Positions 1 to 64,000 of a DNA stretch of 64,000 bases are shown piece by piece. Made by a program: the position numbers and the translations under genes. Within the stretch, counting starts at the first letter, position 1, and the number at the start of each line of letters is the position of its first letter. Source of the stretch: Fuerstiella sp. (lineage in GTDB: Bacteria > Planctomycetota > Planctomycetia > Planctomycetales > Planctomycetaceae). Below the pieces are notes generated by a model. The model was given only the letters and a program-made list of their open reading frames with translations, did not search any database and was not told the origin of the DNA. The stretch spans positions 62,001 through 126,000 of the forward strand of contig JALHMY010000004.1 in assembly GCA_022843805.1 (NCBI GenBank), read 5' to 3'.

Positions 1-150
1 CTGCTGCGTATTGAAGACCGCCTGGGTACGATCGAAGAGAAAAAAGTGGCCGATATCATCGCCGTTGAGGGTGATCCTCTGGTCAACATCAGTGCAATGC
101 GTAAAGTTGTGTTTGTCATGAAGGAAGGCGAGATTTTCCGGAAACCGTAA
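1..150 (+). CDS. Amidohydrolase family protein, C-terminal fragment (5' end outside window)
   Basis: The open frame enters from the left edge and stops at TAA 148-150, giving 49 residues. The text GTIEEKKVADIIAVEGDPL followed by VVFVMKEG is the usual closing segment of imidazolonepropionase-like and prolidase-like metal-dependent amidohydrolases, where the last strands return to the small beta-sandwich domain. The metal-binding residues lie upstream of the window, so substrate and localisation cannot be read. About 40 bases downstream a REP-like hairpin begins, and the next gene follows on the same strand. Family assignment is good; specific function is unknown. Confidence 0.85.
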   Translation: MLRIEDRLGTIEEKKVADIIAVEGDPLVNISAMRKVVFVMKEGEIFRKP

Positions 151-191
151 GTCCTGCAGGTACTCGTGCTTTGTCAAGCATTGAAATTCGG

Positions 192-247
192 GTAGTGGAC
201 CTTGCTAAAGGTCCTGCAGCCAGGGGATCTTTAGCAGGATCCACTAC
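192..247. repeat. REP-like 56-nt imperfect hairpin (GTAGTGGA family)
   Basis: The arms GTAGTGGA and TCCACTAC enclose further complementary blocks (GCTAAAG / CTTTAGC), so the stretch can fold into one long imperfect hairpin. Near-identical copies lie at 61706-61761, 62322-62377 and 62937-62992, each with the same flanks (TTGAATTTCGGG before, CCTCCAACC after). It sits between the amidohydrolase stop and the racemase gene. It could act as a terminator or be a mobile REP; the shared flanks suggest a remnant of the larger unit described at 61-63 kb. Confidence 0.8.
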
Positions 248-334
248 CTCCAACCCGAACGCTTTATCCTGACAGAGTACTGGTCGACGCAACCGTTTGA
301 CAAAATTCATGCTTACGAAAAATCCGACACCGGG

Positions 335-1963
335 ATGTTGCAGGGGAGTTGTCGCGTGTTTAAACAATTGAAACTGGACAGAGAACACCAGTCAGCACGG
401 ACAGGTCACGTGCCGGATGTTCGCCTGCTGCTTTGTGCAACCCTGCGTTCTGTTCTGATGGTGTCTTCCATCACGACGGCCGTTGTCGCCGGCGTGGCTG
501 CACAGATGTCGCTGGCGAGTGCAGATGATGCGGCTGCAGCCGTTACCGGCATGATCCGCCATGGGGCCGAACATGTGGATGGTCGTGCGGCTCATAGTTT
601 CGATCATTCTGCATGGTCCGGGAATCTCAGCGAACTTCCGATCGGGGTGTTTGATTCCGGAATTGGCGGTCTGACCGTTCTGGAAGCCATCCTGCAACTG
701 GATGCTTTTCACAACGATAATCTGCAGCCAGTCGCAGACGGCCGGCCGGACTTTCAGAACGAACGATTCGTTTACTTTGGCGATCAGGCCAATATGCCTT
801 ACGGGAATTATCCGGCTGCGGGTAAAGAGTCTTTTCTGCGAGAATTGATTTTGAAGGATGCCGTATTTCTTCTTGGTCGACGCTATTGGTCCAGCGCAGA
901 TGCATCCGAAATCACTTTTGACAAACCTCCTGTGAAAGCCATCGTCATCGCATGCAATACGGCCACAGCCTACGGGCTAAAGGACATCCGCGATGCTGTG
1001 CGTGAATGGAATATTCCGGTGATTGTGGTGGGAGTCGTTGAAGCCGGATCACGGGGAGTTGCAGAAGTGATTTCCGGCGATGGAAGTCAACATACGGTGG
1101 CCGTACTTGCCACGGTCGGAACCTGCAGCAGCATGGCCTGGCCCAAAACCATCGGAAGTACGTTTGGGCTGGCCGGAAAGCGATTGCCCGTCGTGATTCA
1201 GCAGGGATCTGCCAGCCTTGCCGGGGCAATCGAAGGTGATCCTTCATTTGTCAGGTCTGATCGTGCAGGCGACTCGTTGACCCGAACATCAGCCGATCCG
1301 CCATCCGGGTATCAGGGACCTGCCTCGGACAGTCTGACTGCCCCTCTGGATGTCAGCAGGATTCAGGAATATGACTTCGATGTGAATGGTCTGACTGGAG
1401 ATATTTCCCGTCCATCTTCGATTCGTCTCAACTCGGTGGAAAACTATGTTCGTTATGAAGTGACCACACTGGTTCAGAACTATCATCGGGATGGTGGCAG
1501 TCAGGCAATTGATACGGTGGTCCTGGCATGTACTCACTTTCCACTGGTAGAACAGGAAATCCTGCGTTCGTTTGATCGCCTCAGAAACTATGAAAAAGAC
1601 GGGAATTTTCCGTATCGCCGGCTGATTGCTGAGAAAATGTCGGTTGTTGATCCGGCGGAAATGACAGCGAAGGAACTCTTCCGCAGCCTTGCCAAAGCGA
1701 GACTGCTTTTGAAGGACGATCAGACGGCCATCATTTCGAACGATCAGTTTTTTATGTCGGTGCCCGCTCCGGGCTGGCCAAACATTCGACTCAGCACCGA
1801 CGGTTCGCTCGACCGGGAATACAAATATGGCAGGTCCGTTTCGCAGCTGTCCGATGAGGATACTCGAAACGTCCCAGTGAAGACTTCTCTTTTGCCAGCC
1901 ACCAGTCTGAACCTGATCCGTGAGCGGCTTCCGAAAGTCTGGCAGCGGTTGAAAGAGCATTGA
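335..1963 (+). CDS. Glutamate racemase-like protein with export-type N-terminus
   Basis: The aspartate/glutamate racemase fold is recognisable: GVFDSGIGGLTVLEAI at the start of the catalytic region, YFGDQANMPYG, the first catalytic cysteine in ACNTATAYG (C207) and the second in LACTHFPLVE (C399). MurI converts L- to D-glutamate for peptidoglycan. Two things are unusual. The protein has 542 residues against about 270 for MurI, with a long insert between the two cysteine motifs (roughly residues 300-370). It also carries about 70 N-terminal residues with a hydrophobic stretch ending in SLASADDA, resembling a signal peptide. An internal ATG at 458 would begin just before that stretch. The stop overlaps a possible TTG start of moeA, so the two are probably cotranscribed. 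An exported role or another substrate is possible. Confidence 0.8.
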   Translation: MLQGSCRVFKQLKLDREHQSARTGHVPDVRLLLCATLRSVLMVSSITTAVVAGVAAQMSLASADDAAAAVTGMIRHGAEHVDGRAAHSFDHSAWSGNLSELPIGVFDSGIGGLTVLEAILQLDAFHNDNLQPVADGRPDFQNERFVYFGDQANMPYGNYPAAGKESFLRELILKDAVFLLGRRYWSSADASEITFDKPPVKAIVIACNTATAYGLKDIRDAVREWNIPVIVVGVVEAGSRGVAEVISGDGSQHTVAVLATVGTCSSMAWPKTIGSTFGLAGKRLPVVIQQGSASLAGAIEGDPSFVRSDRAGDSLTRTSADPPSGYQGPASDSLTAPLDVSRIQEYDFDVNGLTGDISRPSSIRLNSVENYVRYEVTTLVQNYHRDGGSQAIDTVVLACTHFPLVEQEILRSFDRLRNYEKDGNFPYRRLIAEKMSVVDPAEMTAKELFRSLAKARLLLKDDQTAIISNDQFFMSVPAPGWPNIRLSTDGSLDREYKYGRSVSQLSDEDTRNVPVKTSLLPATSLNLIRERLPKVWQRLKEH

Positions 1964-1965
1964 GC

Positions 1966-3873
1966 ATGTCAGCCCAGGAACAATTCCTGAATGTGATTGA
2001 TCGCGACGAAGCCGAAGCTCGGTTTCGTGCTGCGTTACAGCCGCGGCCCGTGGGTACAGAAATCGTCAGTCTGTCGGCAGCACTGGAACGAGTACTGGCA
2101 GCGAATGTTCTGGCACCGCTGGATGTGCCATCGTTCGATCGATCGAACTTCGATGGATTCGCCCTTCGCGCTTCGGACACGTGGGGTGCCAGTGAACTCG
2201 TGCCCGTCTCAGTTCGGCTTCGATCCGAATCTCTAGAAGCAGGAATTGCGCCGGATTTCGAACTGGAAGAAGGGACAGCCGTCGAAATTTCCACAGGGGG
2301 AATGATCCCCCGAGGCGCCGACGCTGTGCTGATGACCGAACATGCTGACATTCAGAATGGACAGTTGCAGGTCAGCCGCCCCGTGACACCCGGCTTCGGA
2401 ATTTCGTTTGCCGGTACTGACATTGCGATGGGAGAAACCGTTCTTCGCGAAGGCATGCTGCTCACCAGCCGCGAAACCGGAGTGCTTGCTGCAATGGGGC
2501 TGGAAGATGTTCTCGTCTTCCGACGACCCAGAGTCACGATCATGTCGACGGGCAATGAGATTATCGCACCGGGGCAGCCGATGCGGCCAGCACTGGTATT
2601 CGATTCGAATCGCCGAATTCTCAGTGATGCTGTCCGTGAACTGGGTGGTGTTCCCATTGATGCCGGGATTATCAGTGATGATCTCGAAACTCTTCGTCAG
2701 AAGTTGCACGCGGCCCTTGCGGAATCCGATGTTGTGCTGCTTTCCGGCGGGACAAGCAAAGGCCGGGGCGATCTTTGTTATCGTGCCGTGGCAGAGCTGA
2801 CAGATCCCGGCATCGTGGCTCACGGCGTTGCTCTGAAACCCGGAAAACCACTTTGTCTTGCGGTGTGCGGACAGAAGGCGGTTGTTGTTTTACCGGGTTT
2901 TCCGACGTCCGCAATTTTCACGTTTCACGAGTTCGTTGCTCCCGTTTTGCGAATCATGGGTGGGCTGGCGGCCGAACGCGAAGAATTCGTCACTGCTTCG
3001 CTCGCCGTGAAAACGAATTCTGAAGTTGGCCGGACAGAGTATCTGCTGGTGGGACTTGTTGAAACGGAAGCTGGCCTGTCCGCCTTTCCGATGGGTAAGG
3101 GTTCAGGTTCTGTGACTACGTTCAGCCGAGCTGACGGATTTGTCACCATCGGACGGCATACGGAAATTGTTGAAGCGGGTGAATTGGTTCGAGTACGCCT
3201 GATTGGGCGGGGCAGGGAAGTTACCGATCTGATAGTAATTGGCAGCCATTGCGCCGGGCTGGACTTGCTTCTGACCATGCTTCAGCGACAGGGATTCAGT
3301 ACCAAACTCCTGACTGTCGGCAGTTCCGCAGGACTCGCCGCTGCAAAGCGAGGCGAGTGCGATGCGGCAGGGGTTCATTTACTGGATCCGAACACGGGCA
3401 TCTACAATCAGCCGTTCCTGTCGGAAGGACTTGACCTGATTCCCGGATATCAGCGGCAACAGGGAATAGTGTTTCGGATGGACGATGGCCGATTCACTGA
3501 TAAGTCAGTGGAGGAGATCGCAGCAGTCGTCACGGCTGACAAATCCTGCGTGATGGTCAATCGAAACCAGGGCAGTGGGACTCGCATTCTGATCGACCGT
3601 CTGCTCAGCGGTGCCCGCCCGGCGGGATATGCGATTCAGCCCGCGAATCACAATGCCGTTGCAGCTGCGATCGTGCAGCGTCGAGCAGACTGGGGGGTGA
3701 CGATACAGTCAATTGCTCAGTCAAACGGCCTTGCGTTTGTTCCCCTGCAGGACGAGCACTTCGATTTCGCTGTGCCGCGTCAAAGACGGGCTCGCCCCGC
3801 TGTGAAAGCGCTGATTGCTTTGCTGCAGACGGAGTCTGTTCGAGCCGAGCTGCAACTGCTTGGATGCCGATGA
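1966..3873 (+). CDS. moeA: Molybdopterin molybdenumtransferase MoeA fused to a PBP-like domain
   Basis: Residues 1 to about 410 match MoeA, which inserts molybdate into adenylylated molybdopterin. Visible motifs are FDRSNFDGFA, STGGMIPRGADAVLM, GNEI, the SGGTSKGRGD loop (near residues 260-269) and LPGFPTS. From about residue 419 a second domain begins (VTDLIVIGSHCAGLDLLL), with VGSSAGLAAAKRGECD and NRNQGSGTRILID. This is the periplasmic-binding-protein-like domain found after MoeA or in ModE-type regulators (PF12727-like), thought to sense molybdate or a cofactor intermediate. I chose ATG 1966, three bases after the racemase stop; a TTG at 1960 is in frame. Neighbouring fhcC and mobA support a role in supplying a Mo/W enzyme. 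Confidence 0.92.
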   Translation: MSAQEQFLNVIDRDEAEARFRAALQPRPVGTEIVSLSAALERVLAANVLAPLDVPSFDRSNFDGFALRASDTWGASELVPVSVRLRSESLEAGIAPDFELEEGTAVEISTGGMIPRGADAVLMTEHADIQNGQLQVSRPVTPGFGISFAGTDIAMGETVLREGMLLTSRETGVLAAMGLEDVLVFRRPRVTIMSTGNEIIAPGQPMRPALVFDSNRRILSDAVRELGGVPIDAGIISDDLETLRQKLHAALAESDVVLLSGGTSKGRGDLCYRAVAELTDPGIVAHGVALKPGKPLCLAVCGQKAVVVLPGFPTSAIFTFHEFVAPVLRIMGGLAAEREEFVTASLAVKTNSEVGRTEYLLVGLVETEAGLSAFPMGKGSGSVTTFSRADGFVTIGRHTEIVEAGELVRVRLIGRGREVTDLIVIGSHCAGLDLLLTMLQRQGFSTKLLTVGSSAGLAAAKRGECDAAGVHLLDPNTGIYNQPFLSEGLDLIPGYQRQQGIVFRMDDGRFTDKSVEEIAAVVTADKSCVMVNRNQGSGTRILIDRLLSGARPAGYAIQPANHNAVAAAIVQRRADWGVTIQSIAQSNGLAFVPLQDEHFDFAVPRQRRARPAVKALIALLQTESVRAELQLLGCR

Positions 3874-3900
3874 AATTCAGCGACCTGATATCGTGCAGAG

Positions 3901-3943
3901 CTCGTACTCGTACTCAGCATCGCGGTACTCGTACTCGTACTCG
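3901..3943. repeat. Short CGTACT hexamer tandem tract
   Basis: Just after the moeA stop the hexamer CGTACT recurs about five times, interrupted once by AGCATCGCG. It is AT/GC mixed and purely intergenic. No fold or factor site is evident; it behaves like a simple-sequence repeat that could vary in length. Confidence 0.7.
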
Positions 3944-4190
3944 ATTGACCCCGCCGAAACGGCCGTGGTTCGTGATGACCCCCAACCAGTTTCCGTGCTG
4001 ATCCCCGAACGACTCTGAAGATTCAATTCCCGTCACCGATCAGATCTTGCCGTTGTCTTCTGCGTTGTTGATCATCATTGAAATTTGCCCTTTCCCCTCT
4101 GCGCCTTTTCGCTCTGCGTGAAGTTTTAATCTCACGCAGAGTCGCAAAGGCGTAAGGAAAAATAGCCTCGGCGACCTGCGAACGAAATTT

Positions 4191-4975
4191 TGGCAGAAAA
4201 ATTTCAGGGCAGAAAAATGAATCGCAGGCTATGACGGAGCGTCCGGCAAGTTACTCTGCCGATGCGACGCAACGCCCAGCCAAACTGATCGTTCGAATCC
4301 TTCGAGATGTTTCTGAACAGATAATTTTTCTGCCAAAGAAATTTTTCTGCCGAAAACTGTCTGCTCGCCCACACAGCAGAACCAGGCTCAACATTCCTGC
4401 GAAACTCGCGACAACCGCGAATCACGCTGTTGCGAACCAACTACGAACGAAGTGCGTGATGAAAAAACCGACTGATTCTCTGCTGCGAGCTCAGAGCGGT
4501 TGCACTTTTGTCTTTTATCTGTGGTCATCTGTGTTATCTGTGGTTGAAAAATGCGATTCAATGACAGCTCACGGCGTGGAGGAACACTTACCCAGGCAAG
4601 GGGGCGCTGCCGTGATGTTCCAGGCCGGAACATGGATTTGGCAGAAAAATTTCAGGGCAGAAAAATGAATCGCAACAGAGCGAGGGACGGGTGACAAGTT
4701 CAGCTGACAAAGCTTTGTCACACCATTCTTCCATTCCGTCCAAATTTTTCTGCCAAAGAAATTTTTCTGCCGAAAATTGTCTGCTCGCCCACACAGCAGA
4801 ACGTGGCTCTCCATTCCTGCGAGACTTGAGATGGCCGTGAAATATGCTGTTGCGATTCAATCAACCTGTGACTGATCTGCGAAATCCGTGGTCCACCTCA
4901 CCTTAATTTCCTTTCACCGATCAGAGACTGCCCTTATTTCGGCAGAAAAATTTCAACACAGAAAAATGAATCGCA
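4191..4975. repeat. Intergenic repeat cluster with alternating GGCAGAAAAAT motifs
   Basis: The 1.2-kb gap between moeA and fhcC (3874-5079) has no convincing gene. It holds five copies of a paired 11-mer motif: forward at 4191-4226, 4639-4674 and 4941-4975 (GGCAGAAAAAT twice, then GAATCGCA), and reverse at 4324-4351 and 4743-4771 (ATTTTTCTGCC twice). Orientations alternate strictly. Reverse-to-forward pairs (4324-4674 and 4743-4975) have the look of terminal inverted repeats. The text after each reverse copy (CTGTCTGCTCGCCCACACAG or a close variant) is also repeated. A CTGTGGTCATCTGTG tract lies at 4517-4545 and a CTCTGCG inverted pair near 4095-4145. Small ORFs here arise from the repeats. 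Confidence 0.85.
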
Positions 4976-5079
4976 GACCAATACTTGGCGTCCGGTGAAT
5001 TCCTTTTGCCAAAGGACGGTCGCGAATAATGCATCTTGATCCACTGTGATTCGTGTGGTCGGTCGACAGACTCACGAAA

Positions 5080-5904
5080 TCAAACGGCCTGATGACGTTT
5101 AATGATTTCGCCTCGCCCAAGGGATACGAGGTCTCCCTGGTACAGGTCAAACGACGAATCGCACAGCGTCGCGTCGAATTTGAAACCCTTGTTCTGCAGG
5201 AACCGAAGCATCACCCTCAAAATCTGCGGCTGCAGAGTCGACGAATATTTAAAGGAAGGCAGAAGACGGGGTGTGTTGGCTCCGAACATACCAATGGTTC
5301 CTCGGCGCATGCCTGCGCCGGGACGGATGCCACAGTCACCAAAGACAAGCACGGAACCAGCCAGCATGTTGAATCCCAGCAGGTCTCCGGCTTCGCCACC
5401 CACGGCGATCATGCCGCGACGCATTGTGTGACCCACCTCGTTGCCGACATCGCCATCGATCAGGAGAGTGCCACCAGTCATGCCTTTGGCTGACCCTCGG
5501 TAGGCCGCTCCTGCCAGGTGTCCTGCGTTTCCATGCACATGCAGAAGACCACCATGCATTTCGGCACCTGCCCAGCCATCGGCATTGCCATACACATGGA
5601 TTTCTCCACCGCGCATTTCGCTGCCAATGTGTCGCCCTGCATTGCCTTGAATCTGAATCTTGCCCGACTTCATGCCGGCACCAATCCAGTGGACAGATGA
5701 CAAATGACCGTCCATTTCGAAGAACTTGTCAGCTGGATCGCCGGAAATATGAAAAAACTCGGCCAGCGGGAGTTTTCGGTTTCCATGATAGAATTCAAAC
5801 CGTTCGATATCGCTCACCGATTTGTCGCATGCCCAGTCAGGTGTAAGGCCTTCAATTTCGACAGGAATCCGCGAATCGACATGACAGGTTAACTTCAGTG
5901 GCAT
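5080..5904 (-). CDS. fhcC: Formylmethanofuran dehydrogenase subunit C homologue
   Basis: The protein (274 residues from the chosen start) consists mainly of right-handed beta-helix repeats with recurring GNAG, GGEIHVYGNAD and GGTLLIDGDVG turns, typical of FwdC/FmdC/FhcC and of the glutamate synthase C-terminal domain. In methylotrophic bacteria and planctomycetes FhcC belongs to the formyltransferase/hydrolase complex, which releases formate from formyl-methanofuran analogues in the tetrahydromethanopterin C1 pathway. I chose ATG 5904 (MPLKLTC), which matches family N-termini and has AGGAAA upstream; an ATG at 5964 adds 20 poorly matching residues. fhcA, B and D are not in the window. It is convergent with moeA and divergent from mobA, both of the molybdenum cofactor pathway. 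Confidence 0.88.
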   Translation of the reverse strand: MPLKLTCHVDSRIPVEIEGLTPDWACDKSVSDIERFEFYHGNRKLPLAEFFHISGDPADKFFEMDGHLSSVHWIGAGMKSGKIQIQGNAGRHIGSEMRGGEIHVYGNADGWAGAEMHGGLLHVHGNAGHLAGAAYRGSAKGMTGGTLLIDGDVGNEVGHTMRRGMIAVGGEAGDLLGFNMLAGSVLVFGDCGIRPGAGMRRGTIGMFGANTPRLLPSFKYSSTLQPQILRVMLRFLQNKGFKFDATLCDSSFDLYQGDLVSLGRGEIIKRHQAV

Positions 5905-6047
5905 CGGGACGATTTTCCTGCAAGACTGACTAGAGATGTTCCTGTGATTCGAAACCTGATCCAATGACTATCGTAAATCAATAGGTCCGGTGAATAAAGA
6001 GATCATCGGGGCTGCCAGCAGCTTTACGAGGAAACAGGTGTGAGCAA

Positions 6048-6728
6048 ATGACGGCTGAGGTGATTTTGAACACGGAAAAAGACTTACCTGACCGTCGTGG
6101 TGCCGTCGTTCTGTGCGGGGGGCGGTCTACAAGGATGGGGCAGGACAAGGCATCGCTGCCGTTTGGCACTGAAACCATGCTGGCACGAGTAATCAGAATT
6201 GTGGCAGATGTCGTCCCGGAAAGAATGATTGTGGTGGTGGCCGCGGAGGGGCAGGAATTGCCGCCACTGAATCGCCCGGTCAGAGTTGTTTATGATCGGG
6301 AACCGGAACAGGGCCCTCTTGAAGGACTTGCCGTCGGCCTTCAGGAACTCGATGGGAAAGCTGACTTCATTTATGCGACGAGCTGTGATGTGCCGCTGCT
6401 GGTGCCTGCATTTGTCGAACACATGTTTCAACGGATTTCGTCCGGCAGCACCGAAACCGGTATTAGCGTTGATCCGTTTGAAATTGCTGTACCTCGGGAT
6501 GGATCGCATTTTCATCCCCTGGCCGCCGTTTATCATTCTTCCGTACTGAAACATGTTCAGCAGCTGCTGAGCAATGGGCAGCGGCGTCCTCGAATGTTGT
6601 TCCAGGCGGCAACAACACTGGAAGTGGATGTGGAAGAATTGAGGACAGCAGATCCCGAGCTGCGATCTCTGATGAATCTGAATCATCCGGACGATTATCA
6701 GCGGGCAATCAGGCTGGCCGGGCTGTAA
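6048..6728 (+). CDS. mobA: Molybdenum cofactor guanylyltransferase MobA-like
   Basis: The N-terminus holds the nucleotidyltransferase signature LCGGRSTRMGQDKASL, where MobA binds GTP and Mg. EQGPLEGLAVGL and ATSCDVPLL follow, the latter carrying the metal-binding aspartate. MobA joins GMP to molybdopterin to make the bis-MGD cofactor used by DMSO reductase-type enzymes, including the catalytic subunit of formylmethanofuran dehydrogenases. At 226 residues it is slightly longer than E. coli MobA. It is divergent from fhcC across about 140 bp, so the two may share a control region, and moeA is 2 kb away. A related guanylyl- or cytidylyltransferase such as MocA is the main alternative. Confidence 0.85.
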   Translation: MTAEVILNTEKDLPDRRGAVVLCGGRSTRMGQDKASLPFGTETMLARVIRIVADVVPERMIVVVAAEGQELPPLNRPVRVVYDREPEQGPLEGLAVGLQELDGKADFIYATSCDVPLLVPAFVEHMFQRISSGSTETGISVDPFEIAVPRDGSHFHPLAAVYHSSVLKHVQQLLSNGQRRPRMLFQAATTLEVDVEELRTADPELRSLMNLNHPDDYQRAIRLAGL

Positions 6729-6760
6729 GGACCTGGAAAACAATAAGTAACTGCCATCGT

Positions 6761-7432
6761 CTAACGTCCGAATACCGGTCGGAAACCTTTCATCAATCCC
6801 AGATCAACTCCGGCAACAAGGTAACCGAGGGCACCGTTAAGTTTGCATCCGGCCAAAGCAGACCCATCGCTTCCGGAGCTCCATCGAACGACGCCGGAAA
6901 AACATCCGGAAGCAGACTTCATGTAGGTGCCGGGAACCGGATAGTTCCACTTTAACTGAAAACTGGACCCCGGTTCTGCTCGATGTCGAGTCTGCAGACA
7001 AATCCCGCCGCGGGAATAATTCAGAACGGTTGCCGATTCTTTAGTGGCGGAGTCGGTCCAGTAGACATCTCCCGGCACTTTACACTGAAACCGAATATTT
7101 ACTCGCTGGCCGCCGGTGGAAATCACAATCAGTTCTTCCGCCACATGGCAGACAAGGACGATTCCGATTTCGAAGCGACCCAGTCGGGAAACGACGAAAT
7201 GGACGACTCCGGGAAATTCCTCCTCGGACGCGGGGAAACCTGTGAGGGTTTTTACCTTGACGATTTGTCCTACCGGAAACGCACGGCTGGATAAAATCCT
7301 AAGGTCAAACCCCGATGCTTCCAGGACCGAAACCTGGGTTTGTGTGGTTTCATGCTGGACGAAAACAGGCAGCGGTGAAGACGGCGATGTTGAGAGTGAA
7401 GATTCTGTAGATCGACGTGACAAGGTTTGCAT
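6761..7432 (-). CDS. PilZ-domain protein, putative c-di-GMP receptor
   Basis: The second half of this 223-residue protein holds both halves of the PilZ c-di-GMP signature: RVNIR (RxxxR) and, about 25 residues later, NYSRGG (the [D/N]xSxxG element). It ends in GVVRWSS and a hydrophobic strand, as in PilZ barrels. The first half (ASGFDLRILSS, GQIVKVKTL, FEIGIVLV) resembles a degenerate PilZ or YcgR-like barrel without the arginines. No signal peptide or membrane segment is evident, so a cytosolic receptor is likely. It lies tail to tail with mobA, 32 bp away. Diguanylate cyclase and phosphodiesterase genes occur at 29.7-33.8 kb, so ligand production is encoded in the same region. The output partner is unknown. 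Confidence 0.8.
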   Translation of the reverse strand: MQTLSRRSTESSLSTSPSSPLPVFVQHETTQTQVSVLEASGFDLRILSSRAFPVGQIVKVKTLTGFPASEEEFPGVVHFVVSRLGRFEIGIVLVCHVAEELIVISTGGQRVNIRFQCKVPGDVYWTDSATKESATVLNYSRGGICLQTRHRAEPGSSFQLKWNYPVPGTYMKSASGCFSGVVRWSSGSDGSALAGCKLNGALGYLVAGVDLGLMKGFRPVFGR

Positions 7433-7911
7433 GCCAGAACTCCGTTGTATCGAGATTTGAAAAAGCTTCCGAAAGCTCTCGAGTGATTCTTTGAAAATTC
7501 GCTGCTGTTGCCGAACCGGTTTTTACGGCCTTCTGACAACTCTAAGTCACAGGGTGGGTAGCTGGCCAAAACATTTGGAGGAACGGACGCGATGGCGGGG
7601 GCACGAGCAGAGAGGAATCCCCGCATGAGGTCAGGGGGAATACCCTGGGGAGTCAGTGAACACTGTTCATCAGGACCCGCATGCCTTTGTCAGTACATCC
7701 GTAACGCCCGGAGTTTCAGATTTTGGCCGGGGCTTGCCATGTCTTTGGAACGCTGAGAAGTCAGGAGACGAATCAGACATTCACAGCATGTCAGGATTTG
7801 CGTGCAACCCACCCCAGTTTTTTTCCGGGTGAGCGCCGGTTTGGAAACGAAAAAAAATACAACACGGAACTCCGTCCTTGCCCGGCGTCGTGCCGGTCGA
7901 CATGCGTGTAT

Positions 7912-7987
7912 GTCCGGCTTTCGAGCCGGGTCACGCCCAGCAAGTCAGCCTGGAAAGGCTGACGTACGTCCGGCTTTCCAGCCGGAC
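7912..7987. repeat. Three adjacent short palindromes (GTCCGGCTTTCCAGCCGGAC type)
   Basis: Three stem-loops lie side by side: 7912-7930 (GTCCGGCTTTCGAGCCGGG), 7944-7963 (GTCAGCCTGGAAAGGCTGAC) and 7968-7987 (GTCCGGCTTTCCAGCCGGAC). The first and third share their stem. The pattern fits a REP-type extragenic palindrome family. No coding function. Confidence 0.8.
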
Positions 7988-8132
7988 TTTGATGGAAAGA
8001 CTCTGGTGGGGTGTCTGCTTTGCAATCTGCTCCGCTTGCATCGCCACCTGCTTCCAAAGATCCTCAATGATCTTGTCTCTAACAGCTATGTTCGAGATCC
8101 AAAAAATCTCCTTAGTTTGACCCAGGTCCAAC

Positions 8133-8152
8133 TTGATACCGTGAACGGTTAC
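8133..8152. repeat. 20-bp motif shared with 63650-63669
   Basis: TTGATACCGTGAACGGTTAC occurs here and, with one base changed, at 63650-63669. Both copies are intergenic and part of the motif is nearly self-complementary. It may be the end of a decayed mobile element, but no transposase remnant is identifiable beside either copy. Confidence 0.5.
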
Positions 8153-8496
8153 ATCACGCCTCTGTGCCAGGCGAAATTCCTTCAGCCATCAGCGTTCCGC
8201 AGGCTTGTCCTGACGAAATCGCTTAATGGCAAACCGCAAATTTTAATCGTTAAACTTGTGATCGATACGTCGGATAATCGCCTGAAGCAACGTCTGCTGC
8301 GTCATTGCGGATGAACAACAATTTGATGGAAAACCTGTGACCCCCACAGACAGCAAACGATTTTCTCAAATCTGCAATGTTTTGCCTGGACTTAAACACT
8401 CAAAGGCCTGAAACGCAACGCTGTGAAGCATTTCGATCAGCAAATACAGCGGCCTCTCTGGTGGCCAGACGATGTCCGTTTTTTCAACCCTGACAG

Positions 8497-8641
8497 GGCA
8501 ACGCCGTTAAGGATTCCTGCACCGAAAAACTGAGACGTTTAACCCGTGGCCGAGAGGCCAGGCCACAGCGAGTCTGAACAACCTGGCCTCTCGGCCACGG
8601 GTTAAACGATTCAAAATCCGTAAGCCTTTAACGGCGTTGCC
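8497..8641. repeat. Nested perfect inverted repeat (27-bp inner arms, 14-bp outer arms)
   Basis: The inner arms 8536-8562 and 8582-8608 are perfectly complementary over 27 bp (core GTGGCCGAGAGGCCAGG) with a 19-nt loop. The outer arms GGCAACGCCGTTAA (8497-8510) and TTAACGGCGTTGCC (8628-8641) are also perfect. The whole could extrude as a cruciform or fold as one long RNA hairpin. Perfect arms imply a recent origin or selection on structure. Confidence 0.9.
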
Positions 8642-8679
8642 CAACGGGGTTCCACAACTCGAATAACGATCGATCGTGG

Positions 8680-8970
8680 CCTTGTGGAACCCTTTCAGGG
8701 TTCGGAGCGAACGAACATCACGAACCTCGGGTGCGCCGCTTCGCGTCGACCCCAGGCTTTGTTGTGAAACCCGTTCCGGGTTGAATCGCACTGTTTTTCA
8801 CTCGAAAAAAACGCTTCAAAGCGTTGCCTTAAAGGCCGACACAAGCTTGTGGTGACGATAGGCTCTGTCATCTGTGTCGACCCTTTGGGCCTTTCGTTCC
8901 ATCGGTCCATACGATTCCGGGGCCTGACGACCCCGGCAATGGTTGTGCCTGCCCTCCGGGCATACAACAA
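8680..8970. repeat. Series of short hairpins at roughly 60-80-bp spacing
   Basis: Consecutive small palindromes include AACCCTTTCAGGGTT, AACCCGTTCCGGGTT, ACGCTTCAAAGCGT, CCGGGGCCTGACGACCCCGG and GCCCTCCGGGC. They are separated by unrelated spacers. The stems differ in sequence but share a short stem and a 2-4-nt loop, as if structure rather than sequence were kept. No open frame crosses the region credibly. Confidence 0.65.
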
Positions 8971-9034
8971 AGGAAATTGACTTTAATAAAATCCGAACAG
9001 AATTCGAATCCGCCGGATTCACGGAGCCTTAAAA

Positions 9035-9355
9035 ATGCAGTTGCCGCGAGTTATCAGGACCTACCCGATCAGCACGTTCCTCATCGTGGTGTCCCCGGCA
9101 ATCTGGCTGTTCGGATTGTTGTCTGTCTGTATCGGGGCTTTTACCGACAACCCTCTTTTGTCCCAAAGCGCCGACTTAATGATCATGCTCGCGATGAAGT
9201 CGATGTTGCCTGTTGGGATCTGTAGCGCACTACAAAGCTGGCGATCGTCACGAGCCAGCAACCCACCTTCTGATTGCCACGACGTTGTCGAATTCCTGCT
9301 CGGCGCGTCCGCTTTTGTCATGATCATTCTTGGAGCAGTCTTTTTCAGTTATTGA
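9035..9355 (+). CDS. Small membrane protein, function unknown
   Basis: This 106-residue protein has three hydrophobic segments: STFLIVVSPAIWLFGLLSV near the N-terminus, a weaker one around MIMLAMKSMLPVGI, and VEFLLGASAFVMIILGAVFF at the end. A loop containing QSWRSSRASNPPS lies between the last two. GGAG sits eight bases before ATG 9035, a plausible ribosome site. No family is recognised. It stands alone between the hairpin-rich gap and a bidirectional terminator, so it is probably monocistronic. Some chance remains that it is fortuitous, but the regular hydrophobic pattern argues for a real inner-membrane protein. Confidence 0.6.
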   Translation: MQLPRVIRTYPISTFLIVVSPAIWLFGLLSVCIGAFTDNPLLSQSADLMIMLAMKSMLPVGICSALQSWRSSRASNPPSDCHDVVEFLLGASAFVMIILGAVFFSY

Positions 9356-9510
9356 ACGCTACTTTTCCGATTTAGGAACTGTCTCGAAATGAGTTCCCGA
9401 TGTTCGTGTACCCCGCAGGCAGAAGCGAGGACGATTCCCAATACAGCTCGCCGGAGGCTGATTCGGCTGATTCAACAACCGCAAATTCGTAGTCCGATGT
9501 ATCAACGAAA

Positions 9511-9544
9511 ACAGCCCCGTGAAACGTTAGTTTCACGGGGCTGT
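9511..9544. terminator. Bidirectional intrinsic terminator (tRNA-Asp side and 9035 gene side)
   Basis: A perfect 15-bp stem (ACAGCCCCGTGAAAC with its complement) and a 4-nt loop. On the plus strand it is followed by AATTTTTT; on the minus strand by TTTTCG. It can end transcription of tRNA-Asp on the minus strand and of the small membrane-protein gene on the plus strand. Confidence 0.85.
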
Positions 9545-9557
9545 AATTTTTTATAAA

Positions 9558-9631
<74 letters not shown>

Positions 9632-9644
9632 TCGTTCAGAGAAA

Positions 9645-9673
9645 AGGGTATCGAATTCGACTTCCCTTTTCAA
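9645..9673 (-). promoter_or_regulatory. Sigma70-like promoter of tRNA-Asp
   Basis: On the minus strand TTGAAA (9673-9668) and TACCCT (9650-9645) are separated by 17 bases, placing the start of transcription a few bases before the tRNA 5' end at 9631. Spacing and position fit a housekeeping promoter; the -10 is a weak match. Confidence 0.6.
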
Positions 9674-9757
9674 GTTACTCTTCGCCTGAATTTCGACAGT
9701 TGGGGTTCACACTTTTAGTGGAACTCGCAAATTTTGCGGTTCAGGGCGTAAATCGCG

Positions 9758-12178
9758 TTAGCGTCGAGGACGAGATCCGCGATCTCCCTGACCTGTACGA
9801 TCGCCACTGTTTCCTCCGCGTTCCGGACGTTCTCCGCCTGACCCGCCACGTTCAGTTCGCTCCGGACGACCTCCGGTCCGTTCACTTCCTCCGGCCCGCT
9901 CATTTCCTCGTTCCGGGCTTCTTTCACGATCCGGGCTTCGTTCGCGACGCTCACTGCCACGTTCGCGGTCCCCGCCACGTTCTGCGCCTCGTTCACGATC
10001 TGCGCCTCGTTCCGGGCTGCGTTCGCGATCACCAGTGCGTTCAGGCCCGCGTTCTCGATCGCCACTGCGTTCCGGTCGTTCACGTTCCGGGCGTTCAGCA
10101 CTGCGTTCCGGGCTTCGTTCGGTCGAACGTGGTGCACTCCGCTCGGGCGATCGCTGAGGAGCTCGTTCCGGCCGACGTTCTCCGGATCGCTCGCGTTCCG
10201 GCATCCGCTCGCGTTCCGGTAATCGCTCACGCTCGGGCATTCGTTCGGCAACCCGTTCAATATTCTGATGTTCGCGTTCGGGGCGTTCTGCAATCCGCTC
10301 GGGAGCACGTTCGGCAGTCCGAGGAGCACCTCGATCACCGCCTCGATCGGGCCCGCGTCCGCGATCACGACCGCCACCGCCGCCCGGACGTCCTCCGCGG
10401 CCCTGAGGCCGACGGTTGAAGTCTTCGGTTGGATGTTTTACAGCAAGGCAGCCGATCGCTTCTTCCCAGGTCGGGATATCCGCAAACTCGGCAGCAACCC
10501 GTGGAACTGCGGGTTCCGCTTCTCGCGAAGCGGCGGGCCGACGATCGTCACGACGTCCACGAGAAGGCTCATCAGATGTCCGTGCATGATCGGGCTTTCT
10601 GGCGGGTCGTTCACGACCGCCGGAATCGGCGCCGGCTTCGCGAGCACGTCCGGAGTCCCCGGCTGGTTCGGCTGAGCGTCCCCGACCTCGGCCTCGCCCC
10701 TGGCGACTTCGGGGAGCAACTTCTACGTCGGTATCGGCATCATCTTCCTCAATGTCAGCGAACAGGGTCCGATCGTCATCTTCTTCGTCTTCAACATCCT
10801 CATCGTCGAAATCGACAGGTTGTTCATTTCGAGCTGAGGGGCGATCCTTTGCGGCGGGTGCTGTGCGTTCATCATCCCTACCCCGTCCCCGACCTCGGCG
10901 ACCGCGCCTGCCACGACGTCGTCCTGCGGGCTTTTCTTCAGCATCCGCATCCACTGACTCGACATCTTCATCTTCATCGTCGTCGTCAGCCTCATCAGCC
11001 TCTTCCAGCACCGCTGCAAGAACATCGCTCACCGGATTGCGCTGCGCTTTAACGCTGGCAACGGAGACGCTCACGATGTCTTCCTGATCTTCTTCAAAAA
11101 GAATGTCAGTCAGATCGTCGTCATCTTCATCTTCATCACCAACATTTGCCAGCGGCTGTGAGGATGGCTGGGACTCTGCACCTTCCGATTTTCTTCGCCG
11201 ACCTCGCCCTCGGCCGCCTCGCCGACGAGGACGTCGACGTTTTCCGGTGCGGTCGCTGTCGTCGTCGCTGTCATCAGCCGAGCCGGATTCGGCAGCGACA
11301 TCAGATTCATCCAGCGCATCTTCCTCATCCGCGTCTTCATCGTCGAGTTCTGTTGCAGGCGAACTGGACTTACCAGCGTCTGCCCAGACCCAGCGATCAA
11401 GTTCTTCCCAGTAACTGTCGTCGGTACCAGATGCAGAACCAACTTTTTCCGGTGCCTTGCCTGGAGAGCCGACGGAAGCGTCGGCACTTGCTTTTGTGTG
11501 GGAAGACCTCGACGAGTTGCCACGCGACGGCGATTCGGAGACCCGTTCGGGCTTTGACTGCTCGGAGACAGCAGCGACCGGCCTCACGGGCTTTGGTGTG
11601 TCTTCCACCCGCGCCTTCACAGGAGCATCCCTGCGCGGAGCAACAGGGGCGTCGTCAAATACGAGGTCCTCGTCTTCTGCTTCGTCGTCAAATTCATCCT
11701 CATCATCGAACTCATCATCTGATTCAGCAACCATCTCTTCGTCTTCGAATTCTACCTCTTCCTCTTCTTCTTCGTCGTCTTCCTCATCATCATCGTCGTC
11801 GTCCTCGTCTTCTTCTTCATCATCATCGAAGTCGAAGTCTTCATCGTCCTCTTCTTCCTCGTACTCCTCGTCGTCTTCTTCATCTTCATCCGAGAAGATA
11901 ATCAGATCTTCAATATCTTCTTCGAACTGAATTGGCTGAGGTGCGCGGGCCGACGAACTGCCATCTCCCGCCTGTACGAGAACTTCGGACAGAGCCGTAT
12001 CGCCGGGCGAGCCCGATGCTTCCGTTGCGGATGCGGACTGGCCATCATCATATTCATCGAACAGCAGTTCCCCACCAATCGACGAGACATCCGCAGGGTT
12101 CAACCAGTTATACTGGTCGGCCAGCAGGTCTGTCTTTCCGGTCTTGTGTTTCAGCTGATCATCATCCTGTTTGGTCAT
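9758..12178 (-). CDS. Large acidic / RG-rich / ER-repeat low-complexity protein
   Basis: The 806 residues are almost entirely low complexity and arranged in blocks. Residues 1-90 are ordinary (MTKQDDDQLKHKTGKTDLLA). Residues 90-200 are nearly pure Asp/Glu. Two arginine-glycine patches follow (RRRPRRRGGRGRGRRR and GRRRGRRGRRGRGRGR), separated by further acidic runs. A short ordered-looking motif FADIPTWEEAIGCLA lies near residues 563-577. A tail of about 210 residues is rich in ERSPERS/GDRERG-type repeats and ends in PRR. RG patches bind RNA in many proteins, and acidic blocks next to them can self-associate; that is inference. The motif before the tail may be the conserved part of a planctomycete family. 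No signal peptide. It is divergent from the GTPase at 12313 across 134 bp. Confidence 0.8.
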   Translation of the reverse strand: MTKQDDDQLKHKTGKTDLLADQYNWLNPADVSSIGGELLFDEYDDGQSASATEASGSPGDTALSEVLVQAGDGSSSARAPQPIQFEEDIEDLIIFSDEDEEDDEEYEEEEDDEDFDFDDDEEEDEDDDDDDEEDDEEEEEEVEFEDEEMVAESDDEFDDEDEFDDEAEDEDLVFDDAPVAPRRDAPVKARVEDTPKPVRPVAAVSEQSKPERVSESPSRGNSSRSSHTKASADASVGSPGKAPEKVGSASGTDDSYWEELDRWVWADAGKSSSPATELDDEDADEEDALDESDVAAESGSADDSDDDSDRTGKRRRPRRRGGRGRGRRRKSEGAESQPSSQPLANVGDEDEDDDDLTDILFEEDQEDIVSVSVASVKAQRNPVSDVLAAVLEEADEADDDDEDEDVESVDADAEEKPAGRRRGRRGRRGRGRGRDDERTAPAAKDRPSARNEQPVDFDDEDVEDEEDDDRTLFADIEEDDADTDVEVAPRSRQGRGRGRGRSAEPAGDSGRAREAGADSGGRERPARKPDHARTSDEPSRGRRDDRRPAASREAEPAVPRVAAEFADIPTWEEAIGCLAVKHPTEDFNRRPQGRGGRPGGGGGRDRGRGPDRGGDRGAPRTAERAPERIAERPEREHQNIERVAERMPERERLPERERMPERERSGERRPERAPQRSPERSAPRSTERSPERSAERPERERPERSGDRERGPERTGDRERSPERGADRERGAERGGDRERGSERRERSPDRERSPERGNERAGGSERTGGRPERTERGGSGGERPERGGNSGDRTGQGDRGSRPRR

Positions 12179-12312
12179 TTGTATTACGTCTTTTCAGAGA
12201 TTTTCGAATGCTTTTCCGTAGAAAGGCTATCCCGGAATCACTCAGATTGCAATCCGTCGGCGTTTCCGGGACAAATTCCTTTCCACATTCAACACGGGTG
12301 CCTTAACAGTCA

Positions 12313-13437
12313 GTGATCGTTGTGCAAATTTCCGAAAATAAAATCCCGGTCAACCTGATCACCGGCTTTCTGGGGGCGGGGAAAACGACTGCCCTGCAGT
12401 CTTTGCTGAAACAGCGGCCCGCCAATGAACGCTGGGCCATCCTTGTGAATGAGTACGGAATGGTTTCGCTGGACCATATCCTGCTGAACGACTCGGATGA
12501 TGAAAATGGATCCTCGGAGGAAAACGGGGTTCACGTAGATGAGCTCGCCGGTGGATGCTTTTGCTGCTCCCTTTCGATGGCGCTTCCTCTGGCAATCGCC
12601 AGGATGATTCGAAAAACCAGGCCTCATCGCATCCTTCTGGAGCCGACGGGGTCCGGCCATCCCGCGTCAGTGATTGATTTGCTGAGAACCGGGCGACTTT
12701 CTGAAGTACTTCAGCTGAAAACCACCATTTGCCTTGTGGATCCCCGCGACTACCTGAATCCGCGGATTACGAATTCAGAGGTATTTCAGGATCAGATTCA
12801 GATGGCGGATGTGGTTGCAATCAATTTTACAGACAAATGTTCGGTGGAACAGATCCGGGAGTGTCGTAAATTTGCTGAATCTCAGGATCCGCCCAAGCTG
12901 ATTATCGCGGAAACATCGTTTGGTGAGCTGCAGGTGGAATGGCTGGATCTGGATGATCTGATAATCCGTCCTCCTTTTTTCCCCGAAGCTCATCAGCATG
13001 CCGCAGTTCCGGCACAAGCAGCAGATGGTTCTGTGGCAGAAAGTTCTATGGTAGTGCAGGGTCCCGACCTGCAATCACCTTTTTCGTCCACCATTGCTTT
13101 GCCGAGCCGCCCGATTGGGGGAAAACCTGTTCGATTTGAGAATGAAGGACTGAATCAAATCGCCTGCGGCTGGATTTTTGCTGCGGACGATGTCTTCCGC
13201 CGAAATGATCTCTGGGACTTTCTTGGCAGTCTTCAGTCTGTTCTGCGGCTGAAAGGCGTTTTTCATTGTGAGGATGACTGGTGGAGTATTCAGCGACGTG
13301 GCCGGGACACCAGTGTCAGGCGTACCGCTTATCGCCGGGACAGCCGCATCGAGATCATTGCTGAAGCAAAGAACCTTGACTGGAATCTGATCGAACAACA
13401 ACTGCAGCAATGTTTGCTTTCCATGAAAGCGTCTTAA
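12313..13437 (+). CDS. CobW/COG0523 family G3E GTPase, putative metal chaperone
   Basis: Walker A GFLGAGKT lies at residues 18-25, followed by NEYG and the family metal-binding CxCC in GGCFCCS (C82, C84, C85). LEPTGSGHP follows, as in the EPTGxGHP subgroup. These proteins deliver zinc, cobalt or another metal to client enzymes using GTP. The guanine-specificity motif NKxD appears as NFTD (N171-D174), so nucleotide specificity may be altered. The C-terminal part (RLKGVFHCEDDWWSIQRRG) matches the CobW C-terminal domain. Start is GTG 12313. No Zur-type operator was recognised in the divergent promoter region. The gene sits alone, followed by a MITE-like element. Confidence 0.88.
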   Translation: MIVVQISENKIPVNLITGFLGAGKTTALQSLLKQRPANERWAILVNEYGMVSLDHILLNDSDDENGSSEENGVHVDELAGGCFCCSLSMALPLAIARMIRKTRPHRILLEPTGSGHPASVIDLLRTGRLSEVLQLKTTICLVDPRDYLNPRITNSEVFQDQIQMADVVAINFTDKCSVEQIRECRKFAESQDPPKLIIAETSFGELQVEWLDLDDLIIRPPFFPEAHQHAAVPAQAADGSVAESSMVVQGPDLQSPFSSTIALPSRPIGGKPVRFENEGLNQIACGWIFAADDVFRRNDLWDFLGSLQSVLRLKGVFHCEDDWWSIQRRGRDTSVRRTAYRRDSRIEIIAEAKNLDWNLIEQQLQQCLLSMKAS

Positions 13438-13463
13438 CCGAACACCAGCAGCCTGGACTTTTA

Positions 13464-13719
13464 GAACCCCTAACAAAACCTCCGTGGCCGCGTTGTGTCG
13501 AGAGTGGTTGAGCTGCAAGGAAGAGCGACGAGGCGACAAATGTCGTCGAGGAGTGATGACGCCGCAGATCGACCGCTCTCGACACAACCCTCCGGGGCGT
13601 TTGTGGTTGCGTCTCAGGCTTCGGCATTCGTCATCGACGGGGTGTCCCGTCTCTTCCTCACTCCTTGCCTGGAACGCAACCACAAACGTCGCGGCTCACG
13701 CAGGTTTTGTTAGGGGTTC
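13464..13719. mobile_element. MITE-like element, 256 bp, flanked by TTA on both sides
   Basis: The ends GAACCCCTAACAAAACCT and AGGTTTTGTTAGGGGTTC are perfect inverted repeats. TTA precedes the left end (13461-13463) and follows the right end (13720-13722), consistent with a 3-bp target duplication of the TNA type seen with the IS1031 group of IS5-family elements. Inside are two more perfect inverted pairs: 13492-13504 with 13576-13588, and 13598-13612 with 13674-13688. The whole can therefore fold as a stem with two side arms. No transposase is encoded, so it would depend on one elsewhere in the genome. Together with the leader of the desaturase it fills the gap 13438-14043. Confidence 0.85.
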
Positions 13720-14043
13720 TTAGAACCTTCCGGGAAAACCCGGCGGTACCAGTCGCGCAGATTGCGGAAGGTGCCCATTCTGCCATTGCTCAGGTTTGTT
13801 TCTCAGGAATCGGAACTGTCGCTCAGGTGGATATTGCGGTTGTAAGTGCCTTTGGAGAAAAGACTTACGATTGTGACAGTTCTTTGACAACGGTTTGACG
13901 ACTGCAGGACGGTGTGGGATTGTGAGGATCCGATATCGACCGTACTGTTGATCATCTCGGACGAAAAGCCCGGGCGTGCTTCTTTGATGGGCACACGTTT
14001 TGTCGAATCCACCTGAAGCCTCATAGGGAAGAGAGAATCATCC

Positions 14044-15066
14044 ATGAGCGGTACGATCGCAACTCTGGCGATTCCTGATCGACTTCTATCGCCAGCTGAA
14101 CTCAAAAAGCAACAAACTCAGGCCGATACACAGGTTCTGGTAAATGCGTTTCATAAGGACCAGTTGCGCTGGTCTAATGTCGACTGGATTGTGAGTGGGT
14201 TTCTGATTTTCGTCCATTTGGGCGCACTTGCCGCTCCTTTCTTCTTTTCATGGACGGGTCTGGCCGTATGTGTGGCTCTGCACTGGCTGACCTGCAGTGT
14301 GGGGATTTGTCTCGGATATCATCGCTATCTGGCTCACAAATCGATGAAGCTGCGATCACCGGCTGAGTTTTTTGTGCTGATGTGCGGGTGTCTGTCGGGA
14401 GAAGGCTCACCGCTGACATGGGCGGCCACGCATCGACTGCATCACCATAAATCGGACCAGGAAGGTGATCCTCATTCTCCGATCACGGTCGGACCGTGGT
14501 GGTCTCACATTCTCTGGCTGTTCCCCAAACGTACGACTGAGGCCGGACGAGTGCTGTTTCGACGGTATGTGCCGGAACTCGTTGATCGGCCAATGATGAA
14601 CTTCTTTGAAAAGACATTTGCGCTGTGGCTGTGGGGCAGTGGTCTCGTATTGCTCGGTATCGGCTGGTCTTTGGGTGGCTGGCAGATGGGCGTTTCGCTG
14701 CTGGTCTGGGGGATGTGCGTGCGAATGGTAGCTGCTTATCACAGCACATGGTTCGTGAACTCCGCCACTCACCTGTGGGGATATCGCAATTATGACACTC
14801 GCGACCATTCCCGAAATCTTTGGTGGGTCGCAATTCTTGCTTACGGCGAGGGCTGGCACAACAATCACCATGCCCATCCCAGTGTTGCTCCGGCGGGGCA
14901 CAAATGGTGGGAAGTGGATATTACGTGGTGGTCGATCAGACTGCTGCGAGCCACCGGCCTTGCTTATGACGTGAAGGATCGGCTGCCAAAAGGACGTCAG
15001 GCCGATGAAAGCGCGGACGCTGAGCTCGACGGAATGACAGCAACAATCACAGACGTGGCTGCCTGA
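14044..15066 (+). CDS. Fatty acid desaturase (acyl-CoA delta-9 type)
   Basis: All three histidine boxes of membrane di-iron desaturases are present: HRYLAH (H93-H98), HRLHH (H130-H134) and HNNHH (H272-H276), with further conserved text GDPHSPI and WWVAILAYGEGWHNN. Hydrophobic pairs around residues 55-90 and 200-240 supply the membrane hairpins. Enzymes of this kind insert a double bond into saturated acyl chains using O2 and electrons from a ferredoxin or cytochrome b5-like donor, adjusting membrane fluidity. GGGAAGAGAGA precedes ATG 14044. It converges on the response regulator gene; the palindrome GCCTGATCAGGC (15061-15072) overlaps its stop codon. The electron donor is not nearby. Confidence 0.92.
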   Translation: MSGTIATLAIPDRLLSPAELKKQQTQADTQVLVNAFHKDQLRWSNVDWIVSGFLIFVHLGALAAPFFFSWTGLAVCVALHWLTCSVGICLGYHRYLAHKSMKLRSPAEFFVLMCGCLSGEGSPLTWAATHRLHHHKSDQEGDPHSPITVGPWWSHILWLFPKRTTEAGRVLFRRYVPELVDRPMMNFFEKTFALWLWGSGLVLLGIGWSLGGWQMGVSLLVWGMCVRMVAAYHSTWFVNSATHLWGYRNYDTRDHSRNLWWVAILAYGEGWHNNHHAHPSVAPAGHKWWEVDITWWSIRLLRATGLAYDVKDRLPKGRQADESADAELDGMTATITDVAA

Positions 15067-15084
15067 TCAGGCAGATTCGGGCGA

Positions 15085-15534
15085 TTAGTCGTCGGGTGAA
15101 GAAACCCCAAGCTGTTCGTTCACATCGTACCGGGTAACCAGTGCACTGTAGGCAGTGACCAGTGCACTGGATACCGTGGAAACCAGCTGGCGTCTCATCA
15201 CCGGCTTTTTCAGTACGGAGTATGCATGGGCATTCTGAGCGTCCCGGCGAAGTTCTTCGCTGGTATCCGACGTGATCAGGATGCAAGGCCTGATGGCGTC
15301 CATCTGCTTTAGCACTCGCAGAGTATCCAGACCGGTCATGACATGCATATGCATGTCCAGCAAAACAATGTCAATTCGTTTGCGCTGCACCACTTCAACC
15401 GCTTCTTCGCCGGATTCTGCTTCGTGCAGCTGCAAAAGCGGACGGTCTTCCAGGACTTCACGCAGTACTTCTCTGAATGCCCGACTGTCGTCGGCGATCA
15501 GCAGCTGAAATGGTTTTTCGATCTTATTGACCAT
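15085..15534 (-). CDS. Single-domain response regulator (CheY-like)
   Basis: The 149-residue protein is essentially one receiver domain. The acidic pocket D15/D16 (IADDSRAF), the phospho-acceptor D60 in VLLDMHMH, T/S in LITSDTS and the lysine in VLKKP (about K109-110) are all present, so it should be phosphorylated by a histidine kinase. No output domain follows; the last 30 residues are a tail (YDVNEQLGVSSPDD). No kinase gene is adjacent; the nearest is the hybrid kinase at 33.9 kb. It could act as a phosphate sink, a phosphorelay intermediate or a protein-binding switch. It is convergent with the desaturase. Confidence 0.9.
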   Translation of the reverse strand: MVNKIEKPFQLLIADDSRAFREVLREVLEDRPLLQLHEAESGEEAVEVVQRKRIDIVLLDMHMHVMTGLDTLRVLKQMDAIRPCILITSDTSEELRRDAQNAHAYSVLKKPVMRRQLVSTVSSALVTAYSALVTRYDVNEQLGVSSPDD

Positions 15535-15666
15535 ACGAAGAACCTATCTGTCCCTGAACAGTTACGGCGATCGGCCGACGGGCATCCCTGCACTCTCAGA
15601 GATCGTTAAAGACACGAAACTCTGCCGTAACTCTGCAGTGTGTCCAATTGTTTGAGAAAATTCCAG

Positions 15667-16965
15667 TCATTTTTTAGATTGGTTCAGTGTGGGGTCAGGC
15701 GTCGACAGCTCGTTCAGCTCTTCGCAGTCCGGATGTGTTTTACGCCAGTTTTCCCAGAATTCCGCCGGTGTCGTCTTTCGCCATAGTGCAAGAGAGTTGC
15801 CGACGTGCGAATAAAAAGTGTAATTTTCTTCAATGACTTCCTGCGGCGTCATCAGAACATCTTCGATCGCCCAGTCAGCCGCCCGGACCACCTGGCTGCG
15901 GTCCGGATGCAGCGATGGAGGGGCAATTGCCAGCCATTCCAGATGATGGCCCGTTGAAATTACCCGCGACTTCTTCTTTTCGGCCGGGTCAGTTTTTGCC
16001 GCAGCCTCGGCACCTTCCGTCCAGTTTGGCGGCCAGGATCCGTCTGGCGACTGGGCCGCGACGATCAGGTCGCGGACGTCGGTCAGATAGGCCATTATTC
16101 GGGCCTCGGTTTCATCTGACACAATTTGATCTCCGTACTGTTCATCCAGTCGAAGCAGCACCATCAGCGAGTAAACTCGGTGGGTTCCCAGACAGACACC
16201 ATGCTTTTTATGGTTTCGCATCAGTCGATCGGCGAGCAGGTCAAAGCTCAGTCGTCGTCCCTGCCCATTGTGCCATTCGACGGTTTGCTGAGGAGCCAGC
16301 CAGAAGCCAAACGCCATGACGGACCATTCTGTTTCTCGCTCATCCAGCTGGAAATCCCGCATCGCCTGAGTCAGCACATCTCGAAAATGCAGTGAGCGGC
16401 GAGGCGTGAATACCGGGCGATCCAGTGAAACACCGGCTTCTGTCAGGCTGGCCAGTAAGTGATCGTGGTGGACACTGGCGGAGCGATCTGAACCCCAGCG
16501 AATGGAGATGCCATCAGAACCGGGCTGCAGGATCGGGTCCGAATCGGCTCCCCAGGATTCCCGATACTTTGATGTATCAGTGAGAAACTCACGCATCTGC
16601 GGGCCGGAAATGAGACCGGGGTCCGTAAATTCAATTTTGTCGCCCCAGATTCGCAGTGCATGTTCAATATAGTTGGGCCGCATCTGATTTCGACTGAAGC
16701 GTGGGAGCACTTTCTTCAGCACTGCGGCCAGTTCTTCATCGGACACGACATTTGGATCATCGTAGAGTGATGCAATTCTTATTGGGTCATTGCTCTCGAT
16801 CCTGACATCGAGTGTGACCGGCTTATTTGAAAGTCGGGCAATGACTTCGCTCTGGCGATAATCCGGCAGCAGCATCCATGAAATCAGGAAGGCACCGGCG
16901 GCACACACCTGTGTGAGCACGACCATTCGGAAAGACACTCGCCCATTTCTGTTCAGCAAAGTCAT
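15667..16965 (-). CDS. Membrane-anchored protein with possible alpha/alpha-barrel fold, unknown function
   Basis: A single N-terminal membrane anchor (VVLTQVCAAGAFLISWMLL) is followed by about 400 exported residues. In the second half, QSPDGSWPPNW resembles the QxxxGxW turn of terpene-cyclase-like alpha/alpha barrels, and STGHHLEWLAIAPPSLHP and YTFYSHVGNSLALW also recall such helical-barrel proteins. No catalytic residues can be named. The gene lies 12 bp downstream of the polytopic membrane protein gene at 16978-18576 on the same strand, so the two are almost certainly cotranscribed and may work together in the envelope. Treat as hypothetical. Confidence 0.72.
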   Translation of the reverse strand: MTLLNRNGRVSFRMVVLTQVCAAGAFLISWMLLPDYRQSEVIARLSNKPVTLDVRIESNDPIRIASLYDDPNVVSDEELAAVLKKVLPRFSRNQMRPNYIEHALRIWGDKIEFTDPGLISGPQMREFLTDTSKYRESWGADSDPILQPGSDGISIRWGSDRSASVHHDHLLASLTEAGVSLDRPVFTPRRSLHFRDVLTQAMRDFQLDERETEWSVMAFGFWLAPQQTVEWHNGQGRRLSFDLLADRLMRNHKKHGVCLGTHRVYSLMVLLRLDEQYGDQIVSDETEARIMAYLTDVRDLIVAAQSPDGSWPPNWTEGAEAAAKTDPAEKKKSRVISTGHHLEWLAIAPPSLHPDRSQVVRAADWAIEDVLMTPQEVIEENYTFYSHVGNSLALWRKTTPAEFWENWRKTHPDCEELNELSTPDPTLNQSKK

Positions 16966-16977
16966 TGGAACTGTCCG

Positions 16978-18576
16978 TCAAATGGGTTTGTTGCGACTAA
17001 AGACGATCGCCTGATTGTCCTGATATCGGGCCGTCCATGCATCACTTTCCGAGAGGCGCCTGACTAGTCCCGGCTGTTGTTCTCTGTCGGCCACAACGAG
17101 ATTGATTCCGTACTGATCGAGCAGCGGTTCCCAGTCGCTGGGGCCGTTCATCAGTCTCAGATAATCAGTCCAGACGTCGACCGGAATGACATGCACGTGC
17201 AGATTGACCATTGGTCTGATCGAAACCGGACCCGCATACATGACGAAGCCCGCCCATTCTGCCGGTACGAAGCTGATTCCCTGCGGCAACTGTTCTTTAC
17301 TGTTCAGCCACTTCACCAGCTGCAGCGGGGTTTGTTTCGAAACCATTCGAGAGATTTCCGGAGCTTTGCCATGGACGACCTGCACACCAAATCCAGTAAA
17401 TGCAAACAGAATCCAGCAGAGGCCCAGATTAACGACGGTCCACAGGCCGGAAGCAGGTACGGCTTCACTGCGACGCTGCACCTTTCGGATGGAACGCAAT
17501 GCGGCACTGAGATGGGTTGCGGTGACGAGTGCCATCAGGGGAGCCCACCAGTTAATCATGCGAGCTGACCAGAATGTCAGAAGACCGGTTGCAATCAGAG
17601 GCAGCATTTCAGTCAGGCGAACCCGGCGAGGTGTTAGCCTGATCGATACCAGTAACAGCAGCAGCATTCCGGCGGCCCACTGGCCCTGCTTCATTCTTAA
17701 GGTGAGCGCATTCCATTCAAACATGGAGTCCACATTGGAATTGGATGCCATCCCGAGGACTTCTGTATAAACGGCCAGCCCGGCCGGATTGAGCAGCACT
17801 GCGGCTGAGCAAAGCTGAATGATCAGGAAAATCTGGCTCACCTGAGGATCAGCGATCGCCAGCTTAAGGGACTTCGATCGCAGCCAGACATCTCCCGCTC
17901 GTCCGGCACAGGTCAGCCCCATGATCAGCAGGCCGATTGCAAACGAGCCATGGCAGTTTGCCCAGACAGCAAACATCAGTGGCAGTCCAGTCCATGACAA
18001 CCGAGACACCCTGTTTGCGGCATGCGACCATGCGGCAACAATGCTGAAAAACAGAACGCCCAGCAGCTGAGGCCGAATGATCATGAACTGGTAATAGTTG
18101 AGTATAAAAAAGATGGCTGCGGCCAGCAGCCCGGCAAACATACTCGCTGCATTCTTCGTGGCTCGCCATGCGATTGTCGCCAGACTGCCGGCGATCAGCA
18201 GGGCATAGACAAACTGGAGTGATGCCAGTCCGGCGGTGTCTTTCAGAAACACCATGCCAGCCTGAGCAAGCCAGGGAATATTGATCATCGGCATTCCCTG
18301 ACACAGGGGCAGCAGCGGCTCTGTTGATGAGATCGACTGATGGCTGACGATATGCTCGCCATAGTTGATATGATCCCACAGATCTGTGTGCCAGAGCGGG
18401 CGATTGGCCATTACGGCAAAAACGGCTCCGATGGTTAGTACAAACAAAGCAGATCCGGGAGTCGAACGAAACCAGATCGGCGTCTTGTCTTCCAGCACAG
18501 AGGCATCCGGCAACTGACTGGCACCAGCGTCTTCCGCTGTTTCCGCCTGTGCTGGCTCGTCAACCAAAGAGGACAT
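16978..18576 (-). CDS. Polytopic membrane protein, glycosyltransferase-like topology
   Basis: About ten hydrophobic segments fill residues 35-380 (for example GSALFVLTIGAVFAVMA and VVNLGLCWILFAFTGFGV), followed by a soluble C-terminal domain of about 130 residues. The first loop reads LWHTDLWDHINYGEHIV, the position where GT-C-like mannosyl- and arabinosyltransferases carry acidic catalytic residues. The C-terminal text (GINLVVADREQQPGLVRRL) is typical of proteins annotated as membrane or glycosyltransferase-39-like. The donor is unknown. It is the upstream member of a two-gene operon with 15667-16965. Function is inferred from topology only. Confidence 0.75.
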   Translation of the reverse strand: MSSLVDEPAQAETAEDAGASQLPDASVLEDKTPIWFRSTPGSALFVLTIGAVFAVMANRPLWHTDLWDHINYGEHIVSHQSISSTEPLLPLCQGMPMINIPWLAQAGMVFLKDTAGLASLQFVYALLIAGSLATIAWRATKNAASMFAGLLAAAIFFILNYYQFMIIRPQLLGVLFFSIVAAWSHAANRVSRLSWTGLPLMFAVWANCHGSFAIGLLIMGLTCAGRAGDVWLRSKSLKLAIADPQVSQIFLIIQLCSAAVLLNPAGLAVYTEVLGMASNSNVDSMFEWNALTLRMKQGQWAAGMLLLLLVSIRLTPRRVRLTEMLPLIATGLLTFWSARMINWWAPLMALVTATHLSAALRSIRKVQRRSEAVPASGLWTVVNLGLCWILFAFTGFGVQVVHGKAPEISRMVSKQTPLQLVKWLNSKEQLPQGISFVPAEWAGFVMYAGPVSIRPMVNLHVHVIPVDVWTDYLRLMNGPSDWEPLLDQYGINLVVADREQQPGLVRRLSESDAWTARYQDNQAIVFSRNKPI

Positions 18577-18837
18577 GATCAGGGCTTTCAGGGAACGTTC
18601 AGTCGAGAGAAGTGAACATGCAGAGTCCGAGTTGTTGCATAAAGTCTACATCAACTACCCGGCTTCGCTTTCCGTTAAACCTGGAATCGGAAGACTGCAG
18701 TCCGCAGGATCCTGACGACTGGGAGATTCGTATGGATTTTTCGCTGCGAAGTGAATAGCCGGTCTGAAGGACTGATGCCGTCAGCAGCGGAATATTCCCT
18801 GTAACCGGGTCTGGAATCGGCTTCGGACCGATCACGT

Positions 18838-19995
18838 TCAGGGCAGTGCAAAGGCCTTTACGATTTGCTCCGGCAGCTGATATCCGATTCCGGCAGACTC
18901 CGGTAATTGAATCTCGCCATTGCGGACTGGAAAACCGGCCTGCTGCAGTTCCGTTCTTAAAGGGGAATCGAACACTTCAGCGGCGGCGAATTCAATGAAT
19001 GGACTCACGGGAGACCATGCAGCCAGGTGCACGGACGCCGCTCCAAGAATTTGAGTGGACCAGTTACCTGGACAGACAATGGCACCTCGAGGCACGGCCA
19101 GTTCGACGATTCGTACCGCCTCTGTCAGACCACCACAGGTCGTCATGTAAGGCTGCACAACATTTACCTGGCCTCGATCCATCATATCGAGGAATTCCCA
19201 GCGGGTTACACCGTGTTCTCCCATGGCCAGCGGGATTGACGTCTGAGCAGCCAGCTTTGCCCATGGAATCGGCGAATCCACAGGAAACGGAGTTTCAAAA
19301 AAGAAGATATCGAGTTCCTCGAGCTGTCGGCAGACTCTGGCAGCCACCGGAACATCATTGAACAGATACCCCACATCGACCATCAGAGTCAGTTGATCGC
19401 CCAGTTCCCTGCGAAAACGCCGGGCCAGTTCCACAACATCCTCAGGTGTGCACATCATGGGTTCCACTTTGAATGCTCGATAGCCGAGCGATGCAAGATG
19501 AGTCGCCCGATCCGTCTGCTGCCGAAACATGGGCTCACCACCCCAGACATCGGAGACCAGCGTGCAGTAGGGCGTTACGACGGGGGAACTGCCGACCGGA
19601 GTCTGGAAAGGTCCGCGCTGAACACCGCCAAGCAGCTTCCATACAGGCTGGTTCAGCATTTGACCGTAGATGTCCCAGATCGCAACATCCAGTGCACCGA
19701 GGATAATAATTTCCCAGCCGCGACGGTTTGTATGCATCAGAGCATCCCAGACGAGCTGCCAGAGACGCCCGGGGTGAGTAATCTCCTGACCGATCAGCAG
19801 TTTACCAAAGTGGGTTTCACGATTGCCGACGGTCGCCTGAACAACACCCGGCGGGACCCGAAACACCTCAGCAAGACCACTCAGGCCCTGATCCGTATGC
19901 ACACGAAGACAGGCAAGCGGCTCAACGCCTCCTTTATCGGGATCAATCTCCGGGCCATCTCCGATCACAAAAACTTCGAGCCGCGTGATTTTCAT
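18838..19995 (-). CDS. Mandelate racemase / muconate lactonizing enzyme family protein
   Basis: This is an enolase-superfamily enzyme. The N-terminal capping domain starts MKITRLEVFVIGDGPEI, and the barrel carries the metal ligands in sequence: D in MVDVGYLF, E in FFETPFPV, E in MGEHGVTRWEF. The catalytic lysine region reads FKVEP rather than KxK. Such enzymes abstract a proton alpha to a carboxylate, usually for sugar-acid dehydration or epimerisation; the substrate cannot be told here. I chose ATG 19995 because family members begin with the MKIT strand; it is one base beyond the stop of the upstream acetyltransferase, so the two form an operon. The 261-bp gap to the next gene (18577-18837) shows nothing convincing. 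Confidence 0.88.
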   Translation of the reverse strand: MKITRLEVFVIGDGPEIDPDKGGVEPLACLRVHTDQGLSGLAEVFRVPPGVVQATVGNRETHFGKLLIGQEITHPGRLWQLVWDALMHTNRRGWEIIILGALDVAIWDIYGQMLNQPVWKLLGGVQRGPFQTPVGSSPVVTPYCTLVSDVWGGEPMFRQQTDRATHLASLGYRAFKVEPMMCTPEDVVELARRFRRELGDQLTLMVDVGYLFNDVPVAARVCRQLEELDIFFFETPFPVDSPIPWAKLAAQTSIPLAMGEHGVTRWEFLDMMDRGQVNVVQPYMTTCGGLTEAVRIVELAVPRGAIVCPGNWSTQILGAASVHLAAWSPVSPFIEFAAAEVFDSPLRTELQQAGFPVRNGEIQLPESAGIGYQLPEQIVKAFALP

Positions 19996-19996
19996 C

Positions 19997-20512
19997 TCAG
20001 TACTCTTCCCGAGTCTGCATAAAGACGGCTTTCTTTTCGCCAGGTAATGTAAAATCAAATCCGCAGGCTTTAAAAAATCCGTCGGCCGATGTGATCGCCA
20101 TTACTTCCAGGATGTTTCGCCTTTGAGCAAGGTCAACGCATTTCTGCACAAGAGCCCGACCAATCCCCTGTCCCTGAAAATCTTCATGAACGGCCAGACT
20201 TCTGATTTCGGCCAGTTTAGCCGAATAGATCTCCAGTGCCGCGAAGCCGACAAGCTGATCGCCTGAGACTGCGACAAATCCGAACGGAATCAGGTCATAA
20301 AGTTCGTCTGTCGTTCGTGGTAACAGGCGATTCGCCTGTACAAACTTTTCGACGAACGATTCCAGCTGCGGAATATCATCCCGCTGAGCTTCGCGGACAA
20401 GAATCACCGGCGGTTTGGGCAGGCTGCTTTTCTGCGAACTGCCTTTTTCAGACGGCGCCTTTTCAGCAGCCGTTTTTCGACCGGCGGGGTTTGCTTTCTT
20501 TCTGGGCATCAA
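19997..20512 (-). CDS. GNAT N-acetyltransferase, resembling short N-acetylglutamate synthases
   Basis: After a 35-residue Lys/Ala/Ser-rich leader (KKANPAGRKTAAEKAPSEKG), the GNAT domain begins at VILVREAQRDDIPQL. Motif A is EIRSLAVHEDFQGQGIG, with the acetyl-CoA pyrophosphate loop QGQGIG. The end, ADGFFKACGFDFTLPGEKK, matches stand-alone ArgA-type N-acetylglutamate synthases. These begin arginine synthesis by acetylating glutamate. No arginine genes are adjacent; the downstream neighbour is an enolase-superfamily gene one base away. A different small-molecule or protein acetyltransferase is possible. The charged leader is unusual and may be disordered. ATG 20509 is an alternative start. Confidence 0.8.
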   Translation of the reverse strand: MMPRKKANPAGRKTAAEKAPSEKGSSQKSSLPKPPVILVREAQRDDIPQLESFVEKFVQANRLLPRTTDELYDLIPFGFVAVSGDQLVGFAALEIYSAKLAEIRSLAVHEDFQGQGIGRALVQKCVDLAQRRNILEVMAITSADGFFKACGFDFTLPGEKKAVFMQTREEY

Positions 20513-20660
20513 TCCTGCTTTCAGTGAATCCGTGACGTAAATGGGAGCGACCTAAATGGGAGCGAGGAATTTATCAGGAATAAGTAACGGGCCGAAAACC
20601 ATGCCGAAACAGATGAACCGGACAGATTGTCAGCGTCCGGTCCGTTACGAATTCGAAAGA

Positions 20661-21953
20661 TTAAAGATTGATCAAATGCAGTCTCAGCTGGTTCAGCGCC
20701 GTTCGGGCTGCTCGCTGCCGGAAGATTGCCAGATTGCCTGACATACTGACGTCAAACGTCCTGAACAGCGATGGCCCAGCGATGGCAACCTGCCCCTGCT
20801 TCAGGATAACCCCCTGCGACGTGGTTGTCGTGATGTATGGTGAGGATAACAGGACAAAGTCAGCCGTTCCGGACTGCAGAATGGACTGTGCCTCGGCATG
20901 AGCGTACTTTTCCCATTCCGCCATTAGTGTCGATGCTTCTGTGAGTGACCGCCAGTCGGGCAGGATACACATGATTCGTCCAAACGACATACACGAATCA
21001 CGAACCGTATCTTCAGTAAACCAGTGAGCCAGAAGACCACCGGTGGTGGCACCTTCAACAAAGGCAACTCGCTTACCTCTGGAGAGCAGCAACTGTCCGG
21101 TGACGTCATGCAGCTCCCGATCGTCTTCCGTGTATACGGCCGATCCCAGTCGTTCAAGAATCTGTGCGCGGACCACTTCCGACATCGTCCTGCACTCTTC
21201 AGCCGACGGTGCTCTGGCCGTTATGGAGAGTGAAATCACGGCTTCGCTTGCCGTAATGCCAACCTCCGGATTACGACCTCGGGCAGTCAGGTCTCCCAGG
21301 AGTCGTTCCGCGTCGGATTCTCCATATCCAAATGTGCGGATTACAGATCGATGAAGCGCCATTCCGCTTTCGGCAAGCAGCGGCTGAACCTGTTCCTGGA
21401 ACATGGGCCTCATTTCCGCCGGCACCCCGGGAAGCACGGCGAAAAGAGTTTCCTTCGTGCCTGAATCCAGTTTCCCGGGATCTGTATCGGAATTGCAGTC
21501 TCCCTGAAACGAACGAGTGCGACCGGCAACTCGCAGCAGAATTCCAGGTGCTGTTCCACAACGATTGGGGATTGCCTCCGCAAGTTCCGGGCGAAGGGCC
21601 TGACGCTGATTGCGTTCCGGCATGTCTCTGCCTCGAGCTGCAAAAAGGGCCTGTATCTGCCTGAGAGAATCCGTATCCGTCACAAGTTTCTGGTAAAATG
21701 CGTCTGCCAGAGCGTCACGGGTAATGTCGTCCAGAGTGGGACCGAGGCCCCCCGTCACGATCACCACATCCGAACGTCCGGAAGCAGCTCGAAATTCCTC
21801 GACGATCTCAGCCATATCATCGCTCAGGGTGGTATGGCGATGGACTGTCCAGCCCAGTGCCTCCAGTTCGCGGCTTAACCACTGGCTGTTGGTATCGAGT
21901 CGCGATCCACAAGTCAGTTCTGAGCCAATGGCTATCACTTCGGCACGCATCAT
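20661..21953 (-). CDS. cinA: CinA-like protein with diverged amidase domain
   Basis: The N-terminal MoaB/MogA-like domain is clear: MRAEVIAIGSELTCG, DTNSQWLSRELEALG, IVTGGLGPTLDDITRDAL and LFAVLPGVPAEM. In CinA this domain has ADP-ribose/NMN pyrophosphatase activity. The C-terminal CinA amidase (PncC) domain should carry AESCTGGLLA with its catalytic serine; here the equivalent text reads VEGATTGGLLAHWF, and the following GGVVAYSN-type strand is not recognisable. Nicotinamide-nucleotide deamidation is therefore doubtful. I chose ATG 21953 (MMRAEV); the frame runs 27 codons further up without family-like sequence. No competence genes are adjacent, though a ComEA-like gene occurs at 28.7 kb. 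Confidence 0.85.
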   Translation of the reverse strand: MMRAEVIAIGSELTCGSRLDTNSQWLSRELEALGWTVHRHTTLSDDMAEIVEEFRAASGRSDVVIVTGGLGPTLDDITRDALADAFYQKLVTDTDSLRQIQALFAARGRDMPERNQRQALRPELAEAIPNRCGTAPGILLRVAGRTRSFQGDCNSDTDPGKLDSGTKETLFAVLPGVPAEMRPMFQEQVQPLLAESGMALHRSVIRTFGYGESDAERLLGDLTARGRNPEVGITASEAVISLSITARAPSAEECRTMSEVVRAQILERLGSAVYTEDDRELHDVTGQLLLSRGKRVAFVEGATTGGLLAHWFTEDTVRDSCMSFGRIMCILPDWRSLTEASTLMAEWEKYAHAEAQSILQSGTADFVLLSSPYITTTTSQGVILKQGQVAIAGPSLFRTFDVSMSGNLAIFRQRAARTALNQLRLHLINL

Positions 21954-22507
21954 CCGAGTCACGAAAGCAGTCCCATTCAAATACACCGGGGTAAAACAGC
22001 ACAGGCTTCCGTGATCAGCTGAGACCATCCGCAAAAACCTGATAAATCAGGGCATTCGGGTTCTGTCGGGGCCTGTTCCGGTGCCTTTCACAAAGCAAAG
22101 AAGCGTTGTAGTCACGTGACGGGAAATCTGCAAACTGCAGGAATACCACAATTTTCTGGCAAATCGGGCGATTCGGCTGCTAATCTATGGTTTTTCAGCA
22201 TTTTTTGGCGATCACCAGAAACGCTGCGGACGTGAAATCGGGTTGGCTGTCGTATCAGCTGACACCAAACGTCACAATTTTACCCCTGGACTGATCTCTT
22301 ACTTCCTGACGCCGCGGTGGGAAAGTGTCTGTTGCCCTGTTTGCGTTGGTGTGAGACACTTCCATGCTCTGCCAAACCTGCGATATTTCGGGTATGCCGG
22401 GGCAGATTACGAAGACAGGCAGTTAACGACGACAGACAGTATTGAATTAGTCGGAATAGAATCATTCGGACACAACCTGTCCGCCAGTGCATCGGAAGCA
22501 AGCAGTC
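21954..22507. other. Divergent intergenic region between cinA and the GAF-HlyD gene
   Basis: About 550 bp with no convincing gene on either strand. It should contain both promoters, but no clear -35/-10 pair, operator or riboswitch was recognised. A large antisense frame (22280-23938, minus) starts opposite the next gene and ends here; it is treated as a shadow. Confidence 0.6.
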
Positions 22508-24589
22508 ATGACAGAACCTCTGCCTACGGATGAAAACCTGCGCCGAGTTCGCGAAAAGGTAATGCAGCTGGCTCGTGAAATCGAACAGATGTCCGGCCAG
22601 AATCTGCCACCACAGATCTATTTCCAGGAGTTCCTTAACCGAGTCGTGATGGCCATCGGCGCCCGAGCCGGAGCGGTCTGGATGATCGAGGATACCGGGC
22701 GGCTCGGACTGGCTGCTCAGGTCAATCTGGATCAGACCGGCCTTCGGGAGCGTCCCGGGGCCGTACAAATGAATGAAAAGCTGCTTTCTGATGTGCTTCA
22801 GACCGGGGAGGCCCGGACGCTGAATCATGAGGGTGGTGCAAAGCTGCCGACGGAACATGTGCTGGTATTGTCGGCACTGCATAAGGAAAAAGCGTGCGTC
22901 GGTGTGGTGGAGCTGTTTCAGCGAGCAGATGTTCCGACGAAAGCTCAGTCCGGCTACATGCAGTTTCTTGAACAGATGTGTGGATACGCATCCCGATTTA
23001 TTGAAGGCAAACGGCGGGATACCGGAGAATCGGCAGATCTGAAGAATCAGTTCTGGACGGATTTTGAGCAGTTCACGCTTCGTATTCAGCGGACACTGGA
23101 TGAACAGGAAGTTGCCGATGCGGCTGCCAGTGATGGCCGCAATCTGGTGGCTGCGGACCGTGTCAGCGTCGTTGTGCGCAAAGGGCGCAGTGTGCAAGTC
23201 AGGGCGGTGAGCGGCCAGAGTTCCGTCAATCCGCGAGCGAATCTGATTAGCGCCATGAGAAAGCTGGCTCAGCGAGTCGTAGAGATGGGCGAAACGCTGA
23301 TTTATACGGGGAAGGTCGAAGGCCTGCCGCCACAGATCGAAGAGCCTCTCGCCGCATTCGTTCAGGAAAGCGGTTCTCGCATGATCATGATGGTACCAAC
23401 GTTCGAAAACGAACCGATGGTGCGAAAGCAGGGCGAGGACGAAGAACGCAAACGTCGTACAAAACGCCCCAAAGCCACGGGTTGTCTGGTGATCGAACAG
23501 ATTGCGGAATCGGAACCAGCCCCGCAGCTCGAACAACGTGCTGAACTGCTTGCCGATCATGTGGGAGCGGCTCTCTGGAACGCTCGTCAGCACAATCGCA
23601 TTTTTGGGATCTCGCTCTGGAAACTGATCGGAAAACTGCTCGAATGGTTCCATGGACGCAAACTGGCAATCACAACCGCTGTACTGGTCGTGGTCGCAGG
23701 TCTTGTGGCCGCAGGAGCACTGATCAAAGTTGACTATCCGGTGGACGCCGAAGGCAAGCTCATGCCTGTCGACCAGTTCGCTGTCTTTGCGAAATGGGAT
23801 GGCGAAATCACACGGGATGGCCTGAAGGTCAACGGCGGACAAAGAGTCAAAAAGGGCGACATTCTGGTAGTCATGCAAAATGACGAGCTGGACGAACAGA
23901 TTCGTCAGGCTCAGGCAGAAATTGACAAGCAGAAGCAACTGCTGGTGATCAAGAAACGTGAGCTCCAGGAAGCCAGCAGTATTGCCGGAAGGTCAGTGGA
24001 CGGCAGCGGCTTGGAAAACGTCAGCCGTCTGAATGTCGAAGCAACACGCATCGAAACGGACCAGCTCATTGCAACATTCCATTTGCAGACGCTGGAACGT
24101 CGAAGGGACGAAAAGCTGACATTGAGAGCACCTCGTGATGGCATCATTCCGAATTTTCAGCTTCGCCAGCTGCTGGAGGATCGACCGGTTCGGCAGGGAG
24201 ACCATCTGTTTGATATTATGGATGATCAGGGTGAGTGGCACATGGAACTGCTCGTTGCTGAAAAGCGTATGGGACATATCCTTCGTGCTCAGCGAGAGCA
24301 GATTGAAAAAGGTGAATCCGGCGAATTGCCGGCCCGCTTCTATCTTGCGACACAGCCCGACGAAAAAGGTCTTGAGTGCCGCCTCACTCGCATCGCCACC
24401 CGTTCAACGACCGATTCTGAGATCGGTACAGCCTTTGAGTTAATCGCGGTTGCCAATGAAGGGCAGAAGCTGCCTGAGAAGCGTATCGGTGCGGAAGTGA
24501 CTGTTCGCATCTACTGTGGTCAGTCAACGCTGGCATTTCGTCTGTTTGGGGACGTCGTAGAATTTGTGCAGAGATATCTCTGGCTGTAG
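22508..24589 (+). CDS. GAF-domain plus HlyD-type membrane fusion protein
   Basis: Residues 20-195 (ALHKEKACVGVVELFQ) look like a GAF or related sensory domain, and 200-370 may hold a second one. One membrane segment follows (LAITTAVLVVVAGLVAAGALI, residues 386-406). The rest is an HlyD/biotinyl-lipoyl-type adaptor: KVDYPVDAEGKLMPV, INGGQ-like LKVNGGQRVKKGDILVVM, a coiled-coil hairpin and LTLRAPRDGII. HlyD adaptors bridge inner-membrane exporters to the outer membrane. Here the cytoplasmic part is sensory and no transporter or outer-membrane partner is adjacent. The start is ATG 22508 rather than 22487, since MTEPLPTDENL follows directly. The gene appears monocistronic. Confidence 0.78.
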   Translation: MTEPLPTDENLRRVREKVMQLAREIEQMSGQNLPPQIYFQEFLNRVVMAIGARAGAVWMIEDTGRLGLAAQVNLDQTGLRERPGAVQMNEKLLSDVLQTGEARTLNHEGGAKLPTEHVLVLSALHKEKACVGVVELFQRADVPTKAQSGYMQFLEQMCGYASRFIEGKRRDTGESADLKNQFWTDFEQFTLRIQRTLDEQEVADAAASDGRNLVAADRVSVVVRKGRSVQVRAVSGQSSVNPRANLISAMRKLAQRVVEMGETLIYTGKVEGLPPQIEEPLAAFVQESGSRMIMMVPTFENEPMVRKQGEDEERKRRTKRPKATGCLVIEQIAESEPAPQLEQRAELLADHVGAALWNARQHNRIFGISLWKLIGKLLEWFHGRKLAITTAVLVVVAGLVAAGALIKVDYPVDAEGKLMPVDQFAVFAKWDGEITRDGLKVNGGQRVKKGDILVVMQNDELDEQIRQAQAEIDKQKQLLVIKKRELQEASSIAGRSVDGSGLENVSRLNVEATRIETDQLIATFHLQTLERRRDEKLTLRAPRDGIIPNFQLRQLLEDRPVRQGDHLFDIMDDQGEWHMELLVAEKRMGHILRAQREQIEKGESGELPARFYLATQPDEKGLECRLTRIATRSTTDSEIGTAFELIAVANEGQKLPEKRIGAEVTVRIYCGQSTLAFRLFGDVVEFVQRYLWL

Positions 24590-24630
24590 GTATGCGGAAT
24601 TCGGCGTAACTTGTCATCGGGTTCTCCAGA

Positions 24631-24883
24631 CACCATCAATCGTCTCTCCCCGCGCCTCGGAGAGACGCCCACGTAGCCGAGTCTCTCCGAGACTCGCGCC
24701 TGCACCGCCGCCATTCGCCATCAATCATCTTTTCCCGCGTCTCAGAGAGACGTCCACGTAGGCGAGTCTCTCCGAGACTCGCGCAAGCAGGTCAGCAATT
24801 GGACATCAATCATCTGGATTTGCAATCGAGGCGTCTCAGAGAGAGGCCTCGATCTGCGAGTCTCGGAGAGACTCGCCTACGTG
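24631..24883. mobile_element. Repeat element with 28-bp terminal inverted repeats and tandem subunits
   Basis: The core 24755-24883 (129 bp) begins CACGTAGGCGAGTCTCTCC and ends with its exact 28-bp reverse complement (24856-24883). The same 28-bp ends bound 47072-47211. Upstream, units of about 85 bp opening with ATCAATC (near 24631, 24718 and 24803) carry related palindromes such as GTCTCTCCGAGAC. This suggests partial tandem duplication of the element. There is no coding capacity. It fills most of the 463-bp gap before the zinc-ribbon gene. Confidence 0.85.
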
Positions 24884-25052
24884 GGGGGCATTCCGATTCA
24901 ATCTCGATTTTCATCCTGGAGCGGTTGTCAACGGAACGCTCAGGCGTGAAACTTATGAAGCAATTGCTGTGTTACCGGCGGCGAAGCTGCGGTGCCTAAC
25001 TGGATCTTACCTGTGTTGGACGCTTGCCACATCAGGCCCGATATCATGCTGA

Positions 25053-26006
25053 ATGCAACAGATGAGAACTGAATGCCCCCGCTGTGCGACGACCATTTTT
25101 CTTACGGAGCTCCCGGTCGGTAAGAAGGCAGAATGTCCTTTTTGTCGACACCTGTTTCTTCCCGTAGTTTTGGAACGGAACATCCCGGGCAAACGAATAG
25201 TCCCGGCGGTAGATCCTCCTGCGGATAGATTCCCCGTCACTACCGATATGGAAGCCGTCGAATCGCCTGCCAGGACGCTCGATGATTCGGCTATTGTCAG
25301 TCCACGCACACTGTCTTTCGGTCTGTTCATTGTGACCGCTTCGTGGATTCTGTTTTTCGCCAGCAGTTTTCTGGTGGTTGCGGGCTTCCTTGTTCAGTTC
25401 ATACTTCATCAGCAAAAGAAGAACTCACCAGAACTGATGGCATTTGTTGCGATTCAGATGATGCTGGGGATGCTTTGGGGGCTGACTTATCTTTGGGGAC
25501 AGTGGCGGTGTTTGAAGGGGCTTCGAAAAGGGAGTGATGCACGGAAATCACTGACGCACGCACTTCGATATGGATCGGCGGCCACCGTCATGCGAACCAT
25601 GGCCATCGCCTTTCCCCCAATACACCTTCTTGCGGCCTGGTCAGCGTCACGATCATTCACAACATTTCTGAAATTCCTGTCCCAGCTTTCTTCAGCTTTG
25701 CACCGATCTGATATTGAAGCAGCCGCGGTGAAGCTGGTGCGACTCTATCATCGAATTCTGATACTGATATTCTTCGGCATATTCATTACTGCCGTGATCC
25801 GCCCAGGCGCGCAGATCGTAGTGGGAGCGATCGGTTCTGGTCTGGGCTGCTTTTTGCTGACAATGACGTTTGTTGCAGTGCGACAAGCCATCATTCTGGT
25901 TCGGCTGACAGCGGAGATTCGTCGAGTTGTTCGTGGAGCAGGGACACTGGACGGCCAGGCTCACGCCGTTTCAACGCCGGTGACGGACCTGAAAATTCCG
26001 GTTTGA
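25053..26006 (+). CDS. Zinc-ribbon multipass membrane protein
   Basis: The first 31 residues contain a four-cysteine zinc ribbon: CPRC (C8, C11) and CPFC (C28, C31). A linker of about 55 residues leads to hydrophobic segments at about 90-120 (ASWILFFASSFLVVAGFLV), 132-155, 185-205, and a pair near 235-285. The arrangement, an N-terminal ribbon followed by a polytopic domain, occurs in many planctomycete proteins of unknown function. An internal start ATG 25062 (MRTECPRC) is equally possible. The next gene is on the opposite strand, tail to tail. No enzymatic motif is visible. Confidence 0.75.
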   Translation: MQQMRTECPRCATTIFLTELPVGKKAECPFCRHLFLPVVLERNIPGKRIVPAVDPPADRFPVTTDMEAVESPARTLDDSAIVSPRTLSFGLFIVTASWILFFASSFLVVAGFLVQFILHQQKKNSPELMAFVAIQMMLGMLWGLTYLWGQWRCLKGLRKGSDARKSLTHALRYGSAATVMRTMAIAFPPIHLLAAWSASRSFTTFLKFLSQLSSALHRSDIEAAAVKLVRLYHRILILIFFGIFITAVIRPGAQIVVGAIGSGLGCFLLTMTFVAVRQAIILVRLTAEIRRVVRGAGTLDGQAHAVSTPVTDLKIPV

Positions 26007-26055
26007 TGACAAAAACCGTCGTGGCCAGGCTCCGGATATCCACGTTCAGCAACCT

Positions 26056-26643
26056 TTATTCCTTAAGAACCATATCGATACACATGACGGCTGCCATAAT
26101 CAGCTGTCGCACCGGATTGTCGTGAGGCACATCATCGGAAATCGCCAGCACATAATTGTCAGCCGACGTGAACATTTCTTTTCCGAGCCCTTTCCATTTT
26201 TTTGTGACTCGGGCGAGTTCGCGTTCTCCCGCCTTAAAACTGAAATCCCAGCCTGTCCATTTACCCTTCAGCACACACAGTTCCCGATCATCACTGCCCA
26301 GAACGCTGAAAGCTCCGCCGATTGAAAACAGCTTTTGTTTGAAACCACCAATTCGCTGTCCGAACTCGTCCAGAACATCCACTTTGGACAGGAACAGTGA
26401 AACACCACGGCGGACAGTCAGCACAGGTTCACCAGTCACCGTGGTGAGGTGAATTTCGAATGGTGTCATTCGTTTATAGTCTGTGAATCGCAGTAACTTC
26501 GTGAACATGCCCAGACGGTCTTCCCGACAGAAGATGATCATTTCGCCCGATGCAGGATCATAAATATCGTAGTTGTTTGCAGCCTTGAAAAAGCCGACAT
26601 GCTCCTTAACAAGGAACACAGACTTATTCAGAACGGAATGCAT
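26056..26643 (-). CDS. LURP-one-related / scramblase-like protein
   Basis: The 195-residue protein matches the LURP-one / Tubby-C-like fold related to phospholipid scramblases: an N-terminal strand (NKSVFLVKEHVGFFK), YDIYDPASGEMI, the alternating strand pattern around VLDEFGQRIGGFKQKLFSIG, and a hydrophobic C-terminal helix (VRQLIMAAVMCIDMVL). These proteins fold as a closed beta-barrel around one buried helix; bacterial roles are mostly unknown. I chose ATG 26643 (MHSVLNK) because AGGAA lies upstream and the extra 25 residues of the longer frame do not fit the fold. It is tail to tail with the zinc-ribbon gene. Confidence 0.82.
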   Translation of the reverse strand: MHSVLNKSVFLVKEHVGFFKAANNYDIYDPASGEMIIFCREDRLGMFTKLLRFTDYKRMTPFEIHLTTVTGEPVLTVRRGVSLFLSKVDVLDEFGQRIGGFKQKLFSIGGAFSVLGSDDRELCVLKGKWTGWDFSFKAGERELARVTKKWKGLGKEMFTSADNYVLAISDDVPHDNPVRQLIMAAVMCIDMVLKE

Positions 26644-26865
26644 GAAAAAATTCCTGCAGAGGTGATGATCCGGGTGATGTTTGGAGGACGCCCTTCCAAA
26701 ACGAAACAGACTTCTCAACCTGACGATGCCTGAAGGAACCGCGACGAGTTCTGCTGAAGCAGACTATGTCGCAGGTGTGCTTATTGACAAGACCAGTCTG
26801 TTTTCCGATCGTTCAGTGAATCAGAGCCCGCGGGATGCTACGATTTCCTGTAAGTCCTGTCACCC

Positions 26866-28659
26866 ATGAATCCGGCTGGACCCACGGTTTCAGCTGCGTC
26901 ACTGCAAACTAACGACCAAACTTTCATGCATCTGAACAATCCTGCAGCAATGTTTTGGGCGGTAGTGCTCATTCCCATTGTTCTTTTGTATGCCTTTCGC
27001 GGTCGAGGACGACGCGTCAGTGTGGCGACCAGCATGTTCTGGCGACAAATTCCTGCAGTGAAGCAGGCAGGAGGCCGATTTAGCCGACCGAACAATATTC
27101 GGTCACTTTTGCTTCAGTTGCTGTTTGCGATGTTGCTGATTCTGGCACTGGCTGAACCATTTTCCGGCCAGCAGACTCGTCCAGCAACTCGCATGATCGT
27201 GGTGCTGGATAATTCGCTCAGCATGCTGGCTTCTGATCGGTCGGAAACTCGTTTTCAGAGTGCTGTGAGTCACGTAAAGGAAATGATTCAGCAGCTGCTG
27301 CCTTGCGATGAAATGGCCATTCTGACCGCCGCCGGTACTCCTCGAATTGTCTGTAACCCAACCGACAGTCAGCTCCTGCTGGAATCTCGTTTAATGGAAA
27401 TCGGTGTGGTTTCTGATTCTGCTCAGATGAGCGGGGCTCTGGAAATGGCCCAAATAGTTTCTCAGTACCCCAGCACCAGTCAGGACCGCGGGGGCGGGGG
27501 CGGGGGCGGGGGCCGGAAACAGGTTTCACAGATTTTCGTCTTCACTGATGGTTGTTTTCGCGAAGTGGAAACACTTGTTCGTCAGTCTTCGGTGAAGTGG
27601 GTATTGGTTGGACAGCCAGCGGACAACGTGGCGATTCGTCAGCTTGTCACCCGAGTGAGCCCCGTCGATCCGGAGACTCATGAGATTCACGTGGACGTCA
27701 AAAATCATGGAACTGTCGGTATTCGATGTGAACTTCAGCTCAGCCTTGCCGATTCTTTGATCGACGTCATTCCGTTGAAGCTGGATGGCGATTCCAGTGT
27801 CGCGACGAAAGCTCAGGTCAGAACTGCCGATGGGGGTATATTGGTGGCGTCGCTGCATAATCTCCTTCCGGTCGAGGTGGCCGAAGAGAAATTCTCCCGG
27901 GCGCCGGTCAATGCTCTTGTCGAGGACGATTCAATGCGGACAACGATCCCGTCACTCCGAAAAGTTGATGTCACGCTGGTGTCGGAAGGCGGAGATTTTC
28001 TTCAAAGCGCAATCGAAGCAAACTCTGTCGCCAGCCTGACAACAACAGCAACGGTTCCAGTGAATTCGCCTGAAGATGGCCTGCTTGTTGTCGATCGCAG
28101 GCCACTGCAGACAGTTCCGAAAGGAAATGTTCTGGTCGTGTCGCCGGTAACGTCCAGTGAGTTGTGGGAAATGACAGGCAGTGTCCCCGGTGCCTCGCTG
28201 CTAAGTCAGAATCACAGTTCGCCGTTTCTCCGAGACGTGCGGCTGGAAGAGATCCAGACCGGTGAGATTGCTCGGATTCTACCCCAGGCAGAACATCAGA
28301 TTCTCGCGAGCAATCAAAACAATGATCCGCTTTGTGTTCTATTCCCTCGCGAACAGGGAAATGTTGTTGTCCTGACAGTGAATCTTGAACAGAGCGATCT
28401 GGCGCTGCGAACGGCGTTTCCAATCTTTATCAGCAATGTATTGCAGACGGTTATGCATCAGATTGCGGAAAAGCCTTCGAATAAAGTCTCGTTTTCAGAT
28501 AGTGATGAAGGCAATCTGAATCGGCAGGAAGTATTTCCGGATGACACCGCAGCCCGGTCCTCCGGTCCTGTGATTCCGATTTCCCAGTGGGCTCTGGTGG
28601 CCGCCCTTACCCTGACCATCTTTGAATGGATTCAATTTCATTTGCGACCGGTGGACTGA
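26866..28659 (+). CDS. BatA-like VWA-domain membrane protein
   Basis: The N-terminus follows the Aerotolerance regulator/BatA pattern: a hydrophobic helix (MFWAVVLIPIVLLYAFRGRG) and a second (LLLQLLFAMLLILALAEPF) close to a VWA domain with the metal site DNSLS (D115, S117, S119). A hydrophobic helix near the C-terminus (PISQWALVAALTLTIFEW) completes the topology. Such proteins often act with MoxR ATPases and BatB/D proteins, none of which are adjacent. A run of glycines in the VWA domain is encoded by four GGGGGC hexamers (about 27489-27512). A start at ATG 26926 (MHLNNPAAMF) fits the family better; 26866 gives the full frame. Confidence 0.82.
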   Translation: MNPAGPTVSAASLQTNDQTFMHLNNPAAMFWAVVLIPIVLLYAFRGRGRRVSVATSMFWRQIPAVKQAGGRFSRPNNIRSLLLQLLFAMLLILALAEPFSGQQTRPATRMIVVLDNSLSMLASDRSETRFQSAVSHVKEMIQQLLPCDEMAILTAAGTPRIVCNPTDSQLLLESRLMEIGVVSDSAQMSGALEMAQIVSQYPSTSQDRGGGGGGGGRKQVSQIFVFTDGCFREVETLVRQSSVKWVLVGQPADNVAIRQLVTRVSPVDPETHEIHVDVKNHGTVGIRCELQLSLADSLIDVIPLKLDGDSSVATKAQVRTADGGILVASLHNLLPVEVAEEKFSRAPVNALVEDDSMRTTIPSLRKVDVTLVSEGGDFLQSAIEANSVASLTTTATVPVNSPEDGLLVVDRRPLQTVPKGNVLVVSPVTSSELWEMTGSVPGASLLSQNHSSPFLRDVRLEEIQTGEIARILPQAEHQILASNQNNDPLCVLFPREQGNVVVLTVNLEQSDLALRTAFPIFISNVLQTVMHQIAEKPSNKVSFSDSDEGNLNRQEVFPDDTAARSSGPVIPISQWALVAALTLTIFEWIQFHLRPVD

Positions 28660-28725
28660 ACTGGCCGAGCGACCGGATAACCGCTGCACCCAATGCAAAC
28701 ACGGCAATGCACTGGCGAGGTCATT

Positions 28726-29313
28726 TTATTCCGGTACCGAGGGAAGCAAAGGTTCATCAAAGATCAGCCCTGGGCGAATGCTTTCAAGTGTGACGGGCCC
28801 GATACCTGAAACACGCCGAAGATCATCGACGGAACGAAATGGACCATTGAGGCGACGATCAGCTTCGATGCGATGTGCAAGGGATGGGCCAATACCATCC
28901 AGCTGCATCCATTCGATCCAGGTAGCCGAATTGACATGCACCCGGAAGCTCGCAGAGAACTGTTCACCTCGCTGAATAATCAGAGGATCTGGCTTTCGAG
29001 TCACCACGATGATCCATTCGGCAGCAAAGAACAGAAGCGAAACAATCAGCAGGATTCTGAGGAAGCAGCGATCCCCTTCAGTGAAAACATGGCCGTGATT
29101 CGTCAGAGTTCGACTGATCGGTTGTGATGAATGTGTCTCAGTCGAAGACGTATTCTCAGGCAGCGGTTCAGGTGGTTGTACGAGGAAATCTGCAGATCGC
29201 TTTTCCGTCTCGGCACAGGAATGCGGTTCGCAGTTTGCCGCTGAAGCGATCATGCGTCCTGAATCTGTTGCAGCTGACGGCGGCGATTCTTTGTCGTTCA
29301 GCGTCGGTGTCAT
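28726..29313 (-). CDS. ComEA-like helix-hairpin-helix protein
   Basis: One membrane segment near residues 85-106 (RILLIVSLLFFAAEWIIVV) anchors a C-terminal domain with two helix-hairpin-helix motifs: WMQLDGIGPSLAHRIEADR and DDLRRVSGIGPVTLESIRP. The preceding RVHVNSATWIEWM is the ComEA 'VNxA' entry. ComEA binds double-stranded DNA in the periplasm during natural transformation, but short relatives of unknown role are common. The N-terminal 80 residues are polar and variable. No ComEC is nearby; a CinA-like gene is 7 kb away. It is convergent with the BatA-like gene. Confidence 0.83.
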   Translation of the reverse strand: MTPTLNDKESPPSAATDSGRMIASAANCEPHSCAETEKRSADFLVQPPEPLPENTSSTETHSSQPISRTLTNHGHVFTEGDRCFLRILLIVSLLFFAAEWIIVVTRKPDPLIIQRGEQFSASFRVHVNSATWIEWMQLDGIGPSLAHRIEADRRLNGPFRSVDDLRRVSGIGPVTLESIRPGLIFDEPLLPSVPE

Positions 29314-29775
29314 CCCAGCATGCCCGGTGATTTAGAGCGTATGAAGTGAGGACAATGCCCACGTTACGGGATCAATGACTTCGTACAGAAATCTTCAGTA
29401 GTAATACACAACCACTATGCAGGATGTTTATTTTGTGCTCCTCACGGCCAAACGTCAAGCGGCGGCAGAGTGTCACGACCGATGCGAACCGAACGGGGTT
29501 GATGGGCAAAAACCAATACCATGTAACGGCGAGTCGTCCGTCACGGAAAGCAGAAGACCGGCGAAATTCGCGAGATATCGCCGACGATGACGGCGGCAGA
29601 AGCTACGTTTAAGGCGGCTGATCGACGCCCCATTTCAAAATCTGCCGAATTTCTCGTCCGGAAAAATTTGCCAAACGAAATCAGCACGATGAAACGGCAA
29701 GCAGCTCAGAATTGGTTCGATAATCCTAACCGGGGTAAACTGCATTTCGCGTGATTCTGCTTAGGAAATCTCAAC
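29314..29775. other. Intergenic region upstream of the HDOD-GGDEF gene
   Basis: About 460 bp between divergently transcribed genes. The only frame (29424-29612, plus) lacks a ribosome site and family features. No repeat, operator or terminator was recognised. Promoters for both flanking genes should lie here. Confidence 0.55.
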
Positions 29776-31359
29776 GTGGCGGTATCGCTGCAGGATGTCC
29801 TGAATTCGGAGCACCTGCCTACTCTGCCGGAAGTGGCAGTGCAGGTGCTTGAGCTTGCGCGCCAGGAAGAGCCTGATATCGAGCAACTGGTTGAGGTGAT
29901 TCGTGCGGATCCGGCAATTGCTGCAAGAATTCTGAAGACCGCAAATTCCGCCCTTTTTGGGCTGCGTTATCGGGCCAGTTCAATTGAAACGGCCGTGCCG
30001 TTGCTTGGAATCAATCTGGTCCGGATGCTGGTCATGGGGTTTACGCTTTCCAGCCATCGCAGCGGCCGGACAGTCGATGTTCGCGGATGGTACCAGCTGC
30101 TCTGGAGGCAGTCCCTGCTGCAGGCCTCTGCTGCAGAAACGCTGGCGCACCATGTCTCGGACGCGGATCCCGCAAACTGGTTTCTGGCCGGGCTGATGCA
30201 GGATATCGGGCGACTGGCTTTGCTTGCTGCTCAGGAGGATCGATATATCGAAGAAGTGCTGACCTCCATGGATGAGACTGCGCTGATCGTTCGGGAACGA
30301 GCGGCATTCGGGTTCACCCACGTGGATGTAAGTACAGAGCTTTGTCGGCGATGGAATCTGGATGAATCGTTTGTGCAGGCGATTGCCGGGCATCACGATT
30401 TTTCTGCACTGAGTACTCGGACCCCTGCCCGGGCCTCTCTGTCGGCCGCAGCCTCAACGGCTTCACTGATCGTGGAGTATTTCGAACATGTTGTTGGAAA
30501 TCGAGCCTTTCAGCGAGATGAGCTTGATCGGATTTTGACGTTTGTTTTTGGATTTACACCGGACGAGATAACACCGGCACTCGCGGACATTGATGCTCGT
30601 GCATTTCAGACGGCCGGCAACTTTATGGTTGATATTGGTCAGTCGCGGTCGCTGGAGCGAATTCTCGAGGATGCTCAGAACACTCTGGCCGGTCTGGCTT
30701 TACAGCATCAGCTGTGCATCGCGACGGGAATGCCAGCTGCCAAAGACACCAATGGGCGTTCTTCGAGAACGGGGGTTTGTCAGGATGAACGACCGCCCGC
30801 AGCCTGGTTTGATGTCCTTACAGGAGTTTATAGCCCTGTGCTGCTGGAAAAGCTGGTTGGGAAAACATTTGAGGCCGCTCAGCGAGACGGTCAGACGTGT
30901 GGATTCCTGCTGATCGACATCGACAATTTTAGGCACCTGAATGAGCATTATGGGACAGCATTTGGAGATGAAACACTGCGCCGGACAGCAAGTTTGCTAA
31001 AGTCATCGGTGCGTGCGAAGGACTATGTGCTGCGTCTGGGTGATGATGATTTTCTTGTGGCGATGGCGGACGTCAGTTCTGAACTGGTTGCACGAGTAGC
31101 GGAACGCATTCGTGCCAGAATTGCGGGGATACGGCTTTCCTGTACTGAAGACATTGTCGTCTCTGCCAGCATTGGTGGATTGACGGTGATTCCGGACCGG
31201 CGTCCGGTGCCAGTTGAACGGGTCATGGCGGAAGTTCAGAAAGCCCTGCAGCGAGTGCGGAAAACCGCGGGCAATCAGGCTGCATTGTATTGTCTGAACG
31301 CCGGACGGATATCCTCCGTAAGGACGCATGAGTTGTCAGGTGTTGTCCGTCCGGGGTAG
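29776..31359 (+). CDS. HDOD domain - GGDEF domain protein with altered active site
   Basis: Residues 1-275 are an HDOD domain (LPTLPEVAVQVLELA, ADPAIAARILKTANSALFG, GLMQDIGRL, AIAGHHDF), a non-catalytic relative of HD phosphohydrolases. Residues 345-510 are a diguanylate cyclase fold (DVLTGVYSPVLLEKLV). The signature GGDEF reads GDDDF (G422-F426), and the upstream NDxxGHxxGD region reads NEHYGTAFGDE. The I-site RAKD is kept five residues before the signature, so c-di-GMP binding could survive while synthesis is doubtful. Start is GTG 29776. The gene is followed by two further signalling genes on the same strand, suggesting a c-di-GMP module. Confidence 0.88.
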   Translation: MAVSLQDVLNSEHLPTLPEVAVQVLELARQEEPDIEQLVEVIRADPAIAARILKTANSALFGLRYRASSIETAVPLLGINLVRMLVMGFTLSSHRSGRTVDVRGWYQLLWRQSLLQASAAETLAHHVSDADPANWFLAGLMQDIGRLALLAAQEDRYIEEVLTSMDETALIVRERAAFGFTHVDVSTELCRRWNLDESFVQAIAGHHDFSALSTRTPARASLSAAASTASLIVEYFEHVVGNRAFQRDELDRILTFVFGFTPDEITPALADIDARAFQTAGNFMVDIGQSRSLERILEDAQNTLAGLALQHQLCIATGMPAAKDTNGRSSRTGVCQDERPPAAWFDVLTGVYSPVLLEKLVGKTFEAAQRDGQTCGFLLIDIDNFRHLNEHYGTAFGDETLRRTASLLKSSVRAKDYVLRLGDDDFLVAMADVSSELVARVAERIRARIAGIRLSCTEDIVVSASIGGLTVIPDRRPVPVERVMAEVQKALQRVRKTAGNQAALYCLNAGRISSVRTHELSGVVRPG

Positions 31360-31555
31360 GGGGGATGGAGGCGGGATAATCGTCAGGATCTGACTGATCT
31401 CGAATACTCGTCCACTTGCAGGGGGTAGGGAAATCCAGCGGTTGTCGACGAATCACCACAACTCGTTCTGTGGTGAGCTAACCTCAATGAGGTCGGCGAG
31501 CAAACATCAGGAGTTTCCCGCCCGGTAAATCGTCCCCTGCACCCTGGAATCCTGG

Positions 31556-33766
31556 ATGTCGACAAGTCTCCATCCCATGCACGCAGCGAATGCCTCGAGG
31601 ATCCTCGTTGTCGATGACGAGCGAACCAATCGCGAGATCCTTGCGCGCCTGTTGCAGCGGAATGGATATCAGACGGAGTCGGTGGGATCAGCGGAGGCGG
31701 CACTGGAGAGGCTGAAGGAGCAGTCGTTTGACGTCGTTTTGCTTGACGTCGTTATGCCTGAGATGGACGGTTTCGAATGCCTGCGACGAATTCGCAGGTC
31801 ACTTTCCGTCAGCGAACTGCCGGTGATCATGATTACTGCGGAAGCAGATCGTGACCGAATTATCGCCGCGTTCCGCGACGGAGCGAACGACTATGTTACC
31901 AAGCCAATTGACCGGGACGTTACTCTGGCTCGAATCGCAACTCATGCCCAGCTGCGGCAGACAATGCGAGCACTTCGTGACAGCGAGGAACGATATGCGC
32001 TGGCGGCCCGTGGCTCCAATGACGGACTTTGGGACTGGAATGTCCAAACCGGTGATGTGTACTACTCACCTCGCTGGAAGTCCATGCTCGGTCTGCAGGA
32101 TACAGAGCTGGAACGTTCATCAAAACCCTGGATTGACCGGGTACACCCCGACGATCATGTCCGATTCTGCCGCACGGTCAGTGCCGAGCAGGATCAGAGC
32201 CTGACACATCTGGACTGCGAATTGCGGATGCTGCATCAGGACGGCAGTTATCGATGGATGTTATGCCGGGGAGTGTATGTACGGAACGCGCAGGGGCAGG
32301 TTTATCGGATGGCCGGCTCGCTCACAGACATTACCGAGGGAAAAGTGGGTGACGCCCTGACCGGACTTCCGAACCGACTGCTTTTCGTGGATCGGCTTGA
32401 GCGAACCATTGAACGAGCTCGTCGATTGCGTCAGGGTCGTTTTGCAGTGCTTTTTCTGGATCTTGATAACTTCAAACTGATTAACGACAGTTTTGGGCAT
32501 CAGGCCGGAGATCGGTTGCTGGTTGAGATCGCGCGAAGGCTTGAACAGAGTATTCGGTCAGTCGACTGCATTTCCCGCTGTGAGTGTAACAACACAGTTG
32601 CTCGCCATGCCGGGGACGAATTTACGATCCTGCTGGAATCACTCAACAGTCCTGAAGATGCAGATGTTGTTGCCGACAGGATCCTTCAGGCATTTGCTGT
32701 TCCCGTCAATCTGGATTCTGTGAAGCTGTTCCCCACGTTCAGCATCGGACTCGCGGTTGGGGACCAGAATACAGTGTGTGCGGAAGACCTGATGCGTGAA
32801 GCGGATACGGCGATGTACTACGCCAAATCAGAAGGTCGCAATCGTCGCCGCAAGTTTGAACATGGAATGCAGCAGCGAGCGACGGAGAGACTGGCACTTG
32901 AGCACGATCTTCGTCGAGCATTACAGGCACAGGAATTTGTGCTGCATTATCAGCCCATTGTTCAGCTTGATAACCTGCTTGTCACCGGATTCGAGTCACT
33001 TGTTCGCTGGCAGCATCCGATTAAGGGCCTGATTTCGCCGATGGCTTTTATTGGAGCCGCGGAAGAAATGGGGCTGATTGTTCCTTTGGGGTGGTGGATT
33101 GTCGAAAACGCCTGTCAGCAGGCGGCATTGTGGCAGGCACAGTTTCCTGATCGCTCGAATGCCACTGTCAACATCAACTGCTCTGTTACGCAGCTTTATG
33201 AGCCCGAGTTTGTAAAGAAATTTCATGAGATCATTATACGAACGGGCGTTGTTCCACACGGTATTTGCATCGAAGTAACTGAAAGCACGCTGATGGATCG
33301 TCCCGATGCCATTCGGCCTATTCTTTGCGGCCTGCGTGATTTGGGCGTGCAAATCAGCATCGACGATTTTGGTACCGGATATTCCTCACTTGCCTACCTG
33401 CACCGTTTCCCGCTGGACTCACTGAAGATCGACCAGTCCTTCGTTAACACGCTTCACGATTCACAGGAAAACTCGGAAATCGTTCGTACCATAATCAACC
33501 TTGCGCACCGGCTTGGGCTGCATGTGGTTGCCGAGGGGGTTGAGACGGAACGTCAGTGGACAACCCTCTCTGAATTTGGTGCGACTCATGCACAGGGCTT
33601 CCTGTTTTCTCCTCCGGTGGGTGCCTCGTACGCATCGAAGTTTCTTCTCGACTGCCTCGGCAGTGGCCTGTTCTCCAGCCCTCTTCGATCGGTTACAGAA
33701 AGATCTGCTGCGGAAATCCTTCCCATGCGAATCGCCGAAGGTCGGTCAGCGACGTCCATTCGTTAA
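31556..33766 (+). CDS. REC-PAS-GGDEF-EAL bifunctional c-di-GMP signalling protein
   Basis: The domains in order are: receiver (RILVVDDERTNREI, phospho-acceptor D64 in LLDVVMPEMDG, K in YVTKPID), PAS with PAC (RYALAARGSNDGLWDW, DGSYRWMLCRG), GGDEF (LDLDNFKLINDSFGHQAGD, signature AGDEF at 352-356) and EAL (GFESLVRW with E480, EVTES, DDFGTGYSS, SLKIDQSF, AEGVET). The EAL residues for metal and catalysis are present. The GGDEF domain has an insertion between the RSVD I-site and the signature containing three cysteines (C338, C342, C344). The protein probably makes or degrades c-di-GMP under control of phosphorylation. The upstream HDOD-GGDEF and downstream hybrid kinase are obvious candidates for partners. 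Confidence 0.95.
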   Translation: MSTSLHPMHAANASRILVVDDERTNREILARLLQRNGYQTESVGSAEAALERLKEQSFDVVLLDVVMPEMDGFECLRRIRRSLSVSELPVIMITAEADRDRIIAAFRDGANDYVTKPIDRDVTLARIATHAQLRQTMRALRDSEERYALAARGSNDGLWDWNVQTGDVYYSPRWKSMLGLQDTELERSSKPWIDRVHPDDHVRFCRTVSAEQDQSLTHLDCELRMLHQDGSYRWMLCRGVYVRNAQGQVYRMAGSLTDITEGKVGDALTGLPNRLLFVDRLERTIERARRLRQGRFAVLFLDLDNFKLINDSFGHQAGDRLLVEIARRLEQSIRSVDCISRCECNNTVARHAGDEFTILLESLNSPEDADVVADRILQAFAVPVNLDSVKLFPTFSIGLAVGDQNTVCAEDLMREADTAMYYAKSEGRNRRRKFEHGMQQRATERLALEHDLRRALQAQEFVLHYQPIVQLDNLLVTGFESLVRWQHPIKGLISPMAFIGAAEEMGLIVPLGWWIVENACQQAALWQAQFPDRSNATVNINCSVTQLYEPEFVKKFHEIIIRTGVVPHGICIEVTESTLMDRPDAIRPILCGLRDLGVQISIDDFGTGYSSLAYLHRFPLDSLKIDQSFVNTLHDSQENSEIVRTIINLAHRLGLHVVAEGVETERQWTTLSEFGATHAQGFLFSPPVGASYASKFLLDCLGSGLFSSPLRSVTERSAAEILPMRIAEGRSATSIR

Positions 33767-33867
33767 GACCTGATTTTCCGATCTGTCGAAGCCGAACATG
33801 CATTGACGGAGCATCATCTGCTGCTTATCTCCCGACACCATTTCAGCCTGATGAACACTGATTAATT

Positions 33868-36783
33868 ATGCTTCACTTTTTTCTGCAACATCAGCTCGAC
33901 GTCTTAATCTTTATCATCCTGAATTTTGGCTGCCTCTGGTATATCGACTACCGCTGTCTGAGGCGACTGACGGCCCGCGGGCTGCGCACACGGGTCTGGC
34001 TTAGTACTGTCCTGCTGACAGCAATGGGCGTTTGGGGCATGACACTTGTGGATGAGCATCAGCGCAAACAGCTGCGAGCCAGCATTGAAGGATTTGCGCC
34101 GACTTATGCACTGGAAATGCAGGACGCCGGGCATGCCACGATTTCTGTCGAGTCGGCTGAAAACGACCCAGTGTATCTTCGTCTTGTCGAAAAACAGAAA
34201 CAGTGGCTGTCTGTGAATCCTGCTGCCAGTGATGTCTATACGATGAGGCTAAAGCAGGACAGCAGCGATGTCATTCTGCTTGTGGATTCTGAAACGGATT
34301 ATGATCGGGACGGACAGTTCGTCGGTAATCGCGAAGGTCGAACGGATCCGGGCGAGATCTACTCAGAAGTCACCGAACCGATGACGGAAGCGTTTAAGGG
34401 AAAATCCGTATTCGATGACGTTCCCACAACCGATCGCTGGGGCACCTGGGTCAGCGCCTACACTCCGCTTTACAATTCGAATCAGGAGGTCGAAGCGATT
34501 CTGGGTATTGATTTTGACGCCCGACACTGGGTCAGAACGATCCTGCTGGCGCGTTCCGCCGTTCTGGGGCTGGCAATGACAATCATCATCGGCTCCGTCC
34601 TTTCAACCAGTGTATCCACAATCCTGCGTTCGGAGCTGGAAACTCGACGAGCGGTTGCTGAAGAACTGCAAAAGCAGGCGGAAACGCTGCGACAGGCAAA
34701 TGATAATCTCGCCCGGGCTCGCGATATGGCTCAGAGTGCAAACCGGGCAAAAAGCGAATTTCTTGCCAATATGAGCCATGAAATTCGCACACCAATGAAC
34801 GGGATCATTGGTCTGACGGAACTTGTTCTGAAGACGACTCTTTCGGCTGAACAGCGAAAACATATGGAGCTGGTTCAGACATCGGCCGATGCGCTGATGA
34901 CAGTACTGAACGACATTCTTGACTTCTCAAAAATTGAAGCGAACAAACTGACACTCGATCCTCAGCCCTTTGACCTGCGTGAAATGCTGGGCGATACAAT
35001 GAAGCTGTTTGGGCTTCGAGCTCATCACAAAGGTCTTGAACTGGCTTATCGGGTTCCGAACGATTTGCCGTCCTTTATCGTCGGAGATTCCGGTCGTATC
35101 CGACAGGTTCTGGTAAATCTTGTTGGGAATGCCGTCAAGTTTACTCATCAGGGTGAGGTGTCTGTTTTCGTTGAACCGGTGGAGATCATCAACGACTCGA
35201 TAACGCTTCGGTTCTTTGTTCGGGATACGGGAATCGGCGTCGCTCCTGATAAAGTCGGCCGGATCTTTGAGCCCTTTACGCAGGCCGACAATTCAACCAC
35301 CCGACGATACGGCGGTACCGGACTGGGGCTGACGATCTGCAGCCGACTCGTTGAAATGATGGGTGGTCAGATCAATATGGTGAGTGAGGTCGGCAAAGGT
35401 TCGACAGTTGTGTTCACCGTAAATTGTGGCATAGCGGCAGAAACAAGGCGCGAAACGGTCGTCACAGACTCTGTGCTTCTCGAAAATGTTCGCGTACTCG
35501 TCGTTGATGACAACGATACCAATCGACTGATCCTGAATGAAATGCTGGACAGCTGGAAGGTCGGCTGTAAAACCGTGTCACACGGTTCTCAGGTGATCCC
35601 CGAAATGGAGCGGGGTCTGAAAGAAAAGAATCCCTATCATCTGGTACTGATGGACCTGCAGATGCCCGATCTTGATGGATTTGATGTGACGGCTCTGATT
35701 CGCTCTCATCAGGCTGTTTCCAGAACGAACATCGTGATGCTGAGTTCCGCAGATGCGATCAACTTTGAAGAGAAATGTCGAACTCTGGATCTTGGCGCTT
35801 ACCTCACCAAGCCGGTGAAGCAGTCAGAATTGCTGGAGACGATGGTCGATGTATTGCAGAGAAAGCCCCGCCAGCTGTCGTTAACGTCAGACCGGCCTGC
35901 GAACCCGGCGAAAGCCTCAGAGACATTGGCGCGGCCGACACGTCCGCTCAGAATACTGGTTGCCGAAGACAACTTCGTAAACCAGCAGCTGATGCTGCGA
36001 ATTCTGCAGAAGGACGGGCATGAGATTCTGCTCGCAAACCACGGTCAGGAAGCCGTCAGCGTGCTTGAGAACGAACCCGTGGACATTGTGCTGATGGATG
36101 TGCAGATGCCCCATCTGGACGGATATGAGGCAACTGCACTGATCAGACAGGCGGATCGCAGAGATCGATCGGGCCACCGTCTGCCGATCGTTGCCCTGAC
36201 CGCCAACGCTATGAAGGGAGATCGCGAAAAATGCCTCGAAGCCGGTATGGATGACTATGTCACCAAACCGATTGTGTTCTCCAGTCTGTTTGAGACCATC
36301 AGCCGATGGGTTCCGGCGGCACCTCTGCCTGACGTCTCTAACGGGTCTGAATCGCATCTGCTGTCCGCCGAATCTGAAGTCTCATCGAATTCGCCGGAGG
36401 CTGGTTCCCCCGATCGCGTTCAGGCAGAATGTTTGCCGGTTTTCGATTTACCATCACTGCTGATTCGAGTCGACAACGAACTGGATCTGCTCGAGATTCT
36501 GCGAGACGCATTTCACGACGATGGCAGTAAGAACCTTGCGGCACTAAAGCTTGCAGTGGCGAACAACAGACATGACCAGGTCAAAAAACTGGCCCACACG
36601 CTCAAGGGGACAGCCAGCAATCTGAGTGGACTGCAAATGGCGGCCATTGCTCTTGAAATGGAATCTGCCGCACAAACTGGAAATGTATGCCTTGAACAGC
36701 AGTTGCTGAACGAGCTGGAAGCATGTTTTTCGGCCTTGTATCAGGAATTGTGCAAGGTCGAATGCTCAGGCAGCGTGTCCTGA
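33868..36783 (+). CDS. Hybrid sensor histidine kinase with two receivers and Hpt domain
   Basis: Two membrane segments (residues 15-60, and near 225-245) flank a sensor region of about 165 residues containing [18 protein letters not shown], an EF-hand-like calcium-binding text. Then come HisKA with the phosphorylated histidine H304 in [12 protein letters not shown], the HATPase ([24 protein letters not shown]), receiver 1 (D596 in [11 protein letters not shown]), receiver 2 (D744 in [11 protein letters not shown]) and Hpt (H910 in [14 protein letters not shown]). This is a complete BarA-like phosphorelay in one 971-residue protein. The final acceptor is not known; the REC-PAS-GGDEF-EAL protein upstream and the lone receiver at 15.1 kb are candidates. 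It is the third gene of the signalling block. Confidence 0.95.
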
Positions 36784-36929
36784 AATCGGTCCGAATCGGA
36801 TCTCAATTTTGTAAAGCAGGAACGAAGATGGAAAACGGGGATTGCGGTCAGACGGCAATTGGCTAAAGTGATTATTGCTGCTGACTGCCCCTCCGTAAAA
36901 TCCCTCCTTACTGTCACTGGTGCAAAGTC

Positions 36930-39683
36930 ATGAAGTGCCAGGCCGTTCCCGATTGTGCTGATTGCCATGAAAACTCGATCCGAAATGCCCGGCCTGAATG
37001 CGGGCTCGTCGGATCCTGCAGGGTTTCGCACATTCTGCCTTTATTCGCGGTTCTTTTATTCTGCGCAACCGAAAGTCGTGGTGCGACAGGACCGGAAACC
37101 GAACTGCGATTCGAACAAGATGTTCGCCCGATCCTGAAAGCTCATTGCTGGCATTGCCATGGTGAGGAGGCTGAACTCAAAGGCGGACTGGATACTCGTC
37201 TGGTGCGGCTGATGATGAAGGGGGGCGATTCGGGCCCGGCAATCGTGGCTGGAAACCATTCGGACAGCCTGCTCTATCAGAAGGTAGCGTCAGGCGAAAT
37301 GCCTCCGGCAGACAAGAAACTTTCGGAGGCGGAGACGGATGTTCTGGTTCGATGGCTTGATGCCGGTGCGCCAACATCTCGTCCGGAACCCGAACACTTG
37401 CCGCCAGGGGAAACACTGATGGAAGAAGACCGTCAGCACTGGTCTTTTCAGCCTGTGGCACGTCCGGAGATCCCGGCAGTCCGGCATGCAGAACTCGTTC
37501 GTTCACCAGTCGATGCCTTTCTGCTTTCAGTGCTGGAATCGCAGGGATTGAGCTTTAATGTTCCAGCCGATCCCGCAACGCTTGTTCGGCGGCTTTACCT
37601 TGACCTGACAGGACTGCCTCCGACTCCTGAAGTCGTCGAGAGATTTGTTTCGTCGGAATCGGGGAATGCATGGGAACTTCTCGTTGATGAAGTGCTGGCA
37701 TCTCCGGCGTATGGTGAACGCTGGGGACGGCACTGGCTGGATGTCGCCGGATATGCGGACAGTGATGGATATTCGGAAGCGGACCCGGAACGTAAATGGG
37801 CATGGAAATATCGCGATTACGTCATTCGTTCGTTTAACAGTGATAAGCCGTGGAATCAGTTTTTGACGGAGCAGCTGGCTGGAGATGAAATGCTGGCTCC
37901 ACCCTATCAGGATTTGACACCCGAACAGTCCGATCAGCTGACCGCCACCGGTTTTCTTCGGATGGCACCTGATGGGACAGCTGATTCTGCCTCCGAACAG
38001 ATGCTGGCTAGAAACGATGTGATGGCCGACACAATTCGCGTGGTGTCAACATCGCTTCTGGGGCTCAGCGTTGGTTGTGCTCAGTGCCATGAACATCGAT
38101 ATGATCCTGTCACGCAGGAGGACTATTATCGCCTGCGGGCTATATTCGAGCCGGCGTATGACTGGAAGAACTGGCGAAACCCAAATGCGAGGCTTGTGTC
38201 GCTCTGGTCTGCTGAAACACGCACGGCGGCAGCGGCTGTCGATGCGGAACTGGCAGAAATCGCGGTTAAGCGAACGACTGAACTGGATTCGATTGTCGCT
38301 GAGACCTTTGAACGTGAACTGACAAAGCTGCCCGCCAGCGTGCAGAGTCTTGCAAGGCAGGCCCGTGAAACGACTGCCGACAAACGAACGGACGAGCAGA
38401 ATCAGCTGATCAGACAGTACCCGTTTCTGAATGTCGATCGCGGCTCAGTTTATCTGTATCTGCCGGATCGGCTGACGGGTTTCACCAAAAAGTGGGATGA
38501 GCTGACTGAAGAGACCCGAAAGAAAAGGCCAGCCGAGGATCTGGTCATGTGTCTGACAGAAGAACCGGGAAAGATTCCTGTCACACATTTGTTCTCCCGG
38601 GGCGATTTTCAGCAGCCACGGCAGGAAGTCGCACCTGGTGAACTGACCGTGCTGAATACATCCGGTTCGTCCATTCCCCTCGATGATCCCGGTCTGCCAA
38701 CCAGCGGCAGACGCCTCGCGTGGGCTCGACGTCTGACCAGCGGCGACCACCCGCTGCTCGCCAGAGTACTCGTGAATCGTTTCTGGCTGCAGCATTTTGG
38801 CAGAGGGCTGGTTGGAACACCCGGTGATTTCGGAGTCAAGGGAGAACGTCCTTCTCATCCCGAACTGCTGGACTGGCTGGCTCGCACGTTCATGGAAGAA
38901 GGCTGGTCACTGAAGAAATTCCATCGAATGATTCTGACTTCTGCCGCGTGGCGGCAGTCATCGGTTCGACGACCTGAGCACGATGCGATTGATCCGGAGA
39001 ATCGACTGATTGGCAGAATGTCAGTTCGTCGCCTTGAGGCCGAAACAGTTCGAGATGCCATGCTGGCAGTCAGCGGGCAGTTGACCACACAGATGTATGG
39101 TGAGCCTGTGCCTGTCAGCCCTGATGATGTGGGGCAGATTGTTCTGGCAATCGATACACGCGATTCAGCCGGACGGCCTTCCGGTAAGATGATTCCACTG
39201 GGAGACCGGGAATTTCGCAGAAGCATTTATGTCCAGGTCAGGCGTTCAATGCCTCTGGGAGTGCTTGAGCCGTTTGATCTGCCCACTCTGACACCCAACT
39301 GCGAACAGCGTTCTTCGTCAACCGGACCTGGCCAGGCCCTGATGATGCTCAACAACCCGTTTGTTCAGCAGAATTCCAAAGTCATTGCCCAGCGCGTGGT
39401 GAAGGAGGCGGGTTCGGATACGGCAAGCCAGGTACAGCGAGCATGGCAGCTGATTCTTGGGAAGAAGGCAACCGAAGCCGAAGTTCAGCAGGCCGTCGCA
39501 TTTCTCGCTGACGAAATCGCAGCAGCCGAAATGGCGGAAGAAGTGACTCCGCAGCCCAGTGCCCCGACGGAAGGCGCTGCGAATCCGGAGGCAGTTCCAG
39601 TTGAGGAGAAACACAGCCAGGCAGCGCTTTCCCTTCTTTGCCATGCCCTTCTCAGCTCAGGCGGGTTTCTCTACGCCGATTAG
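36930..39683 (+). CDS. DUF1549/DUF1553 protein with N-terminal cytochrome c domain
   Basis: An exported multidomain protein of the planctomycete PSCyt1-PSCyt2-PSD1 type. The cytochrome domain has CWHCH (C73-H77), then GNHSDSLLYQKVASGEMPP with the distal methionine. DUF1549 follows (LDLTGLPPTPEVVERF, WGRHWLDVAGYADSDGY, CAQCHEHRYDPV, a second haem-like CxxCH), then DUF1553 (RVLVNRFWLQHFGRGLVGT, ILTSAAWRQSS, PLGVLEPFDLPT). The biochemical function of the family is not established; complex-polysaccharide use has been suggested. Only one usable start was found; the segment before the hydrophobic leader contains CADCH, which would stay in the cytoplasm. It leads an operon with the DUF1501 and hydrolase genes. 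Confidence 0.92.
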   Translation: MKCQAVPDCADCHENSIRNARPECGLVGSCRVSHILPLFAVLLFCATESRGATGPETELRFEQDVRPILKAHCWHCHGEEAELKGGLDTRLVRLMMKGGDSGPAIVAGNHSDSLLYQKVASGEMPPADKKLSEAETDVLVRWLDAGAPTSRPEPEHLPPGETLMEEDRQHWSFQPVARPEIPAVRHAELVRSPVDAFLLSVLESQGLSFNVPADPATLVRRLYLDLTGLPPTPEVVERFVSSESGNAWELLVDEVLASPAYGERWGRHWLDVAGYADSDGYSEADPERKWAWKYRDYVIRSFNSDKPWNQFLTEQLAGDEMLAPPYQDLTPEQSDQLTATGFLRMAPDGTADSASEQMLARNDVMADTIRVVSTSLLGLSVGCAQCHEHRYDPVTQEDYYRLRAIFEPAYDWKNWRNPNARLVSLWSAETRTAAAAVDAELAEIAVKRTTELDSIVAETFERELTKLPASVQSLARQARETTADKRTDEQNQLIRQYPFLNVDRGSVYLYLPDRLTGFTKKWDELTEETRKKRPAEDLVMCLTEEPGKIPVTHLFSRGDFQQPRQEVAPGELTVLNTSGSSIPLDDPGLPTSGRRLAWARRLTSGDHPLLARVLVNRFWLQHFGRGLVGTPGDFGVKGERPSHPELLDWLARTFMEEGWSLKKFHRMILTSAAWRQSSVRRPEHDAIDPENRLIGRMSVRRLEAETVRDAMLAVSGQLTTQMYGEPVPVSPDDVGQIVLAIDTRDSAGRPSGKMIPLGDREFRRSIYVQVRRSMPLGVLEPFDLPTLTPNCEQRSSSTGPGQALMMLNNPFVQQNSKVIAQRVVKEAGSDTASQVQRAWQLILGKKATEAEVQQAVAFLADEIAAAEMAEEVTPQPSAPTEGAANPEAVPVEEKHSQAALSLLCHALLSSGGFLYAD

Positions 39684-39687
39684 GACG

Positions 39688-41154
39688 ATGCCCATGTTTC
39701 ATTCAGATATTTCTCATTTCAGTCGACGGCACTTACTGGCTCAGTCAGCCTTTGGATTAAGTGGTCTTGCGGCCTGCTGGCTGCAGCAGAGCCAGCAGGC
39801 CGCTGCGGCCCCGCCCAAGCCGGATCTGACACGTCGAGCCTTCGACCTGAAGCCACGGCAGTCAGCTCAGGCTCCGCAGGCGACCGCTATGATTTCGATG
39901 TTTATGCAGGGTGGTCCGAGTCACATCGATATGTTTGACCCCAAGCCGGAACTGACGAAACGGCATCTGCAGTCATTCACAGGTGACATCAAGTATGACA
40001 ATGCGGGAGAAGCCAGCAGTCGGCTGTTCGGAAGTCCATGGCGTTTCCGAAAATACGGTCAGTGCGAAATGGATCTCAGCGAGCTGGTCCCGCATCTCGG
40101 GAGTGTCGCAGATGAGATTTGTCTGATTCGTTCAATGCATACCGGGGTCAACAATCACGGAGAATCGATCAACGCGCTGAACACTGGACGCCAGTTGCGC
40201 GGTCGTCCGTCTCTTGGCTCGTGGCTTTCCTACGGTCTTGGGACAGAATGTCAGGACCTGCCAGCATTTATGATTCTGACAGATCCCACAGGTCTGCCTG
40301 TGCTGGGTGTGGAAAACTGGCAAAACGGCTGGCTGCCAGCGGTTTATCAGGGCACGGTTGTGCGTCCGCAGGAACCGAGAATTCTGAATCTGGATGCGAC
40401 TCCGGAATTACGAGGACGCCGGCAGGAGCATCTGCTGAACTATCTTCGGCAGGTAAATCAGCAGTATCAGGAACAACATCCCGGGGAACTGGACATTGCC
40501 GCTCGCATTCAAAGCTATGAACTGGCATCACGCATGCAGACCGCTGCAAAGGAAGCCATGGATATTTCTAAGGAAAGTGAGTCGGTTCACAAGCTGTACG
40601 GCATCGATAATCCTGTTACCAAAGACTATGGAACACGCTGTCTGATTGCGAGAAGGCTGGTTGAACGAGGCGTAAGATTTGTGCAGCTGCACACCGGCAA
40701 TCAGACATGGGATCATCACGGGGGAATCACAACGGCACTGCCCGATGTCTGCAAAAAAACGGATCAGCCGGCAGCAGCGCTGATACAGGATTTGAAGCAG
40801 ACCGGGTTACTGGATACCACGCTGGTTCACTGGGGCGGTGAGATGGGCCGATTACCAGTGATTCAGAATGAAAAGAACATCGGTCGGGATCACAACACTT
40901 ATGGTTTCAGTATGTGGCTGGCTGGCGGCGGAGTGAAAGGCGGCTGCATCCATGGTGAAACGGATGAGCTGGGCCATAAGGCGGTCACGGATGTCGTAAA
41001 TCACTATGATTATCATGCGACGCTGATGTATCTGTTTGGCCTGGATGCTTCGCAGTTGTCGTTTGCCCGATCGACCGGCCTCGGAAGTCTGCTTGACGGA
41101 CAGCCAGGAAGAGTCGTGTCGGAAATTCTGCGACGTCCACCGGAATCCACATAA
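39688..41154 (+). CDS. DUF1501 protein with twin-arginine-like signal
   Basis: The start at ATG 39688 is four bases after the stop of the DUF1549/DUF1553 gene; ATG 39694 is also possible. The leader HFSRRHLLAQSAFGLSGLAA has the twin arginine and hydrophobic stretch of Tat substrates. The body follows DUF1501, an alkaline-phosphatase-like/sulfatase-like fold: MFMQGGPSHIDMFDPKP, RSMHTGVNNHGESI, VQLHTGNQTWDHHGG, HWGGEMGRLPV and GRDHNTYGFSMWLAGGGVKG. DUF1501 proteins nearly always follow DUF1549/1553 genes in planctomycetes, suggesting a shared pathway; a second pair occurs at 55.6-59.4 kb. Catalytic activity is unproven. Confidence 0.92.
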   Translation: MPMFHSDISHFSRRHLLAQSAFGLSGLAACWLQQSQQAAAAPPKPDLTRRAFDLKPRQSAQAPQATAMISMFMQGGPSHIDMFDPKPELTKRHLQSFTGDIKYDNAGEASSRLFGSPWRFRKYGQCEMDLSELVPHLGSVADEICLIRSMHTGVNNHGESINALNTGRQLRGRPSLGSWLSYGLGTECQDLPAFMILTDPTGLPVLGVENWQNGWLPAVYQGTVVRPQEPRILNLDATPELRGRRQEHLLNYLRQVNQQYQEQHPGELDIAARIQSYELASRMQTAAKEAMDISKESESVHKLYGIDNPVTKDYGTRCLIARRLVERGVRFVQLHTGNQTWDHHGGITTALPDVCKKTDQPAAALIQDLKQTGLLDTTLVHWGGEMGRLPVIQNEKNIGRDHNTYGFSMWLAGGGVKGGCIHGETDELGHKAVTDVVNHYDYHATLMYLFGLDASQLSFARSTGLGSLLDGQPGRVVSEILRRPPEST

Positions 41155-41192
41155 GCCAGCGGTTATCGTCCGCCATAGCCACTTCCATATCG

Positions 41193-43358
41193 ATGGACGT
41201 TCAAAAGGCAGCAAACTTGAGACTCTGCATCACCGTGATCTTCGTATATGTGTCGTTGTTACTCGCCGGTACTTCCGTTGCGCAAACTCCGGAAGCCGAT
41301 CGCCTGCTGCACCAGAAGTTCCTGCAGCGGCTGGCGCATGTTCTGCGAACTGACGATCACGATCCTCAGACACTCGCAGAATGGCAGGAAGTTCGTCGGA
41401 AGCTGCAGGAAAATCTCCGGAGTGCGATGGGAGAATTTCCGGATCAGAAAGTTCCTCTGAATGCTCAGGTACTCGGGCAGCTGAAATTTGACGGATATCG
41501 GCTGGAGCGAGTCGTATTTCAAACGATGCCGGAAGTGCTGATGACCGCCAGCGCTTACATTCCCGATTCATTTGACGGGACCAGCAGACTGCCGGCGGTT
41601 TTATGTGTACACGGTCACTGGCCAGGTGCCAAACAGGATCCGGTGGTGCAGTCCCGCTGTATTGGGCTTGCCAGACTGGGCTTCTTCGTACTGGCAGTCG
41701 ATGCATTTGGTGCCGGCGAACGCGCAATAGGCGAAAAGCTGGGGGAATATCACGGCGAGATGACCGGTGCTATGTTGTTGCCGGTCGGGCGTCCCCTGAG
41801 CGGAATTCAGGTATATGAAAACATGAGGGCAGTCGACTATCTGCAGTCACGTCCGGAGGTTGATCCAGATCGAATTGGCATCACAGGGGCAAGTGGTGGC
41901 GGGAATCAGACAATGTATGCGGGTGCTCTCGACGAGCGATTTCGATGTGTGGTTCCAACCTGTTCGGTGGGCACCTATCAGGCTTATCTGAGTGCCGCCT
42001 GTTGTATGTGCGAAATGGTTCCTGGCGGACTGACTTTCACAGAAGAGGGTGATTTGCTTGGAATGTCTGTGAATCGCGGACTCATGGTCACCAGTGCGAC
42101 AAAGGATGCGTTTCAGTTTTCTGTCGACGAAGCAAAGAAATCTGTGGCTCGTGCGAACGCAATTGGCTCGCTGCTGAACGGTTCGAGCGTGCGTCACACC
42201 ATTATCGAATCACCCCATCATTATAATCAGCCGATGCGGGAAGCCATGTATGGCTGGATGACTCTGCAGCTGAAGGGTGAAGGTTCCGGAGAGCCGATCG
42301 CCGAGCCTGCGATTTCGCCTGCCGACCCGGAGTCCATTCGCTGTTTTCCTGGCGAAACACGTCCGGACGACTTCATGACAATTCCCCGGTTCGCAGCTCA
42401 GGAGGCTCGTCGTCGGCTGCAGGAGCGAAAGATGGCGGATGAACGGTACGTAAAAGCGGTTACCGAATCCGCCGGTTCCGAGCAGCTGTCTGAAGTTCGA
42501 AAAGCGGCAGTCAAAAACCTGTCCGATCTGCTGGGTGGCGCTGTGGAACCCTGTGAACCGAACCTGACGATCGAAGCGGCAGAGAATGGCGCCAGTGAGC
42601 TGCGCAAATTCAATACCGAAGAATCACTCCGCATTCTGGCATACTGCGATAAAAAATCAGCCACAGTGAAAAGTGGACTGAGTGAGCCGGTCTCGGAAAA
42701 ACTGCTTATTCTGGCAGATGCCGATGCCGGTGCCGAGCTGACTTACCGAAGCCCTCTGGCGGATCAGCTGAGAGCTGCCGGATATCGAGTCGTTGTTCCG
42801 GAGCTGCGAGGTACCGGAAGATTCTCAAATCCCGGTGACCGTATTGGGAATGCGCCCGATCACAATTCGGCGGAATGGTCGCTTTGGGTTGGCAGGCCGC
42901 TGTGTGGTCAATGGGCTCTGGATATCAGTCGAACGATTGATGTTATGTTGTCCGGCAGTGATTCTGCTGCGGTCGCAGACATTACCGTGGTGGGAGTTGG
43001 GGCATCGGGCCCGATTGTTCTGACAGCGTCGGCGCTGGATGAACGGATTACTGCAGTTGCAACGGTAAACTCTCTGGCTTCGTTTGTCAGCACGGTGCCT
43101 TATCGGGGACAGCGACTTGGAACGATGGTTCCCGGAATCCTGAACGCTGTGGGCGACATTCAGCATCTTGCGGCCCTTTCTGCTCCTCGCCGTGTGATCA
43201 TGGCAGGCGGCGTCAATGGTGGCGGAGAGAATGTTGCATCGCATGATCTGGCAAAAGAGTTTTCTTATGCTGCAGAAGTTTTTCGCGTCATGGGCCAGCC
43301 GAAGCAGCTGATATTGGCGACGCCTGCAGAGCTCATTGGTGAACTCGGCCGTCCCTGA
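41193..43358 (+). CDS. Exported protein with two alpha/beta-hydrolase domains
   Basis: A signal peptide (LCITVIFVYVSLLLAGTSVA) precedes an acetyl-xylan-esterase/dienelactone-hydrolase-like domain: CVHGHWPGAKQDP for the oxyanion region and GASGG with nucleophile S234. The later SPHHYNQPMREAMYGWM plausibly supplies the histidine. A second hydrolase fold begins around residue 510 (LLILADADAGAELTYRSPL, VVVPELRGTGRFSN) and carries VGVGASGP with S605. Two complete folds in one chain are unusual. It lies 38 bp after the DUF1501 gene, in the same operon, so it may remove acyl groups from a polysaccharide handled by the cytochrome/DUF1501 pair. Substrate is inference only. Confidence 0.85.
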   Translation: MDVQKAANLRLCITVIFVYVSLLLAGTSVAQTPEADRLLHQKFLQRLAHVLRTDDHDPQTLAEWQEVRRKLQENLRSAMGEFPDQKVPLNAQVLGQLKFDGYRLERVVFQTMPEVLMTASAYIPDSFDGTSRLPAVLCVHGHWPGAKQDPVVQSRCIGLARLGFFVLAVDAFGAGERAIGEKLGEYHGEMTGAMLLPVGRPLSGIQVYENMRAVDYLQSRPEVDPDRIGITGASGGGNQTMYAGALDERFRCVVPTCSVGTYQAYLSAACCMCEMVPGGLTFTEEGDLLGMSVNRGLMVTSATKDAFQFSVDEAKKSVARANAIGSLLNGSSVRHTIIESPHHYNQPMREAMYGWMTLQLKGEGSGEPIAEPAISPADPESIRCFPGETRPDDFMTIPRFAAQEARRRLQERKMADERYVKAVTESAGSEQLSEVRKAAVKNLSDLLGGAVEPCEPNLTIEAAENGASELRKFNTEESLRILAYCDKKSATVKSGLSEPVSEKLLILADADAGAELTYRSPLADQLRAAGYRVVVPELRGTGRFSNPGDRIGNAPDHNSAEWSLWVGRPLCGQWALDISRTIDVMLSGSDSAAVADITVVGVGASGPIVLTASALDERITAVATVNSLASFVSTVPYRGQRLGTMVPGILNAVGDIQHLAALSAPRRVIMAGGVNGGGENVASHDLAKEFSYAAEVFRVMGQPKQLILATPAELIGELGRP

Positions 43359-43417
43359 TTCCGTGATTCTGAGCAGAATGCAGTCGACAGATGAGTGTAT
43401 CAGCCCGCCATGTGTAC

Positions 43418-44404
43418 TCAGCGGAGCGTCATCACGCGCCGAGCTTCCTTGAGTATAAATGAGAGGTGATTGGGGATTTCATATCCTTCCGCCAGTCGCA
43501 TCTGCTCTTCATCGACCAGGCTGCAAACTTCGTCCAGAGCCATGGCCCTGCACTGGTGGTCGACCCGTATCAGCTCATGGAACCCATTCGTTACCTGGTG
43601 CATCTGATCAGGCAGCATTCCGGAAAGAGCTACCGGAAACAGTTTGAATACTTCGGGGCCATGATCTTCGAGCGTGAACGTCAGTGAATGGTGGTAATAA
43701 ATCGCACAAAGCAGATCGTCCGGGAAGTGCCATTTTGAGGCAAACCAGGCACCTGCAGAAGCGTGATCCCATCCAAAACGTTCGCGTTCCCAATCCACAA
43801 GTTCGCGGCCGTCTTTGGCGTCGTTATCAAGAAAACTGATGTAGTCTCTGTCGAAATAATTTGTGAGTACCGGAAGAAGATAGTCCTGCAGCAGTCCGCC
43901 CAGGAAAGCAAGACCCATATCAAGTTTCATTTTGCGAGCGATTTCACGCGCAAACAGTGCACGCTGAAGTGATTCGTTCCAGAAGTTCCTCTGGTTAATC
44001 AGTCGCGACTTAATGGCCCTTGTCGCAGCCCTCATTCCGACGGCCAGAAGATGAGTCTTGGCCGCATTGATCCCGATGTGCAGGATGGCATCCTTGACAC
44101 TTCGGATGGGCGTTCTCATGGAAAATGCTGCGGAATTGACGTGTTTCAGCAGTTCCACGGTCAGAGCTGAGTCCTTCTCCACAATGGCAGCAAGGACCTT
44201 GACATCAAAGTTGGGGTCTGAGGCTTTCTGTACGAACTCGCTGACTGCATGAGGCAGCGCAGGCAGTTCAATTGCTTTGGGCAAATTGTCTGTGTTGATA
44301 GCCGCGACTGCATTTTCACGCAGAGAGGCCCAGTCAGATTTTGTTAGGTCAGCTGTTGTCACTGCTGGAAAGGTCCGTCCGGCCAAGTATCCATCGGAAA
44401 ACAA
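43418..44404 (-). CDS. HDOD-domain protein
   Basis: The 328 residues hold one HDOD domain: ELPALPHAVSEFVQKASDP, VEKDSALTVELLKHVNSAAF, SVKDAILHIGINAAK and LGGLLQDYLLPVL. The HD dyad is absent (QD in its place), as is normal for HDOD, so enzymatic hydrolysis is not expected; such domains act as signalling or scaffold modules. The last part (ICAIYYHHS-like CAIYYHHSLTF) matches the region that carries a second histidine pair. A similar domain is fused to GGDEF at 29.8 kb. It converges on the hydrolase gene. The extra N-terminal 30 residues may be a late-start artefact. Confidence 0.88.
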   Translation of the reverse strand: MFSDGYLAGRTFPAVTTADLTKSDWASLRENAVAAINTDNLPKAIELPALPHAVSEFVQKASDPNFDVKVLAAIVEKDSALTVELLKHVNSAAFSMRTPIRSVKDAILHIGINAAKTHLLAVGMRAATRAIKSRLINQRNFWNESLQRALFAREIARKMKLDMGLAFLGGLLQDYLLPVLTNYFDRDYISFLDNDAKDGRELVDWERERFGWDHASAGAWFASKWHFPDDLLCAIYYHHSLTFTLEDHGPEVFKLFPVALSGMLPDQMHQVTNGFHELIRVDHQCRAMALDEVCSLVDEEQMRLAEGYEIPNHLSFILKEARRVMTLR

Positions 44405-44845
44405 TTACTGAAGAGCCAGTGTGAGTGATTCACCGAAACCCCGATAATCGTCCCTGACCTCTGCAAATCTGAAAGAGCAATTGAGGCTTTCACCTCAATT
44501 TCCACAAGGACGATTTTTTTACTCCCCCAGTCGCCAGAGGATCACTGATTGCTTATCGCTGCTTCATTAGATTTCTTGCGACATTCATGCGGTGTGTTCA
44601 CTCGATCTCCGCTGTTGAGCATTGTTGTTCCACAGGCATCGGTTAGTGCTGCTGTACGGTATGCCGGATTTTTGTCGAGTGCGTCGATTATTTGCAGTTG
44701 CTGCTGAATCTGCAGATCGCAGCCGAACATGACCGAATCAGAACCTATACTGCAAAATCCCGCGCAATCGCAGATGTGGCTCAGACGAATTTGCGATGTC
44801 CGGGGGGTGAAACCCTCCCCATCCTCTCATAATAGACAAAATTCC
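44405..44845. other. Intergenic region with one weak minus-strand ORF
   Basis: A hairpin AATTGAGG / CCTCAATT lies at about 44479-44502, followed by TTTTTTT near 44514. The minus-strand frame 44542-44730 (62 residues, starting MFGCDLQIQQQLQII) is divergent from the small gene at 44846 and might be real, but there is no ribosome site or family resemblance. Confidence 0.45.
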
Positions 44846-45106
44846 ATGAAAGATATGCGACGAATTTTTGCGGAATGGCCCGCCAGCATCGCTCGTCAGG
44901 GATTGCTGATCACTTCATTTGGTGAGTCGATACCGTTTTGCAGTTACATGCTTTGTGGCGATCTGATCCTTGTGGAACGAAAAACACCGGACGCATCCGG
45001 AGCTCGTCGAGTGATCATGCCTCTGGAATGTATCCACGCCATTAAGATTCTTGAAGCAGTGGAAATGCCACGATTCACGTCCATGGGATTTCAGGGGCTC
45101 AGCTGA
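44846..45106 (+). CDS. Small protein of unknown function
   Basis: The 86 residues read as compact, well-ordered protein (IFAEWPASIARQGLLITSFG, then FCSYMLCGDLILVERKTPD and RRVIMPLECIHAIKILEAVE). This is an alternating strand pattern like a small barrel, with an RNA- or ligand-binding fold conceivable. The longer frame from 44729 adds 39 residues of low quality, so ATG 44846 is preferred. It is followed within 16 bp by a strong palindrome that may terminate transcription. No family is recognised. The tail after the last strand, PRFTSMGFQGLS, is non-charged and may be disordered. Confidence 0.65.
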   Translation: MKDMRRIFAEWPASIARQGLLITSFGESIPFCSYMLCGDLILVERKTPDASGARRVIMPLECIHAIKILEAVEMPRFTSMGFQGLS

Positions 45107-45121
45107 GCCACCCGTGCAGGC

Positions 45122-45180
45122 AATCCCGTCGGCGGAGCGACGGGCGTACCGTACACCCGTCGCTCCGCCGACGGGATTTT
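45122..45180 (+). terminator. Perfect 23-bp inverted repeat followed by TTTT
   Basis: Arms 45122-45144 and 45156-45178 are perfect complements (core GTCGGCGGAGCGACGGG) with an 11-nt loop; TTTT follows directly. It could serve as an intrinsic terminator for the small gene ending at 45106. Its length and perfection also fit a REP-type extragenic palindrome. Confidence 0.6.
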
Positions 45181-45501
45181 GCCTCGGTTGAGCTTCCGTC
45201 AGCGCAAAACACGAACCCCTCGGCCCCCTGGGCGACTGAGCCGCTGCCTTCAATCGGTCCCCGCGGCTGACAAATTCTTCGCACTCTTGTCGCGATTGTC
45301 TTAGTTGCCGCGGCGTTCATGAAGTTGCACGAGTTGCCTGATATTGGCTCTGGATCTATCAGTCCTCGCGCTCACCCTTCTCCTTAGACCGAGAAGGCGA
45401 TCGTGCATCAACAGGAAGTTGTGTATTATGTCAGGCATTATTTCACATGTGACCACACATGTGCCCAGCAAAGCGAGGCCAAACCAGGATTTGGGGAAAC
45501 C

Positions 45502-46572
45502 ATGAAGACACTTGTCGTGTTACTCGCTGTGCTCCAGTGGGCGCTTCTTCACCGTCCGCAGGTGTATGGTGATGAAGGATCACCAGCGAATTCGCGACCG
45601 CTCACGTCTCCACAGATTGTGGCTATTCCGGCGGGAGAAGATGACCCTGCCGTTCGCAGTCTGTTTGAATCACAGTACCCGGAGGCGTACAAGGCGCTAA
45701 CGGGAGCAGTCGCTCGAATAAGAGGTCGGATATCGATTTAAGATCAGTTCCAGCAGGGTGCCGCCGGGTCGGGCAGCCAGGTCCAATTGTTTTCGAGATT
45801 TGACGACCACGCGATCTTTCGGGCTGCAGAGTCGACCGATGGTGCCGCCTTTTCTGGCCAGGGAGCACTTCTGGAATCGACTGCCGCAGTTCGAGTTGAG
45901 TACGCCGATTCACCTTTGGCTCTCGTGGCCTTTGTGGGTTCGGAGTCGAATCTGAAACTAAAGCTCCTGTACAGCGATCGAATACGGAGCTTCGTGGACG
46001 CGACATACGCATGTTGCGGGGAGGAGGGTATTCTCGATGCCATCGACCGTGGAACACTGAAGTATCAGGCGGGCTACCTCCATCCGGACAATCCCGATTG
46101 GGTGGTTGTCCGCTTTCGCTCAACGTTCGATGGGCATGTTTCGGGCACTATGGGGCAAGGGACCACCGCTGTGATTTTTGACACCGCCAACGGGTGGGTT
46201 ATCAGTCAGTGTGAAGACTTCAGGGAGGCTCCCACGAAATTCGCCATAAGGTCGCAGGTTGAGACCATCGCATCTGGCGACCTCGGTCATGTCCCGGCAC
46301 ACGTCGTAGTCGAGCATTTCTATGATCTCAGCCCGGATAGTCAGCCAGGCAATCTGACCAACGTGAAACTGTTTCGTCGCACGAACGCTTTGGTATCAGA
46401 TGTTGAACGGATTGACCAATTCTCCGATGCTGAGTTCTCCCTTGTCGCACTTGGAATCAAAGACTTCAATCCGAATCGAGGGATGTTTGTCATTCTGGCT
46501 GGAAATGTCGTATTGCTGCTCGCCGTGGTAACCTATTTCATTATGCGTCGTCGTTTCCGTTCTGCGGTGTAA
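45502..46572 (+). pseudogene. Exported/membrane protein gene interrupted by an in-frame TAA
   Basis: The frame opens at ATG 45502 with a signal peptide (MKTLVVLLAVLQWALLHRPQ) and stops at TAA 45739-45741 after 79 residues. The same frame then continues without another stop to 46572, coding for a soluble region and one membrane helix near the end (GMFVILAGNVVLLLAVVTYF) followed by RRRFRSAV. Composition on both sides of the stop is alike, and the first ATG after it (45787) lies 15 codons in, without a leader. A single substitution would restore a protein of about 356 residues. Recent pseudogenisation, stop readthrough or a sequencing error are all possible. No family is recognised. 45107-45501 upstream holds the palindrome and no gene. 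Confidence 0.72.
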
Positions 46573-47071
46573 TGTGCCGCCGTGGAGGTCTATGGTCTTT
46601 CTGCGACGGAGCCGTGGTTGTGAGTAACTCAGACGACAGCGTGGCACCATCTGGTGCCAGCACAACGTTGATTGGCGCAAGCAGGGAGGGCAGCCCCCCG
46701 GACTTCCCGACAACGGCCCCCGACATTAATACGTTGTCGTCATCGTCGCTGAGTATCACGCCGCGACCAGGCACAAACTGGCGTCGCCAACGAATAGGGT
46801 GGGCGAGGCTCCTGCAGAGCCGATCACTCGCATCGTTTTGCTCCTGGGCAATAATCCGCTTTCCCGCAAAACGAAGGGGCGTTCGATAGTGACGTGCGTC
46901 CACGGCTCGGCAGTACGCTCATCAACCGATGATGGGTACAGTGAACAAAGTAGCCGTCACTCTCCGAGTGACGAAATGCGATTCCCTGTTATCTTCGGCG
47001 TCAACTTTTCGTTCAAACCATCTTACTGGTGCTGGATCAGCTGAATTCCTGGCTGGTCAGACCGACCAGCA
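46573..47071. other. Noncoding stretch with short palindromes
   Basis: Overlapping frames on both strands (46572-46889 plus, 46541-46903 minus) have no family features. Small palindromes occur: GGCGAGGCTCCTGCAGAGCC near 46802 and CGTCACTCTCCGAGTGACG near 46954. They resemble other extragenic palindromes in the window without being copies. Confidence 0.55.
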
Positions 47072-47211
47072 CACGTAGGCGAGTCTCTCCGAGACTCGCG
47101 AATGCAGCGGCCGGACTCGCCATCAGGCGGCGAAGTTTGCAGGTCAAACGTCTGTTCCGGCGTCTCTGAGAGACGCCGGAACAGCGAGTCTCGGAGAGAC
47201 TCGCCTACGTG
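47072..47211. mobile_element. Second copy of the element with 28-bp terminal inverted repeats
   Basis: A 140-bp element opening CACGTAGGCGAGTCTCTCC (47072-47099) and closing with the exact reverse complement (47184-47211). The ends are identical to those at 24755-24783 and 24856-24883. Just inside the right end is another palindrome, GGCGTCTCTGAGAGACGCC. The centre differs from the other copy. No coding capacity; a non-autonomous element or a structured REP pair. The following 157 bp before the next gene show nothing. Confidence 0.85.
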
Positions 47212-47368
47212 TTTGCGGATGAAGTGCCAGTATTGGGATAGGGGCGTGCGCGTGATCTATTGGCGGAAGGTCGGCCAGCGAACAGTCAATACAGCCGCCG
47301 TGGACGCACTCCGAGCCGTACAAACAGCTAAGGCGCTGCAATTTAGGGCGGGGCTTCGTGGTAGTGAC

Positions 47369-50300
47369 CTAGTCGTTGTCGGTGCCGTGCTTTCCGGCGG
47401 CATCCGATTTTAAGGTCGTCAGGTATTCGATCAGGTCTCGAATTTCTGATCGGGTCAGGTTTTTAGCGATGTCAGCCGGCATTCCGGATTGTCCACTGCT
47501 TCGCTCATCAATCTCTGACTTTGAAATCAGAACCGTGGCACCTTCGGGCGTCATTAATTGCACCACAGAATCATCTTCACGTCGAAGAATCCCTGACTGA
47601 ATTCTGCCGTCTGTGGTCACGATGATGACAGTTTCAAAGCCTTTCGCAATCTTTGCACCCGGGTCCACGATGGACTCCAGCAGATACAGTCTTTCTTTGT
47701 CTCGGGCGATGGCCGAAAGATCCGGCCCAACTTCGCCACCACTGCCGCCAACCTTGTGGCAGCGGCGACAGGAGGCTGCACTACGGCCAAAGAAGATTTC
47801 CCGCCCGCGTTCTGCGCTGCCTCCGCTAAGACATTCTGACCATAGTGCCGTAGTCGTACCGACTTCCTGTTGTCGCAGTCGAAATCGACTGACTGCGGAT
47901 TTCAGATCAGATGTACCCAAAGAAGTTGCAGCCTCAATCAGATCCAGTGCAACTTCCGGAGGCAGCTTTCCATCGAGCAACTGCTCGCCCGCGTCAACCA
48001 GGAGCTTCTCTGCAGGTTCGCCTTTCATCGTTCCCAGGAGTTTTAGTGCGGCCTGCCGGGCTGTCACTGTGCCGGAATTCAGCATCTTCTCCAGTGCCTC
48101 GATCGCTGCATCCGGGTTCGTTTGAACCAGCATTTCTGTTGCCACAATTCGAATGGCTTCGGACGAATCGTTCCGTCCGCGACTGACCAGATCGGTGAGA
48201 TTTTCGGAGAGTGTGGTCAGTGCGCGAAATGCGGAGACGCGCAGGGCGTCCGGCTGCGACTGGTCCGCCAGAAGTCGCTCCAGAGATGGTACCACATCTT
48301 TAATACCCAAAGCAGCCGCCATCTCTACGGCCTGTTCTCTGAGCTTTTCAGATCCCGCCATCAATCCAGGTAAGACGTCCTGCACTTCTTCACCAAGCCC
48401 CTCCACCTCACGTTTTGAAAGCGGTCTCCAGCGGCCCGTTACCGTGTCGAGTTGCTGAGGATTATTCCAGGTTTTCAGCATGACTGCCGTGACAAGTCTG
48501 AGTTCATCGCTCGTATTCGGCTCCGCGGCAAAACGGGCAACCGCCCGGATGTGTTCCACTCGACCAAGTCGATAACAGGCGTTGAGTACCCTGCGAGCCA
48601 CGGGTTCGCTGAGTCCCGGTGTATCGGCCAGTGCAGCAAGTTCCTCCTGTGCCGACTCGATCGGTTCGTCGTTAACCGCACGGGCTGCCTCTGCCATGAC
48701 ACCGGGATCGGCATCCTTCAGAAAAGTGGCCACTGCCGGGTCGCCGAGACGTCTCAGCGCCAGTACAAGACCGAGGCGACCTGCAGCTCCAGGATGCCCT
48801 GATGCCGCGGCCAAAAGCCCGGGTGAGCGCTTTCCAATTCGATACAGTCCCATTGATGCCTGATGGCGCAATACCGGGTCCGTATTATTGGTGCGGTCGA
48901 GCAGTGCCAGCAGCCTGTCTGTGTCAGCCGCACGTCCCACCGAGCCCATCGCGACGGCAGCGAATCCGGCAGCCGATAAGTCTTGTGACTGCAGGATGGT
49001 TGCCAGTCGATCTCGCAGTACATCTCTTTGATTCTCGCTGATCAGTTCCAGCAGCCCATGTCGTGTAATCAGGTCATCAATGACTTTTAACGTCTGAATC
49101 AGCGTGTCCTCGGAAGTCGCTGCGGTCATTTCTGTCAGCGATGCAACGATCTCGCGCGCTTCTGCAGATGATTGCAGTCCCGTTTGCCAGAGTCCCCATA
49201 ACGCATGCCTCCGGGCAACCGGATTGGCGGCATCCGCTGCAACCTGCAGCAAATCCATCGTGGCTTTTCTTTTGACAAGCTCAAACTGAGCCTGCTGTCG
49301 GATCCGACGATCCGCGTGGGACAGAAAACTGAGCAGTTCCGCATGACCAGTCTCCGTCATTCCAGCCGAAAGCAGTGCGGCGACATTCGAACCTGACGTG
49401 GCACCGATCTGCTGTTCATGAGCAAATCGATAAATCCGACCGCGTCCCTCACCAACCCATCCGTTGACCCAGTCACTCACATAGAGGCTTCCATCCGGAG
49501 CAAAATCGACATCCGTGGCAAGAATTGACCAGATGAATTCGTGCGAGTCCGTCAGTTCGAAAAACGCGCCTTTTGGTGTTACAGCAAAACTGCGGATACC
49601 ACTGTTGCCCGGCGTTCCTCGAAAGTCGGCCATAAAGAAATGATCTTTGTATCGATCAGGCAGCCCGGTACCTGGATACCAGGTAAGTCCGGAAGGACCA
49701 TCACCCAGGTTCGCCACCGGAGGGATGATGCTTGCTGGCTGCAGTTCCTTCGTTTGTTCGTCGGCCTGCCATGGATACCACATCCGCTCCCGGTTCCATG
49801 GACCCCGATCGTTCAGATACTGAAAATGCATGCGCCAGCCAGTGTCGCCATCCTGAACAACATAAACCCAGCGAGCCTGATCGCCACTGTCGGAATTGTT
49901 GTCACCGGTGAATAGTCGTCCATGATCGTCGAAAGCCAGTTCCTGAGGATTTCGCAGTCCCCATGCAAAGACCTCCAGATGACTTCCGTCCGGATCACAT
50001 CGAAAGACAGCTCCTGTATCCGGCCGCTTCAGGCGATTACCCTCGGTCGTAACCACGTTATATCCGCGATCGCCAAGACTGAAATACAATCTTCCTTCTG
50101 GTCCCACAGTCAGGCCGTGTAAGTCATGACCTCGAAATGCCACTCGAACGCCATAGCCGTGGTGCAGAATTTCCTTCCTGTCGGCGATGCCGTCATGGTT
50201 GCTGTCTTCCAGCAGCCAGAGATTCGGAATGCATGCATAGTAGACCCGGCCATTCAGTTCGATGACACCCGCACCAGTTCCATCGAGAGGATCGTTGAAT

Positions 50301-50902
50301 CCATCGGCAAAAACGGAATCCGTTTCGAAACGGCCATCGCCGTCGGTGTCTCTTAGCAGGCGAACTCGGTCCTGCTCGACTGCCCATTTGCTCACATCGT
50401 TGCCCATATACCTGCGAAACATGGCCATCCGCTCTTCAACAGATTCCAGCTGCAGGTCATCCATCAGCCAGTTCATATGGCTGCGGTTGTCTTCAACCCC
50501 AACTTCCTGCCGAAAGGTCTCGCAGACATAAATTCTTCCGTCGGGAGTTACCGAGAATGCAACAGGATTCGCCAGCGAAGGTTCGGCAGCAACGAGGCGA
50601 CCATTCATTCCTTCAGGCAGTCGAAATCCGTTCAGGGCGATTTCCGCGTCACGCGATGCCTCAGCGATTTTCGGATGATATTCGCTGTGGGAGGCAGACT
50701 GCGTCCCGGCTGGTGGTGTCTGCGAGACGGCCTCCTGAGCAATGCTGAGGTGACCTGAAGCGGCTGTCGAGATGAAAATCACCAGACTGATTTGACCGGT
50801 CGTACGGATAAGACGCCGGATTCCGACTGAGAAACGAAAAGCGTTGTTCGACAGGACAGAGCCCGAATGGCGCACTCCCTGCACACCACGAAATGTCGCC
50901 AT
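47369..50902 (-). CDS. Membrane-bound dehydrogenase-like protein: beta-propeller, HEAT repeats, cytochrome c
   Basis: This 1177-residue exported protein has a leader (QISLVIFISTAASGHLSIA), then a six-bladed propeller of the sorbosone/glucose dehydrogenase type (RIYVCETFRQEVG, LTVGPEGRLYFSLGDRG, ATDVDFAPDGSLYVSDW). About 450 residues of HEAT-like repeats follow, and a C-terminal cytochrome domain with CRRCHKVGG (C1045-H1049) and GPDLSAIA. Proteins of this layout are abundant in planctomycetes; oxidation of a sugar or alcohol with electron transfer to the haem is the usual guess but unproven. It stands alone on the minus strand. The HEAT repeats suggest binding of a large partner or polymer. 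Confidence 0.92.
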   Translation of the reverse strand: MATFRGVQGVRHSGSVLSNNAFRFSVGIRRLIRTTGQISLVIFISTAASGHLSIAQEAVSQTPPAGTQSASHSEYHPKIAEASRDAEIALNGFRLPEGMNGRLVAAEPSLANPVAFSVTPDGRIYVCETFRQEVGVEDNRSHMNWLMDDLQLESVEERMAMFRRYMGNDVSKWAVEQDRVRLLRDTDGDGRFETDSVFADGFNDPLDGTGAGVIELNGRVYYACIPNLWLLEDSNHDGIADRKEILHHGYGVRVAFRGHDLHGLTVGPEGRLYFSLGDRGYNVVTTEGNRLKRPDTGAVFRCDPDGSHLEVFAWGLRNPQELAFDDHGRLFTGDNNSDSGDQARWVYVVQDGDTGWRMHFQYLNDRGPWNRERMWYPWQADEQTKELQPASIIPPVANLGDGPSGLTWYPGTGLPDRYKDHFFMADFRGTPGNSGIRSFAVTPKGAFFELTDSHEFIWSILATDVDFAPDGSLYVSDWVNGWVGEGRGRIYRFAHEQQIGATSGSNVAALLSAGMTETGHAELLSFLSHADRRIRQQAQFELVKRKATMDLLQVAADAANPVARRHALWGLWQTGLQSSAEAREIVASLTEMTAATSEDTLIQTLKVIDDLITRHGLLELISENQRDVLRDRLATILQSQDLSAAGFAAVAMGSVGRAADTDRLLALLDRTNNTDPVLRHQASMGLYRIGKRSPGLLAAASGHPGAAGRLGLVLALRRLGDPAVATFLKDADPGVMAEAARAVNDEPIESAQEELAALADTPGLSEPVARRVLNACYRLGRVEHIRAVARFAAEPNTSDELRLVTAVMLKTWNNPQQLDTVTGRWRPLSKREVEGLGEEVQDVLPGLMAGSEKLREQAVEMAAALGIKDVVPSLERLLADQSQPDALRVSAFRALTTLSENLTDLVSRGRNDSSEAIRIVATEMLVQTNPDAAIEALEKMLNSGTVTARQAALKLLGTMKGEPAEKLLVDAGEQLLDGKLPPEVALDLIEAATSLGTSDLKSAVSRFRLRQQEVGTTTALWSECLSGGSAERGREIFFGRSAASCRRCHKVGGSGGEVGPDLSAIARDKERLYLLESIVDPGAKIAKGFETVIIVTTDGRIQSGILRREDDSVVQLMTPEGATVLISKSEIDERSSGQSGMPADIAKNLTRSEIRDLIEYLTTLKSDAAGKHGTDND

Positions 50903-51296
50903 AATATTGCCTCTTTGTACAGCGCTCAGAAGAATTGAAACTGAACAAAATCACAGGAGTTGCCGGGCTAACTCACGTCTCTTCGGTTAGGAAAATGCGA
51001 TTGCAGAGCTATCCGACTCTGTCGGTCGCTTTTTTTCTTCCAAATTCTGACAATGGCAATGAGCTGTGAAAACCCTCCGAAACGTTTTCTGACACTGAAT
51101 ATGCGGGTTCCAAAGCCAGCAAACCGTGCAAACCTTCATGAAAGGGAATTCTGTTCCATCGTGGCGTAAAATATTTGTGAAACTAATGTTCAAGCACCGG
51201 CTGTTACCGGAAGATGCGGCAGTATACTTGCAGAAAAATCCGACGAAATCTGAAACCGAACCACAGAGTGAATGACCTGCAGAAGTCCCCTGACTC
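50903..51296. other. Divergent intergenic region
   Basis: About 390 bp between the dehydrogenase-like gene and the NTPase gene. A frame for a 29-residue peptide starts at ATG 51187 (MFKHRLLPEDAAVYLQKNP) and ends shortly before the NTPase; it has no ribosome site and is not called as a gene. CGCTTTTTTTC at about 51027-51037 could be the T-run of a weak terminator. Confidence 0.5.
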
Positions 51297-52802
51297 ATGA
51301 AGATCCAGCAGTTCCTCGAACATTACGGCGTCCGCATCAATCCATTTAGCCAGGAGGATGCTCAGTCCGACCATATTTTCCAGCAGCACTGCGCGGAGAC
51401 GATTTACCATCCGGCATGGGACAAGGTGCTGGGTGACTGCAGTAATCCCAGCACCTCCATCGTGTTTGGAGAAAAAGGTTCCGGCAAAACGGCGATTCGG
51501 CTGCAGCTGATCAACTGCCTCAGGGAGCACAACAAGAACGCTCCTCAGGATCGTGCTTTTATCATCAGCTACGATGACCTCAACCCGTTTCTGGACACAT
51601 TTCGGGATCGACTTCGCGGTCGAAAGCGGCATGCCGATCATGCTCTGCAGGAATGGCGGCTTTGGGACCACATGGACGCTCTGCTGACACTGAGTACTCG
51701 CCGATTGTGTAATGTGATCGCTGATCAGAACTCAAAGGATCCTGACATCGATCTGCAGCAGATTAAGGAAATGCCTCGGCTGCGAAAGCGTGACCTTCTG
51801 ATGCTGGCTGCGTTTTATGATCAGTCATCAGATCAGTCGCACTGGAGACGCTGGAATCGGATTCGCCAGCGAATTGGCTTTATGAATCTGTCGGCCCACT
51901 GGCGACTGGCCGTGGGAGTGCTGACAACGATCATCGCCATCCTTTTTGCATTTCGCAATATCAGCACGGAAGGGATCTCCGCGCTAGCTGTTCTTAGTTC
52001 ACCGTGGCTGTATGCCGTACTTATCGCTGGCTGGGCACCGTGGGCCAAACGTTTTCTCGAAATGTGGTGGCGTGCCCGGCAGATTGCCAGGCAGGTGCGA
52101 ATTCTGGAACATGGTACGAACGCCCTCCGACAGATCCTTTCCTCGTTCCCTGCCCAGGAACTGGACGGGCAGCCCATGCCTTCGCGGGATCGCAGCGACG
52201 ACCGCTATGAGTTGCTTGCAAAGCTTCAGAGGCTTCTGAAACCACTCGGCTTCACCAGCATCGTGGTTCTTGTTGACAGAGTGGATGAACCTCATCTGAT
52301 CAACGGGTCTGCTCAGCGAATGCGAGATTTCCTGTGGTCCATGTTTGACAACAAATTTCTGAAGCATCCCGGAATCGGCTTCAAGATGCTGTTGCCGAAG
52401 GACGTCGTGTATTTTCTGAATCGCGAAGAGAGGGAGTTTTACGAGCGATCAAGACTGGACAAGCAGAATCTGATCAAATCGCTCGAATGGACGGGCGAAT
52501 CGCTGTTCGATATGGCGACCAATCGCATTCGAGCGTGTCTGGTGCCGGACGCTGATCCGCAGATTACGATTCGCTCGTTCTTCTCCGATGATGTGACCAG
52601 CGAGGATCTGGTGAGCCGATTTGCCCGACTGCGAGTGCCGCGACACCTCTTTCGCTTTCTCTATCGCCTTCTGACTGAACATTGTAATCGGGCAACGGAG
52701 GATAATCCGTCGTGGACGATCAGCCGTTCAGTTCTGGACACGACGCTGGAAACTTACGCTCGTGAACTCGAAGCGATGGACCGCGGCCTTGGGACAGGCT
52801 AG
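51297..52802 (+). CDS. KAP-like P-loop NTPase with two inserted membrane helices
   Basis: Walker A GEKGSGKT (G58-T65) is followed not by Walker B but by about 250 residues containing two adjacent hydrophobic segments: WRLAVGVLTTIIAILFAF (202-219) and ALAVLSSPWLYAVLIAGW (229-246). Walker B IVVLVDRVDEP comes at 322-332. Insertion of a membrane hairpin between Walker A and B is the hallmark of KAP-family NTPases (Kidins220/ARMS, PifA), which anchor signalling or phage-exclusion complexes at the membrane. The C-terminal part is helical (FARLRVPRHLFRFLYRLL) and recalls STAND/AAA lids. No partner gene is adjacent. A conserved planctomycete ATPase of unrelated role is the main alternative. Confidence 0.72.
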   Translation: MKIQQFLEHYGVRINPFSQEDAQSDHIFQQHCAETIYHPAWDKVLGDCSNPSTSIVFGEKGSGKTAIRLQLINCLREHNKNAPQDRAFIISYDDLNPFLDTFRDRLRGRKRHADHALQEWRLWDHMDALLTLSTRRLCNVIADQNSKDPDIDLQQIKEMPRLRKRDLLMLAAFYDQSSDQSHWRRWNRIRQRIGFMNLSAHWRLAVGVLTTIIAILFAFRNISTEGISALAVLSSPWLYAVLIAGWAPWAKRFLEMWWRARQIARQVRILEHGTNALRQILSSFPAQELDGQPMPSRDRSDDRYELLAKLQRLLKPLGFTSIVVLVDRVDEPHLINGSAQRMRDFLWSMFDNKFLKHPGIGFKMLLPKDVVYFLNREEREFYERSRLDKQNLIKSLEWTGESLFDMATNRIRACLVPDADPQITIRSFFSDDVTSEDLVSRFARLRVPRHLFRFLYRLLTEHCNRATEDNPSWTISRSVLDTTLETYARELEAMDRGLGTG

Positions 52803-53118
52803 CCCTGGAACCGGCTAAGCGCTTGCGGCATCCCGTCTGATCAGATTAAGATGTTGTCTGTGCATGGCGATGATTCATAAATCCTTTTCTGAGGCATCTG
52901 ACCGGAAAATCAGAGGTCGTCGCTTTCATTTTTTAGCTCCTCAGATTCGTTCTAACCCTCCGACCCTTTAAAACCCTCCTCGCCTGTTATCTTCCCCGAT
53001 GTACATCGCCTGCGTCTTCCAGACCCGATTCATCTGAATTCCGTCTGGCGGCACAAGCCGGTGAATTCTGCCTTAAGCCTCAGCCTCGTTCCAGTTCTGC
53101 AGATGAGGTGCGTAAACG
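52803..53118. other. Intergenic region upstream of the PPC/DUF1549/DUF1501 operon
   Basis: About 316 bp with no gene, repeat or terminator I can support. It should hold the promoter of the following three-gene operon, but no clear -35/-10 pair was found. Confidence 0.5.
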
Positions 53119-55605
53119 ATGTTCCGTCGAAATTCTCATCGCGTCGTCAGTTGTGTTGCATTTTGTCTGCTTCTCACGGTGACGTCTTCAGAAGCTGGTG
53201 AACTTCCCTCTCCGCTTCTTGATGTCGTATTCCCGTCCGGTGCGCAGGCGGGCACCACTACCGAACTGACGCTGACTGGCCGAAATCTTACGACGATTCG
53301 AAATGTGCACTGCAATGCAACCGGCGTGCAGTGCCATCCGACCACTGACAATCGGATTCAGATCACGATTCCGGAGAATACGATTCCAGGCGATTATGAG
53401 TTATGGGCTGAATGCGAAAATGGAATCAGCTCTTCCCGCATGTTTCGAATCGGGAATCGGAAGGAACTGATGGAGAAGTCAGCAAACGATTCCATTGGCA
53501 GTGCCTTCCCTGTGCCACTCAACTGTGTAGTGAACGGACAAATCGAATCGCCCGGCGATCAGGATTGTTTCGCATTTTCCGCGGTGAAGGGACAGCGGGT
53601 GATTATCGAGGGCACCGCGGAACGCATTGATTCGCGGCTGAGAGCGGTGATCGAGCTCTATGACGAAAACGGTCGGCGTCTGGCCGTGAATCGGGGATAT
53701 TTTGGCAGCGATCCGCTGATCGACTTTTCTGTAGCTGAGGATGGCACTTATGTTGTCTGTATTCATGATCTGATTTCAGCGGGAGGCGGTGATTACGTTT
53801 ATCGTCTTGACATTGATGCCGGACCTCGCGTGGCATTTGCATTTCCCTGCGTTGTTAAGCAGGGGACGACGGCGGAGGTGACGCTCTTTGGCTGGAACCT
53901 GAGACCGCCTGCCGGAGCATCCGCCCAGCTGGATTCCCTCGAACCGGCTTCGCAACCCGCAGATTCTCCATTAGAGAAAATCGTGGTCAGTATGACTGCA
54001 CCTGGCGAACCGCAGTCAGAACAAACGCCCGGGCTGAAGTATCCATATCAGGCTGTTCTGGACGGTTTTCGCTGGCATCTCGCCGACAGTCACGCGGCAA
54101 TTCTGCAGTCCCTGACAGATCTTGATGTTGTGACTGATGAGACCGCTAATCGTTCGGCGGATCGCGCACAGCTGATTTCCGTTCCGATTGAAGTGAGCGG
54201 ACAGCTGACAGAGTCTGGTGAATGCGACTGGTATGCGATTGAAGCAAGAAGGGGAGAAGTGTTCTGGCTGGAAGCCTATGGTCAGCGCATTCAGTCACCC
54301 GGCGATCTTCAAATCGCAGTATTAACGGAGAACGCCGATCGAGAACTCGCACAGTTTACAGACGAACTCGAGAAGAGAGGTGACCTGATTCTGAAAACAG
54401 GACATCTCGATCCGAGTGGACGCTGGATTGCACCCAATGACGGTCGTTTCCTGATCACAGTTCGCAGTATTGGCGGTGGATTGCCAACGGACCCAGGACG
54501 CTGTTACCGGCTGAGTATTCGTCGTGAAGACTCGTCGTATCGTGTCATTGCGATGCCGCGACGGGATTCCGCCGGTCGAATCAATGTCAGCGCAGGGGGA
54601 CGAGAAGTTGTCGACATCGTGGTGATGCGAGAGAGAGGTTTTGCTGAAGCGATTCGTCTCGAAGCAAAAAACCTTCCACCCGGTGTTGAGTGTCCGGAAG
54701 TCTGGATTGGCCCGGGCGAAGAACGAGCTGCTCTCGTCGTTTCCGCCGATAGTGGAGCGGAGCCTCGTATCGGCCAGCTTCAGGTCACTGCTGTTTCAGA
54801 ATCCGGGATCACGTGTGACGTGCAGGGGGCAACGGCACTGCGATTCGGTACTCCTCAGAAAAGTGCTCGACTTACATCGAGCATACCGCTGGCGGTTGCC
54901 GGGAAAAACAGCTTGCGTATTACGGCGGTTGGAGACGAAGCAGTGCAGCACCAGCTTTACGGACGACTACAGGTAAAACATTCACCCGGCAGTATTATTG
55001 ATGTGGCTGTGCAGATTGAAAGTCAGGATCAGCAGCATCGGGCGGATGTTAAGTTAACGGCCACTGGTTTACCGGGGATGTTGCAAAATGAATCCGCCAT
55101 TATTCCGGCTGGTCAGAACAAGGGGTATCTCAGTTTTCATCTGCCTCCCACAATGCCCTGTGGAAAATGGTCTCTGGTGATCAGGGCAGAGACAGCAATC
55201 CCCGCCGCAGATGGGAAAACCGAACCGGTCACGCTTTACAGCAATGCAGTCAATTTTCATTTGCAGCCAGCCGCTTTTCTGGTTCAGGCGGACCCATTTT
55301 CTCCGACCAGAGCACGCCGGGGCGAAACCATTCAGGTGAGTTATTCGTCGGTTCGCCGAAACGGATTTATTGGCAAAATGCATACAGAGCTTGCCGCTCC
55401 CGGAGTCGTTACTGATGTGCCCGGCATTCGGGGACGTGGAGAAACATTTACGGGCCAGACCGAACGAGGATCTTTGCAGATTGTTATTAACGACGATGCC
55501 GTGCCCGGACCGAACCGTTTTTTAAGACTATTTACGGTTGGAGTCGTGGAAGACGAACCGGTATTCTTTGGCAGTAGTCCACTGCCCCTGGAGATTATCG
55601 AATGA
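53119..55605 (+). CDS. Exported PPC-domain protein
   Basis: A signal peptide (VVSCVAFCLLLTVTSSEA) leads into an IPT/TIG-like strand region (TTELTLTGRNLTTIRNVHC), then a pre-peptidase C-terminal (PPC) domain: GQIESPGDQDCFAFSAVKGQ, IELYDENGRRLAVNRG, DGTYVVCIHDLISAGGGDY. A second PPC copy occurs near residues 350-460 (GQLTESGECDWYAIEARRGE, FLITVRSIGGG). The remaining 350 residues are beta-rich. PPC domains bind substrates or stabilise secreted enzymes; no catalytic domain is visible. The gene overlaps the DUF1549/DUF1553 gene by four bases (ATGA), and a DUF1501 gene follows, so all three are likely made together for the same exported complex. Confidence 0.9.
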   Translation: MFRRNSHRVVSCVAFCLLLTVTSSEAGELPSPLLDVVFPSGAQAGTTTELTLTGRNLTTIRNVHCNATGVQCHPTTDNRIQITIPENTIPGDYELWAECENGISSSRMFRIGNRKELMEKSANDSIGSAFPVPLNCVVNGQIESPGDQDCFAFSAVKGQRVIIEGTAERIDSRLRAVIELYDENGRRLAVNRGYFGSDPLIDFSVAEDGTYVVCIHDLISAGGGDYVYRLDIDAGPRVAFAFPCVVKQGTTAEVTLFGWNLRPPAGASAQLDSLEPASQPADSPLEKIVVSMTAPGEPQSEQTPGLKYPYQAVLDGFRWHLADSHAAILQSLTDLDVVTDETANRSADRAQLISVPIEVSGQLTESGECDWYAIEARRGEVFWLEAYGQRIQSPGDLQIAVLTENADRELAQFTDELEKRGDLILKTGHLDPSGRWIAPNDGRFLITVRSIGGGLPTDPGRCYRLSIRREDSSYRVIAMPRRDSAGRINVSAGGREVVDIVVMRERGFAEAIRLEAKNLPPGVECPEVWIGPGEERAALVVSADSGAEPRIGQLQVTAVSESGITCDVQGATALRFGTPQKSARLTSSIPLAVAGKNSLRITAVGDEAVQHQLYGRLQVKHSPGSIIDVAVQIESQDQQHRADVKLTATGLPGMLQNESAIIPAGQNKGYLSFHLPPTMPCGKWSLVIRAETAIPAADGKTEPVTLYSNAVNFHLQPAAFLVQADPFSPTRARRGETIQVSYSSVRRNGFIGKMHTELAAPGVVTDVPGIRGRGETFTGQTERGSLQIVINDDAVPGPNRFLRLFTVGVVEDEPVFFGSSPLPLEIIE

Positions 55606-57935
55606 TGGCAATGAAATCCGGGAAAACTGACAGGAGTCGTCCCATGTTTCGATTCCAGCGAAAAGCTCGCCGGCTTCCAATACGGATGACGTCGGCGATT
55701 TCACTTTTGACTTGCTGCATTGCAAGTCTGCTGTGCGAATCAGCAAATTCACAGAACGTTCAATCGGCGACGGAAAAGACGACTGTGCATTTCGGTACGG
55801 AGATTGTTCCTCTCCTTACCCGTCTGGGCTGCAACAGCGGAGGATGTCATGGAAAGGCTACGGGCCAGAATGGGTTCCGCCTCTCGCTGCTGGGTTTTGA
55901 ACCAGGTATGGATTATGACGCGATCGTGAGAGAAGGTCGCGGCCGGCGAATCTTTCCTGCGGCGCCTGATCAAAGCCTGCTGCTGCTGAAGGCCACGTCA
56001 CAGATGCCTCATGGCGGAGGCAAACGGCTGGATTCGAACAGTACAGAATACCAGATGCTGTTCGACTGGATTGCTGCTGGTGCCTTGTCTCCCGGTAAAA
56101 CTGACCCAACATTGCAGCAAATTGATCTGACGCCTGAGACACAGGTCCTGACTGCCGGTTCGACTCTGCAGTTAAGCGTTCGGGCCAGGTTTTCGGACAA
56201 TACGTATCGTGATGTCACATCAATGTGCGTCTATCAGTCAAATGAACCGGAGATCGTTTCAGTTGATACCAACGGGCTCCTGACAACAGGCACTCAGCGA
56301 GGGCTGGCTGCTGTCATGGCAAGGTTTGGTGACCAGATTGCAACCTTTCATACGGTTGTACCGTTCACGTCCGATGCCTCCCTGCTTGAGGTAACCGATC
56401 GGAAACTGAACGAACTGGACAAACAATTTGGTAACTCCACAATCGACCGCCTTCTGTTACAGCAATGGAGACGTCTCGGCATTGTTCCGTCCGAACCTGC
56501 TGACGATGCAACATTTCTTCGCCGGGCAACCATCGATATCTGTGGAACCCTCCCGACGATCGCTGAGGTTAATGAGTATGTCGCAGACCAGTCGCCTGAC
56601 AGGAAGGAAAGACTGATACAAAGACTTTTGAATCGTCCCGAGTATGCATCTCTTTTCGCGCTCAAATGGGCCGACATTCTGCAGAATCGGGGAGCTGGCT
56701 ACTCGACCAGTCAGCAGCGGGCCGGGACAACTCTGTTCGCCGGCTGGATAAGGGATTCCCTCGCAGCCAACAAGCCGTACGATCAGTTTGCGACCGAAAT
56801 AGTGACTGCAACTGGCAGTCAGAGCGAGAACCCTCCGGCAATCTGGTATCGGACGGTACGGAAGCCGACGGAGTATGTGGAATCAGTTGCTCAGGCCTTT
56901 CTGGGTGTTCGAATCCAGTGTGCTCAATGTCATCATCATCCGGCAGAACGCTGGAGTCAGGCAGACTACTATGGTCTGGCAGCCGTCTTTTCACGTGTCG
57001 GACGCAAAGGCGGTTTTGCCGATGCCGAAGTCCCCACGGACGAAATCATCTTCGTTAAATCTTCGGGAAAGACGGTCCATCCTGTTACTGGTGAGATACT
57101 GCATCCAACAGCGCTGGGAGGCCGGGTGCTCAATGCGGGGCCGTATGATGACCCTCGAGCTGCGTTTGCTCACTGGATGACCGCACCTGACAATCCGTTT
57201 TTCGCCAGAACAATGGTGAATCGAATGTGGGCACATTTCATGGGTCGCGGAATTATTCATCCGATCGACGATGCTCGCAGTACCAACCCACCCGGTAATC
57301 CGGAACTTCTGGATGCTCTTGCAGCCGACTTTGCTTCCGGCGGATACGATGTCAAAAAACTGATTCGGCAGATCACAAACAGTTATGCGTATGGTTTGCA
57401 GTCTGAACCTGTTCCGGGCAACGCCGGAGATTCGCAGGCCTTCGCCCGATATTATCCTCGAAGACTGACAGCCGAAGTTTTGCTGGATGCATTCAGTCAG
57501 GTGCTGGAGGTACCGACGGTGTTTAGTGGCGGGCCGGGAAAACTGCCGCTCGGCACTCGGGCGATCGAACTTCCGGATGAAAACATCCCAGCCAGCTTTC
57601 TCGATGTCTTCGGACGGCCTGGCCGTATGTCAGCCTGTGAATGCGAACGAGTTGATGCACCTGCTCTGACCCAGGCGCTTGAACTGGTAAATTCTGCGGA
57701 GATTCACCGTAAACTGACGGCTTCTGAAGGTTACGCGGCCAGACTTGCGGTCGACGGTCGCAGTCATGCAGAGCGGGCAGCCGATGTGTTCGTGAAGGTC
57801 CTGGGACGTCCTGCCCAACCGGAGGAGCTTGAAGCGGCAATCAGCTTTCTTTCGGGTGAATCCGACCAGGCTGAGGCTTACCGATCACTTCTGTGGTCGT
57901 TACTGGCAACAAACGAGTTTATGTTCAATCACTGA
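55602..57935 (+). CDS. DUF1549/DUF1553 protein with CX4CH haem motif and Ig-like domain
   Basis: Translation is coupled to the PPC gene through an ATGA overlap. A leader (AISLLTCCIASLLCESANS) is followed by the planctomycete cytochrome motif GCNSGGCHGK (C77, C82, H83; CX4CH). A Big_2-like Ig domain follows (LTAGSTLQLSVRARFSDN, DTNGLLTTG). Then come DUF1549 (CGTLPTIAEVNEYVADQ, FALKWADILQNRGAG, CAQCHHHPAERWSQADY) and DUF1553 (ARTMVNRMWAHFMGRGI, YYPRRLTAEVLLDAFSQVL). This is the second subtype of the family in the window; the copy at 36930 has a CxxCH cytochrome and no Ig domain. Its partner is the DUF1501 gene downstream. Confidence 0.93.
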   Translation: MMAMKSGKTDRSRPMFRFQRKARRLPIRMTSAISLLTCCIASLLCESANSQNVQSATEKTTVHFGTEIVPLLTRLGCNSGGCHGKATGQNGFRLSLLGFEPGMDYDAIVREGRGRRIFPAAPDQSLLLLKATSQMPHGGGKRLDSNSTEYQMLFDWIAAGALSPGKTDPTLQQIDLTPETQVLTAGSTLQLSVRARFSDNTYRDVTSMCVYQSNEPEIVSVDTNGLLTTGTQRGLAAVMARFGDQIATFHTVVPFTSDASLLEVTDRKLNELDKQFGNSTIDRLLLQQWRRLGIVPSEPADDATFLRRATIDICGTLPTIAEVNEYVADQSPDRKERLIQRLLNRPEYASLFALKWADILQNRGAGYSTSQQRAGTTLFAGWIRDSLAANKPYDQFATEIVTATGSQSENPPAIWYRTVRKPTEYVESVAQAFLGVRIQCAQCHHHPAERWSQADYYGLAAVFSRVGRKGGFADAEVPTDEIIFVKSSGKTVHPVTGEILHPTALGGRVLNAGPYDDPRAAFAHWMTAPDNPFFARTMVNRMWAHFMGRGIIHPIDDARSTNPPGNPELLDALAADFASGGYDVKKLIRQITNSYAYGLQSEPVPGNAGDSQAFARYYPRRLTAEVLLDAFSQVLEVPTVFSGGPGKLPLGTRAIELPDENIPASFLDVFGRPGRMSACECERVDAPALTQALELVNSAEIHRKLTASEGYAARLAVDGRSHAERAADVFVKVLGRPAQPEELEAAISFLSGESDQAEAYRSLLWSLLATNEFMFNH

Positions 57936-58004
57936 CGGTCTGGTCAGGATAATGTCGCGTACTAACCGGATTTCTTGCAGCGAGTTTTGATCGGGGCAGA
58001 TCTT

Positions 58005-59363
58005 ATGAACCAGACTGACGGAACATTATCTTCTAAACGAGTCGGACAGCGAAAATCCTCGACAGGTCGTCTTCATGTCAGTCGTCGGCACGCTCTGCAA
58101 ATTGGTGTGCCGCTGCTTGGTTTAAGTCTGTCGGATATGCTGCGATATGAAGCAGCCGCTGCGGAAAATGAACGGCCTGCGACTCGCCGATCATTGATTG
58201 TCTTCTGGACAGATGGTGGCCTGAGCCAGCAGGACACGTATGACCTGAAACCCGACGCGCCATCAGAATATCGAGGTATGTATTCTCCAATTCAGACTTC
58301 CGTCAGTGGGACGGTCGTGAGCGAACGTCTTGTCCATCAGGCTCGAGTGATGGACAAAATTGCTCTGGTGAGGTCCGTGCATCATGAAAATGGGATTCAT
58401 GCACCTTCGTCACACTGGATGCAAACGGGCTATTTTGGACCAACTCTTGCCCGAAACGCAGCGCAGAAACCTTCACTGGGATCTGTGATCGCCAAAGCTC
58501 TGGGATCGCACAAGCCGCCGATGCCGGCCTATGTGACAATTCCCAAATCAGAAGCCTTTGGATATCAGGGAGCCGTGTATCTGGGAAAGGCTTACAACCC
58601 TTTCGAAGTCAGCGCGGATCCAAATGCTGCGGATTTCAAGGTTCCCAACCTTTCATTGCCAGCGGGGCTGTCGTCCGGAAGCGTTGATTCTCGCCGAACA
58701 CTGCTGGCAAAGTTCGATACCCTGCGGCGAGACATTGATCAGGCGGGCGTAATGGACGGCCTCGACACATTTAAACGTCAGGCTTTGGAAATGGTTGCTG
58801 GTGATCAGATGCGAGCTGCCTTTGACATCAGTGCCGAAGACTCGGCGCTTCGTGACCGTTACGGTCGTCACCGTTACGGACAAAGTGCACTGCTGGCTCG
58901 TCGACTCGTAGAAGCCGGTGCACGCTGCGTGAATATCAACACAGGAAACTGGGATCATCACAATGATATTGAGAAAGGCCTGGATGAACATCTTCCGCCA
59001 CTCGATCAGGCCATCGCCGCTTTGATCGAAGACCTCGCCAGCAGGCAAATGCTGAACGATGTTCTCATTTACTGTGTTGGGGAATTTGGTCGCACACCAA
59101 GAATGAATGGCCATGCAGGACGCGACCACTGGTCGGATTGCTTCTCCGTCATGCTGGCCGGTGGTGGAATTCAGGGCGGCCGGATTGTCGGGGCCAGCGA
59201 ACGCTGGGGTGGTGGAGTTCATGAGCGGCTGGTATCGCCGCTGGATCTTCTGGCAACGATTTACAAACAGCTTGGCGTTCCACTGGAGACCCATTTCAAC
59301 GATGCGAGCGGTCGCCCCGTCAGCATTGTTGGCAGCGGGCATGCAATTCATGAATTGCTGTGA
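58005..59363 (+). CDS. DUF1501 protein, second copy
   Basis: ATG 58005 is chosen over a TTG at 57975. An N-terminal leader VSRRHALQIGVPLLGLSLSD has the twin arginine and hydrophobic core of Tat substrates. The body shows the family landmarks: FWTDGGLSQQDTYDLKPDA, VRSVHHENGIHAPSSHWMQT, CVNINTGNWDHHNDIEKGL, GEFGRTPRMNGHAGRDHWS and VMLAGGGIQGGRI. It is related to but clearly different from the copy at 39688. It completes a PPC-DUF1549/1553-DUF1501 operon and ends one base before the stop of the convergent ThpR-like gene, so transcripts would meet there. Confidence 0.93.
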   Translation: MNQTDGTLSSKRVGQRKSSTGRLHVSRRHALQIGVPLLGLSLSDMLRYEAAAAENERPATRRSLIVFWTDGGLSQQDTYDLKPDAPSEYRGMYSPIQTSVSGTVVSERLVHQARVMDKIALVRSVHHENGIHAPSSHWMQTGYFGPTLARNAAQKPSLGSVIAKALGSHKPPMPAYVTIPKSEAFGYQGAVYLGKAYNPFEVSADPNAADFKVPNLSLPAGLSSGSVDSRRTLLAKFDTLRRDIDQAGVMDGLDTFKRQALEMVAGDQMRAAFDISAEDSALRDRYGRHRYGQSALLARRLVEAGARCVNINTGNWDHHNDIEKGLDEHLPPLDQAIAALIEDLASRQMLNDVLIYCVGEFGRTPRMNGHAGRDHWSDCFSVMLAGGGIQGGRIVGASERWGGGVHERLVSPLDLLATIYKQLGVPLETHFNDASGRPVSIVGSGHAIHELL

Positions 59364-59364
59364 T

Positions 59365-59940
59365 TCATGAATTGCCCGGAGCTGCCGTCAGTTTCCAGCG
59401 GTGCAACACAGAGTATCGGGAGCCTTCGGAAGTCAGCACAGACTGAAACAGTGTCACTTCGTCAACCGGCACTTCGACAGGCGGAAGTTCTTCCTGACAC
59501 AGCTCGGCTATGTTGCTGTATTGAACTGTTCGATGATGATTTCGAGCAGCTCTCGCGACGGTCAGATGCGGCCGAAATACTTCGTTCTTTTCCGTCGGCA
59601 CAAATGGCTCGATCGCCTCGTAAAGCTGCTGAAACTTAAGTTCCGGCCCTGTGCTCAGCCAGATCACGGACGGCTTTCGGGGACAAGGAAATGCTCCGAA
59701 TCCGCCAATTGTTGCAACAAATGGCGGAATGTCGGCGAGTTGCTGTGTGCAGCATTCTACGATTTTCGGCAATTCAACAGGTGCCAGCTGCGGCATAAAT
59801 GCCAGGGTGACATGCCATTGATCGGGTCTCGTGAGACGAAACCCTGCCAGGTTCGAGTCGGCATATTGCAGACGATCGTTTACTGCTTTCGAGTCAAAAA
59901 AAGAGACACCCATAAAACAACGAATCGTGCTTTCAGCCAT
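59365..59940 (-). CDS. thpR: RNA 2',3'-cyclic phosphodiesterase ThpR-like (2H superfamily)
   Basis: Both catalytic HxTx motifs of 2H phosphoesterases are present: HVTLAF in the first half and HLTVAR in the second, about 85 residues apart. MGVSFFDSKAVNDRL and VDEVTLFQSVLTSEGSRYS match the LigT/ThpR family. These cytosolic enzymes open 2',3'-cyclic phosphates at RNA ends, or join 2'-5' linkages in vitro. The length of 191 residues is normal. It converges with the DUF1501 gene with a one-base gap. No RNA-repair partner is adjacent. Confidence 0.9.
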   Translation of the reverse strand: MAESTIRCFMGVSFFDSKAVNDRLQYADSNLAGFRLTRPDQWHVTLAFMPQLAPVELPKIVECCTQQLADIPPFVATIGGFGAFPCPRKPSVIWLSTGPELKFQQLYEAIEPFVPTEKNEVFRPHLTVARAARNHHRTVQYSNIAELCQEELPPVEVPVDEVTLFQSVLTSEGSRYSVLHRWKLTAAPGNS

Positions 59941-60129
59941 AAAGTTGAACCTGCGGGTTGTGCAGACAGTCGTTTGCAGAGACTGACATGTGTGTGGACC
60001 GTCGTATGAGTGTTGTATGAACTTTCCCGTCGAGACGGTTGACAGCTCAGTGCAGGCAGATCATATCTCCCATGGATGAATAAACCATTCCTCCTCTCAG
60101 CCCGTTGCCGCTCCACGGAAACTCATTCA

Positions 60130-61254
60130 ATGATTCGCTGTCTCAGATTCTGGTCTTTCGAATTATCGCGATTAGCCGCAGTCCGGTTTGCTGTGCTGTT
60201 CTTCATTGCAACGGGTGATGTACGTGCGGTCGACACGACAGTCATTTCGAGGATTTCGTTTGGCTCCTGTGCCAAACAGGATCAGCCTCAGCCGATCTGG
60301 GATACCATTGTCGCCGGCCAGCCACAGATTTTTCTTTTTCTGGGTGACAATATCTATGGTGACACGAACGACATGAATGTGCTGAAGGCGAAATATGAGC
60401 TGCTGGGCCGGCAGCCTGGATTTCGAAAACTGAAGCAAACCTGTCCTGTCATGGCGACGTGGGATGACCATGATCTTGGTGCGAATGATGCAGGTGCTGA
60501 GTATCCGTTCAAAAAACAGTCGCAGCAGATCTTTCTTGATTTCTTTGAAGCGGCTCCTGATGACGATCGTCGTACGCGGGAAGGCATCTATTCTTCCCGC
60601 GTCTTTGGTCCGCCGGGCAAATCGGTCCAGATCATTCTTCTGGATACTCGTTACTTTCGCAGTCCGCTGAAAAAGGGCTTTAATGGTCAGGAGCCCGGAG
60701 ATGGATATCGGGGAGTTTACGTTCCAAACACCGATGCCGGTGTGACTGTGTTGGGTGAAACGCAGTGGTCATGGCTGGAAGAACAGTTGAAAGTGCCAGC
60801 AGAAATTCGTGTGATCGGATCAAGTTATCAGGTGCTTTCGAACCAGCACGGCTGGGAAATGTGGGGCAATTTTCCGGCGGAGCGTGAACGACTTTTTCAG
60901 GTGCTGAGAGCCTCAAAAGCGGGAGGCGTTGTGATGCTGAGCGGTGATCGCCATCTGTCCGAAATTGCCGGCCTTCAGGCCGATGATCCGGCAGGTATCG
61001 GCTATCCGCTGTATGAAGTGACCAGCAGCAGCCTGAATGCACCAAGTGGCAATTTTACGAAAGCAGGCGTTCGTTTTGCAAACGAAATTAACCCATGGCG
61101 AATTGGTTTGACTTTCTTTGATGTCAATTTTGGAAACCTGCTGATCGACTGGGATTCTCCGGATCCTGTGATTCGTCTGCAGGTTTGTGATGAAAAAGGA
61201 ACAGTGGTACTTCAGCAGCGTGCTCAGCTCAGCCAGCTGCAGATGAAGCCCTGA
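60130..61254 (+). CDS. PhoD-like metallophosphatase
   Basis: A signal peptide (LAAVRFAVLFFIATGDVRA) precedes an alkaline-phosphatase-D-type domain: SFGSCAKQ, the metal-binding LGDNIYGDTND, ATWDDHDLGANDAG, IILLDTRYFR and LSGDRHLSE. PhoD-like enzymes are exported phosphodiesterases/phosphomonoesterases using calcium and iron. At 374 residues it lacks the long N-terminal Fn3-like domain of B. subtilis PhoD. I chose ATG 60130 because the hydrophobic leader begins there; the frame extends to ATG 60076. No Pho-box is recognisable in the 135-bp upstream gap. It is followed by the repeat array. Confidence 0.87.
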   Translation: MIRCLRFWSFELSRLAAVRFAVLFFIATGDVRAVDTTVISRISFGSCAKQDQPQPIWDTIVAGQPQIFLFLGDNIYGDTNDMNVLKAKYELLGRQPGFRKLKQTCPVMATWDDHDLGANDAGAEYPFKKQSQQIFLDFFEAAPDDDRRTREGIYSSRVFGPPGKSVQIILLDTRYFRSPLKKGFNGQEPGDGYRGVYVPNTDAGVTVLGETQWSWLEEQLKVPAEIRVIGSSYQVLSNQHGWEMWGNFPAERERLFQVLRASKAGGVVMLSGDRHLSEIAGLQADDPAGIGYPLYEVTSSSLNAPSGNFTKAGVRFANEINPWRIGLTFFDVNFGNLLIDWDSPDPVIRLQVCDEKGTVVLQQRAQLSQLQMKP

Positions 61255-61490
61255 AGCAGGGGACGCGCCGGTGGAACAGTAGCTCGCCATGGATGCAAGA
61301 CTCGCGGTGACAGTTCCACCCTGAAAGATTTGGTCGCTGGCAGGACGACAGGGCGTTGATGTGATTCATCCGCGGTTCATTTCTTGACCACAGATGACAC
61401 AGATGACACAGATTACACAGAGAACACAGAGAACACAGATGAAACGCAGGAATTTCTAACTGGGGCCGGCACCCAGAGGCACTTTGATCG

Positions 61491-62099
61491 TTGGCAGAAA
61501 AATTTCAGGGCAGAAAAATGAATCGCAGTGGAAGACCGGATGTCCGGTGAGTGAGGACTCCCACAGAAATGAAAGAAGGAATTCGCGGAACGGCCCAGGC
61601 CGTCCGATACCAGGAATCCAGACGGCTCGCTCGGCCGCGACTTTCGAATCCCTCAGTGATTTTGAAGGAATCCTCACTCGTGATTTGTCCCGCTTTGAAT
61701 TTCGGGTAGTGGACCTTGCTAAAGGTCCTGCAGCGAGGGGATCTTTAGCAAGATCCACTACCTCCAACCGGAACGCTTGATCCTGATGAAGCACCCGGCT
61801 GGAGTTCTCTCAGGCACCTTGTCGGTTCCTTCCCAATTTTTCTGCCAAATAATTTTTCTGCCAACTTCCGTCCGCCCGCTCAAACGGTGGAACCGTGGCC
61901 CCATTGATGCAAGACTTGCTGTGACAGTTCCGCCCTGAATGCTGTGGTCGCAGGCAAACCGACAGGGCGTTGGTGTGATTCATCCGCGATATCCGCGTCA
62001 TCCGCGGTTCATTTTTTTGACCACAGATGACACAGAGAACACAGATGAAACGCAGGAATTTCTTATGTGGGGAGCCCGGAGCCAGACGCACTTTGATCG
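61491..62099. repeat. Composite unit 1 of the tandem array
   Basis: 609 bp. Forward motif 61492-61527, hairpin 61706-61761 (GTAGTGGA arms), reverse motif 61835-61862. The first third is more diverged from units 2 and 3 than the rest. Confidence 0.88.
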
Positions 62100-62715
62100 T
62101 TGGCAGAAAAATTTCAGGGCAGAAAAATGAATCGCAGTGGAAGACCGGATGTCCGGTGAGTTGGGGCTCGCTCGGAAATCAGAGAAGGATCTAATTAGCG
62201 GAACGACGCAAGCCGCCCCGTGCCAGGAATCCGGAGGACTCGCGCCCTGCCCTTTCTTTCGAATCCCTCAGTGATTTTTGAAGGAGTCCTTACTCGTGAT
62301 TTGTCCGGCTTTGAATTTCGGGTCGTGGATCTTGCTAAAGGTCCTGCAGCCAGGGGATCTTTAGCAAGATCCACTACCTCCAACCGGAACGCTTGATCCT
62401 GACGAAGCACCCGGCTGGAGTTCTCTCAGGCACCTTGTCGGTTCCTTCCCAATTTTTCTGCCAAATAATTTTTCTGCCAACTTCCGTCAGCCCGCTCAAA
62501 CGGTGGAACAGTGGCCCCATTGATGCAAGACTTGCTGTGACAGTTCCGCCCTGAATGCTGTGGTCGCAGGCAAACCGACAGGGCGTTGGTGTGATTCATC
62601 CGCGATATCCGCGTCATCCGCGGTTCATTTTTTTGACCACAGATGACACAGAGAACACAGATGAAACGCAGGAATTTCTTATGTGGGGAGCCCGGAGCCA
62701 GACGCACTTTGATCG
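62100..62715. repeat. Composite unit 2 of the tandem array
   Basis: 616 bp. Forward motif 62101-62136, hairpin 62322-62377 (GTCGTGGA on the left arm), reverse motif 62451-62478. The part from about 62416 is a near copy of unit 1. Confidence 0.9.
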
Positions 62716-63318
62716 TTGGCAGAAAAATTTCAGGGCAGAAAAATGAATCGCAGTGGAAGACCGGATGTCCGGTGAGTTAGGGCTCGCTCGGAAATCAGAG
62801 AAGGATCTAATTAGCGGAACGACGCAAGCCGCCCCGTGCCAGGAATCCGGAGGACTCGCGCCCTGCCCTTTCTTTCGAATCCCTCAGTGATTTTGAAGGA
62901 ATCCTCACTCGTGATTTGTCCCGCTTTGAATTTCGGGTCGTGGATCTTGCTAAAGGTCCTGCAGCCAGGGGATCTTTAGCAAGATCCACTACCTCCAACC
63001 CGAACTCTTTATCCTGATGAAGCACCCGGCTGGAGTTCTCCCAGGCACCTTGTCGGTTCCTTCCCAATTTTTCTGCCAAATAATTTTTCTGCCAACTTCC
63101 GTCAGCCCACTCAAGCGGTGGAACCGTGGCTCGCCATTGATGCAGGACTCGTTGTGAAAGGTCCACCCTGAATAATGTCGTCACCGGCAGAGTGACAGGG
63201 CGCTGGTGTGATTCATCCGCGCTATCCGCGGTTCATTTTTAACCACAGATGACACAGAGAACACAGATGAAACGCAGGAATTTCTAACTGGGGCCGGCAC
63301 TCAGACGCACTTTGATCG
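62716..63318. repeat. Composite unit 3 of the tandem array
   Basis: 603 bp. Forward motif 62717-62752, hairpin 62937-62992, reverse motif 63066-63093. The last 150 bp are more diverged. A fourth forward motif follows at 63320-63355. Confidence 0.88.
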
Positions 63319-63455
63319 TTGGCAGAAAAATTTCAGGGCAGAAAAATGAATCGCAGTGGAAGACCGGATGTCCGATGAGTGAGGACTCGTACAGAAATGC
63401 GAATGATAGAAATCCGATGATTCCCGTTGACAGTGGTCAAAACACAGAACTCATT

Positions 63456-63545
63456 AAACCACAGATGACGCAGATTTTCACGGATGACAGGGACGATTGC
63501 GCTTGTGCATTGCATCTGTGGCCATCTGTGTCATCTGTGGTAAAA
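63456..63545. repeat. Inverted pair of CACAGATGAC tracts
   Basis: ACCACAGATGACGCAGAT at the left faces ATCTGTGTCATCTGTGGT at the right across a short spacer, so the stretch can fold on itself. Related tracts occur inside each array unit and at 4517-4545. The rest of the gap to 63672 holds the 20-bp motif at 63650-63669 and no gene. Confidence 0.65.
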
Positions 63546-63672
63546 AAACTCGACGACACCTGATGTACCTCGCATGGCCGTGCCCGTGAAGGCAGAAAAT
63601 CGCCCATCACGTCACCTGTGCTCGCACCTCATTTGTCGTTGAACCCGATTTGATACCGTGAATGGTTACGAC

Positions 63673-64000
63673 TTATTTTGCCTTTCCGCTCTTTATTGAC
63701 CCCAGCTTTTCTTCAAAGTCTTTGATTGCCATTCTGTCCGAGTTGGATTTTCCAACATATCGAAATCTCTCGCTGCCCTTGCCATCAAGAATAATCAGGG
63801 CAGGATAATGAACGATCTGACCGTGGAATTTGTAACCGTCGGGGATTTTGAACTGATCAGCGATTTTTGCGTCAGCGTCGCGATAGATTTTCGGCAGGTC
63901 TCTGAGCCCTTGATTGTCGAGGCCGGCTGTCCATTTTCTGATTTCTTCTTCGCTGTCGGGTTTGAGGAAGACATGAACCACATCTGAGTCTTTCTCTGCC
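63673..64000 (-). CDS. Thioredoxin-fold protein, C-terminal part (5' end outside window)
   Basis: The frame is open to the right edge (it continues upstream of the GTG at 63981 as AEKDSDV). The visible 108 residues include DVVHVFLKPDSEEEIRKW, LPKIYRDADAKIADQFKIP, and a cis-proline strand HYPALIILDGKGSERFRYVG. This is the redoxin/TlpA/AhpC-type ending. The CxxC or peroxidatic cysteine would lie outside the window, so peroxiredoxin and thiol-disulfide exchange cannot be told apart. Confidence 0.72.
   Translation of the reverse strand, partial: AEKDSDVVHVFLKPDSEEEIRKWTAGLDNQGLRDLPKIYRDADAKIADQFKIPDGYKFHGQIVHYPALIILDGKGSERFRYVGKSNSDRMAIKDFEEKLGSIKSGKAK

Follow-up and report, generated by a model that had tools for sequence, protein, structure and literature searches.

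Eukaryotic condensate proteins of the RG and SR type are characterised by block patterning, with RG and charged repeats. Bacterial precedents come from the scaffold of RNase E, here as far as the accessible parts of the cited papers describe it. In Pseudomonas aeruginosa, AR1, AR4 and the REER repeats of RNase E bind RNA redundantly, mutating all three together leaves no RNA binding in the assay and almost no foci, and both PNPase and RhlB depend on the NDPR and AR1 motifs (PMC11964227). The number of REER repeats varies between species, and the PNPase-binding motifs differ as well, with for example an arginine-rich RRRRRRSSA in Anabaena (PMC11964227), while the scaffold of Escherichia coli RNase E has microdomains (PMC4435900). 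For Planctomycetes, the available part of a 2011 review gives RNase E/G lengths of 509–588 aa and, from size, does not predict a degradosome-like complex (PMC3071783).

The stretch of 64,000 nucleotides of Fuerstiella sp. DNA analysed here (the window) carries at 9758..12178, on the minus strand and stop codon included, an open reading frame for an 806-aa protein, with an ATG start and a TAA stop. The literature accessible to us, partly as excerpts, held no description of this protein, nor of planctomycete RNase E inserts. Judged from its relatives and from predicted structure, it is a genuine, family-wide and uncharacterised planctomycete protein, predicted to be disordered, whose conserved candidate docking motifs are more interesting than its ER repeats. 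It resembles the RNase E scaffold of Proteobacteria in its disordered chain with short conserved motifs (predicted here), in its arginine-rich patches (putatively RNA-binding here) and in RE/ER repeats that vary in number; it differs in not being joined to an RNase E catalytic domain and in carrying long acidic runs, and the likeness is one without demonstrated sequence homology. Block patterning with RG and charged repeats likens it to the eukaryotic RG/SR proteins, but unlike eukaryotic SR proteins it has neither SR repeats nor a folded RNA-binding domain such as an RRM (no Pfam match). An RNA-binding and condensate-forming role, proposed with eukaryotic proteins in mind by the first-pass annotation of this DNA, is plausible by analogy, and P. 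aeruginosa RNase E is a closer precedent for it than the SR/RG proteins.

Anatomy of the 806-residue protein

The three kinds of block described by the first-pass annotation are all found. Acidic residues make up 43 of the 50 positions 101–150; arginine patches lie at residues 313–329, 420–434 and 490–501; and the repeat-rich end, previously put at the last 210 residues, is a tail of 214 aa with 61 R, 39 E and 38 ER dipeptides, compared with a shuffle mean of 11.2 and a maximum of 20 in 2000 shuffles. The tail does not resemble SR proteins, having 1 SR, 10 RS and no K. Over the whole protein, charge segregation reaches 0.153 vs a mean of 0.077 and a maximum of 0.094 in 300 shuffles. Tandem 15-, 18- and 30-base repeats (72–94% matches) overlap the DNA of the tail, consistent with growth by repeat expansion.

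Read from the N-terminus, with all features on the minus strand, the chain starts with motif 1 (residues 13–30, 12089..12142, by alignment and AlphaFold), followed by the microdomains GGELLFDEYDD (residues 35–45, 12044..12076, from the 20-sequence window-clade alignment only) and EDLIIFSD (residues 90–97, 11888..11911, from the same alignment), and by the main acidic run, delimited by composition (residues 96–172, 11663..11893). Motif 2, DDSYWEELDRWVWADA, occupies residues 253–268 (11375..11422, by profile and AlphaFold). Arginine patch 1, KRRRPRRRGGRGRGRRR (residues 313–329, 11192..11242), and arginine patch 2, RRRGRRGRRGRGRGR (residues 420–434, 10877..10921), both recognised by composition and alignment, flank a further window-clade microdomain, DILFEEDQEDIVSVS (residues 358–372, 11063..11107), and a third, RSRQGRGRGRGR stretch follows by composition at residues 490–501 (10676..10711). 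Motif 3, EFADIPTWEEAIGCLAV (residues 564–580, 10439..10489, by profile and AlphaFold), precedes the lineage-specific RG- and ER-rich tail, defined by composition and repeats (residues 593–806, 9761..10402). An unannotated family-wide planctomycete protein thus gains a defined anatomy of three putative docking helices, arginine patches and acidic spacers.

In AlphaFold runs with homologue alignments, applied to the window protein and to one homologue (L132), pLDDT is below 50 for 692 of the 806 window residues. A single short motif had been taken for the ordered part of the protein; FADIPTWEEAIGCLA is indeed the stretch with the best predicted order (residues 561–580, ten-residue means of 83 and 75), but four helices are predicted, at motif 1 (13–23), motif 2 (253–265), motif 3 (571–578) and in the tail (633–645). 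The helices predicted for L132 (16–25, 80–90 and 408–421) coincide with its motifs 1, 2 and 3. Confidence is low at motif 1, with means of 52–53 in the window protein and 58–63 in L132. Such predicted disorder, interrupted by predicted helices at the motifs, is what a disordered chain that carries helical docking motifs would show.

Is the frame translated? Purifying selection on the frame in homologue pairs indicates that it is: per-site nonsynonymous change is well below synonymous change in 11 homologue pairs, dN/dS is 0.11–0.15 in 9 of the 11 (pairs with a dS estimate), and the motif codons show zero nonsynonymous change in 7 of the 11. Searches of Pfam, NCBIfam, PHROGs and PDB sequences gave no match to the ORF. 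Pieces of 29 and 39 aa served as genome queries; the 39-aa piece had no match in a plasmid collection, and three separate searches agreed on a single copy in the 9.2-Mb genome that contains the window.

Conserved motifs within and beyond the family

The motifs read, from N- to C-terminus, W..LA.DLFGI (motif 1), YWDALexWxWD (motif 2, central) and IPTWEEAIgxL (motif 3). Patterns for all three are present in 46 of 55 homologues and never out of order; the 55 are not independent, because they include close relatives (nine from genus g39). In a set of 39 homologue ORFs, motif 3 is found in 39 (including L049 and L052, which fall outside the regular expression and have LPTWEEAI by eye) and motif 2, by regular expression, in 37; a false match in G050 (L071) is left out of the homologue counts. 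The regular expression for motif 1, having been adjusted to the sequences themselves, does not count as an independent test, and the counterpart of motif 1 in the window protein has diverged to LLADQYNWL, with its aligned position and predicted helix kept. The 20-sequence window-clade alignment adds the conserved microdomains GGELLFDEYDD, DLIxF and DILFEED..EDxVSVS.

Around the motifs, acidic runs lie mostly on either side of motif 2 and arginine patches mostly C-terminal to it, with exceptions that include L051 and L144, and the acidic runs and the tail differ in length and repeat number among homologues. In the window protein 231 residues follow motif 3, compared with 24–73 in 33 of the 37 homologues measured and 120, 126 and 175 in others, and several relatives also show a high density of ER, in some cases ahead of motif 3; this long tail and the scattered ER density imply that the ER block is not a conserved core. 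From these sequence comparisons, the conserved core is the three short motifs with the arginine patches, and the ER tail is a lineage-specific addition.

Absence from all relatives would have undermined the first-pass annotation; homologues are instead found in relatives by the 39-aa query and by the profiles of motifs 2 and 3. The query has a match at E<=0.1 in 45 of 101 same-family genomes, its own included. The search across Planctomycetota proposed earlier, run with a motif 3 profile on a phylum sample of 392 genomes, matches 28 of 28 same-family genomes (a denominator deduced from list order) at E 1.8e-17 to 1.4e-3. A profile of motif 2, constructed independently of motif 3, matches 35 of 37 genomes of the same family and, among 111 others from the class, none; wherever motif 2 and motif 3 matches are both listed, their open frames are equal in length. 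This profile misses G003, which has the gene with a decayed motif 2, and G059; its match in the window genome (G000) has E 3.6e-7, the window row being part of the profile. Reading of G080 and G053 confirmed motif 2 in acidic context, and motif 3 near the C-terminus with 68% identity over 38 residues in both. In G074, the homologue is located on G074:C1 at around 2,845,600–2,847,550. Motif 1 is less readily traced. At E<=0.2 its profile (A3) matches 34 of 37 same-family genomes, in G027 through a different ORF, and it misses G000. The window genome is likewise missed by the mixed motif 3 profile A4.

Taxon labels of 31 homologue loci, some of which are the same contigs as sampled genomes, are Planctomycetaceae, Planctomycetales, Planctomycetota, Planctomyces sp., Fuerstiella and Schlesneria, with two further labels Candidatus Kuenenia, apparently misassigned, and one plain 'bacterium'; L134, set aside from this count, reads as an unrelated amidohydrolase-like protein.

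Outside the family, many weak matches did not hold. Of the 15 motif 3 profile matches there, the four that were read (G362, G445, G409 and G398) look like chance. The motif 1 profile reaches 26 outside-family genomes at E 0.008–0.2, and of 12 places read only G493 (family f101) is a relative; among weak matches to motif 3', seven places were read, and only G568 and G632 (family f111) are relatives.

The f101 relative in G493, 181 aa long, combines motif 1 and acidic runs with a KKRRRRRRGKK patch and, C-terminally, VTSWKDLVAGLYRPER; as a query it retrieves similar f101 proteins with open frames of about 150–390 aa. A joint motif 3 profile matches, at E<=0.012, all 32 f101 genomes that had been examined for RNase E; 12 of its 14 rows come from f101, and the weakest f101 matches are called from score. 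The two f111 homologues, of about 500 aa, have arginine patches and NIPSWEEAIGSIIAVNMEARARS ahead of an RG tail, with IPSWEEAIGSIIAVNMEARAR as the f111 form of motif 3, and one of them (L383) has the motif 1-like stretches WFSLASEIGAE and WASLAASLG. Runs of DPRDIDPRDVDPRD repeats lie between the arginine patches in L383 and L384. In families f2, f5 and f102–f110, the short profiles, with weak matches read in part, gave no convincing homologue.

RNase E inserts and modules common to both proteins

An RNase E/G match is present in 143 of 148 genomes of the class. In the window genome this enzyme is about 532 aa long and lies at G000:C7, away from the 806-aa ORF. Within the window's family, 36 genomes have a match, and in 35 of them the open frame measures 525–639 aa; G037 is the exception, with 737 aa, or 534 counted from its start motif. 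Open frames of other families reach up to 1476 aa. The extra length is a disordered insert of 160–943 aa in the S1 domain, found at 19 long-insert loci of f5, f101, f102 and f104 among 41 RNase E loci; the insert lengths exclude L261 and 12 others, five of them same-family with proteins of 527–534 aa. Several planctomycete families' RNase E therefore carries very large disordered inserts, vs the 509–588 aa given in the part of the 2011 review available to us (PMC3071783).

Among L245–L262 (f5, f101 and f102), 16 of the 18 loci measured have an S1 insert of 269–943 aa, 12 of these 16 have FGxG[LI], and R runs of 4–9 occur in f5 and f102. In G509 (f106), the RNase E ORF (L278) has an N-terminal acidic extension, with a RRRRRRGARRKKKK patch ahead of the S1 domain.

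The inserts of f5, f101, f102 and f104 resemble the family of the 806-aa protein in their acidic stretches and FGxG[LI] density, and in f5 and f102 also in their R runs, which are short in f101 and f104. They differ in sitting inside an enzyme and in that the family has motifs 1–3, for which the RNase E inserts gave no profile match; by eye, two f5 inserts have a motif 1-like SWDELATNL and a motif 2-like AWAELDW, which is resemblance only. The pattern FGxG[LI] occurs 60 times in 35 of the 55 homologues (shuffle mean 0.16) and 19 times in 13 of the 19 S1 inserts of RNase E that exceed 150 aa (shuffle mean 0.06), at nearly equal densities of 20–21 per 10,000 aa. Control windows of charged, low-hydrophobicity sequence (132 windows from 992 ORFs, 7920 aa, RNase E and family-like charged ORFs excluded) contain no FGxG[LI] and two of the looser F[GAS]xG[LIV]. 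The looser form is absent from 32 RNase E catalytic parts and is near chance in neighbouring ORFs, with 22 seen vs 18.6 expected. The presence of FGxGL in both homologues and inserts suggests a common partner, and its enrichment in both ties the grammar of the family to the RNA-decay enzyme. The 806-aa protein of the window lacks FGxGL.

How are these modules distributed? In the window's family, R runs reach up to 11 in the homologues (at least 7 in 30 of 55), and RNase E has FGxG[LI] in none of the 6 read, with a longest R run of 2–3. Inserts of f5 have FGxG[LI] in 7 of 7 and a longest R run of 6–9, and those of f102 have it in 2 of 2 with R runs of 4–8; no homologue was detected in either family. 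The f101 inserts have FGxG[LI] in 3 of 7 (4 of 7 for the looser motif) and a longest R run of 2–3, and the compact f101 homologues have R runs of 8–10 in 12 of 17, with strict FGxG[LI] in 0 of 17 and the looser form in 2 of 17. In f104, 1 of 3 inserts has FGxG[LI] and R runs are short, and the two f111 homologues read have no FGxGL. On these sequence patterns, the modules look traded between the RNase E insert and the separate protein. A clean complementarity of the two does not hold, f101 having both compact homologues and long inserts. The rarity in bacteria that the first-pass annotation had attributed to such block proteins is not borne out in this group, since the homologues and some families' RNase E inserts share much of the grammar.

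Proposed function, alternatives and gene neighbourhood

The reading that we favour, with moderate confidence and by analogy, is that of a disordered RNA-binding hub that would act as the scaffold of RNase E does in Proteobacteria, while being a separate protein. The arginine patches and, in the window lineage, the ER-rich tail would bind RNA; motifs 1, 2 and 3, as short amphipathic helices, would dock folded partner proteins, as may the FGxGL modules in many relatives; and the acidic runs would space these sites and balance charge. In this way the chain would bring partners together on RNA, probably within condensate-like foci. If P. aeruginosa is a guide, the arginine patches and the ER tail would retain RNA, and enzymes would be bound by the three helices. 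We infer a cytoplasmic place, an RNA ligand, partner docking, foci and a pathway of RNA processing or decay. The protein and the RNase E inserts make the assembly of planctomycete RNA-decay bodies a directly testable question.

Could the protein be, more specifically, the trans-acting equivalent of the RNase E insert? A compact RNase E would then be served by a scaffold that recruits the same partner through FGxGL and RNA through the arginine patches, a possibility that we regard as doubtful. It is consistent with a compact RNase E in the window's family and long S1 inserts elsewhere, and with the different partition of FGxG[LI] and R runs between insert and homologue by family. Against this, f101 has long inserts and homologues together; f2 has a compact RNase E, and the profiles found no homologue there; the f111 proteins are without FGxGL although the RNase E/G frame of f111 genome G568 has only 613 aa; FGxG[LI] is present in only 1 of 3 f104 inserts and is missing from the window protein; and the inserts have no profile match to motifs 1–3. 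The corresponding picture of a degradosome built in trans, with R runs and FGxGL placed in the insert, split, or wholly on a stand-alone scaffold according to family, is equally tentative. If true, the RNA decay of Planctomycetia would be built around a free-standing disordered scaffold.

The arginine patches could equally bind DNA. In a nucleoid protein, they would contact DNA while the acidic runs tune binding and the helices join chromosome proteins, and planctomycete nucleoids are strongly condensed, which, with RGRGR patches able to bind DNA, speaks for such a role. We nevertheless consider it rather unlikely, as the FGxGL modules common with RNase E inserts point to RNA and no DNA-binding family was matched in Pfam or NCBIfam.

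Gene context bears on another alternative, a hub associated with ribosomes, translation or transcription instead of RNA decay. A tRNA-Asp(GTC) gene lies 126 bases downstream of the ORF (9558..9631, minus strand), and 6 of the 47 loci examined in relatives, all of them of the window clade (L032, L035, L036, L037, L039 and L041), show the same order, at 99–274 bases; a MtaB-like gene (tRNA modification, by eye) is downstream in 13 loci, L144 included. Both neighbours would suit such a hub, but neither is universal and both look like lineage synteny, so that this alternative appears improbable. The tRNA-Asp gene is absent downstream in clade members L033 and L034 and in the L103–L114 loci examined. 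Upstream, the 806-aa gene is divergent from a CobW-type GTPase gene (Pfam match), and thioredoxin-like, panC and GNAT acetyltransferase neighbours (by eye) are each confined to some lineages. As no neighbour gene is universal among the loci examined, context names no pathway, and the neighbourhood was set aside as a guide to function.

Low-complexity filler, neutral and with no function in its sequence, to which the variable length and repeat number of the acidic runs and tail might point, is highly improbable in view of a dN/dS of 0.11–0.15 in nine pairs, invariant motif residues and family-wide presence; it is refuted for the motifs, and the ER tail alone could be filler.

Several minor observations concern the DNA around these genes. 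In part of the window clade, the gene of this very Asp-rich protein is followed on the same strand by tRNA-Asp(GTC). In the window, a terminator-like hairpin of 15 pairs follows the tRNA gene (9511..9544, minus strand), as a consensus match only, the region having 4 terminator-consensus sites vs 3.6 in shuffles. A GNAT-like gene (by eye) lies directly 3' of the compact homologue in 10 of 17 f101 loci (L357–L370). Elsewhere in the window, positions 24634–24815 hold a two-copy tandem repeat of 85 bases with 83% matches.
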